This document shows, piece by piece, positions 1 through 33,211 of a stretch of 33,211 nt of DNA (the stretch's first letter is position 1; every line of letters starts with the position of its first letter). Source of the stretch: an uncultured Flavobacteriales bacterium (GTDB taxonomy: Bacteria; Bacteroidota; Bacteroidia; Flavobacteriales; Flavobacteriaceae); assembly GCA_913063255.1 (NCBI GenBank), contig CAJXYJ010000013.1, positions 1 to 33,211 on the forward strand, written 5' to 3'. The position numbers were made by a program, and so were the translations under genes. Under the pieces are notes generated by a model, which saw nothing but the letters and a program-made list of their open reading frames with translations, was not told the DNA's origin and made no database searches.

Positions 1-1
1 T

Positions 2-931
2 GGTGAAATAGGATTAGGTTCCCGTTTAAAAAGAATTAGTGATCTTTTAATGAAAGAAACACAATTACTATATAAAAGTCAGAATATAGATTTTGACCCC
101 TACCTATTTCCTGCCTTTAATACCATCATTAAATTAAAAAAAACAACCAATACAGAAATTCGGGATCTCCTGCATATCACACAACCTGCAGTAACTCAAA
201 GTCTAAATAAACTATTTAAAAACGAATGGATTACATTAAAAATAGATGAACAGGACAAACGCAAAAAATGGATTACCCTATCCAGTAAAGGCGAAGCTCT
301 TTATTCTGTATTACAACCCTTGTGGAATATTTTAGATAAAACGGTAAAACAATACACTGTTTTTCCAGCAGATTCTTTACTAGAGCATTTAAATTATTTT
401 GAAGAGAAAATTAAAAACGGAGATTTTATGAAAACGATACAAGAACAAATTAAAACAGAATTAGAAATTAACATAGTTACCCATCAAGAGGAATATGCAT
501 CCCCATTTTACGATTTAAATATAGAATGGCTAGAAACCTATTTTTATGTAGAGGAGTTTGACAAAGAAGTATTAAGTAAACCTCAACAATATATAATAGA
601 CCCGGGAGGGCATATTTTTTATGCCAAACAAGGTGATGAAATTTTGGGAACAGTGGCTTTGATGAAAGAAAATGAAAAATCGTTTGAACTCACAAAAATG
701 GCGGTAGCTCCCAATCAGAGAGGAAAAAAGATAGGACAAAAGCTCATGCAATATTGCATAGATTTTGCAAAGGAGAATAATTTTGATCGACTATTTTTAT
801 ATTCCAACACCAAATTAGAAAATGCCATTTATATCTACCGTAAATTTGGATTTATCGAAATTCCAGTAGAAAAAGACAGCCCTTATGATAGAAGTAATAT
901 AAAAATGGAATTCCCGATAAACAGTAACTAA
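2..931 (+). CDS. MarR-type HTH / GNAT acetyltransferase fusion (5' end outside window)
   Basis: Two-domain protein. The N-terminal part is a MarR-like winged helix (recognition region around ITQPAVTQSLNKLFKNEW, wing with DEQDKRKKW). The C-terminal part is a GNAT acetyltransferase with the acetyl-CoA loop NQRGKKIG and a typical closing YRKFGF segment. The reading frame is open to base 2 and reads GEIGLGSRLKRISDLLM before the first ATG at 50. That stretch matches the usual start of this fused family, so ATG 50 is internal and the true start lies upstream. The last stop is at 929-931. Fused MarR/GNAT proteins are common in Bacteroidota, where they are thought to acetylate a small molecule or protein while controlling transcription. 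Substrate and target genes cannot be told from the sequence. Confidence is high for the domain pair and low for any specific role. Confidence 0.88.
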   Translation, partial: GEIGLGSRLKRISDLLMKETQLLYKSQNIDFDPYLFPAFNTIIKLKKTTNTEIRDLLHITQPAVTQSLNKLFKNEWITLKIDEQDKRKKWITLSSKGEALYSVLQPLWNILDKTVKQYTVFPADSLLEHLNYFEEKIKNGDFMKTIQEQIKTELEINIVTHQEEYASPFYDLNIEWLETYFYVEEFDKEVLSKPQQYIIDPGGHIFYAKQGDEILGTVALMKENEKSFELTKMAVAPNQRGKKIGQKLMQYCIDFAKENNFDRLFLYSNTKLENAIYIYRKFGFIEIPVEKDSPYDRSNIKMEFPINSN

Positions 932-979
932 AAAGTGTTTTTATCCCAATGTATATTCCGATAAACGTTACTTTTGTTG

Positions 980-1006
980 ATGATATAACACGTTACAAGC
1001 AAGCTG
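980..1006 (+). repeat. 5' boundary of cassette-like unit 1 (half-site)
   Basis: ATGATATAACACG followed by GTTACAAGC at 992-1000. The nonamer is repeated as its exact reverse complement, GCTTGTAAC, at 1836-1844, just after the gene's stop codon. The outer 11-mer ATGATATAACA occurs again at 19907-19917 in front of the other cassette-like gene. The GTT at the junction and a complementary partner downstream are what an integron cassette start would show. Function is inferred. Confidence 0.55.
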
Positions 1007-1962
1007 AAAAAAAAATGACAAAAAACTACTTCTTCATAATTATATTACTGATTTCACTAACAAGTTGCGGACAAGAAACATTTGAATTTGAAAGTAAAAT
1101 AAATCCAGAAAAGATTTACACTCTTTCAATGAATATGTCATCAACGAATAATGTAAAGTATTTAACCGAAAGAACTGACCTGAAAGACAAAACCTCTGAG
1201 GGAAAATCTTCGACTGTAATGACGAGAATTACAACGACAAAAAAACTTGAAGAAAACGGACAATTTCCAGCGATAATAGAATATGGAAAAATAATTAAGA
1301 TTGCAAATGGTAATAGAACTGAAAATCCGATTACAGGTACTATTGTAAAAGGATTTTATAAAGAGAATAGTTTAATAGTTCAAGAAGTAATTTCAGAGCA
1401 ACTCAATGAGAAAACAAAAAATAGTATTAAATATGCATTAGAAAATGTCAAACCCGATATTGAATTTCCGAAAGAACATCTAAAAATTGGAGACAGCTTT
1501 GAACATAAAATGCCTATGTCAATACCTATAGATGGAGCAAATCCTGTAAAAATTGACATAATAAAAAATTTCACACTAAAGAGTGTGAAAAACAATATTG
1601 CTTCATTCAATATGAAAGAAATAATTCAACTTAGTACAGAAATTGAACAAGCAAATGTTATAATTTCAAATGGAACTGGAAATGGAATTGTAGAGTTTGA
1701 TGTTTTAGAGAATCATTTAATTAAAAATAAAGCTTTCTTTACAATTGAACTGAATGTAAAAATAAATAATGAGTTGACTGTAAATACAATAGTTGAAATG
1801 AATTCTGAAATTTCAACAACAATCGAATAAAGCCAGCTTGTAACAACGTATATAAAAAATAGCGGTTTTGGTGATTATACGAAAGATAAATAATAAAATA
1901 AAGGTCAACTATAAACCGAAAAGTTAGTGCTTAAAAATCCGCTACTTTTCATATACAAAACC
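991..1962 (+). mobile_element. putative gene cassette 1 (lipoprotein gene plus attC-like 3' element)
   Basis: A compact unit: GTTACAAGC boundary, only 14 bp to the lipoprotein start codon at 1015, stop at 1828-1830, then a palindromic element from 1834 to about 1968. Unit and element face the same way, as in integron cassettes, where attC lies at the 3' end of the gene. There is no promoter-like box inside the short leader. No integrase is visible, so whether it ever moved as a circle is inference. Alternative: a gene flanked by a repeat family dispersed by another mechanism. Confidence 0.45.
1015..1830 (+). CDS. lipoprotein of unknown function
   Basis: Encodes 271 residues if started at ATG 1015. 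An upstream in-frame ATG at 949 would add 22 polar residues in front of the signal peptide and run through the repeat boundary, so it was rejected. From 1015 the protein begins MTKNYFFIIILLISLTSC, a lipoprotein signal with lipobox and Cys18 followed by GQ. The remainder is soluble and beta-rich: a threonine-rich N-terminal half, a KIGDSFEHKMPM segment near the middle and alternating hydrophobic strands to the end. The look recalls Bacteroidota lipoproteins of the DUF6263 kind, from memory and unverified. Expected location is the outer or inner membrane face. It is the only gene between the repeat boundaries at 992 and 1836, which suggests it was acquired as a unit. No function is proposed. Confidence 0.8.
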   Translation: MTKNYFFIIILLISLTSCGQETFEFESKINPEKIYTLSMNMSSTNNVKYLTERTDLKDKTSEGKSSTVMTRITTTKKLEENGQFPAIIEYGKIIKIANGNRTENPITGTIVKGFYKENSLIVQEVISEQLNEKTKNSIKYALENVKPDIEFPKEHLKIGDSFEHKMPMSIPIDGANPVKIDIIKNFTLKSVKNNIASFNMKEIIQLSTEIEQANVIISNGTGNGIVEFDVLENHLIKNKAFFTIELNVKINNELTVNTIVEMNSEISTTIE

Positions 1963-1968
1963 GTTAGC
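1834..1968 (+). repeat. attC-like imperfect palindrome, element 1
   Basis: Begins CAGCTTGTAACAACG and ends ACCGTTAGC. The left arm GTATATAAAAAATAGCGGTTT (1848-1868) and the reverse complement of 1936-1956 agree at 18 of 21 positions, so the single strand would fold into a long hairpin with three mismatches, TAGCGG/CCGCTA being the strongest block. The loop carries AAGTTAGTGCTTAA (1921-1934), close to the box TAAATTAGTTGCTTA of the other two elements. AAC at the left end faces GTT at the right end, like the RYYYAAC/GTTRRRY ends of attC, although the consensus is only partly met. Confidence 0.6.
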
Positions 1969-2041
1969 ATTCATTCCCGAAATCATGATAATCAGAATTA
2001 AAAAAAATAATTTATATCACTCTTAACAAATATTTAAACCC

Positions 2042-2665
2042 ATGATTTCTAAATTCTTCTTCTTTAAAAAAAATAATGAAGAACGGTTCGTTATTGGCCC
2101 AAAAGGTTTTAATAACAATCTGAATCATTCTCTAGATAAATTAGTTCTATGGAAGTTTCACAATAGCCATTCACATTCTTTTTTTTTAGTCTCTGAAGGT
2201 AGAATACTCGCTACATTCACAAAGTCTGAAAAACTTATTTCAGTATTAACTGAAGAGAATGTTCCTATTAAAGAAATTCTTATACCTAACGGTGAAATCA
2301 ATAGTAATAATGCTATAATAGAGTGTGAAGATGATACAGTATTCGGTTTTAGAACTGGAGACTCCTTGTGTATTTTTTTTACAGTAACCATGAGAGGTAA
2401 AACCGTTATTTCTCATGATTTTTTCTGTAAAAGTAAATTAAATGCAGTTCAGAAATTAGATAAAGTTATTTCGAACATGTTTACAAAAAGTTTTCAATTT
2501 ATATCTGAAATAGAACCCGATGATAAGGGGATGGCTCCCAAATGGATGAGTGGAATGATTGATGGTCAAGTTACCCAAGATTTAAAGCAAGATCTTAAGC
2601 CAGTAATCATCATTTCAATCATTATTCTCATCATTATTTTAGTTTCTATATTACCCGAAAATTAA
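2042..2665 (+). CDS. tail-anchored membrane protein of unknown function
   Basis: Encodes 207 residues, not recognised. There is no N-terminal signal. The sequence is a soluble, probably beta-rich domain with aromatic and histidine patches (WKFHNSHSHSFF near residues 38-49), followed by a polar linker and a single strongly hydrophobic helix at about residues 186-203 (PVIIISIIILIIILVSIL) with only three residues after it. This is the topology of a tail-anchored protein facing the cytoplasm. The stop is four bases before the next ATG, so it is very likely co-transcribed with the lipoprotein gene that follows. Both lie between attC-like repeats. The leader from the repeat end at 1968 to the ATG is about 70 bp. 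Confidence 0.7.
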   Translation: MISKFFFFKKNNEERFVIGPKGFNNNLNHSLDKLVLWKFHNSHSHSFFLVSEGRILATFTKSEKLISVLTEENVPIKEILIPNGEINSNNAIIECEDDTVFGFRTGDSLCIFFTVTMRGKTVISHDFFCKSKLNAVQKLDKVISNMFTKSFQFISEIEPDDKGMAPKWMSGMIDGQVTQDLKQDLKPVIIISIIILIIILVSILPEN

Positions 2666-2669
2666 TATA

Positions 2670-3263
2670 ATGAAAAAAAACTTTAAAAAAATAAGATACG
2701 AGCTTATGAAAAAACACAAAAACACAGGATTAAATCAACTATCAATGGCACTAATTATTTTGTCGATAATAAGCAGTTGTACCAGTACGACCCCAAAATA
2801 TGAGCCTAGAGCTGGCGAACCAAATTTATTATTGATGACGGGTAGCTGGAAAGGCTTTACTATTGATGATAATGAAAACATCCATCAGAATTGGTTTGAT
2901 GGCAAATTACAAATGAATGGAGAAAAAGCTGGTCAATGGGATATACTCAATTTCATTCCATTGAATTTGGAAGGAGAGCCAAAAGATGATAGTTATGGAA
3001 ATAAACTTTATGTCACTTCTGGAAAAACCTCTTACTCTACAACAGAGTATCCAATATCAAATTGGAAACAAACAGATTCACTCAATTTTAAATGGAAACT
3101 GCTCGGTGACAGCTATAATGATGACAAGCATGGGGATTACAGAGATTATGTAACATTTGAGAGAGAACAAGATTCGCTAACAATCATTCGCGGAAGAATG
3201 ATAATGGCAGATAGTACATTGGAAATATATTTTCACAGTCGCTATGGACAAATCAAAAAATAA
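2670..3263 (+). CDS. lipoprotein of unknown function
   Basis: Encodes 197 residues from ATG 2670, or 185 from ATG 2706. The later start gives a more normal signal, MKKHKNTGLNQLSMALIILSIISSC, and either keeps the lipobox ISSC. The first ATG sits four bases after the preceding stop, which favours coupled translation, so it is kept here. The mature part has no family I recognise. It is rich in Trp, Asp and Tyr (GSWKGFTIDDNENIHQNWFDG near the start, YNDDKHGDYRDYVTFERE later) and is probably a small beta-sandwich or lipocalin-like fold, by look only. Eight bases after the stop the attC-like element 2 begins, so the gene ends flush with the repeat. Confidence 0.72.
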   Translation: MKKNFKKIRYELMKKHKNTGLNQLSMALIILSIISSCTSTTPKYEPRAGEPNLLLMTGSWKGFTIDDNENIHQNWFDGKLQMNGEKAGQWDILNFIPLNLEGEPKDDSYGNKLYVTSGKTSYSTTEYPISNWKQTDSLNFKWKLLGDSYNDDKHGDYRDYVTFEREQDSLTIIRGRMIMADSTLEIYFHSRYGQIKK

Positions 3264-3270
3264 CGAAAGA

Positions 3271-3390
3271 GCTAATAGCGATTATAATTCTTTGTTCCTA
3301 TCTGCCCGAAAGCCAGGGCTAAAGAACCATCAGATTTCCCACTTATTTATTAAATTAGTTGCTTAGCAATATTATATACTCATATTGAAT
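3271..3390 (+). repeat. attC-like element 2, degenerate
   Basis: Starts GCTAATAGCGATTATAATTC and ends AGCAATATTATATACTCATATTG. It contains TAAATTAGTTGCTTA at 3351-3365, identical to 21240-21254 in element 3, and an inner hairpin GCCC/GGGC around GAAAGCCA near 3305-3318. The outer arms pair poorly (TATAAT blocks only). The right end runs directly into the TTG start codon of the SDR gene at 3385. Confidence 0.5.
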
Positions 3391-4152
3391 CAAAGAATTA
3401 GCATATTAGGATGTGGTTGGCTTGGATTTGCTTTAGCTGTTGATCTAATAGAAAAAGGATATAGAGTTTATGGCTCTACCACATCTAATCCCAAAGTAAG
3501 TGAACTTGAAACTAAAGGTATCACCCCATTTGTTATTGATATAAGCAATAAGGAAATTAATATTTCCGATTTTTTAGTCTCAGACATTTTAATTATAGCT
3601 ATTACATCAAAAAACAGTAATGACATTAAAAATCTAATAAAAAATATTGAAAAGTCTGAAGTCCGGAAAGTGTTATTTGTTAGTTCAACTTCCGTTTACC
3701 CTAATACAAATAGTATAGTTACTGAAGAATCTAATACGAATAATTCTCCCCTTGCCAATATTGAAAAATTATTTATTACTAATTCCTATTTTGAAACCAC
3801 AATTATAAGATTTGGAGGTTTATTTGGTTATGATAGAAAACCTGGGGATTTCTTTAAATCTGATAAAAAAATAGAGAACCCGGAAGGCTATATCAACTTT
3901 ATACATAGAGACGATTGCGTTCGGATTATAAAACAAGTTATTAAGAAGGATATATGGAATGAAGTATTAAATGCCTGTAGCGATAGCCATCCAACAAGAC
4001 GAGAATTCTACTTAAAAGAAGCTGAAAAATTAGGGAAATCGAAAGTCACCTTTAATGAGAAATCTGAAAATAACTATAAGATCGTAAATTGTCAAAAATT
4101 GAAAAGTTTGTTAGATTATGAGTTTAAATATGCAGATCTTATGAAATATTAG
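3385..4152 (+). CDS. NAD(P)-binding SDR / epimerase-like protein (YeeZ type)
   Basis: Encodes 255 residues of extended SDR type. A Rossmann nucleotide-binding motif GCGWLG lies at residues 9-14, and the beta4/active-site Ser region SSTSVYP at about 100-106. The usual catalytic YxxxK is not visible: the place where it is expected reads SPLANIEKLF. This is typical of the YeeZ-like SDR subgroup, whose activity is not well known. The start is TTG at 3385. The preceding in-frame stop TAG is at 3364 and no ATG lies between, and the protein begins normally (MNQRISILGCGWLG), so it is complete. The start codon falls inside the last bases of attC-like element 2, so either the element was inserted against the gene or the gene is itself a cassette whose 3' element was lost. 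Confidence 0.82.
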   Translation: MNQRISILGCGWLGFALAVDLIEKGYRVYGSTTSNPKVSELETKGITPFVIDISNKEINISDFLVSDILIIAITSKNSNDIKNLIKNIEKSEVRKVLFVSSTSVYPNTNSIVTEESNTNNSPLANIEKLFITNSYFETTIIRFGGLFGYDRKPGDFFKSDKKIENPEGYINFIHRDDCVRIIKQVIKKDIWNEVLNACSDSHPTRREFYLKEAEKLGKSKVTFNEKSENNYKIVNCQKLKSLLDYEFKYADLMKY

Positions 4153-4334
4153 AGCATATAGTCTACTTACAACTTTATAAATAATACTTATAATTCATTC
4201 TGGTTGAATAATGGGTATCCTCCTTTTTGTTATCTTTAGTTCCACGCAAAAACCATAATCTCATACGTTTTGCTACATTATAAACAAACTAAGCCGAAAA
4301 TTGATTAGAGTAGGCGAAATAAACAATATACAAA

Positions 4335-4790
4335 ATGGAAAATTCACATGTAGAAACTTTTAAAGCAGAAGCACAAGGCAATGGATGGCCAACCAAAGTA
4401 AGTATTACAGATACTCAATGGAAGCTTCAATTAGATGAACCCACAGAGGATGGTGGATCTAATTCTGGTGCTAATCCTATGCAATATTTTATCGCGTCTT
4501 TAGCTGGCTGTCAGAACGAACAGTCTCAAGTTGTAGCTGAAGAACTCTCTCTAAATATCACACAAGTGGATATAAATGTTGAGATTGATTTGGATCTTGC
4601 GGGTTTTATGGGAATGTCAGATAATTCTAATGGAAGTTATAAAAATGTACGACTTGACGCTGTAGTACATGGAGAAGCAACGGATGTACAAATAAAAAGC
4701 TTAGGAGAAAAAGTTGATGCTCGCTGTCCAATATTAGCTTTATTACGTACTAGTGGTTGTAATATAGAAAGCAGTTGGAGGAAAAAATAA
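4335..4790 (+). CDS. OsmC/Ohr-family peroxide reductase
   Basis: Encodes 151 residues. OsmC-family proteins reduce organic and inorganic hydroperoxides with a pair of cysteines that cycle through a disulfide. Both cysteines are present: Cys59 in SLAGCQNEQ at the start of the central helix and Cys131 in DARCPIL. There is no signal peptide, so it is cytoplasmic. The length matches the family. The gene stands alone after a 182-bp gap. TATCTTTA at 4231-4238 with TTG at 4204 could be a Bacteroidota-type promoter, but the match is loose. The lipoprotein gene follows 27 bp downstream. It is not closely like Ohr proper, since the motif around Cys131 is the generic OsmC one, so the preferred peroxide is unknown. 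Confidence 0.88.
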   Translation: MENSHVETFKAEAQGNGWPTKVSITDTQWKLQLDEPTEDGGSNSGANPMQYFIASLAGCQNEQSQVVAEELSLNITQVDINVEIDLDLAGFMGMSDNSNGSYKNVRLDAVVHGEATDVQIKSLGEKVDARCPILALLRTSGCNIESSWRKK

Positions 4791-4817
4791 TTACTTTAAC
4801 TTATAAAATAAAGAATA

Positions 4818-5393
4818 ATGAAAAAAGCAATAGTATTCCTAATGTTAATTGGTTTGATGCTATCGTGTGATAATAATGACGATCAAGAAATAGAAAATCA
4901 AACAAATAAGGTAGTTTTACTGAAACTTGATTTTTTAACTAACATTTTTGAAGGAGGAAAAGAACTCGAATTCTCTCCTTCTCCAAGTTTTACTATTTCA
5001 TCTACTTATCTTTCACCTGGTGATTTTGGCAGCATTCAGTTATATTATGATGAGCTTAATGAAAAAATATTTGATGGAACCATTATCTGGGGAGGAACTG
5101 GTGCTGTTACATATCCAACAGAAATTGATTTGCCAAATACATTTCCAATAACAAGTGATGAATTACCATTACCAGATATCGATAGGTTTGAAAAAGTGAT
5201 TTATGATGAATTTGCTTATTACCCTGACCCAATAGAATATTCTAATATATGGAATTCAATAAATAATTTAGAAGTAGTTTCTAACTATCTAAATTCAAAC
5301 CCAAATGGAAAGATTAGTTTATTTTTATATACACCAAGTGTTGGTATAGGAGATCCAGCAAAATGGGATTGGTTCATAATTCTAAAAAATTAA
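4818..5393 (+). CDS. lipoprotein of unknown function
   Basis: Encodes 191 residues. Lipoprotein signal MKKAIVFLMLIGLMLSC, Cys17, followed at once by the acidic run DNNDDQEIE. Acidic residues right after the lipid-modified cysteine resemble the lipoprotein export signal described in Bacteroidota, so surface display is possible (inference). The mature part contains no domain I recognise. It is rich in Pro, Asp and Tyr (for example YYPDPIEYSNIW) and ends with GDPAKWDWFIILKN. It lies 27 bp after the OsmC gene on the same strand and may share its transcript, but no functional tie is evident. Confidence 0.75.
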   Translation: MKKAIVFLMLIGLMLSCDNNDDQEIENQTNKVVLLKLDFLTNIFEGGKELEFSPSPSFTISSTYLSPGDFGSIQLYYDELNEKIFDGTIIWGGTGAVTYPTEIDLPNTFPITSDELPLPDIDRFEKVIYDEFAYYPDPIEYSNIWNSINNLEVVSNYLNSNPNGKISLFLYTPSVGIGDPAKWDWFIILKN

Positions 5394-5538
5394 AAACATA
5401 TATTGTTACTAGAGTATAGAAAATTCTATTAATTCTCGTTTGCCTACACTCCTTACATTATAAAATATTCACAAATATGTTAAACGTAAACTATAACTAA
5501 AGAAATACTATCTTCATCGGGACAATTAAAAACACACT

Positions 5539-7038
5539 ATGATTACAAAATTTATCGTCCTAGCAATTTATGTCTCCATTCTATTTTTAATAGGAATTTT
5601 TGCCTCAAGGAGAGTCAATAGTATGAGCGATTATTATTTAGGAGGGAAAAAAATGGGTTTTTGGGCGGTTGCTTTTTCTGCCAGAGCAACTGGTGAATCT
5701 GGATGGCTTTTAATTGGTTTAACAGGAATGGGCGCAATGGCTGGTTATTCTGCCTATTGGGTGGTCCTTGGTGAATTGCTAGGGGTATTTATTTCCTGGC
5801 AATATATGGCCAAACTATTTAAAAAACGATCCGACGAATATAAAGCAATTACAATACCAGACTACCTTCAGAGTCATTTTAAATCTTCTACAAATACCCT
5901 TCGAATTATATCAGCCTCTACCCTAGTGGTTTTTGTTGTTATTTATGTCGCATCCCAAATGGATGTAACCGGAATCGCTTTCGAATCCATGCTTAATATT
6001 GATTATAAAATTGGCGCTCTTATTGGTTTCGCTATTGTTCTGGTTTATATTTTTATTGGTGGATTTGTAGCCGCTGTATGGTCAGATTTGTTCCAAGGAA
6101 TTTTAATGTTTTTTGGTTTGGTTTTACTGCCCATTGTGGTATGGTTCTCTATGGATCATGGAACAGGAATCACAGAAGGATTGAACGCTATTGACCCAAC
6201 ACTAACACAAATAATGGGAAGAAGTGATGATGGATTAATGAACCTTTTTACCATTCTCGGTTTCTCCATGATTGGTTTGGGTTTCTTAGGATCCCCACAG
6301 GTTTATGTTCGTTTTATGTCTATTAAAAACGAAAATGAGATTGATAAAGGAAAATGGATTGCACTTCTTTTTACCCTCTTAACAGATGCAGCTGCAGTAA
6401 CGATTGGTATTTTAGCTCGAGTTTATTTCACAGATAATGGGCAGGATCCAGAAGCAGTTTTAGGAAATGGCGGTGAAAATGTTTTAAGCATGATCACCAA
6501 TGAGTTTTTACCAACCATTCTAGTGGCAATCTTTATTGCTATTGTGCTTTCAGCGATAATGTCCACAATAGATTCTCTTCTCATTCTTGCATCTAGTGCT
6601 ATTACCCGTGACTTCTATCAGAAAATATTTAGACCAGATTTAAAAGATGAAGACCTAGCAAATTTTTCGAGATTAGTAACAGTCTTAATGGCAATAATCG
6701 CACTTGGAATAGCAATTCTTTTATACAATTTATATCCCAACAGGCAAGTCTTTTGGATCATGATATTTGGGTGGTCGGGTATTGCAGCCACTTTCTGTCC
6801 AGTAATTATTCTTTCTCTTTTCTGGAAGGGGTATTCTGAAAAAGGGGCCATTGCATCTATGATTACTGGTTTTTTCTCAGTAATATTTTTCAAGTTTGTG
6901 GTATCGAATATGGAAGGAATAGGGGATTATTTTAAAGAACTAGATGTACTAGCACCTTCTTTTGCCTTGGCCATGATTGTTGGATATATCGTTTCAAAAA
7001 TATTTCCAGCCAAAAATGATGAAAAAGCATGCAGTTAA
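5539..7038 (+). CDS. putP: sodium:solute symporter, PutP (sodium/proline) type
   Basis: Encodes 499 residues with about 13 hydrophobic segments, the normal size of a solute:sodium symporter (SSS) in the inner membrane. N-terminal features are those of PutP: SDYYLGGKKMGFW followed by FSARATGESGWLLIGLTG, the helix-1/helix-2 region that holds the sodium and proline sites. Further family segments are GGFVAAVWSDLFQG in the middle, FLGSPQVYVRFM, and AIVLSAIMSTIDSLLILASSAITRDFYQ in helix 8, whose Ser/Thr residues form a sodium site in this family. It would import proline, or a related amino acid or osmolyte, with Na+. The gene starts at ATG after a 145-bp gap with no terminator seen before it. The exact substrate is inferred from PutP-like motifs. 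Confidence 0.85.
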   Translation: MITKFIVLAIYVSILFLIGIFASRRVNSMSDYYLGGKKMGFWAVAFSARATGESGWLLIGLTGMGAMAGYSAYWVVLGELLGVFISWQYMAKLFKKRSDEYKAITIPDYLQSHFKSSTNTLRIISASTLVVFVVIYVASQMDVTGIAFESMLNIDYKIGALIGFAIVLVYIFIGGFVAAVWSDLFQGILMFFGLVLLPIVVWFSMDHGTGITEGLNAIDPTLTQIMGRSDDGLMNLFTILGFSMIGLGFLGSPQVYVRFMSIKNENEIDKGKWIALLFTLLTDAAAVTIGILARVYFTDNGQDPEAVLGNGGENVLSMITNEFLPTILVAIFIAIVLSAIMSTIDSLLILASSAITRDFYQKIFRPDLKDEDLANFSRLVTVLMAIIALGIAILLYNLYPNRQVFWIMIFGWSGIAATFCPVIILSLFWKGYSEKGAIASMITGFFSVIFFKFVVSNMEGIGDYFKELDVLAPSFALAMIVGYIVSKIFPAKNDEKACS

Positions 7039-7129
7039 CAATACTTATAATTAGAAAATGAGTAAATTACAAACACAATTAATCACATATATATAGGTTT
7101 ATAAAAACAACCATTTAAAAGAAAATATT

Positions 7130-7228
7130 ATGTCAAAAGGAAAAGACTCCAAGAAAAACGTAAAAAAAGAACCTGCTAAAACTGCTAAAGAAAAAAAAGC
7201 AGAAAAGAGATTAAAGAAAGCTAGATAA
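7130..7228 (+). CDS. 32-residue lysine-rich small protein
   Basis: A short gene of 32 codons, ATG at 7130 and TAA at 7226-7228, in the 378-bp space between putP and the methyltransferase. The product is MSKGKDSKKNVKKEPAKTAK followed by EKKAEKRLKKAR, with about 40 percent lysine and arginine and no hydrophobic segment. It is strongly basic and probably disordered or a helix that binds nucleic acid or ribosomes (inference from composition). It is followed 44 bp later by a strong intrinsic terminator, which supports it being expressed. Small basic proteins of this kind are, to my memory, frequent in Flavobacteriaceae, but no family name can be given. Confidence 0.6.
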   Translation: MSKGKDSKKNVKKEPAKTAKEKKAEKRLKKAR

Positions 7229-7272
7229 GGTTATTTATATTCTAAAATATTAGCGCACTAAGTTTTATTATT

Positions 7273-7320
7273 AATAGCGACTTGAATTTAAACTCAAGCC
7301 GCTATTCTTTTTTTATTTTG
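7273..7320 (+). terminator. intrinsic terminator after the small basic gene
   Basis: AATAGCG (7273-7279) pairs with CGCTATT (7300-7306), then CTTGA with TCAAG after one A/C mismatch, leaving an 8-nt loop. A T-rich tract CTTTTTTTATTTT follows immediately. It would end the putP / small-protein transcript before the methyltransferase gene. Confidence 0.8.
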
Positions 7321-7416
7321 TAAATTACTTACCGAATAGTTGTTATTGAAACTTAACATCTGCTCATACACAGGCTATTAGCCGAAGATAAATTTATTAA
7401 CCTAATTAACCACAAC

Positions 7417-8454
7417 ATGGATTTAGCAAATAAAAATCAAATTAACCCCTCTAAAATAATGCAAATTGGAATGGGGTTTTGGGCGTCTAAAACTTTACTT
7501 ACAGCAGTTAATTTACAGCTCTTTACACATCTAGCAAAAGGAGATATGCCCGGTAAAGAAATTCAAAATAATCTTGGTCTAAATCACAGATCTCTTTTTG
7601 ACTTTCTCGACACTTTAGTTGCATTAGGATTCCTAAAACGTACTGGATTAAAAGAGAATGCCAAATATGGAAATTCAGAAGATTCTAATTTGTTCTTGGA
7701 TAAAAATAAACCAAGTTATATGGGTGGTATATTAGAAATGGCTAACAATAGATTGTATCCTTTTTGGAATGATTTAGAAGAGTCTCTAAAAACAGGCAAG
7801 CCACAAAATGAAACAAAAAATGGTGGCAAGCCACTATTTGAAGCTATTTACGCAAATGAAGATCGGCTACGGGAATTCATACATGGTATGGGTGGTGTAC
7901 AAGCAGGGAATTTTATGAAACTAGCTCATGATTTTGATTTTTCAAAATATAAAACAATCTGTGATGTAGGTGGTTCAGGTGCAAATCTTTCCATACATAT
8001 TGCAAAAAACAATAGCCATATTAAATGTACTTCATTTGATCTCCCTCCTGTAGGTCCAATTGCAAAAAAAAATGTGGAAAATATGGGATTAAGTGATAGA
8101 ATAGAGGTCAGTTCAGGAGATTTTTTCATGGATGAATTACCACGTGCAGATGTAATTACCATGGGAAACATTCTTCACGATTGGGGAACTGACGACAAGC
8201 TAATGTTAATTAAAAAGGCCTATAATGCTCTACCGGAAGGAGGTGCCCTTATTGTTATTGAAAATATTATTGATGATGATAGAAATAAGAATGCTTTCGG
8301 TTTAATGATGTCATTAAATATGGCAATAGAAACAGAACAAGGTTTTGATTTTACAGCCTCAGATTTTAATCAATGGGCAAAAGAAGCTGGTTTTAGCAGT
8401 ACATCTGTGATGCCTTTAACTGGTCCATCAAGTGCTGTTATTGCTATCAAGTAA
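7417..8454 (+). CDS. SAM-dependent O-methyltransferase (plant COMT / ASMT-like)
   Basis: Encodes 345 residues. It has the two-part layout of small-molecule O-methyltransferases: an N-terminal winged-helix dimerisation domain (about 10-100, with LLTAVNLQLFTHLAKG and HRSLFDFLDTLVALGFLKR) and a C-terminal Rossmann domain. SAM-binding motifs are DVGGSGANL at 183-191, FDLP at 207-210 and GDFF at 234-237. The expected catalytic His is His254 in NILHDWGTDD. The product would transfer methyl to a hydroxyl (or less often N or C) of an aromatic or polyketide-like substrate. It opens a run of same-strand genes (unknown, NTF2-like, PLP enzyme, cupin), but gaps of 30-70 bp leave operon structure uncertain. 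The substrate cannot be inferred. Confidence 0.87.
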   Translation: MDLANKNQINPSKIMQIGMGFWASKTLLTAVNLQLFTHLAKGDMPGKEIQNNLGLNHRSLFDFLDTLVALGFLKRTGLKENAKYGNSEDSNLFLDKNKPSYMGGILEMANNRLYPFWNDLEESLKTGKPQNETKNGGKPLFEAIYANEDRLREFIHGMGGVQAGNFMKLAHDFDFSKYKTICDVGGSGANLSIHIAKNNSHIKCTSFDLPPVGPIAKKNVENMGLSDRIEVSSGDFFMDELPRADVITMGNILHDWGTDDKLMLIKKAYNALPEGGALIVIENIIDDDRNKNAFGLMMSLNMAIETEQGFDFTASDFNQWAKEAGFSSTSVMPLTGPSSAVIAIK

Positions 8455-8484
8455 TTACCTTCACCAATAAATTAATACAAATAA

Positions 8485-8955
8485 ATGAATTTGAATAAAA
8501 TAGAAGAAACTTGGAAAGAGTATTCTAAGTTAAAAAACATAGAATTAAAATTTAAAGAACGTAATCAAGGTAATGTAATTCAATCTCATTATTTAATTAA
8601 TTATACCAATGAAATAGCCACCTTTAGTTTTATTGGAATATTATGGAAATCTGCCGAAGGTCAAAATACAGACAAAACATCTATTATTGTAGAATTTGAA
8701 AATAGGTTAGCTATAAAAAATTTTGAATTTAAAACTTCGAACAAATTAAAAGACAGCCTTTCTAAAGATAAATCAACTGATTTTGAAAAAAGTATTTTAA
8801 AAGATCTTGAAAAATTTGATGCAAATAATATCACTCTAAAAGACAATTTTATTAGAATGGATACAAACCATATCTTTTCTACTATAGAAGATTTTAATCT
8901 TGTTTCTGATTTAATATTAAAGTTAAAAACAACAGGTAACAACAAAGAGAATTAA
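8485..8955 (+). CDS. hypothetical protein
   Basis: Encodes 156 residues, not recognised. Highly charged and Lys/Asn-rich, with no signal peptide, no membrane segment and no cysteine. Predicted by eye as a mixed alpha/beta soluble protein with helical ends (NLNKIEETWKEYSKLKN at the start, FSTIEDFNLVSDLILKLK at the end) and beta strands in between (NEIATFSFIGILWK, KTSIIVEFENRLAIKNFEFK). It begins 30 bp after the methyltransferase stop on the same strand. An antisense frame covers it but has no protein-like features. The codon pattern of this strand fits its neighbours, so it is probably real. Confidence 0.62.
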   Translation: MNLNKIEETWKEYSKLKNIELKFKERNQGNVIQSHYLINYTNEIATFSFIGILWKSAEGQNTDKTSIIVEFENRLAIKNFEFKTSNKLKDSLSKDKSTDFEKSILKDLEKFDANNITLKDNFIRMDTNHIFSTIEDFNLVSDLILKLKTTGNNKEN

Positions 8956-9001
8956 TTGCATCTGAATTTCCTATCTTAGTTTCTTAATTCAAGAATAAAT
9001 C

Positions 9002-9541
9002 ATGAAAAAAACACTATTCTTTATATCGATAATCCTTTTAGTAAGTATTGGATCTACAAAGGCAAACAATCCAAAACACAAAACCCTTATTAAAATGGAA
9101 TCCCCAGCAGATTCTATACGATTGGCAGAATTGGATCATTATTGGGAAAAATTAGCCCAAACGGTAGAAGAAGGAGATTTTGAAGGCTATAAAGCGCTAT
9201 ACCATAGTGACGCTGTTGTTGTATTTACAAGCGGGGAAAATAAAACTTCCGTACCAATAGAAAAGGCGCTAGCTGCTTGGAAAAAAGGCTTCCATGATAC
9301 CAAGAAAGGCAAGCAAAATGATAAAGCTGAGTTTCGTTTTTCACAAAGAATTGGAAATGAAACCACTGCACATGAAACAGGAATTTTCATATTCTCATCT
9401 ACAGATAATAATGGAAAAATTAAAGAGAAGTACACCATACATTTCGAAATGCTTCTAGTAAAAAAAGATAATGCATGGTTTGTTTTAATGGAATATCAGA
9501 AATCTGAAGCCTCCAAAGAAGAATGGGATGCGTTGAAATAG
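9002..9541 (+). CDS. secreted NTF2-like (SnoaL / DUF4440 type) protein
   Basis: Encodes 179 residues. A Sec signal of about 21 residues (MKKTLFFISIILLVSIGSTKA) leads into a cone-shaped NTF2-like domain. Typical pieces are HYWEKLAQTVEEGDFEGYKALYHSDAVVVF, a helix and strand that form the pocket, then AAWKKGF and the C-terminal strands KYTIHFEMLLVKKDNAWFVLMEYQKS. This superfamily includes polyketide cyclases, ketosteroid isomerase and many non-catalytic ligand-binding proteins. Periplasmic location is predicted. It sits between the methyltransferase and PLP-enzyme genes in the same direction with short gaps. No catalytic residues can be assigned. Confidence 0.78.
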   Translation: MKKTLFFISIILLVSIGSTKANNPKHKTLIKMESPADSIRLAELDHYWEKLAQTVEEGDFEGYKALYHSDAVVVFTSGENKTSVPIEKALAAWKKGFHDTKKGKQNDKAEFRFSQRIGNETTAHETGIFIFSSTDNNGKIKEKYTIHFEMLLVKKDNAWFVLMEYQKSEASKEEWDALK

Positions 9542-9609
9542 TCATCCATATGTTTATGTTATAAAATGATAAAGCTTTAAAAACAAGGCTATTGTAATAA
9601 ATTAATAAT

Positions 9610-10761
9610 ATGAAATGTCAAAAGCATCTATTTAATATAAAGGAAAATATCCACTACTTAAATTGTGCCTACAAAGCTCCATTATTAAAATCTTCTGAAG
9701 AGGCCTGTATTAAAGCATTAATTAAAGAAAGAAATCCATCAGACATAATAGCTGATAATTTTTTTAATGTCACTGAAGAAGTACGTGGCTATTTTGCTGA
9801 AATAATTAATTCTTCGTCCAATAACATAGCAATTATACCTTCCACTTCTTATGGTTTCAGTTCCGTATTAAATAACATTGAAGGAAAAAAGAATGGAAAT
9901 GCTATTACCATTCAAGATGAATTTCCAAGTGGTTATTTTTCAATTAAAAGATGGTGTAAGGAAAACTCAAATGAACTCTTATTAATTAATCCTGATGATG
10001 ATCAAATATTAATTGGTGAAAATTGGAACGACAATCTAATAAACCAAATTACAGAGCAAACCTCCATTGTTTTAATATCTTCTGTTCATTGGATGAATGG
10101 TATCCGCTTTAATTTGGAAAAAATTGGGCAAAAATGTAAAAAGGTTGGTGCAAAATTTATTGTCGACGGAACACAATCTGTTGGTGTCCTAAAAATGGAC
10201 GTCAACAAATACAATATAAGCGCTTTAATTTGCGCTTCGTATAAGTGGTTATTTGGTCCTTACTCAGTAGCTTTAGCATATATTAATGATGATTTTAATC
10301 AAGGCAAACCTCTGGAAGAATCATGGATGAATAGAGTGAATTCTGAAAACTTTAGTGCATTGACTAACTATGAAGATACCTACCAATCTAATGCAGGGAA
10401 ATTTAATGTTGGAGAATCCAGTAATTTTATTTTAATGCCGATGCTTAGGGAGTCTCTAAAACAAATAATGAAGTGGAAGCCAAATGAAATAGAAGCATAT
10501 TGTAAGTCGCTTATCCAACCACTTATCAATTACTTAGAAAGTTTAGGTGTCGCTTTTGAAAAAGAAAAATACTTTTCAAACCATTTGTTTGCCCTTCAAT
10601 TACCTGCAAATATTAACATGGAATTATTGAAAAATAATTTAATAAAAAACAATATTTACACTTCTATAAGAGGAAATTATTTGAGGGTTTCTGTAAATGT
10701 ATTCAATGATGAGAAAGATATTCTGAAATTAATTAATGTGATAAAGCAAACAAATATATAG
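9610..10761 (+). CDS. class V aminotransferase-fold PLP enzyme
   Basis: Encodes 383 residues of fold-type I. The PLP lysine is Lys212 in CASYKWLFGPY, the Asp that binds the pyridine nitrogen is Asp186 in VDGTQSVG, and a ring-stacking or phosphate-region His160 lies in SSVHWMNG. These are the marks of the class V group (cysteine desulfurase, isopenicillin-N epimerase-like, kynureninase). The cysteine-desulfurase active-site loop with its catalytic Cys is not apparent, so a desulfurase role is not supported. The N-terminal HYLNCAYKAPL is the usual substrate-side start of epimerase/lyase-like members. The cupin gene follows 23 bp later, so the two probably act together. The reaction (transamination, racemisation or lyase) is not determinable. 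Confidence 0.85.
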   Translation: MKCQKHLFNIKENIHYLNCAYKAPLLKSSEEACIKALIKERNPSDIIADNFFNVTEEVRGYFAEIINSSSNNIAIIPSTSYGFSSVLNNIEGKKNGNAITIQDEFPSGYFSIKRWCKENSNELLLINPDDDQILIGENWNDNLINQITEQTSIVLISSVHWMNGIRFNLEKIGQKCKKVGAKFIVDGTQSVGVLKMDVNKYNISALICASYKWLFGPYSVALAYINDDFNQGKPLEESWMNRVNSENFSALTNYEDTYQSNAGKFNVGESSNFILMPMLRESLKQIMKWKPNEIEAYCKSLIQPLINYLESLGVAFEKEKYFSNHLFALQLPANINMELLKNNLIKNNIYTSIRGNYLRVSVNVFNDEKDILKLINVIKQTNI

Positions 10762-10784
10762 AGTAAAAACTAATTAAAAAAAAT

Positions 10785-11129
10785 ATGAAAATAGATTCAT
10801 TTAATGAAAATTTAGATTTTAACGACCATAAAATTGTAACAAAGGTGCTTTTAGAATCTTCATTTTCAAAAGAGATAAGAATCCTTTTAAAACAAGGACA
10901 AATTATGAAAGAGCATAAGGCTCCATATCCTATAATAGTTCATCTTTTGGAAGGTGCTATTAATTTTGGAATTCAAGGGAAGATACATTTGTTGAAAAGT
11001 GGCGACATTATTACTTTAGGAGCTAATATTCCTCACGACTTAGAAGCTTTAAAAGACAGTATCGTTCGTTTAACACTTTCAAAACAAGATAAAACAGAAC
11101 GTGTAGAAAGGGTTATTACAAATTCATAA
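10785..11129 (+). CDS. cupin-fold protein
   Basis: Encodes 114 residues, a single small beta-barrel cupin. Cupin motif 1 corresponds to GQIMKEHKAPYPIIVHLLEG (about residues 38-57) and motif 2 to SGDIITLGANIPHDLEA. Motif 1 has only one of the two usual histidines of HxH and its Glu is shifted, while motif 2 keeps His in PHDL. Metal binding may therefore be weak or absent. Such small cupins act as isomerases, dioxygenases or sugar/ligand sensors. It follows the PLP-enzyme gene by 23 bp on the same strand, and a gap of 138 bp then precedes the transporter gene, so it probably ends that transcript. Confidence 0.78.
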   Translation: MKIDSFNENLDFNDHKIVTKVLLESSFSKEIRILLKQGQIMKEHKAPYPIIVHLLEGAINFGIQGKIHLLKSGDIITLGANIPHDLEALKDSIVRLTLSKQDKTERVERVITNS

Positions 11130-11267
11130 AAAAATACTTGATTATATTTATAGACCCCATTATATTGGCTGATCTAAAATACGCTTTGTCAACATCTTAT
11201 ACTGGTTCTATAATTCTTCTCGATTTACTATATTGCTTCTTTATATATAAAATTGATTTTCAAGTTT

Positions 11268-12581
11268 ATGAATCCATCTAAATCGTATCGCTCCTCATTT
11301 TTATTACTAACTACATTATTTTTCCTTTGGGGATTTATTACAGTGTTGGTAGATTCATTAATACCTCGATTAAGAGAGTTGTTTACACTTTCTTACTTTC
11401 AAGCAGGAATGGTACAATTTGCCTTTTTTGGAGCCTATTTTTTACTCTCCATACCAGCAAGTTATATACTTTCCAGAATTGGATATAAGAAAGGAATTAT
11501 TTTAGGCTTAGTTACCATGGCCTTGGGTTGTTTGCTATTTTATCCTGCGGCTTCTTATCGTGAATTTGGAATTTTTATGTTAGCCTATTTTATACTAGCG
11601 GGTGGGATGACCATATTACAAGTAGCAGCAAATCCCTATGTTGCTGTTTTAGGTTCTGAAAAAGGCGCATCCAGTAGATTGAATCTATCACAAGCCTTCA
11701 ATTCCCTAGGAACAGCGATTGCTCCTGCCATTGGTGCTTTATTTATTTTAAGTGATAAAATAAAATCTAGTGATGAAATTGCAGAACTTTCAATATCAGC
11801 AAAAGAAATCTATTTAGCTAATGAAGCTGCTGCTGTACAAAACCCTTTTTTAGGATTAGCAATATTTATCATTTTAATTGCTGGTGTTTTCCTTTTCGCT
11901 AAACTTCCAAAACTAATAAGTGAAACCTCAACAGGAACTTATTGGGAAGCCTTAAAACAAAAAAACTTGATGCAAGGAGTATTAGGGATTTTGTTTTATG
12001 TTGGTGCAGAAGTTGCTATTGGAAGCTACTTGGTAAATTATTTTTTAGACATGAATCTTGTGGAAGTCATTAAAGAAAATGGCTTTATGAAATCTATTGC
12101 TGAAGGGTTTCTCAATTCTAATCTCGCCGAAAACGACACTAAAGCAATTGTAGGTGTATTTGTAACTTTCTATTGGTCTGGAGCAATGGTAGGCCGTTTT
12201 ATAGGATCTTATCTTACCAAGATCATTAAACCAGGGAAGGTATTGGGAATATTTTCAACACTAGCAATTGCATTAATTCTACTATCTATTGGCACCACTG
12301 GCTTGCTTAGTATGTGGAGTATTTTAGCAGTTGGTTTATTTAATTCCATCATGTTTCCAACTATTTTTACTTTAGCCATCGATGGGATTGGAGAATTAAA
12401 ACCTAAGGCATCGGGTTTACTATGTACCGCCATTGTTGGTGGAGCCCTTATCCCACCTTTGTATGGATATTTCACAGATATTATTGGTTTTAAAGCGGCC
12501 TTTATTATTATAATAATTTGTTATGCCTATATTTTATGGTATGCTTATAAAAATTCAAAAAAAAACATTTCACATGTATAA
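11268..12581 (+). CDS. FucP-type sugar/H+ symporter (MFS)
   Basis: Encodes 437 residues from ATG 11268. A TTG at 11253 would add only five residues and is not needed. About 12 transmembrane helices. FucP/NagP-type signatures: FFLWGFITVLVDSLIPRLRELF in helix 1, FFGAYFLLSIPAS in helix 2, and AGGMTILQVAANPYVAVLG in helix 4, where FucP-type carriers have a conserved QVAANPY motif. It would bring hexose (fucose, mannose or N-acetylglucosamine-like) into the cytoplasm with protons. The last codons overlap the start of the GH92 gene by 8 bp (ATGTATAA), so the two are translationally coupled and mannose is a plausible substrate, by context only. Confidence 0.87.
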   Translation: MNPSKSYRSSFLLLTTLFFLWGFITVLVDSLIPRLRELFTLSYFQAGMVQFAFFGAYFLLSIPASYILSRIGYKKGIILGLVTMALGCLLFYPAASYREFGIFMLAYFILAGGMTILQVAANPYVAVLGSEKGASSRLNLSQAFNSLGTAIAPAIGALFILSDKIKSSDEIAELSISAKEIYLANEAAAVQNPFLGLAIFIILIAGVFLFAKLPKLISETSTGTYWEALKQKNLMQGVLGILFYVGAEVAIGSYLVNYFLDMNLVEVIKENGFMKSIAEGFLNSNLAENDTKAIVGVFVTFYWSGAMVGRFIGSYLTKIIKPGKVLGIFSTLAIALILLSIGTTGLLSMWSILAVGLFNSIMFPTIFTLAIDGIGELKPKASGLLCTAIVGGALIPPLYGYFTDIIGFKAAFIIIIICYAYILWYAYKNSKKNISHV

Positions 12582-14916
12582 AAAAATTGCACTATTAGTT
12601 CTCATAGGATTTGTGTTAAGTTGTAATACGAAAGACTCTTCCGAATTAAATTCAGAAAATAAGTTAGTTTTAACTTCTACAACAATCGATTATACTTCGT
12701 ATGTAAATCCATTTATTGGAACCAGTAAAATGGGCCATGTATTTCCTGGAGCTACGGCACCTTTTGGAATGGTGCAATTGAGTCCGCAAACCAATTTTGA
12801 AGTTATGTTTAACGAAGATGGCAAATACAATTCAGAAACCTATGAATACTGTGCAGGCTACCAACATCGAGATTCTACTATTATAGGTTTTGCACATACC
12901 AATTTAAGTGGTACGGGGCATTCAGATTTAGGAGACTTTCTAGTTATGCCAACAACAGGGAATTTGGTTTTAGATCCTCTTGAAACAAAAGAAGGAGAAA
13001 AAGGATTTTATTCTACATTTTCACACGAAAAAGAAGAAGCTTCTCCTGGATATTATAAGGTAGATTTAGATAGTTATAGCATCAAAGCAGAACTCACAGC
13101 AAGTGATCGGGTTGGGTTTCACCAATATACATTTCCAAAAACAGAAGAAGCTCATATTATTTTAGATATGGTCTATAATGTGTATCACCATGACAATAAA
13201 AATGTATGGACCTTTATTCGTGTAGAGAACGATTCTTTAATTACTGGTTATAGACAAACAAAGGGATGGGCAAGAACCAAGAAAGTGTTTTTTGCTATGC
13301 AGTTTTCAAAACCTTTTAAAAGTTATGGCCATAAAAAATACGATGCTATTACCTACGATGGTTTTTACCGACGTTTTAATCAGGAGGAAAATTTTCCAGA
13401 AATAGCTGGAAAAGATATCAGAGCATATTTTAATTTTGATACTAAAGAAGGTGAAAAAATCAATATCAAATTTGCATTATCGTCGGTAAGTACAAATGGT
13501 GCTTTAAAGAATTTGGAAACGGAAATTCCACATTGGGATTTCAATAAAACCAGAGAAGAAACCAAAGCTAAATGGAATAAGGAATTGTCAAAAATTGAAA
13601 TTACAACATTAACAGATGGAGATAAGACCAACTTCTACACCGCCTTGTATCATACCAACTTATCCCCAATACTATATGAAGATGTGGATGGTCAATACCG
13701 TGGTTTAGATCAAAATATTTATACATCAGAGGATTTTACAAACTATACCGTATTTTCACTTTGGGATACTTACCGCGCCTTACATCCATTATTTAATATT
13801 ACACAACCAGAGCGCAATAACGATATGATAAAATCGATGCTTGCACATCACGATCAAAGTGTTCACAATATGCTACCCATTTGGAGTCATTATGCAAATG
13901 AAAATTGGTGTATGATTGGGTATCATGCTACTTCGGTAATTGCCGATGCTATGGTGAAAAATGTTGGTGATTTTGATTCTAAACACGCTTTACAAGCTTC
14001 CGTAAATACTGCAACTGTTCGTTATTTTGATGGCATTGGGGATTATATAGATTATAAATATGTGCCAGATGATAAAAGCCATTCTTCCGTTTCTAAAACA
14101 TTAGAATATGCTTATAACGATTGGTGTATTGCTCAAATAGCAAAAGAGGTTGGCAACAAAGCTACAGAAGAAGAGTTTATGGGGCGTTCTGAATATTATA
14201 ATAATGTTTACGATCCAAAAATTGGCTATATGCGTCCAAAATTAGCCGATGGAAATTTTAGAAAAGACTTTGATCCTATGGATACGCATGGTCAAGGGTT
14301 TATTGAAGATAATGCATGGAATTATGGTTTGTATGTACCACAAAACATTGATAAAATGGTAACGATGATGGGAGGAAAAGAAAAATTTAGTATGCATTTA
14401 GATTCATTATTTACACAAGATATTGATGAAAAATATATCGCAAAACATGAAGATATCACAAGGGATGGGATAATTGGAAATTATGTACACGGAAACGAAC
14501 CTGGACACCATATCCCCTATTTATACAATTGGACAGGTCATCCAGAAAAAACACAAGAACGAGTACGGATGATAATGAACACTATGTATGCTCCTACCGT
14601 AGACGGTCTTTGTGGTAATGATGATGCTGGACAAATGAGTGCTTGGTATATTTTTAGTAGTTTAGGATTTTACCCTGTAACACCGGGCTCTACAGATTAT
14701 GCATTAGGAAGTCCTTTAATTAAAGAAGCAATCATTCATTTAAATAATGGAAAGACCTTGACTATAAAAGCAACGAATCAGAGTAAAGAAAACATTTATG
14801 TAAAAAGTGTTTCCGTAAATGGAAAAATTATTAATGAGACATTATTATCGCATAATGATATAATAAATGGAGGTGAGGTTATTTTTGAAATGGTAAACAA
14901 TTCAAACTTGGACTAG
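12574..14916 (+). CDS. GH92 alpha-mannosidase lipoprotein
   Basis: Encodes 780 residues from ATG 12574, where the lipoprotein signal MYKKIALLVLIGFVLSC starts (Cys17). An upstream in-frame ATG at 12523 lies inside the transporter gene and is rejected. Glycoside hydrolase family 92 signatures are clear: YVNPFIGT and FPGATAPFGMVQLSPQT near the N-terminus, GHSDLGDFLVMPTTG, FSLWDTYRALHPL, then GNEPGHH with the candidate acid Glu642, and GNDDAGQMSAWY with candidate base and calcium ligands around Asp683/Asp684. Family members cut alpha-linked mannose, mainly alpha-1,2 but also 1,3, 1,4 or 1,6, using calcium and inverting chemistry. The lipid anchor predicts a periplasmic or surface location. It is coupled to the FucP-type transporter gene. 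The linkage preference is not visible. Confidence 0.93.
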   Translation: MYKKIALLVLIGFVLSCNTKDSSELNSENKLVLTSTTIDYTSYVNPFIGTSKMGHVFPGATAPFGMVQLSPQTNFEVMFNEDGKYNSETYEYCAGYQHRDSTIIGFAHTNLSGTGHSDLGDFLVMPTTGNLVLDPLETKEGEKGFYSTFSHEKEEASPGYYKVDLDSYSIKAELTASDRVGFHQYTFPKTEEAHIILDMVYNVYHHDNKNVWTFIRVENDSLITGYRQTKGWARTKKVFFAMQFSKPFKSYGHKKYDAITYDGFYRRFNQEENFPEIAGKDIRAYFNFDTKEGEKINIKFALSSVSTNGALKNLETEIPHWDFNKTREETKAKWNKELSKIEITTLTDGDKTNFYTALYHTNLSPILYEDVDGQYRGLDQNIYTSEDFTNYTVFSLWDTYRALHPLFNITQPERNNDMIKSMLAHHDQSVHNMLPIWSHYANENWCMIGYHATSVIADAMVKNVGDFDSKHALQASVNTATVRYFDGIGDYIDYKYVPDDKSHSSVSKTLEYAYNDWCIAQIAKEVGNKATEEEFMGRSEYYNNVYDPKIGYMRPKLADGNFRKDFDPMDTHGQGFIEDNAWNYGLYVPQNIDKMVTMMGGKEKFSMHLDSLFTQDIDEKYIAKHEDITRDGIIGNYVHGNEPGHHIPYLYNWTGHPEKTQERVRMIMNTMYAPTVDGLCGNDDAGQMSAWYIFSSLGFYPVTPGSTDYALGSPLIKEAIIHLNNGKTLTIKATNQSKENIYVKSVSVNGKIINETLLSHNDIINGGEVIFEMVNNSNLD

Positions 14917-14945
14917 AGATGAAAATCTTTTAATAAGAAATAAGA

Positions 14946-16235
14946 ATGAATAAAAAGATTGGATTAAAGGAAGCGATTTCAATTGGTATTGGAGGAATGG
15001 TCGGTGGTGGTATTTTTGCAGTATTAGGATTAGCTGTTGCATTAGCAAAAGGTGGAACTCCAATTTCTTTCTTAATTGCAGGTCTTATTGCACTTATCAC
15101 CTCTTATAGCTATGTAAAATTATCTCTTAAATATCCCGATAGAGGTGGTACGGTTAAGTTTGTCAATCAAGGATTTGGTATTGGCCTTTTTAGTGGCGGC
15201 ATCAATAATTTACTCTGGTTTAGTTATATTATTATGCTGGCATTATATGCTTCCGCATTTGGTTCTTATGCTCCAAATTTATATGAACTTACTAGCAACA
15301 AAGTATTAGACTCTCACATTTATGCTTCTTCCATAATTATAATTGCAACAGCTATTAATTATTACAGTATTTCTGTGGTTGGAAAAATAGAATCTTATGC
15401 TGTAATCATTAAACTCATTATTTTATTATCCTTTGTTGGGTTTGGTTTGTATGGCTTATTCGGAAATCCACACATAGAACAATTATCTTCCAAACATTGG
15501 GAATCTCCTTTTAAACTACTTACCGCAGGAATGGTGATTTTTGTTGCTTATGAAGGTTTTGAACTTATAGCCAATGCTGCACCAGATATTAAAGACCCAG
15601 AAAAAAATATACCAAGAGCCTATTATTGGTCTGTAATCTTTGTGATATTCTTATATGTTGTTATTGCAGCAATAACAGTTGGTTCCTTAGAGTTTAGTGA
15701 AATTGCAACTGCTCAAGATTATGTGTTAGCAGAAGCAGCTAAACCTATGCTTGGCAAAGTTGGTTTTACAATAATAACAATAGCAGCATTAATCTCTACA
15801 TTTTCAGCAATAAACGCTTCTCTTTACGGGGGCAGTAGAGTAAATTATGAGATTGCAGAAGATGATGAATTGCCCAAACAATTTACTTGTATGTTATGGA
15901 ATCAGCCAATAGGCTTATTTATTACGGCAATAGCTACATTGATTTTAGTAAATACTTTACAATTAGAAAGCATATCCACCGCAGGAAGTGCAGGGTTTTT
16001 ATTGATTTTTGGAGTGGTGAATTTAACAAGTTATAAACTCTCGAAAGAAATTAATGCGAAAAGAAGTATTCCACTTTTGGGAGCGATATTTTGCTTTGTA
16101 GCTATGGCGGCATTGCTCATTCAACATTATTCTGAAAGTAAAACAGATGTTTATATCGCTATAGGAATTATTATAGTTAGTTTCTTAATCGAGTATTTCT
16201 ATAAAAAAATGGAAAGGAGTCGAAAAACTACATAA
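14946..16235 (+). CDS. APC-superfamily amino acid permease
   Basis: Encodes 429 residues with about 12 hydrophobic helices. The N-terminal segment KKIGLKEAISIGIGGMVGGGIFAVLG is the APC fold's first helix, with the unwound GxxxGxGIF substrate site. VAYEGFELIANAAPDIKDPEKNIPRA is the classic loop after helix 6, and INASLYGGSRVNYEIAEDDELP is a conserved intracellular segment. It is predicted to exchange or import an amino acid or amine in the inner membrane. The gene is 29 bp after the GH92 stop and 10 bp before the first GNAT gene, so it looks like part of that operon even though a link between amino acid transport and mannan use is not obvious. Confidence 0.87.
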   Translation: MNKKIGLKEAISIGIGGMVGGGIFAVLGLAVALAKGGTPISFLIAGLIALITSYSYVKLSLKYPDRGGTVKFVNQGFGIGLFSGGINNLLWFSYIIMLALYASAFGSYAPNLYELTSNKVLDSHIYASSIIIIATAINYYSISVVGKIESYAVIIKLIILLSFVGFGLYGLFGNPHIEQLSSKHWESPFKLLTAGMVIFVAYEGFELIANAAPDIKDPEKNIPRAYYWSVIFVIFLYVVIAAITVGSLEFSEIATAQDYVLAEAAKPMLGKVGFTIITIAALISTFSAINASLYGGSRVNYEIAEDDELPKQFTCMLWNQPIGLFITAIATLILVNTLQLESISTAGSAGFLLIFGVVNLTSYKLSKEINAKRSIPLLGAIFCFVAMAALLIQHYSESKTDVYIAIGIIIVSFLIEYFYKKMERSRKTT

Positions 16236-16245
16236 CTTTAATTTA

Positions 16246-16716
16246 ATGATTAAACGACTAAATAACAAAGACTCGGAGGTTTCTAAGCAAATACGGACTG
16301 TATTTCAGGCTTCCTATGCTGTGGAAGCAAAATTGTTGAATGCAATAGATTTCCCTCCCTTAAAAAGAAGTTTGGAGAGTTATATTAAAAGTGATAATGA
16401 TTTTTATGGTTTTGTCGATAAAGAAGAATTAGCTGGAGTTATCGAAATCAATCATAATAAAAAAGTTACGCATATTCAAAGTTTAGTAGTACACCCTATT
16501 TTTTTCAGAAAAGGAATTGCTCGAAAATTAATGGAATTTGTTTTAACCTTTTACACCTCGAAAACCTTTATGGTAGAAACCGGAGTGGAAAATGAACCAG
16601 CTAGTCTATTGTATAAAAAAATGAACTTCAGAGAAGTAAAGCAATGGGATACTCCGTTTGGTATTCGAAAAATAAGATTTGAAAGAGAAGGTGATAATTT
16701 AATGAAAACCAAATAA
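16246..16716 (+). CDS. GNAT-family N-acetyltransferase
   Basis: Encodes 156 residues covering a full GNAT fold. The core strand and loop is HIQSLVVHPIFFRKGIARKL, with the acetyl-CoA diphosphate loop RKGIAR, followed by the strand VETGVENEPASLLYKKMNFRE where YKKMNF corresponds to the conserved C-terminal Tyr region. The substrate is unknown. It begins 10 bp after the permease stop and ends 7 bp before another GNAT gene. The two share only general GNAT features, so they do not look like a recent duplication. Confidence 0.85.
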   Translation: MIKRLNNKDSEVSKQIRTVFQASYAVEAKLLNAIDFPPLKRSLESYIKSDNDFYGFVDKEELAGVIEINHNKKVTHIQSLVVHPIFFRKGIARKLMEFVLTFYTSKTFMVETGVENEPASLLYKKMNFREVKQWDTPFGIRKIRFEREGDNLMKTK

Positions 16717-16723
16717 AAAAACA

Positions 16724-17212
16724 ATGACCAAATTTACTTTAGCAAATACCGAATTAGATTATAACACGATAGCTAGTTTGGCAGAAATAATTTGGAAAGA
16801 ACATTATATTTCAATTATAGGGGTTCAGCAAGTGGATTATATGCTTGAAAAATTTCAATCTGCAAAAGCAATAAAAGAACAAATCTTGGATGGCGCTTCT
16901 TATTTTATTATTAAGAATCAAAATACTAATGTTGGTTATCTTTCTTATTCTAAAAAAAACGATTCCTTATTTTTAAGTAAGCTCTATGTTTTAAGCTCTT
17001 CAAGAGGAAAAGGTTTTGGTAAATCTGCTATGAAATTTATTCAAGATGAAGCAGAAAAAAAGGGATTTACGAGTATTTCTTTAACTGTAAACAAATACAA
17101 TACAGCATCTATTAAAGCCTATGAGAAAATGGGTTTCAAGAAAATAAAAGCTATCGTAATGGACATTGGTAATGGTTATATCATGGATGACTACTTTATG
17201 GAAAAAAGTTAA
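16724..17212 (+). CDS. GNAT-family N-acetyltransferase
   Basis: Encodes 162 residues. GNAT signatures: the strand LFLSKLYVLSS, the acetyl-CoA loop SRGKGFGKS, and the strand SISLTVNKYNTASIKAYEKMGFKK, which closes with the typical Tyr-Glu-Lys-Met-Gly-Phe segment. The N-terminal IIWKEHYISIIGVQQVDYMLEKFQS is characteristic of a GNAT group found in Bacteroidota and Firmicutes. It is the last gene of the run starting at 11268. An 89-bp gap with a promoter-like box precedes the next gene. The substrate is unknown. Confidence 0.85.
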   Translation: MTKFTLANTELDYNTIASLAEIIWKEHYISIIGVQQVDYMLEKFQSAKAIKEQILDGASYFIIKNQNTNVGYLSYSKKNDSLFLSKLYVLSSSRGKGFGKSAMKFIQDEAEKKGFTSISLTVNKYNTASIKAYEKMGFKKIKAIVMDIGNGYIMDDYFMEKS

Positions 17213-17280
17213 ATCCTTAAAACTAGTAGATTATCCTAATTCAAGGCTAACTATTTACAAGTCTATCCCAAAGTTCTTAT

Positions 17281-17288
17281 TATATTTG
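17281..17288 (+). promoter_or_regulatory. possible -7 box (TATATTTG)
   Basis: TATATTTG matches the Bacteroidota consensus TAnnTTTG. It lies 13 bp before the ATG of the propeller protein, giving a very short leader. No convincing TTG (-33) is seen at the proper distance. Confidence 0.35.
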
Positions 17289-17301
17289 AAAAAAATATAA
17301 T

Positions 17302-19845
17302 ATGAAAAGGATTTATCTTCCATCATTTTTAGTTGCTTTAGTAGCTATCATTTCTATAGTAGTTTTTAAAAACAATGAGAATAATTCTAGTGTAGCTCTT
17401 GAGCAATCCAATTTGCAAGAACAATATCCAAGCGAATGGATGTATAATCAAAGAGCCTATCCTAACAATTTTATAAATTCTGAAGCTATAGAAAGCGCCA
17501 TTGCGCAATCTAAATCTATAATAGAAAATAGAGCTTCACAAGGAACAGATTGGACACTTGTTGGCCCATTAAATACCGGAGGGAGAATTACCGATGTTGC
17601 TATTTCACCAGATAGCGATGATATTTTTTATGTAACTACACCAGTTGGTGGAGTTTTTAAAACCACAGATAGAGGTCAAAACTGGACTCCTATATTTAAT
17701 GATATTGGCAAACCTTCCATAGGTAATATTGCCATCGCACCTTCAAACTCACAACGTATTTATGTTGGAACAGGCGAGGCAAATGGTAGTGCTACATCTG
17801 GAGCTTTCTTTGGCAATGGAATATATCGATCTAATGACGCTGGAGAAAACTGGATCCACAAGGGATTACCAGAAAGTAATCATATTGGGCGTATTGTTGT
17901 AGACCCTTCAGATCCCGATAGAGTTTTTGTTGCGGCTACAGGAAAGCTTTATGGTTATAACTCAGAAAGAGGAATTTACAGAACTACCAATGGTGGAGAC
18001 GATTGGGAGCAAGTATTATTTGTAACCGATTCTACTGCAGCAATAGATGTTGCAATTAATTATAACGATACCGATATTATTTTTGCATCTATGTGGGAAC
18101 GCACTCGTAAGCCTTGGCAACGATCTTATGGCGGGGAAACCTCAGCAATTCATAGATCCCTAGATGGAGGCGATACTTGGGAAGAACTAGGTGCTATTAA
18201 TGGTTTACCTGCTCCTAATTTACAAACAGGTAGAATTGGAATCGCAATATCAGAGTCTGACCCATCCATTGTTTACGCTCGATATACCACCAACGAAATC
18301 ACTAATGAATTTAATGGACTCTATAAATCTATAGATAATGGTACCAATTGGATATTGGTTACTCTAGATGACCTATTAGGTATTGACTCACAATTTGGTT
18401 GGTATTTTGGAAATATTAGAATTAATCCAGAAGATCCTGATGAAGTTTATGTTCTTGGGCAAGGAATTGCAAAGACTACTAATAGTGGTGATAACTGGCA
18501 ATCGGTTTCGGGAATGCATGTAGATCACCATGCCCTAGAATATTCTAGAAATAATAATGATTTTATACTCGCTGGAAATGACGGTGGAGCTTATTTATCA
18601 GAAAATGGAGGCACTACTTGGTTTCATTTTGAAAACCTACCAATAACTCAATTTTATAATATTGAGGTAGACCAAACACAACCGGAAAGATTGTATGGAG
18701 GTACTCAAGATAATAATACTATTAGAACAACAACCGCAGGAACAAATGATTGGAATTCTGTTTGGGGTGGAGATGGTTTTCATGTAAATGTAGATTCAGA
18801 AGATAATAGCTATATCTATGTTGAGTCTCAATGGGGAAACTTAGGTAGATCCGTTAATGGAGGAGCTTCTTTTGCTTCCGCAACAAGTGGTTTGGATTAT
18901 GACAGAACCAATTGGAATACTCCAGTTATCATTTCTCCATTTAATACAGAAATTGTGTATTTTGGAGCAAATAAATTGTATTCCTCTACTCATGCAGCAC
19001 TTTGGACTGCTATTAGTCCAGACCTTACAAATGGCCAGCACCCAAGCGGTTCGTTGGCATACGGAACATTAACTGCAATTGCAGCTTCTTATAATAATCT
19101 GGATGTTATTTACACTGGAAGTGATGATGGTAAATTAAATGTAACTTTTGATGCAGGTATTACCTGGGAAACTATTAGCGATAATTTACCAGATAGATAT
19201 ATAACCTCACTTGCTATCTCTCCTAGTAATGATCAGGTATTGTATGCAACCTTTTCTGGGTTCGGTGTTTTAGATTATACTCCTCATATTTATAAAACTA
19301 CAGATGGTGGACAAAATTGGATTGATATCTCTTCCAATTTGCCGAGTATTCCTGTTAATGATGTTATTTTACATTCTTCTGAAGAATATATTTTTCTAGC
19401 AACAGATTTAAATGTTTGGTATTCTGAAAACGATGGCGGTACATGGAATATACTTGGAAACGAGCTTCCTTTAACCATTATAAGAGACCTTAAATTACAT
19501 GAACCTACTAATATGCTATATGCGGGTACTTTTGGAAGATCTCTGCATAGCTATAATCTAAGTGGTCTTATACTTGGTATGGAAGATGATTTTATAGCAT
19601 CAGAAGATATTATAATCTATCCAAATCCTGTACAAACTGAATTTACAATTGATCATCACATCTCTTCGGAAGGGATTATTAAACTTTATGATAGTTCTGG
19701 AAAAGAAATAAAAACGTTGTTTCATGGAAATCTTGGTGATTCCTCAAAAATGACATTTTCTAGAGAAGGAATTTCAGCTGGAGTCTATTTTGTTAGTATT
19801 CAAGATGGGATACAAACAATTTCGAAAAAGGTGCTAATTCAATAA
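17302..19845 (+). CDS. secreted BNR/sortilin-like beta-propeller protein with T9SS sorting tail
   Basis: Encodes 847 residues. An N-terminal signal/anchor (MKRIYLPSFLVALVAIISIVVF) is followed by about 12 Asp-box repeats of the form [S/T]xDxGxxW, for example FKTTDRGQNW, YRSNDAGENW, YRTTNGGDDW, HRSLDGGDTW, AKTTNSGDNW, YLSENGGTTW and YKTTDGGQNW. They indicate two stacked beta-propellers as in sortilin/VPS10 and xyloglucanase-like proteins. The last 75 or so residues (IIIYPNPVQTEF ... GVYFVSIQDG ... KKVLIQ) form a type A type IX secretion sorting domain, so the protein should cross the outer membrane and be attached to the surface or released. Such proteins are often labelled glycosyl hydrolase, but no catalytic residues can be shown here. 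It is transcribed alone. Confidence 0.9.
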   Translation: MKRIYLPSFLVALVAIISIVVFKNNENNSSVALEQSNLQEQYPSEWMYNQRAYPNNFINSEAIESAIAQSKSIIENRASQGTDWTLVGPLNTGGRITDVAISPDSDDIFYVTTPVGGVFKTTDRGQNWTPIFNDIGKPSIGNIAIAPSNSQRIYVGTGEANGSATSGAFFGNGIYRSNDAGENWIHKGLPESNHIGRIVVDPSDPDRVFVAATGKLYGYNSERGIYRTTNGGDDWEQVLFVTDSTAAIDVAINYNDTDIIFASMWERTRKPWQRSYGGETSAIHRSLDGGDTWEELGAINGLPAPNLQTGRIGIAISESDPSIVYARYTTNEITNEFNGLYKSIDNGTNWILVTLDDLLGIDSQFGWYFGNIRINPEDPDEVYVLGQGIAKTTNSGDNWQSVSGMHVDHHALEYSRNNNDFILAGNDGGAYLSENGGTTWFHFENLPITQFYNIEVDQTQPERLYGGTQDNNTIRTTTAGTNDWNSVWGGDGFHVNVDSEDNSYIYVESQWGNLGRSVNGGASFASATSGLDYDRTNWNTPVIISPFNTEIVYFGANKLYSSTHAALWTAISPDLTNGQHPSGSLAYGTLTAIAASYNNLDVIYTGSDDGKLNVTFDAGITWETISDNLPDRYITSLAISPSNDQVLYATFSGFGVLDYTPHIYKTTDGGQNWIDISSNLPSIPVNDVILHSSEEYIFLATDLNVWYSENDGGTWNILGNELPLTIIRDLKLHEPTNMLYAGTFGRSLHSYNLSGLILGMEDDFIASEDIIIYPNPVQTEFTIDHHISSEGIIKLYDSSGKEIKTLFHGNLGDSSKMTFSREGISAGVYFVSIQDGIQTISKKVLIQ

Positions 19846-19856
19846 TAGCAATTGAA

Positions 19857-19903
19857 TAAAGGTACGTTTATCACGAAACCTATGCGGATACATAGTACCT
19901 TTA
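19857..19903 (+). repeat. inverted repeat (TAAAGGTAC ... GTACCTTTA)
   Basis: A perfect 9-bp inverted repeat at 19857-19865 and 19895-19903, with a second inner pair TATC/GATA and a 29-nt loop. It starts 11 bp after the stop of the propeller gene and ends four bases before the ATGATATAACA boundary of cassette-like unit 3. It could end the upstream transcript, although no T-tract follows. Confidence 0.45.
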
Positions 19904-19906
19904 GTA

Positions 19907-19930
19907 ATGATATAACAAGTTGTGAATCAT
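19907..19930 (+). repeat. 5' boundary of cassette-like unit 3 (half-site)
   Basis: ATGATATAACA (19907-19917), identical to 980-990, then AGTTGTGAATCATT. GTTGTGAATC (19919-19928) recurs as its exact reverse complement GATTCACAAC at 21155-21164 after the gene. Extending over the next three bases gives 12 of 13 matched positions. Confidence 0.6.
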
Positions 19931-21283
19931 TAAATAACAAAAAACAAACATGAGATTACAAAAATACATTTTAACAATTCTAGGACTTATTTTATTCTTT
20001 CCGTCAATCGCCTTTAGTCAAGGTGAAAAGATAAAATATGAGCACACCCAATTAAGTGACCACGCTTATATCATCACTCGTACAGGGAGTTCACCTGCCC
20101 GTAGGTCGAATATGGGAGTGATTATTGGTGAGAAAGGCTTATTGCTCATCAATCCTTTATTCAGCGGGGATGAAGTGGATCAGTTTATGAATGCATTACA
20201 GAAGATTTCTGATATGCCCGTAAAATATGTCATTAACAGTAATTGGGATAATTATAACATTGCCGCCAATTGGTACTTCAAGGACAAGGATGTACTGATT
20301 ATTTCACATGAAAATATAGTGTACCATAGGAACGTCCACACTCAATTGTTATTTAAGGATAAATTCTCTTTGGATATTGGAACGGAATCAATCATTGCCT
20401 ATAGGAGTTTGGGGCATTCATTTGGCCACATCAACATTCACATTGAAAATGCTAATACAACTTTTATGTCCGACAGTTATAGAAGCCAATGGATGACAAT
20501 AGAAGGTCCCTTTGGGCTAGAAGGTCATTTTAATGGCATTGATATGGCTTTAGAGATGGGTGATCAGAACACCAAATACGTTTCTGGAAATACTACAGGT
20601 AAAATTATTAGCAACAGAGAAGATTTGAACAATGAAAAAAAACTTCGTTCAAGATTTTCCAATCGCGTGTTTGAATTAAGGCAACAAGGCAAATCAAACG
20701 AGGAAATATTAATGGATGATGCAATTGTAGGCTTATTCAAACAATATGACTTATATCAATACATCACAGATGAAATTGCGGATTGGGTAATTAATCCTCT
20801 TTTCTACGATGAAAAAGCCAAGGCACCAATACTTTCTTTCAGTCAACTAGAAAAATACGTGGGGACGTATAGTTTAAAAGGCAAAAGCGATGTAGAAATT
20901 TTTATCGAAAATGGTCAACTATTTTCTAAAAGTGTTGGTCAATTTTATTTGAAATTGGTACCTACCTCAGACACCCATTTTTGGCCTTACATGCAAAGCC
21001 TGAATGTTTATCAAATTTTTGAAATGGATGATGAAAACAATGTCCTTGGATTTACAATTGAACATGGTGGAGCAACCTTGAAATACACAAAAAACAAATA
21101 ATGCTCCTTTCAATAAGATTATTCTGAATTTATAGGAAAGTATTCTGAATAAACGATTCACAACACCGTATAAAATTAATTGCTAGTACAAGCTTAATTA
21201 CGAAAATTCCTGAGGATTTTCTATTCAGTTTGTATTTACTAAATTAGTTGCTTAATCAACGCAAAAAATCTTATACAAACACG
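19919..21283 (+). mobile_element. putative gene cassette 3 (MBL-fold gene plus attC-like element)
   Basis: One gene between a GTT boundary and a palindromic element, in the same arrangement and orientation as units 1 and 2 about 17 kb away. Spacing is compact: 31 bp from boundary to ATG and 54 bp from stop to the complementary arm. It lies in the gap between the propeller gene and the convergent HAD gene, a harmless place for an insertion. The outer 11-mer before the GTT is shared with unit 1, while the arm sequence that pairs with the gene's own 3' end is unit-specific. No integrase is present in the window. Confidence 0.5.
19950..21101 (+). CDS. metallo-beta-lactamase-fold protein with degenerate metal site
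   Basis: Encodes 383 residues with a Sec signal (MRLQKYILTILGLILFFPSIAFSQ). The N-terminal 240 residues have the MBL layout: NMGVIIGEKGLLLINPLFS as the first strands, then VKYVINSNWDNYNIAANWYF at the place of the usual VINTHWHxDHxxGN. All histidines of the HxHxDH motif are replaced (Asn98, Asp100, Tyr102, Asn103). GHSFGH (156-160) and MSDSY (Asp175), the later ligand positions, remain. A C-terminal beta domain (LEKYVGTYSL ... FTIEHGGATLKY) resembles the tail found on secreted serine beta-lactamase-like proteins. It is probably periplasmic and not a normal zinc hydrolase. It is carried on cassette-like unit 3. Function unknown. Confidence 0.82.
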   Translation: MRLQKYILTILGLILFFPSIAFSQGEKIKYEHTQLSDHAYIITRTGSSPARRSNMGVIIGEKGLLLINPLFSGDEVDQFMNALQKISDMPVKYVINSNWDNYNIAANWYFKDKDVLIISHENIVYHRNVHTQLLFKDKFSLDIGTESIIAYRSLGHSFGHINIHIENANTTFMSDSYRSQWMTIEGPFGLEGHFNGIDMALEMGDQNTKYVSGNTTGKIISNREDLNNEKKLRSRFSNRVFELRQQGKSNEEILMDDAIVGLFKQYDLYQYITDEIADWVINPLFYDEKAKAPILSFSQLEKYVGTYSLKGKSDVEIFIENGQLFSKSVGQFYLKLVPTSDTHFWPYMQSLNVYQIFEMDDENNVLGFTIEHGGATLKYTKNK

Positions 21284-21292
21284 ATAACCATT
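21152..21292 (+). repeat. attC-like imperfect palindrome, element 3
   Basis: Starts with GATTCACAACACCG and ends CAAACACGATAACC. The arm GTATAAAATTAATTGC (21168-21183) matches the reverse complement of 21261-21276 at 13 of 16 positions. An inner hairpin GAAAATTCC/GGATTTTC lies near 21201-21221, and the box TAAATTAGTTGCTTA is at 21240-21254. The right-end core reads CGATAACC instead of CGTTA. The overall plan is that of element 1 with a different sequence in the outer variable arm. Confidence 0.6.
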
Positions 21293-21313
21293 AAAAATAT
21301 GATAAAAAGGAGA

Positions 21314-22006
21314 TCATAGCAAGTCTATTATCTCTGAAGCTGTTTCTAGCTCTTGAAAATTAGTATGTTGAACTTCTTCTGCAACCATTTCATGTGCCCA
21401 AGTAGTGTGGAATGGAATATGAATTGCATAAGCCCCAATATCCAATACGGGTAGGATATCCGATTTCATCGAATTTCCAACCATCAAAAACTCTGTGGGA
21501 TTACAATCTAAGTGTTGGATTAACTTTTTGTAATGCATTGGCGTTTTATCGCTCATTACCTCAATATGATGAAAATAACTTTCTAGTCCAGATTTTATTA
21601 GTTTTCGTTCTTGATCTAATAAATCTCCTTTGGTTGCCATCACCAATCGGTATTTTTTGGAAAGCTCTTTTAAAGTATCTTCAATTCCATCAATTAACTC
21701 AATAGGCATATGAAGCATTCTTTTACCAATGGCAATTAATTTTGAAACTATCGAAATTGGAATTTCTTGTTTAGAAACTAATATCGCTGCTTCAATTAAT
21801 GATAAAGCAAAAGGCTTGATGCCATAACCGTAAGTAGGGAGATTTTTCATTTCAATTTCAAAAAGAATTTTATGACTTTCTTCTTTCGGCATAAACCCTT
21901 TTAAAAGCTCACAAAACTCCTCTTCTGCATCTCTAAAGTATGGTTCATTCACCCATAAAGTATCATCGGCATCAAAGGCAATTACTTTTATCCCATTAAG
22001 TTTCAT
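21314..22006 (-). CDS. HAD-superfamily hydrolase (phosphatase-like)
   Basis: Encodes 230 residues. HAD motif I is AFDADDTLW with nucleophile Asp12 and acid Asp14. Motif II Thr is in VMATKGD, motif III Lys in MHYKKLIQ, and motif IV in LMVGNSMKSDILPV. A helical cap lies between motifs I and II (about residues 20-115), giving the C1 cap type of phosphoglycolate phosphatase- or 5'-nucleotidase-like enzymes. It would dephosphorylate a small metabolite in the cytoplasm. Its ATG shares one base with the stop codon of the EttA gene (TAATG arrangement), so the two are translationally coupled. The substrate is unknown. Confidence 0.87.
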   Translation of the reverse strand: MKLNGIKVIAFDADDTLWVNEPYFRDAEEEFCELLKGFMPKEESHKILFEIEMKNLPTYGYGIKPFALSLIEAAILVSKQEIPISIVSKLIAIGKRMLHMPIELIDGIEDTLKELSKKYRLVMATKGDLLDQERKLIKSGLESYFHHIEVMSDKTPMHYKKLIQHLDCNPTEFLMVGNSMKSDILPVLDIGAYAIHIPFHTTWAHEMVAEEVQHTNFQELETASEIIDLL

Positions 22007-23697
22007 TAGCGAATCAACTTTTTATATTTAATTCGTTTTGGCATTAAATCTCCACCCAAACGTTTTTTCTTATTCTCTTCGTAATCACTAAATCCACCTT
22101 CGAAGAAATACACTTGACTATCGCCTTCAAAAGCAAGAATATGTGTACATACTCTATCTAAAAACCAACGGTCGTGAGAAATTACAACGGCACATCCTGC
22201 AAAGTTTTCTAAACCTTCTTCTAAAGCTCTTAGGGTATTTACATCCAAATCGTTGGTAGGCTCATCCAATAACAAAACATTTCCTTCTTCTTTAAGAGTC
22301 ATCGCTAAATGCAATCTGTTTCTTTCTCCCCCAGATAGCATAGAAACTTTCTTGTTTTGTTCAGAACCTCCAAAATTAAATCGGCTTAAGTAAGCTCTAG
22401 AATTTACTTGCTTCCCTCCCATCATGACTAATTCTTGACCTTCACTAAAGTTCTCCCAAATAGATTTATCGAGATTAATATTAGAGTGTGCTTGATCTAC
22501 ATAAGCGATTTTTGCAGTTTCTCCTACTAAAAATTCTCCTTTGTCTGGAGTCCCTTCTCCCATAATCATTTTAAAAATCGTGGTTTTACCAGCACCATTA
22601 GGACCTATAATCCCAACAATACCTGCTTGTGGGAGATTAAAATTTAAGTCTTCATACAATAGTTTGTCCCCAAATGCTTTGGATACTCCATTAGATTCTA
22701 TCACATTGGTTCCTAAACGAGGCCCATTTGGAATATAGATTTCTAATTTTTCATCCAATTGTTTTTGATCCTGACTTAAAAGTTTATCGTAATTTTTTAA
22801 ACGTGCTTTTTGTTTGGTCTGGCGTCCTTTCGCTCCTTGTCGTACCCAATCTAATTCTCGTTCTAATGTTTTTTGACGTTTGGAAGCTGTTTTGCTTTCT
22901 TGAGCCATTCTGCTTGACTTTTGATCTAACCAAGAAGAATAGTTTCCTTTCCAAGGGATACCTTCTCCCCTATCCAATTCTAATATCCAACCAGCAACAT
23001 TATCAAGAAAATACCTGTCGTGAGTTACAGCAATCACTGTTCCTTTATATTGAGAAAGGTGATGTTCTAACCAATGTACACTTTCAGCATCCAAGTGATT
23101 GGTTGGCTCATCTAATAAAAGCACTTCAGGCTCTTGTAATAAAAGACGACATAAAGCAACTCTTCTACGTTCCCCTCCAGATAAAACACTAATTGGAGTG
23201 TCCCCTTCAGGAGTTCGTAAAGCATCCATTGCTATTTCTAGTTTGGTATCCAATTCCCAAGCATTACTGGCATCAATCTCATCTTGAAGCTTTGCTTGTT
23301 TGTTCATGAGTTCTTCCATTTTATCTGGATTCTCATAAACTTCAGGAAGACCAAACATATCGTTTATTTTATTGTACTCATCCAAAATATCCACTACATC
23401 CTGTACTCCTTCTTTTACAATTTCAATAACCGTTTTAGACTCGTCTAATTTTGGCTCTTGTTCTAAGTAACCAACTTTATAACCATCTGCAAAAACAACA
23501 TCCCCACGATAATTCGTTTCCACTCCTGCTATTATCTTAAGAAGAGTAGATTTACCAGATCCATTAAGACCTAATATCCCAATCTTAGCGCCATAAAAGA
23601 AGCTTAAGTAGATATTTTTCAATACTGGAGTTTGCGAATTTTGATATGCTTTAGTTACTCCAGACATGGAGAAAATTACTTTTTTATCGTCGGACAT
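22006..23697 (-). CDS. ettA: energy-dependent translational throttle protein EttA (ABC-F ATPase)
   Basis: Encodes 563 residues, the usual EttA length. Two ABC ATPase cassettes: the first with Walker A GLNGSGKST (43-51), signature LSGGERRRVALCR and Walker B LLLDEPTNHLD; the second with GPNGAGKTT, LSGGERNRLHLAM and LLLDEPTNDLD. Between them lies the charged linker with the GAKGRQTKQKARLKNYDKL segment that inserts into the ribosomal E site. There are no membrane segments. The first cassette carries the EttA arm (AKLQDEIDASNAWELD region). EttA binds the ribosome and gates the first peptide bond according to ATP/ADP levels. It is upstream of and coupled to the HAD gene. The C-terminus GGDLMPKRIKYKKLIR is basic, as usual for the family. 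Confidence 0.95.
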   Translation of the reverse strand: MSDDKKVIFSMSGVTKAYQNSQTPVLKNIYLSFFYGAKIGILGLNGSGKSTLLKIIAGVETNYRGDVVFADGYKVGYLEQEPKLDESKTVIEIVKEGVQDVVDILDEYNKINDMFGLPEVYENPDKMEELMNKQAKLQDEIDASNAWELDTKLEIAMDALRTPEGDTPISVLSGGERRRVALCRLLLQEPEVLLLDEPTNHLDAESVHWLEHHLSQYKGTVIAVTHDRYFLDNVAGWILELDRGEGIPWKGNYSSWLDQKSSRMAQESKTASKRQKTLERELDWVRQGAKGRQTKQKARLKNYDKLLSQDQKQLDEKLEIYIPNGPRLGTNVIESNGVSKAFGDKLLYEDLNFNLPQAGIVGIIGPNGAGKTTIFKMIMGEGTPDKGEFLVGETAKIAYVDQAHSNINLDKSIWENFSEGQELVMMGGKQVNSRAYLSRFNFGGSEQNKKVSMLSGGERNRLHLAMTLKEEGNVLLLDEPTNDLDVNTLRALEEGLENFAGCAVVISHDRWFLDRVCTHILAFEGDSQVYFFEGGFSDYEENKKKRLGGDLMPKRIKYKKLIR

Positions 23698-23756
23698 AAT
23701 TATAAATTAAAAAGAGTTAAAAAATAGAAGAAATAAAAACAGAAAGAAAAGGTTAT

Positions 23757-23939
23757 TTACACCCTTCCTTTAAGAGCATTAAACACCCAGGCAATAGCGA
23801 AAAAACCAATCCCTACTGTTGCAAAACCCCAACCAGCAACATCATCGTATCTAAATGCACCTAAAGCGATTAATAATAGTCCCATAAGTATCATTATAAA
23901 TGTAGCCCAGGCTAGTACAGTATTTTTATTCATTCCCAT
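23757..23939 (-). CDS. small two-helix membrane protein (CAL67264-like)
   Basis: Encodes about 60 residues from MGMNKNTVLAWATF, with two hydrophobic helices (ATFIMILMGLLLIALGAF and WGFATVGIGFFAIAWVFNAL) joined by RYDDVAG. A longer reading from 23969 would add ten residues lacking any family look and would start upstream of the TAACTTTG box at 23954-23961, so the start at 23939 is preferred. The pattern recalls a small membrane protein family widespread in Flavobacteriaceae (often named CAL67264 family), by memory. It lies 59 bp upstream of the EttA gene on the same strand. No function is known to me. Confidence 0.75.
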   Translation of the reverse strand: MGMNKNTVLAWATFIMILMGLLLIALGAFRYDDVAGWGFATVGIGFFAIAWVFNALKGRV

Positions 23940-23953
23940 AATCCATTTTATTT

Positions 23954-23961
23954 CAAAGTTA
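23954..23961 (-). promoter_or_regulatory. possible -7 box (TAACTTTG) for the small membrane protein gene
   Basis: Read on the minus strand, TAACTTTG fits TAnnTTTG and lies about 15 bp before the preferred ATG at 23939. No clear -33 TTG is seen at the expected distance. Confidence 0.35.
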
Positions 23962-24021
23962 CTACCCAAAGAAGGTTGGGGAGCACCGTTTTTTGTTGAA
24001 GAGCAAATATCGGGTTTTTAA

Positions 24022-24049
24022 ATAAAAAAAGCATCCAAATGGATGCTTT
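24022..24049 (-). terminator. intrinsic terminator after the pirin gene
   Basis: AAAGCATCC/GGATGCTTT, a perfect 9-bp stem around an AAAT loop. On the minus strand it begins five bases after the pirin TAG stop and is followed by a run of seven T. It ends the doxX-to-pirin operon. Confidence 0.85.
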
Positions 24050-24053
24050 ATTA

Positions 24054-24947
24054 CTAGGCAGGAAGAAATCCCATTTTACCATCTTGATAATCTCTCATCG
24101 CTTCCATAATTTCTGTTTGGGTATTCATAACATAGGGTCCCCAACTCTTCACTTTTTCATTAAAGGGCTCTCCAGATAAAAAAAGCAATTGACTTTTTGC
24201 TTTTGCACTTATAGAAAAGCCTTCTCCATCTTTATTAAATTGAATGAATTGATTTTCATCCTTCTTTAATTCGATAGTATCATTTATAGCTACATTTCCA
24301 TTCAAAAGATATAACATCGATTGGTGATTTTTTTGAATGTTTAGTTTATAATAACCATCTTCTTTCATGGTGATTATAAATGCATTTACAGATGTTTGGG
24401 TTGAAATTTTTCCGTAAGTTTCATTAAGACTTCCTGCTATTATTTTAATCTCTACCTTTTTGTCATCTGAAGAGACAATATTAAACGATTCATTTTTTGC
24501 ATGCTGGTAATTGGCTGGTATCATCTTTTTTTCTGCAGGTAAATTTAACCATAACTGAATTCCTTCTAACGTCCCTCCTCTTTTTACAAACTCTTTCGAG
24601 GGTCCTTCTGCATGGATAATTCCTCTACCAGCAGTTGTCCATTGCACATCTCCTCCCTTAACTAGGCTTTCGTTGTTTAAAGAATCTCTATGCAATTGTT
24701 CTCCTTGTATTAAAAAGGTGATTGGTTCAAAACCACGATGAGGATGAGGCCCCAAATCGAAAGGATTATTATCTTCATCTATCTCATATGGCCCATAATG
24801 ATGTAATAATATAAATGGGTCCACCATATCTATTTCTTTTGTGGGTAATGGTTGTCTCAATTTTATAGGACCCATGTTTACAAAATCACTTTTGCCCACA
24901 TTTTTTATTGTATTTAATTTCATAATTGTTTTGTTTTTAGTTTCCAT
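24054..24947 (-). CDS. pirin-family bicupin protein
   Basis: Encodes 297 residues. Pirin N-terminal cupin with LGPHPHRGFEPITFLIQG, where His68 and His70 are metal ligands, and GRGIIHAEGP, where His112 and Glu114 complete the Fe site. This is the full ligand set of pirins and quercetin 2,3-dioxygenase-like YhhW. The C-terminal pirin_C barrel follows (from about residue 180, ending SWGPYVMNTQTEIMEAMRDYQDGKMGF). The start could also be Met9 (MKLNTIKNVGKSDF), which fits homologues better by eye. It is a cytoplasmic oxidoreductase or dioxygenase of redox-stress context. Last gene of a four-gene operon and followed by a strong terminator. Confidence 0.92.
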   Translation of the reverse strand: METKNKTIMKLNTIKNVGKSDFVNMGPIKLRQPLPTKEIDMVDPFILLHHYGPYEIDEDNNPFDLGPHPHRGFEPITFLIQGEQLHRDSLNNESLVKGGDVQWTTAGRGIIHAEGPSKEFVKRGGTLEGIQLWLNLPAEKKMIPANYQHAKNESFNIVSSDDKKVEIKIIAGSLNETYGKISTQTSVNAFIITMKEDGYYKLNIQKNHQSMLYLLNGNVAINDTIELKKDENQFIQFNKDGEGFSISAKAKSQLLFLSGEPFNEKVKSWGPYVMNTQTEIMEAMRDYQDGKMGFLPA

Positions 24948-24971
24948 GGAAACTATTTTTATAAAAAAATG

Positions 24972-25409
24972 CTATCTTATTTTATCCAAAAGATCACTTA
25001 ATTGCAATGCTTCTTCTTCAGATAAATTATGTAACAAATCATCCTTAAAAGATGCGTCTATCTCTTTCAATAAAGTCAATCCTTTTTTTGTTATCTCTAT
25101 ATGCACCACACGCCTATCCTCTGGACAAGGAATTCTGTTGATATACTCTTTTGCATATAGTTTATCCATCAAACGAGTTGCATTTGGTGCTCTCTCTAGC
25201 ATTCTGTCTTTAATTGTTTGAACACTAATGGCTTTTCCTGCACCTCTCAGTATTCTTAAAATATTAAATTGTTGGGGAGAGATTCCATAGGGTTTAAAAA
25301 ACTCATTCTGAATACTACTAATCCAATTGGCAGTATATATAATATTCAGTAGGGCTTTCACTTTATGATTAGGAAAGGTTGTTTTTATATCTTTTGAAAT
25401 ATCTCCCAT
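24972..25409 (-). CDS. MarR-family transcriptional regulator
   Basis: Encodes 145 residues. Winged helix-turn-helix: ISPQQFNILRILRGAGKAISVQTIKDRMLERAPNATRLMDKLYAKEYINRIPCPEDRRVVHIEITKKG. The recognition helix is around APNATRLMDKL and the wing around CPEDRRVV. The N- and C-terminal helices give the MarR dimer interface. One cysteine (in IPCPEDRR) sits at the wing base, so thiol sensing as in QsrR/YodB-type regulators is possible but unproven. Third gene of the operon, 8 bp after the reductase gene. It is likely autoregulatory through the palindrome at 26349-26366. Confidence 0.9.
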   Translation of the reverse strand: MGDISKDIKTTFPNHKVKALLNIIYTANWISSIQNEFFKPYGISPQQFNILRILRGAGKAISVQTIKDRMLERAPNATRLMDKLYAKEYINRIPCPEDRRVVHIEITKKGLTLLKEIDASFKDDLLHNLSEEEALQLSDLLDKIR

Positions 25410-25417
25410 GCTATTTG

Positions 25418-25951
25418 TTATTGTATTGCTTTTACAAAATTTTTAATTTCATTGTTCAATTTATCATTCAAATCCGAATCTAATAATTCTTTTTCAGAAA
25501 AATTGTTTTGGAAAGATGGCAAAGAAAAGTCTGCAACTATATTCGCACCCATTCTTGGGAAAGTATTTTTTGCAATCTCTAAAACAGTTGCTCCTCCTCT
25601 ACCTCCAGGAGAAGTAGCCATTAAAAGCATAGGCTTATTACTCCAAAGTTTACCATCGATTCTAGACATCCAATCGTAAATATTTTTAAATGCTGCACTA
25701 TAATTTCCATTATGTTCCGCTAAGGACAAAATAATTCCATCAGATGCTTTTATTAAATTTAAAAATTTCTGAGCATTATCTGGAATTCCATGCTCCATTT
25801 CATAATCGATTCCATATAAAGGCAGTTCAAAATCATTCAGATCTAAAACTTGGGTTTCCTCATTATGGATTTTATTTGCAACATAAGTAACGAGTTGCTT
25901 ATTGATAGAGTTTTTACTATTACTTCCAGCAAAGGCTATATTTTTTTTCAT
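25418..25951 (-). CDS. NAD(P)H-dependent FMN reductase (flavodoxin-like fold)
   Basis: Encodes 177 residues. The FMN phosphate loop is GSNSKNSIN near the start, the isoalloxazine-side segment is SLAEHNGNYSAAFKNIYDWMSR (family pattern PxYNxSxPxxLKNxxDW, here with EHNGNYSAAFKNIYDW), and the third loop is SPGGRGGA. It reduces FMN, quinones or azo compounds using NAD(P)H in the cytoplasm, a typical response to electrophile or quinone stress. The ATG overlaps the DoxX stop by four bases (ATGA), so the two are coupled. The exact electron acceptor is unknown. Confidence 0.9.
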   Translation of the reverse strand: MKKNIAFAGSNSKNSINKQLVTYVANKIHNEETQVLDLNDFELPLYGIDYEMEHGIPDNAQKFLNLIKASDGIILSLAEHNGNYSAAFKNIYDWMSRIDGKLWSNKPMLLMATSPGGRGGATVLEIAKNTFPRMGANIVADFSLPSFQNNFSEKELLDSDLNDKLNNEIKNFVKAIQ

Positions 25952-26304
25952 TTGTTTGTTTTTTTATTAAAGACATAAGAAACTACCAATAAAATCATTG
26001 CTATTAAAGCTCCCATATGCTCTCCATCACTGATCATAAAATGTGCAAAAAAGGCAAGAATAAAGGCGAAAAATAATCCTGCATAAGCCCATTCCTTTAA
26101 CTTATCTAAATTTGGAATCCACAATGTAAGAATTGCTAATAATTTGGCGATTGCATAAGGATAAATAATATAAGTCGGGTATCCGAAGCTATTAAACATT
26201 TCTGATATTTTCGCATTATTAAATAGGTACATCCCAGCAGAAAACAATAACAACAGGCTTAATAATCCTGTGGATATATAGTAAATTATTTTGTTACGTT
26301 TCAT
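25948..26304 (-). CDS. DoxX-like membrane protein
   Basis: Encodes 118 residues with four hydrophobic helices: IIYYISTGLLSLLLLFSAGMYLF, YIIYPYAIAKLLAILTLWIP, EWAYAGLFFAFILAFFAHFM and LIAMILLVVSYVF. This is the four-helix DoxX-like (DUF4260/DoxX_2) pattern, including FNSFGYPTYIIYPYAIAKLLA, seen in this family in Bacteroidota. DoxX proteins are linked to thiosulfate:quinone or redox functions in the inner membrane. First gene of the MarR/pirin operon. Its leader carries the putative operator and a TACATTTG promoter box. Confidence 0.87.
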   Translation of the reverse strand: MKRNKIIYYISTGLLSLLLLFSAGMYLFNNAKISEMFNSFGYPTYIIYPYAIAKLLAILTLWIPNLDKLKEWAYAGLFFAFILAFFAHFMISDGEHMGALIAMILLVVSYVFNKKTNK

Positions 26305-26327
26305 AATTATAGTTTTAAATTCGGGTA

Positions 26328-26335
26328 CAAATGTA
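26328..26335 (-). promoter_or_regulatory. possible -7 box (TACATTTG) of the doxX-pirin operon
   Basis: On the minus strand TACATTTG fits the Bacteroidota consensus TAnnTTTG and lies about 24 bp upstream of the doxX ATG. The expected -33 region falls on the palindrome at 26349-26366, which is where a repressor would block polymerase. A TTG is missing there. Confidence 0.45.
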
Positions 26336-26348
26336 AAACAAATAATTA

Positions 26349-26388
26349 TATATTCCTAGGAATATACTTCCGAGGCATATTATATTCC
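26349..26388. promoter_or_regulatory. candidate MarR operator array
   Basis: TATATTCCTAGGAATATA at 26349-26366 is a perfect 18-bp palindrome. A second core TTCCGAGG at 26368-26375 and a half-site TATATTCC at 26381-26388 follow, so TTCC recurs at 26353, 26368 and 26385. It lies between the divergent doxX operon and the carboxylase gene, 45 bp from the doxX start. Size and symmetry suit a MarR dimer. Confidence 0.6.
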
Positions 26389-26450
26389 GTTTTATATTTA
26401 AAATTTTGAAATGAAAGTTTTGTATTTTAGCCCCCAAGCAAATAATAGCA

Positions 26451-28079
26451 ATGGATTTAACCTTCAACAAAAACGAAGATCACAATAAATTATTAGTTTC
26501 AGAATTACGAAGAAAGCTTACCAAAGTAAAATTAGGTGGCGGAAAAAGTAGAATTGAAAAACATCATGCAAAAGGCAAACTTACCGCTAGAGAACGAATC
26601 GATTATATCCTAGATCCAAAATCTAAAAGTATTGAAATTGGTGCATTTACAGGAGAAGGAATGTATGAAGAACATGGAGGCTGCCCTAGTGGTGGTGTTG
26701 TAGTTGTCATCGGGTATGTAAGCAGAAAACAATGTGTAATTGTTGCAAATGACGCAACAGTAAAGGCTGGAGCATGGTTCCCTATCACTGCAAAAAAGAA
26801 TCTAAGAGCTCAGGAAATTTCTATAGAAAATAGATTGCCTATCATCTACTTAGTGGATAGTGCAGGAGTTTATTTACCACTTCAGGATGAAATTTTTCCA
26901 GACAAGGAGCATTTTGGAAGAATCTTTAGAAACAATGCTATTATGAGCAGTATGGGAATTACCCAAATATCTGCGATAATGGGATCTTGTGTTGCTGGTG
27001 GTGCTTACCTTCCTATTATGAGTGACGAGGCTTTAATTGTGGATAAAACTGGAAGTATTTTCTTAGCTGGCAGTTATTTAGTGAAAGCTGCAATTGGAGA
27101 ATCTATAGACAATGAAACTTTAGGAGGCGCTACAACACACTGCGAAATTAGTGGTGTTACAGATTATAAAGCCAAGGATGATAAAGATGCTTTAGATAAA
27201 ATAAAGAATATTTTTTCTAAAATCGGAGATTATGATAAAGCTGGGTTTAATCGTGAAAAATCTGCTAAACCTACTGAAAACCCTCAAGATATTTTTGGAA
27301 TTCTCCCAAGATCCAGAGCCGATAAATACGATATGCGTGAGATTATCAAAAGATTGGTAGATAAATCTGAATTTGAAGAATACAAAAAAGACTATGGAAA
27401 AACTATCCTCACTGGATATGCCAGAATCGATGGCTGGGCTGTAGGAATTATTGCCAATCAAAGAACCTTAGTAAAAAACAAAAAAGGGGAAATGCAATTT
27501 GGTGGTGTGATCTATAGTGATAGTGCAGATAAGTCTACACGATTTATTGCCAATTGCAATCAGAAAAAAATTCCATTAGTCTTTTTACAGGATGTTACCG
27601 GATTTATGGTAGGTAGTAAAAGTGAACATGGTGGCATTATTAAAGATGGTGCCAAAATGGTAAATGCAGTGAGTAATAGTGTAGTTCCAAAATTTACTAT
27701 TGTTATAGGAAACTCCTACGGAGCTGGAAATTACGCTATGTGTGGTAAAGCATACGACCCACGTTTAATTGTTGCATGGCCAAGTGCTAACCTAGCAGTT
27801 ATGAGTGGTAATAGCGCTGCAAAAGTATTGTTGCAAATTGAAACCGCTTCCTTAAAAAAGCAAGGGAAAGAGATTACTCCTGAAGTAGAAAAAGAATTGT
27901 TCGATAAAATTAAAGCTCGTTATGATGAACAGATTTCTCCTTATTATGCAGCTTCCAGAATATGGACGGATGCTGTAATAGATCCTTTAGATACCAGAAC
28001 TTGGATATCTATGGGAATAGAAGCTGCAAATCATGCCCCAATTGAAAAACCATTTAACATGGGTGTGATACAAGTATAA
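26451..28079 (+). CDS. acyl-CoA carboxylase carboxyltransferase (beta) subunit
   Basis: Encodes 542 residues, the biotin-independent carboxyltransferase subunit of the propionyl-/methylcrotonyl-CoA carboxylase type. It contains both crotonase-fold halves. The first has GGCPSGGVVVVIGYVSRKQCVIVANDATVKAG and the oxyanion loop SCVAGGAYLPIMSDEALIV. The second has KIPLVFLQDVTGFMVG, then IGNSYGAGNYAMCGKAYDPRLIVAWPSANLAVMSG. The segment EHGGCPSGG and the size argue for methylcrotonyl-CoA carboxylase beta (leucine breakdown) over propionyl-CoA carboxylase. No biotin carboxylase or biotin carrier gene is adjacent, so a partner is encoded elsewhere. It is cytoplasmic. TTTTG at 26404 and TATTTTAG at 26423 are a loose promoter pair upstream. 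Confidence 0.9.
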   Translation: MDLTFNKNEDHNKLLVSELRRKLTKVKLGGGKSRIEKHHAKGKLTARERIDYILDPKSKSIEIGAFTGEGMYEEHGGCPSGGVVVVIGYVSRKQCVIVANDATVKAGAWFPITAKKNLRAQEISIENRLPIIYLVDSAGVYLPLQDEIFPDKEHFGRIFRNNAIMSSMGITQISAIMGSCVAGGAYLPIMSDEALIVDKTGSIFLAGSYLVKAAIGESIDNETLGGATTHCEISGVTDYKAKDDKDALDKIKNIFSKIGDYDKAGFNREKSAKPTENPQDIFGILPRSRADKYDMREIIKRLVDKSEFEEYKKDYGKTILTGYARIDGWAVGIIANQRTLVKNKKGEMQFGGVIYSDSADKSTRFIANCNQKKIPLVFLQDVTGFMVGSKSEHGGIIKDGAKMVNAVSNSVVPKFTIVIGNSYGAGNYAMCGKAYDPRLIVAWPSANLAVMSGNSAAKVLLQIETASLKKQGKEITPEVEKELFDKIKARYDEQISPYYAASRIWTDAVIDPLDTRTWISMGIEAANHAPIEKPFNMGVIQV

Positions 28080-28136
28080 TTTCATTATTACGTTAATTTT
28101 TAGTAATTTAGGGTGGATATTTAAACATTTTCAGCC

Positions 28137-28559
28137 ATGGGAACTATTAAGTCATTAAACAAGTGGGCTAATGCCCATACATATTTTCCACTAGATTTAA
28201 TCCGTTATGCATTAGGAGCATTCCTTTTTTATAAGGGTATTGATTTTATTTCAAATAGTGAAATTCTTATTAATCTTATAAAGCCTCTTAAAAATTTCGC
28301 TGGTGGAATGTTGACCATACATTATGTTGCTCCCGCACATTTAATTGGTGGTATCTTAATATTTTTTGGTTTATTAACCCGATGGGCCATAATAGCACAA
28401 TTACCTATTTTATTTGGAGCAGTATTAATTAATTTTGTTGGCGAAATGAATACTACAAACCTTCTAATATCCAGTATAGTATTATTGCTATGTATATTTT
28501 TCCTCTTTTATGGATCTGGAAAACACTCTGTTGATTATTATATGAAAATGGAGAAGTGA
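28137..28559 (+). CDS. DoxX-family membrane protein
   Basis: Encodes 140 residues with four hydrophobic helices (FPLDLIRYALGAFLFYKGIDF, HYVAPAHLIGGILIFFGLLTRWAI, AQLPILFGAVLINFVG and LISSIVLLLCIFFLFYGSG). The first helix LDLIRYALGAFLFYKG and the conserved HLIGGILIFFGLLTRWA segment are standard DoxX features. The function in the membrane is uncertain (redox or detergent-resistance related in other systems). It follows the carboxylase gene by 57 bp, probably with its own leader. It is not closely like the DoxX protein at 26304. Confidence 0.85.
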   Translation: MGTIKSLNKWANAHTYFPLDLIRYALGAFLFYKGIDFISNSEILINLIKPLKNFAGGMLTIHYVAPAHLIGGILIFFGLLTRWAIIAQLPILFGAVLINFVGEMNTTNLLISSIVLLLCIFFLFYGSGKHSVDYYMKMEK

Positions 28560-28576
28560 TGAGTTTTCGCCAATTG

Positions 28577-28613
28577 AAAAAAGACCTACAAGGAAAAATC
28601 ATCCTTGCAGGTC
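28577..28613 (-). terminator. intrinsic terminator of the VWA-protein gene
   Basis: GACCT-A-CAAGGA (28583-28594) pairs with TCCTTG-C-AGGTC (28602-28613) with one A/C mismatch and a 7-nt loop. On the minus strand it is followed by TTTTTT and lies 26 bp after the stop codon. It may also stop the convergent DoxX transcript. Confidence 0.8.
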
Positions 28614-28638
28614 CTAAAAAAACCAACCATCAAAAAAA

Positions 28639-30561
28639 TTATAAACTTTTTACTAATCGAATAAATTCTGCTCTGTAACCATTTTCATCTTTTCCTCTCC
28701 CTGCTTTTGCTAAAGCAATAACATCAGATGTTTTTTTAGTTTTAATAAAAGAAGAATTTCTTAATTGAAGCCCAAACAATGCTACGGCAGCTGAAAATTT
28801 AAAATCTTCTGAAGCTTCTTCAAATAAAACATTATCATCCATAACTGTTTTAACAATCAACATACTTTTATCATCTTCTGGTTTTTTATACCTGAATTTA
28901 ACGGTTACTAATTCATCTGAATTATTAATTGTTGCTTTTGAATATTTTAAACTATCTACAAATTTTATATAATCACTTTTTACTCCTACAGGAATCACTT
29001 CATAAAATGCTGTTACGGTATGACCACTACCCAATTCCCCAGCATCTTTTGTGTCATCTTTAAAATCTTCATCATTCAGTAAACGGTTTTCATATCCAAT
29101 TAATCGATATGCCTGAACTTTATTAGGATTGAATTCAACTTGAATTTTCACATCTTTTGCTATGGTATAAATGGTTCCAAAAAACTCTTCTCCCAATACT
29201 TTTCTTGCTTCTTGCATAGTGTCTATATATGCATGGTTACCATTTCCTTTATCGGCAAGAGTTTCCATTTTTGAATCTTTATAATTTCCCATTCCAAAGC
29301 CAAGTACTGTTAAAAATATACCATGTTTCCTTTTTTCAATAATTAATTCTTCCATGGATCGATCACTTGAAGCACCTACATTAAAGTCTCCATCTGTTGC
29401 TAAAACAATTCTGTTATTTCCTCCTTCTATAAAGTTTTCTTGAGCAATTTTATATGCTAATTCAATTCCTTGCCCTCCGGCAGTAGAACCTCCTGCATTT
29501 AAATTATTAATTGCTCTTAATATTTGTTCTTTATTGCTTCCTAAAGTCGGCTCTAATACCACCCCTGCAGCACCTGCATAAACAACAATCGAAACTTTAT
29601 CTTGTTCTCGAAGCTGATCTAAAAGCACTCGTAAAGATGCTTTTAATAATGGAAGTTTGTTTGGACTATCCATCGAACCTGAAACATCTAAAAGAAATAC
29701 TAAATTTGAACTTGGCACATTAGTACTTGAAATATCTTTTCCTTTTAATCCAATTCGCACTAATTTTGTCTTTTTATTCCAAGGAGAAGATGCAATTTCT
29801 GTATTTATAGAAAATGGGTGTTCCCCTTTAGGTTGCTCATATTTATAGTTAAAGTAATTTATCATTTCTTCAACTTTTACAGCATCTTGTGGTATTTTTT
29901 GACCGTTGTTTATCATTCTTCTAATGTTACTGTAACCAGCCTTATCTACATCGATAGAAAAAGTTGAGAGTGGTGCCAACCGCACATTCTTAAATGTATT
30001 TTCTTCAATTCTAGCATAGGATTCATCGTTTGTATATTTATTAGCATTTACAAAATGTTGATCATTATTTTCAAAGGAACTCATGCCTCTTATAATTACT
30101 TTATTGGCACTACCAGAAAGCCCATTCGCATTTGTAATTTGAACTCCTGCAGATTTACCAGAAAGCTTTTTTGATATTGACTCATTCGAAATACTACTCA
30201 CCGAATATCCAAGTGCCTTTTTCTCTTTTTTGATACCATAGCCAGTAACTACAACTTCTTCTAAAACAGCAGCATCTTCTTCCATTTGTATGTCAATAAC
30301 ATTTTCTGATACATTAATGTGTTTCTCTACAGTTATAAAACCAATGTAGCTGTAAACAATTGTCTGACCAACAAATGCTTTCAACTTGTATTCTCCATCA
30401 AAATTTGTTTGAATTCCATTACTTGTGTTCTTTACAATAACATTAACTCCTGCAATTGGAAGCCCAGAGTTATCAGTAACAATTCCTGTAATAGTTCTTT
30501 CCTGTGCCTGTACTTGTATCGCAATAAATACAATGGCTAAAATGTGTAATAAATGTTTCAT
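28639..30561 (-). CDS. von Willebrand factor A protein with SusC/TonB-plug-like N-terminus (YfbK-like)
   Basis: Encodes 640 residues. Signal peptide 1-20 (MKHLLHILAIVFIAIQVQAQ). Residues 22-95 form a carboxypeptidase-regulatory-like beta domain (TITGIVTDNSGLPIAGVNVIVKNT). Residues 100-163 look like the start of a SusC-type TonB receptor: EEVVVTGYGIKKEKKALGYS and NKVIIRGMSSF. Then comes a YfbK-type VWA module: the conserved N-terminal region FSIDVDKAGYSNIRRMINNGQ, the MIDAS metal site DVSGSMD with Asp292, and TDGDFNVG as another ligand loop. A C-terminal DUF3520-like part follows, ending NGYRAEFIRLVKSL. It is probably in the periplasm or outer membrane. It is not a transport channel, since no beta-barrel follows the plug-like segment. 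Confidence 0.88.
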   Translation of the reverse strand: MKHLLHILAIVFIAIQVQAQERTITGIVTDNSGLPIAGVNVIVKNTSNGIQTNFDGEYKLKAFVGQTIVYSYIGFITVEKHINVSENVIDIQMEEDAAVLEEVVVTGYGIKKEKKALGYSVSSISNESISKKLSGKSAGVQITNANGLSGSANKVIIRGMSSFENNDQHFVNANKYTNDESYARIEENTFKNVRLAPLSTFSIDVDKAGYSNIRRMINNGQKIPQDAVKVEEMINYFNYKYEQPKGEHPFSINTEIASSPWNKKTKLVRIGLKGKDISSTNVPSSNLVFLLDVSGSMDSPNKLPLLKASLRVLLDQLREQDKVSIVVYAGAAGVVLEPTLGSNKEQILRAINNLNAGGSTAGGQGIELAYKIAQENFIEGGNNRIVLATDGDFNVGASSDRSMEELIIEKRKHGIFLTVLGFGMGNYKDSKMETLADKGNGNHAYIDTMQEARKVLGEEFFGTIYTIAKDVKIQVEFNPNKVQAYRLIGYENRLLNDEDFKDDTKDAGELGSGHTVTAFYEVIPVGVKSDYIKFVDSLKYSKATINNSDELVTVKFRYKKPEDDKSMLIVKTVMDDNVLFEEASEDFKFSAAVALFGLQLRNSSFIKTKKTSDVIALAKAGRGKDENGYRAEFIRLVKSL

Positions 30562-30696
30562 ATCGCTGTGGTTTAAAATGATTATGACATAAAACTACAT
30601 TACGAAGCTTTTTTAAAAAACCTATAATGAGTGAACACAGCATTTAAGTGAGGGAAGTCTATTTATTAGTATATTTAAAAAAAGAAAAAATGCATC

Positions 30697-31446
30697 GTGA
30701 AATATTTTAACCTCTTTCTATTGTTTCTATTACTTTCTTGTAATAATGATCTTAGTCCAATTTCATCATCACAACAGGGTAATAATACTGATGATATAGA
30801 AAACCCTGAAACCATCAATATTCTGTTTATTGGAAATAGTTTAACCATAGCCAATGGTGGGATTGAAACTCATGTTCAAAATTTTTATGATAATGGCAAC
30901 CCTGAAGTTATTGCTTACACGCAATCTGCTTCAACTTCTGGGGCTTCCTTAAAAGAACATTTAATGGATGGCCTTGCGGAAGGAGCTATAAATAGTAAAG
31001 ACTGGGATTATATTATTTTACAAGAAAATGGAGTTATTGCAACTATCAACCCCGAAGAAACAATAGCTTCCATTTTAGAATTTAAAGAACTCATAAATTC
31101 TTCTACTAATGTATTTTTATTTATGACATGGGCATATGAAGGTCAACCAGAAATGACAGAACAACTAACAACTGTTTACAATGATGCATCCGACTTAACT
31201 AATTTTAAAGTAATCCCTGTTGGATTGGGTTGGCGAGATTTTGAAGTGGAAAATAATTCCATTAGTTTATTAGGGCCTGATGGACTTCACCCTAATATAT
31301 ACGGAACCTATTTTGCGTCTGGAATGATTTTTAATATTATTTCTAATCAGTATATTGGTCAAGTTCCTTATAATGCTCAATTAACTTCTGCAGAAGCAAA
31401 TTTTATAAAACAGCATGTTTCTGAAGCAATTTCAACATATTATTAA
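30697..31446 (+). CDS. SGNH/GDSL-like hydrolase lipoprotein
   Basis: Encodes 249 residues starting at GTG 30697. An ATG seven bases upstream is in another frame. Lipoprotein signal MKYFNLFLLFLLLSC, Cys15. Catalytic blocks of an SGNH hydrolase are present: block I FIGNSLT with Ser48, block III LQENG with Asn111, and block V DGLHPN with Asp195 and His198. The block I context IGNSLT and the DGLHPN end are those of the DUF4886/SGNH group found near carbohydrate-acting genes in Bacteroidota. It probably removes acetyl or acyl groups from a glycan or small ester at the cell envelope. Transcribed divergently from the VWA gene, with a 135-bp shared leader in which no strong promoter box stands out. 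Confidence 0.86.
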   Translation: MKYFNLFLLFLLLSCNNDLSPISSSQQGNNTDDIENPETINILFIGNSLTIANGGIETHVQNFYDNGNPEVIAYTQSASTSGASLKEHLMDGLAEGAINSKDWDYIILQENGVIATINPEETIASILEFKELINSSTNVFLFMTWAYEGQPEMTEQLTTVYNDASDLTNFKVIPVGLGWRDFEVENNSISLLGPDGLHPNIYGTYFASGMIFNIISNQYIGQVPYNAQLTSAEANFIKQHVSEAISTYY

Positions 31447-31524
31447 TTATTATTATCTTTCAATTTCATTTACCAATTCAACCAAATATAAATACAACCG
31501 GAAACATATGGAGAATAACACAGA

Positions 31525-32841
31525 TTAATGCATAATCTTTTTAATCTCTTCTTGTCTTTCATTTATATATCTAAATCCGTTTTCTCCATAAAAACCATCT
31601 TCTTCTAACATAATACGAATGTCTTTATTCCATTCTTTAACTTCAACGGTTGTATTTAGTTCAATAGCGTAAACTGTACTATAATACAACGGATAATCTC
31701 CTGTACCTGTCACACCTCCCTGAGAATCCCACATTCCAATAGTTGGCCCAGCACTGTGTCCATAAACTCCTAAAGGATGTGTATAAATGGAAGGTCTTAA
31801 TCCCTCAGCTTTTGCTTCCTCTAAAGATTTTAAAAGTATTTGATTACCTGTTTGACCCTTTTCAAAATTGTTGGTGAATATATCCTGAACTCGGTTTCCT
31901 TTTTTAAATGCATCCGAAAGAAATTCAGGAACCGCAACTTCATCTTCTTTTAAAACATAGGCATGTTGCTGACAATCGGTATTTAAACCTATATAAGTAA
32001 TTCCAAAATCACAATGCAATAAATCCCCTGGAATAATTAGCTTCTCCTTCTCTCCTTTTGAAAAAGAATAAATATGGCTTTTTAATTCTTCATTATCTCT
32101 TTGAATATCTACTGTTGGGTGAAACCATGTTTCCAAGCCCATATCCGTTACTTTTTGACGCATCCACCAAACCACATCGTCCGTTGTAGTTTTTCCTGGA
32201 ATTATCACTTTACTAGAAAATGCTTCATCGATAATATCGTGAGTTATTTGAACTAGTGTTGGATACAAGTCCATTTCCTTTTGAGACCTTGTCTCGATCC
32301 AAGCTACGGAAAGGTTTTCAGCAGAAACCAATTTATCAACATATACTTGAGGCAATGCGTTTTTAAATTCTGAAAAATCTGTTTGAACCAATCCATCTGC
32401 AATTCCAAAGTTTTCAGAAATATTAATTCCTATCTTTTTTGGGTTTCTTTTTTTAATAATATCAACAAGAGCTCTCCATTGATCGGGTTGTTCTTCTTTG
32501 TTCCAAGCAGAAGTGATATTTTTTCCAATATCATACCTAGCAACCGCAAGTTTTTCAAAAGTATTTTCCTCTTTATTTCTATAAAATACGATAATGGTTC
32601 TTCTTCTTGCATTCAGCCATTTTGCGGGTAACATAGTTCGCATCACAGGGTCTTCATTGTACTCCCTAGAAATAAGAATCCACATATCTATATCATTTCT
32701 ATCCATTAACTGTGGCAGTAGATTGTCAAAACGATCCGCCAGAATTTCGTCTTTTAAAAGCGCTCTATCTCTTTCAGAAAGTACTTGTGCAGGTAGTGTA
32801 ATAGAAAATAAAAAAAACAAGAAGCATATATATTTCATCAC
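31525..32841 (-). CDS. secreted M24-family metallopeptidase (Xaa-Pro aminopeptidase-like)
   Basis: Encodes 438 residues with a Sec signal (MMKYICFLFFLFSITLPAQ). The N-terminal creatinase/prolidase-like domain spans about 20-185. The C-terminal pita-bread domain carries the five metal ligands: Asp278 in HCDFG, Asp289 in NTDCQQ, His362 in YGHSAGP, Glu394 in AIELNT and a Glu at 413/414 in MLEEDG. It is a dinuclear metal aminopeptidase or dipeptidase acting outside the cytoplasm, presumably freeing amino acids from proline-containing peptides (family knowledge). The ligands are intact. It ends convergent to the SGNH gene with no clear terminator between them, and lies 49 bp downstream of menE on the same strand. 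Confidence 0.9.
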   Translation of the reverse strand: MMKYICFLFFLFSITLPAQVLSERDRALLKDEILADRFDNLLPQLMDRNDIDMWILISREYNEDPVMRTMLPAKWLNARRRTIIVFYRNKEENTFEKLAVARYDIGKNITSAWNKEEQPDQWRALVDIIKKRNPKKIGINISENFGIADGLVQTDFSEFKNALPQVYVDKLVSAENLSVAWIETRSQKEMDLYPTLVQITHDIIDEAFSSKVIIPGKTTTDDVVWWMRQKVTDMGLETWFHPTVDIQRDNEELKSHIYSFSKGEKEKLIIPGDLLHCDFGITYIGLNTDCQQHAYVLKEDEVAVPEFLSDAFKKGNRVQDIFTNNFEKGQTGNQILLKSLEEAKAEGLRPSIYTHPLGVYGHSAGPTIGMWDSQGGVTGTGDYPLYYSTVYAIELNTTVEVKEWNKDIRIMLEEDGFYGENGFRYINERQEEIKKIMH

Positions 32842-32890
32842 AAATATTTAAGGTATCCCAATGTAACGAAATGTGATTACTTTAAAAAAA

Positions 32891-33211
32891 CTATTTTTTA
32901 TAATTCTGAAGAGAATTTAATATTTCTTTCCTTTTTATCTTTCCAGTTTCAGTAAATGGAAATTTTGAAAAAGAATATATTTTTTTTGGGCGTTCATATG
33001 CTGTTAATACTGAAAAAACTTCATTGAAATTGGGTTTTTCTTTGGTGGTATCTTCTTCTAATATCAATATCAATTGTTCTCCCAAAGCATCGCTTTTTTC
33101 AGAAGCAATGATAAAAGGCCGATCTATAAAGGCTGCTATTTTTGCTTCAATCTGTTCAGGAAAAAGCTTAACACCGCCACTATTTACAACATTATCTATT
33201 CTTCCCAAATA
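32891..33211 (-). CDS. menE: o-succinylbenzoate-CoA ligase, C-terminal part (cut by window edge)
   Basis: The last 107 residues of an acyl-adenylate-forming ligase; the reading frame continues past base 33211. It holds the hinge and C-terminal domain: LGRIDNVVNSGGVKLFPEQIE, then YERPKKIYSFSKFPFTETGKIKRKEIL with the catalytic lysine in TGKIKR. The NVVNSGG-VKLFPEQIE wording is the Bacteroidota MenE pattern, which makes o-succinylbenzoyl-CoA in menaquinone synthesis. With only the C-terminal domain visible, a related acyl-CoA ligase cannot be ruled out. Stop TAG at 32891-32893. The M24 peptidase gene follows. Confidence 0.8.
   Translation of the reverse strand, partial: YLGRIDNVVNSGGVKLFPEQIEAKIAAFIDRPFIIASEKSDALGEQLILILEEDTTKEKPNFNEVFSVLTAYERPKKIYSFSKFPFTETGKIKRKEILNSLQNYKK

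Follow-up and report, generated by a model that had tools for sequence, protein, structure and literature searches.

Two single-gene units with complementary ends in the window

The window, by which we mean the whole 33,211-nt stretch of Flavobacteriaceae DNA analysed here, holds two single genes that are bracketed in the same manner, one encoding a lipoprotein and the other a protein with a C-terminal DUF3471 domain, the N-terminus of which may be metallo-beta-lactamase-like, to judge from our impression of it (Table 1). As an earlier note on this DNA had reported, GTTACAAGC in front of the lipoprotein gene is the exact reverse complement, over 9 bp, of GCTTGTAAC behind it. With this second copy begins an element some 130 nt long, which terminates in CCGTTAGC, with its GTT at 1963-1965, and whose 13-pair stem covaries across loci. 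At the other gene GTTGTGAATC and GATTCACAAC are exactly complementary over 10 bp and, again in agreement with the note, their letters are unlike those of the first pair; of the three elements that it counted, only two are found in the window. The 9-bp pair at the lipoprotein gene is weak evidence when taken alone, as 3.2% of random 9-mers from the window have their reverse complement 300-3000 bp downstream, and it rises far above chance because of its position and its recurrence across the genome and the family. A single-strand fold of 1830-1975 is no better than its shuffles (z -0.29), and comparative covariation was therefore needed to assess the element.

Table 1. Genes, putative docking sites, arms and attC-like elements of the two candidate cassettes (window coordinates)
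Feature	Position	Strand	Basis or remark
MarR-GNAT gene, flank rather than cassette, upstream of docking site 1	50-931	+	Pfam
Putative docking site 1 (attI-like), TATCCC...GATAAACG..TACTTTTG..GATATAACACG^TT	942-992	+	matches the attI-like site behind integrases
Candidate cassette 1, start, R'-like arm GTTACAAGC	992-1000	+	exact complement of 1836-1844
Candidate cassette 1, solitary	993-1963	+	limits as in arrays; G^TT exchange assumed, the exact cut within GTT being inferred
Cargo of candidate cassette 1, lipoprotein, 271 aa	1015-1830	+	ORF; without Pfam family
attC-like element 1 (left arm 1836-1844, core 1842-1965)	1836-1965	+	covariance model R1, 83.3 bits, E 1.5e-15; covariation
Putative docking site 2 (attI-like), TATCACGAAACC...TACCTTTAGTAATGATATAACAAG^TT	19869-19919	+	matches the attI-like site
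Candidate cassette 2, start GTTGTGAATC	19919-19928	+	exact complement of 21155-21164
Candidate cassette 2	19920-21283		solitary unit
Cargo of candidate cassette 2, 383-aa protein, C-terminal DUF3471	19950-21101	+	Pfam PF11954
attC-like element 2	21155-21285	+	covariance model R1, 80.6 bits, E 6.4e-15

Three details of the window were observed alongside these features. Element 2 has a degenerate right end (21275-21290), with CACGAT in place of CCGTT; either the right half of this dock has decayed or the cassette is perhaps trapped there. Directly after element 1, at 1963-1975, GTTAGCATTCAT resembles a cassette start and may be that of a cassette whose site was lost, its partner arm AATGCTAAC being absent from the whole window. 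Bases 1-77 of the window recur without change on contig C99 of this genome, a match that probably reflects overlapping assembly at a repeat.

A tyrosine recombinase and its array on contig C74

In the source genome, the assembly of which is fragmented and 81% complete, a search with a strict left-core pattern turned up just two true elements. A covariance model was therefore built, and with it 17 elements are recovered from this genome at E<0.01. At least nine further pairs occur outside the window, six of them on contig C74 and the others on C43, C24 and C196. The earlier note had proposed a cassette without a known integrase, and on this one point it is corrected: a recombinase search of the genome uncovered a 400-aa tyrosine recombinase on C74 (7459-8661), with an array adjoining it, in addition to separate XerC-like and XerD-like genes. 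An attI-like site, ACACCTTTAGTGGAGATATAACAAG^TTACCCAAT, stands right after the integrase stop and is succeeded by at least six tandem genes in the same direction, each of which is then followed by an element of the window type.

Within this array the cassette starts and left arms are exact complements of 9-10 bp, namely GTTACCCAAT/ATTGGGTAAC, GTTGCCAGT/ACTGGCAAC, GTTGCCAAC/GTTGGCAAC, GTTATGCAC/GTGCATAAC, GTTGCCATT/AATGGCAAC and GTTGGCAAC/GTTGCCAAC. Element bodies that are near-identical can have differing arms, which fits an arm that is part of the cassette. A PADLOC search of the genes of nearby cassettes gave no convincing defence family.

The arm relation holds across Flavobacteriaceae

Close relatives of the C74 integrase (E below 1e-90, about 43-60% identical; hereafter core integrases) occur in 38 of the 149 Flavobacteriaceae genomes (genera) sampled, and many contigs end directly after the gene, as repeats would cause. 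We compared 174 left ends from 40 regions around or downstream of core integrases and their more distant relatives; 125 of them have their own exact complement within 4 kb upstream, compared with 2.5% for arms taken from other loci. The complements stand at cassette boundaries, after the right end of the previous element, and the start of the first cassette of an array is preceded by an attI-like TATAAC motif. Complementarity extends over 9 or 10 bp and never 11, a conserved mismatch stopping it, and the longest ORF lies on the integrase strand in 108 of the 125 cassettes. The earlier note had suggested, from the example of integrons, that a cassette's first bases complement the left end of its own attC, and had staked the idea beforehand on a tie that joins each outer arm to the 5' end of its own gene; this tie is borne out both in the genome, in the cassettes on C74, and in the family.

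In a second set of 80 named loci, the species of which may overlap those of the first sample, we verified 62 cassettes over 170 kb downstream of integrases with 44% identity or more, and 2 over 388 kb upstream of them (binomial p 9e-30). Verified downstream cassettes are found in Algibacter mikhailovii, Aurantibacter aestuarii, Winogradskyella bathintestinalis, Polaribacter glomeratus, Robiginitalea aestuariiviva and Psychroserpens jangbogonensis. Integrases that are 35-42% identical adjoin arrays in some genomes (L078, L084), and in the named set cassettes are sparse around them, with 9 downstream and 3 upstream, so that we make no claim for this group as a whole. Arrays also contain duplicates of whole cassettes that align end to end at 96-99.8%, such as four copies of 437-440 bp in one genome (G014) and three of 248 bp in another (G118).

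attC-like elements were detected in 131 of the 149 genomes. They are thus far commoner than the core integrase, and many must stem from other recombinases or be relics. Genomes with the integrase have a median of 16.5 elements and those without it 11 among the matches listed, a weak link that we do not count as evidence. Two loci (L064 in G118 and L051 in G078) have element bodies that are built differently and are mostly missed by R1; their arms and ends obey the rule. One integrase relative, 44% identical, comes from a record titled Azoarcus (L274) and groups with Bacteroidota sequences, and this label is likely a binning error.

Structure of the attC-like site

The stem model, which was drawn by hand, comprises 13 pairs. 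Across loci 88% of its cells are paired and 50 are double-changed, compared with 16.7 +/- 3.1 after shuffling and at most 20 in slid controls. The element is asymmetric: it has A[AC]CG on the left, and on the right about 7 unpaired bases separate the outer arm from the inner stem. This asymmetry resembles the central spacer of attC. In the R boxes GTT and AAC are invariant, and the remainder of RYYYAAC / GTTRRRY is followed only in part (for example GTTGTGAAT and GTTACAAGC), which is how the earlier note had described it.

Within an array the outer arm of a single element is unpaired because its right end belongs to the next cassette. The predicted bottom-strand fold has -18.8 kcal/mol with the cassette's own arm and -11.8 with that of the next cassette, and according to this prediction the outer arm can pair in the excised circle. 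By analogy with integrons, recombination would proceed through the folded bottom strand.

attI-like docking sites are dispersed in the genome

In 29 of 32 loci the stop codon of the integrase is followed, at a distance of 23-42 bp, by the attI-like site. Each of the two window cassettes, like the cassettes on C24, C36, C43 and C196, is preceded by a copy of it about 50 bp long, with the pattern TATCC...GATAAA...TA..TTT[GA]...GATATAACAAG^TT. About ten such docks are dispersed in the source genome, and those under the two window cassettes had been missed by the earlier note. When the window DNA is compared with relatives by BLAST, several dock alignments stop exactly at 994, the GTT. Docking site 1 contains TACTTTTG (969-976), which fits TAnnTTTG, a motif that we take to be the Bacteroidetes -7 promoter consensus; exact TAnnTTTG is present in 17 of 65 docks compared with about one expected after shuffling, suggesting that the docks carry an active promoter.

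The strict dock pattern occurs in 51 of the 149 genomes, with up to 11 per genome and more than 100 matches in total versus about 32 for a reversed-pattern control. It accompanies the core integrase in 29 of 38 genomes and is found in 22 of the 111 without it (p 6e-10), an association to which the integrase's own attI contributes. Over their variable middle, docks are 65% alike within a genome and 42% between genomes, a difference reached in 0 of 1000 label shuffles. Away from the integrase, and in genera other than that of the window, a cassette with matching arms follows 20 of 29 docks, compared with 13 of 806 in the control. In one genome, seven docks in the same direction lie within about 15 kb (L314; G053 contig C6, 35800-55000), some of them near-identical and with cassettes between them, so that this array is punctuated by attI copies beyond attC-like sites alone.

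The lipoprotein or a homologue of it is present in only 12 of 397 genomes, the source genome included. In a genome of another genus (G624) the homologue sits exactly inside an array cassette, with its start GTTACCTGC at 1472 and its arm GCAGGTAAC at 2356; a second genome (G121) has elements on either side of the homologue and a third (G041) has one element just upstream. The MarR-GNAT gene that flanks docking site 1 is present without the docking site in the closest relative (G540), and in G550 its orthologue is followed by the same dock and then by a different cassette. The idea of precise units, also put forward in the earlier note, is thereby upheld: the end-to-end duplicates, the exchanged cassette in G550 and the G624 cassette speak for it. 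An empty site with both flanks was not found for the window cassettes in 59 relatives, in which the downstream flank is unmatched.

The integrase lacks the IntI-specific insert

The catalytic arginines are 92 residues apart in all core integrases measured and 134 apart in IntI1 and the canonical Bacteroidota IntIs measured, which indicates that the IntI-specific insert (patch III) is absent from the core integrases. The C74-type integrase scores 200.2 bits against TIGR02249 (NCBIfam integrase_gron), the cut-off of which is 265, and 216.6 bits against XerA NF040815, a close miss of the cut-off of 220. In a tree built by a quick method, with long-branched Xer outgroups, core integrases and IntIs fall into two separate groups, each with full support. 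An AlphaFold model (pLDDT 84, pTM 0.60) places an extra N-terminal domain of about 85 residues ahead of the usual two, and in structure comparison XerA, Xer and IntI rank similarly high (Z 20-22) and are not told apart, the best solved matches being archaeal XerA/Xer. Judged by these sequence characters, the array-linked integrase is not IntI, and the earlier note's supposition that the recombinase could differ from IntI proved sound.

These data bear directly on the reading of the units as a canonical integron or CALIN, in which classical attC sites are moved by an IntI encoded elsewhere. The shared architecture and the G^TT-type junction would fit such a system, IntI1 is a distant relative of the flavobacterial integrase (34% identity over 272 aa), and canonical IntI is common in other Bacteroidota, with 105 of 395 genomes carrying it outside the window's family (e.g. 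L110-L139), which is more than published Bacteroidetes surveys suggest. In addition, one attC of the Polaribacter phage P12002L recombined with IntI1 in published assays (PMC9892861), and this site may be one of the phage's R1-type elements. However, no genome of the window's family is among the IntI matches listed for those 395 genomes, no R1-type element was found within about 1.5 kb of the 25 canonical IntI genes tested, the R boxes depart from the GTTRRRY consensus, and the recombinase that the arrays adjoin is of another clade. We therefore regard a canonical system as improbable.

A proposed route of cassette exchange

The arm relation, the arrays behind the integrase, the conserved hairpin, the attI-like site, the precise units and the dispersed docks can be read from the DNA itself, and they suggest that the C74 recombinase catalyses the exchange and acts in trans at dispersed docks. 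We consider it very probable that 993-1963 and 19920-21283 are mobile cassettes of an integron-like system in which this recombinase joins attC-like sites to attI-like docks. In the proposed route, the tyrosine recombinase would join the attC-like site of a cassette to an attI-like dock, with strand exchange taking place within GTT. While the cassette is an excised circle, its first ~10 bases would pair with the left arm and close the attC hairpin, and after insertion the same ~10 bases would remain at the cassette's 5' end, which would give rise to the observed complementarity between start and left arm. For each window cassette the point of insertion would have been one of the dispersed attI-like copies. 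Several observations count against this reading: attC-like elements are present in far more genomes than the core integrase, relatives yielded no two-flank empty site for the window cassettes, the right end of element 2 is degenerate, and the assembly is fragmented.

Two further explanations fare less well than a canonical integron, and we hold both to be very improbable. One takes the elements as transcription terminators or RNA structures that mark gene ends, for which it counts that they lie mostly 10-30 bp past stop codons on the coding strand and that their stem is conserved; this predicts neither an outer arm that complements the 5' end of the preceding gene nor arrays after one integrase, and an Rfam search of the window gave no match. 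It is possible that the elements double as terminators in a secondary role. The other takes the units as transposon-like, with GTTACAAGC...GCTTGTAAC as terminal inverted repeats, and the pair does resemble short inverted ends round one gene, but the ends vary by unit over a conserved internal core, one element serves two neighbouring array units, no target duplication pattern was seen, and a recombinase with an adjacent fixed site accounts for the arrays.

Relation to known systems

The integron-like reading rests on a series of traits shared with class 1 and chromosomal integrons: an integrase with an attI-like site and a same-strand array, cassettes made of a gene plus a hairpin, a GTT junction, a left arm that complements the bases with which its cassette begins, and repeated cassettes within an array. 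The flavobacterial system differs in that its integrase is without the IntI-specific domain and in a separate clade, its arms are 9-10 bp long with a loose consensus, and its attI-like copies are dispersed in the genome. Class 1 intI reads away from its array, whereas the flavobacterial integrase reads toward it. With the Xer recombinases (XerA, XerC/D, XerH) it shares the fold and a colinear catalytic domain, and it is set apart from them by the additional N-terminal domain and by its link to cassette arrays. Solitary cassettes away from the integrase are a feature shared with attG, the sites at which IntI inserts cassettes into genomes outside integrons (cited in PMC12901181). attG sites are divergent secondary sites, whereas the flavobacterial docks are ~50-bp local copies of the attI-like site.

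We somewhat favour the broader view that this is a second integron lineage across Flavobacteriaceae, in which an Xer-like integrase would capture cassettes at its own attI and at dispersed attI copies, each holding, and probably expressing, its own cassette, and which would have been overlooked since the IntI-specific domain is a requirement in surveys. A single integrase family has been linked to integron activity, for which one of its domains is considered essential (Messier and Roy 2001, as cited in PMC2426708), and at least some surveys pick out integrons by that domain (PMC2426708). With IntegronFinder 2, one complete integron was recorded in Bacteroidetes proper, in Salinibacter ruber (PMC9024848). 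The flavobacterial system works like an integron, but we do not class it as one, since its integrase lacks the IntI domain and scores below the family cut-off. In the open-access literature searched we found no description of the flavobacterial integrase, of arrays in Flavobacteriaceae or of dispersed attI copies, and priority is uncertain. If the broader view is correct, integron-type gene capture extends beyond IntI, a large unseen pool of cassettes comes to light, the role of the IntI domain becomes directly testable, and dispersed docks constitute a new means of placing captured genes round a chromosome.

Two observations were made on mobile elements. The lytic Polaribacter phage P12002L, for which the available part of PMC9892861 describes a CALIN with ordinary attC sites and contains no link to the flavobacterial integrase, is also matched by R1, with several R1-type elements of which two are strong (L302), and phages may carry these cassettes. 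A plasmid of Chryseobacterium sp. SNU WT5 (NZ_CP041688.1; L141) encodes an integrase relative of 35% identity, in whose downstream 8 kb lie three weak R1-type elements, and possibly carries a version of the system.
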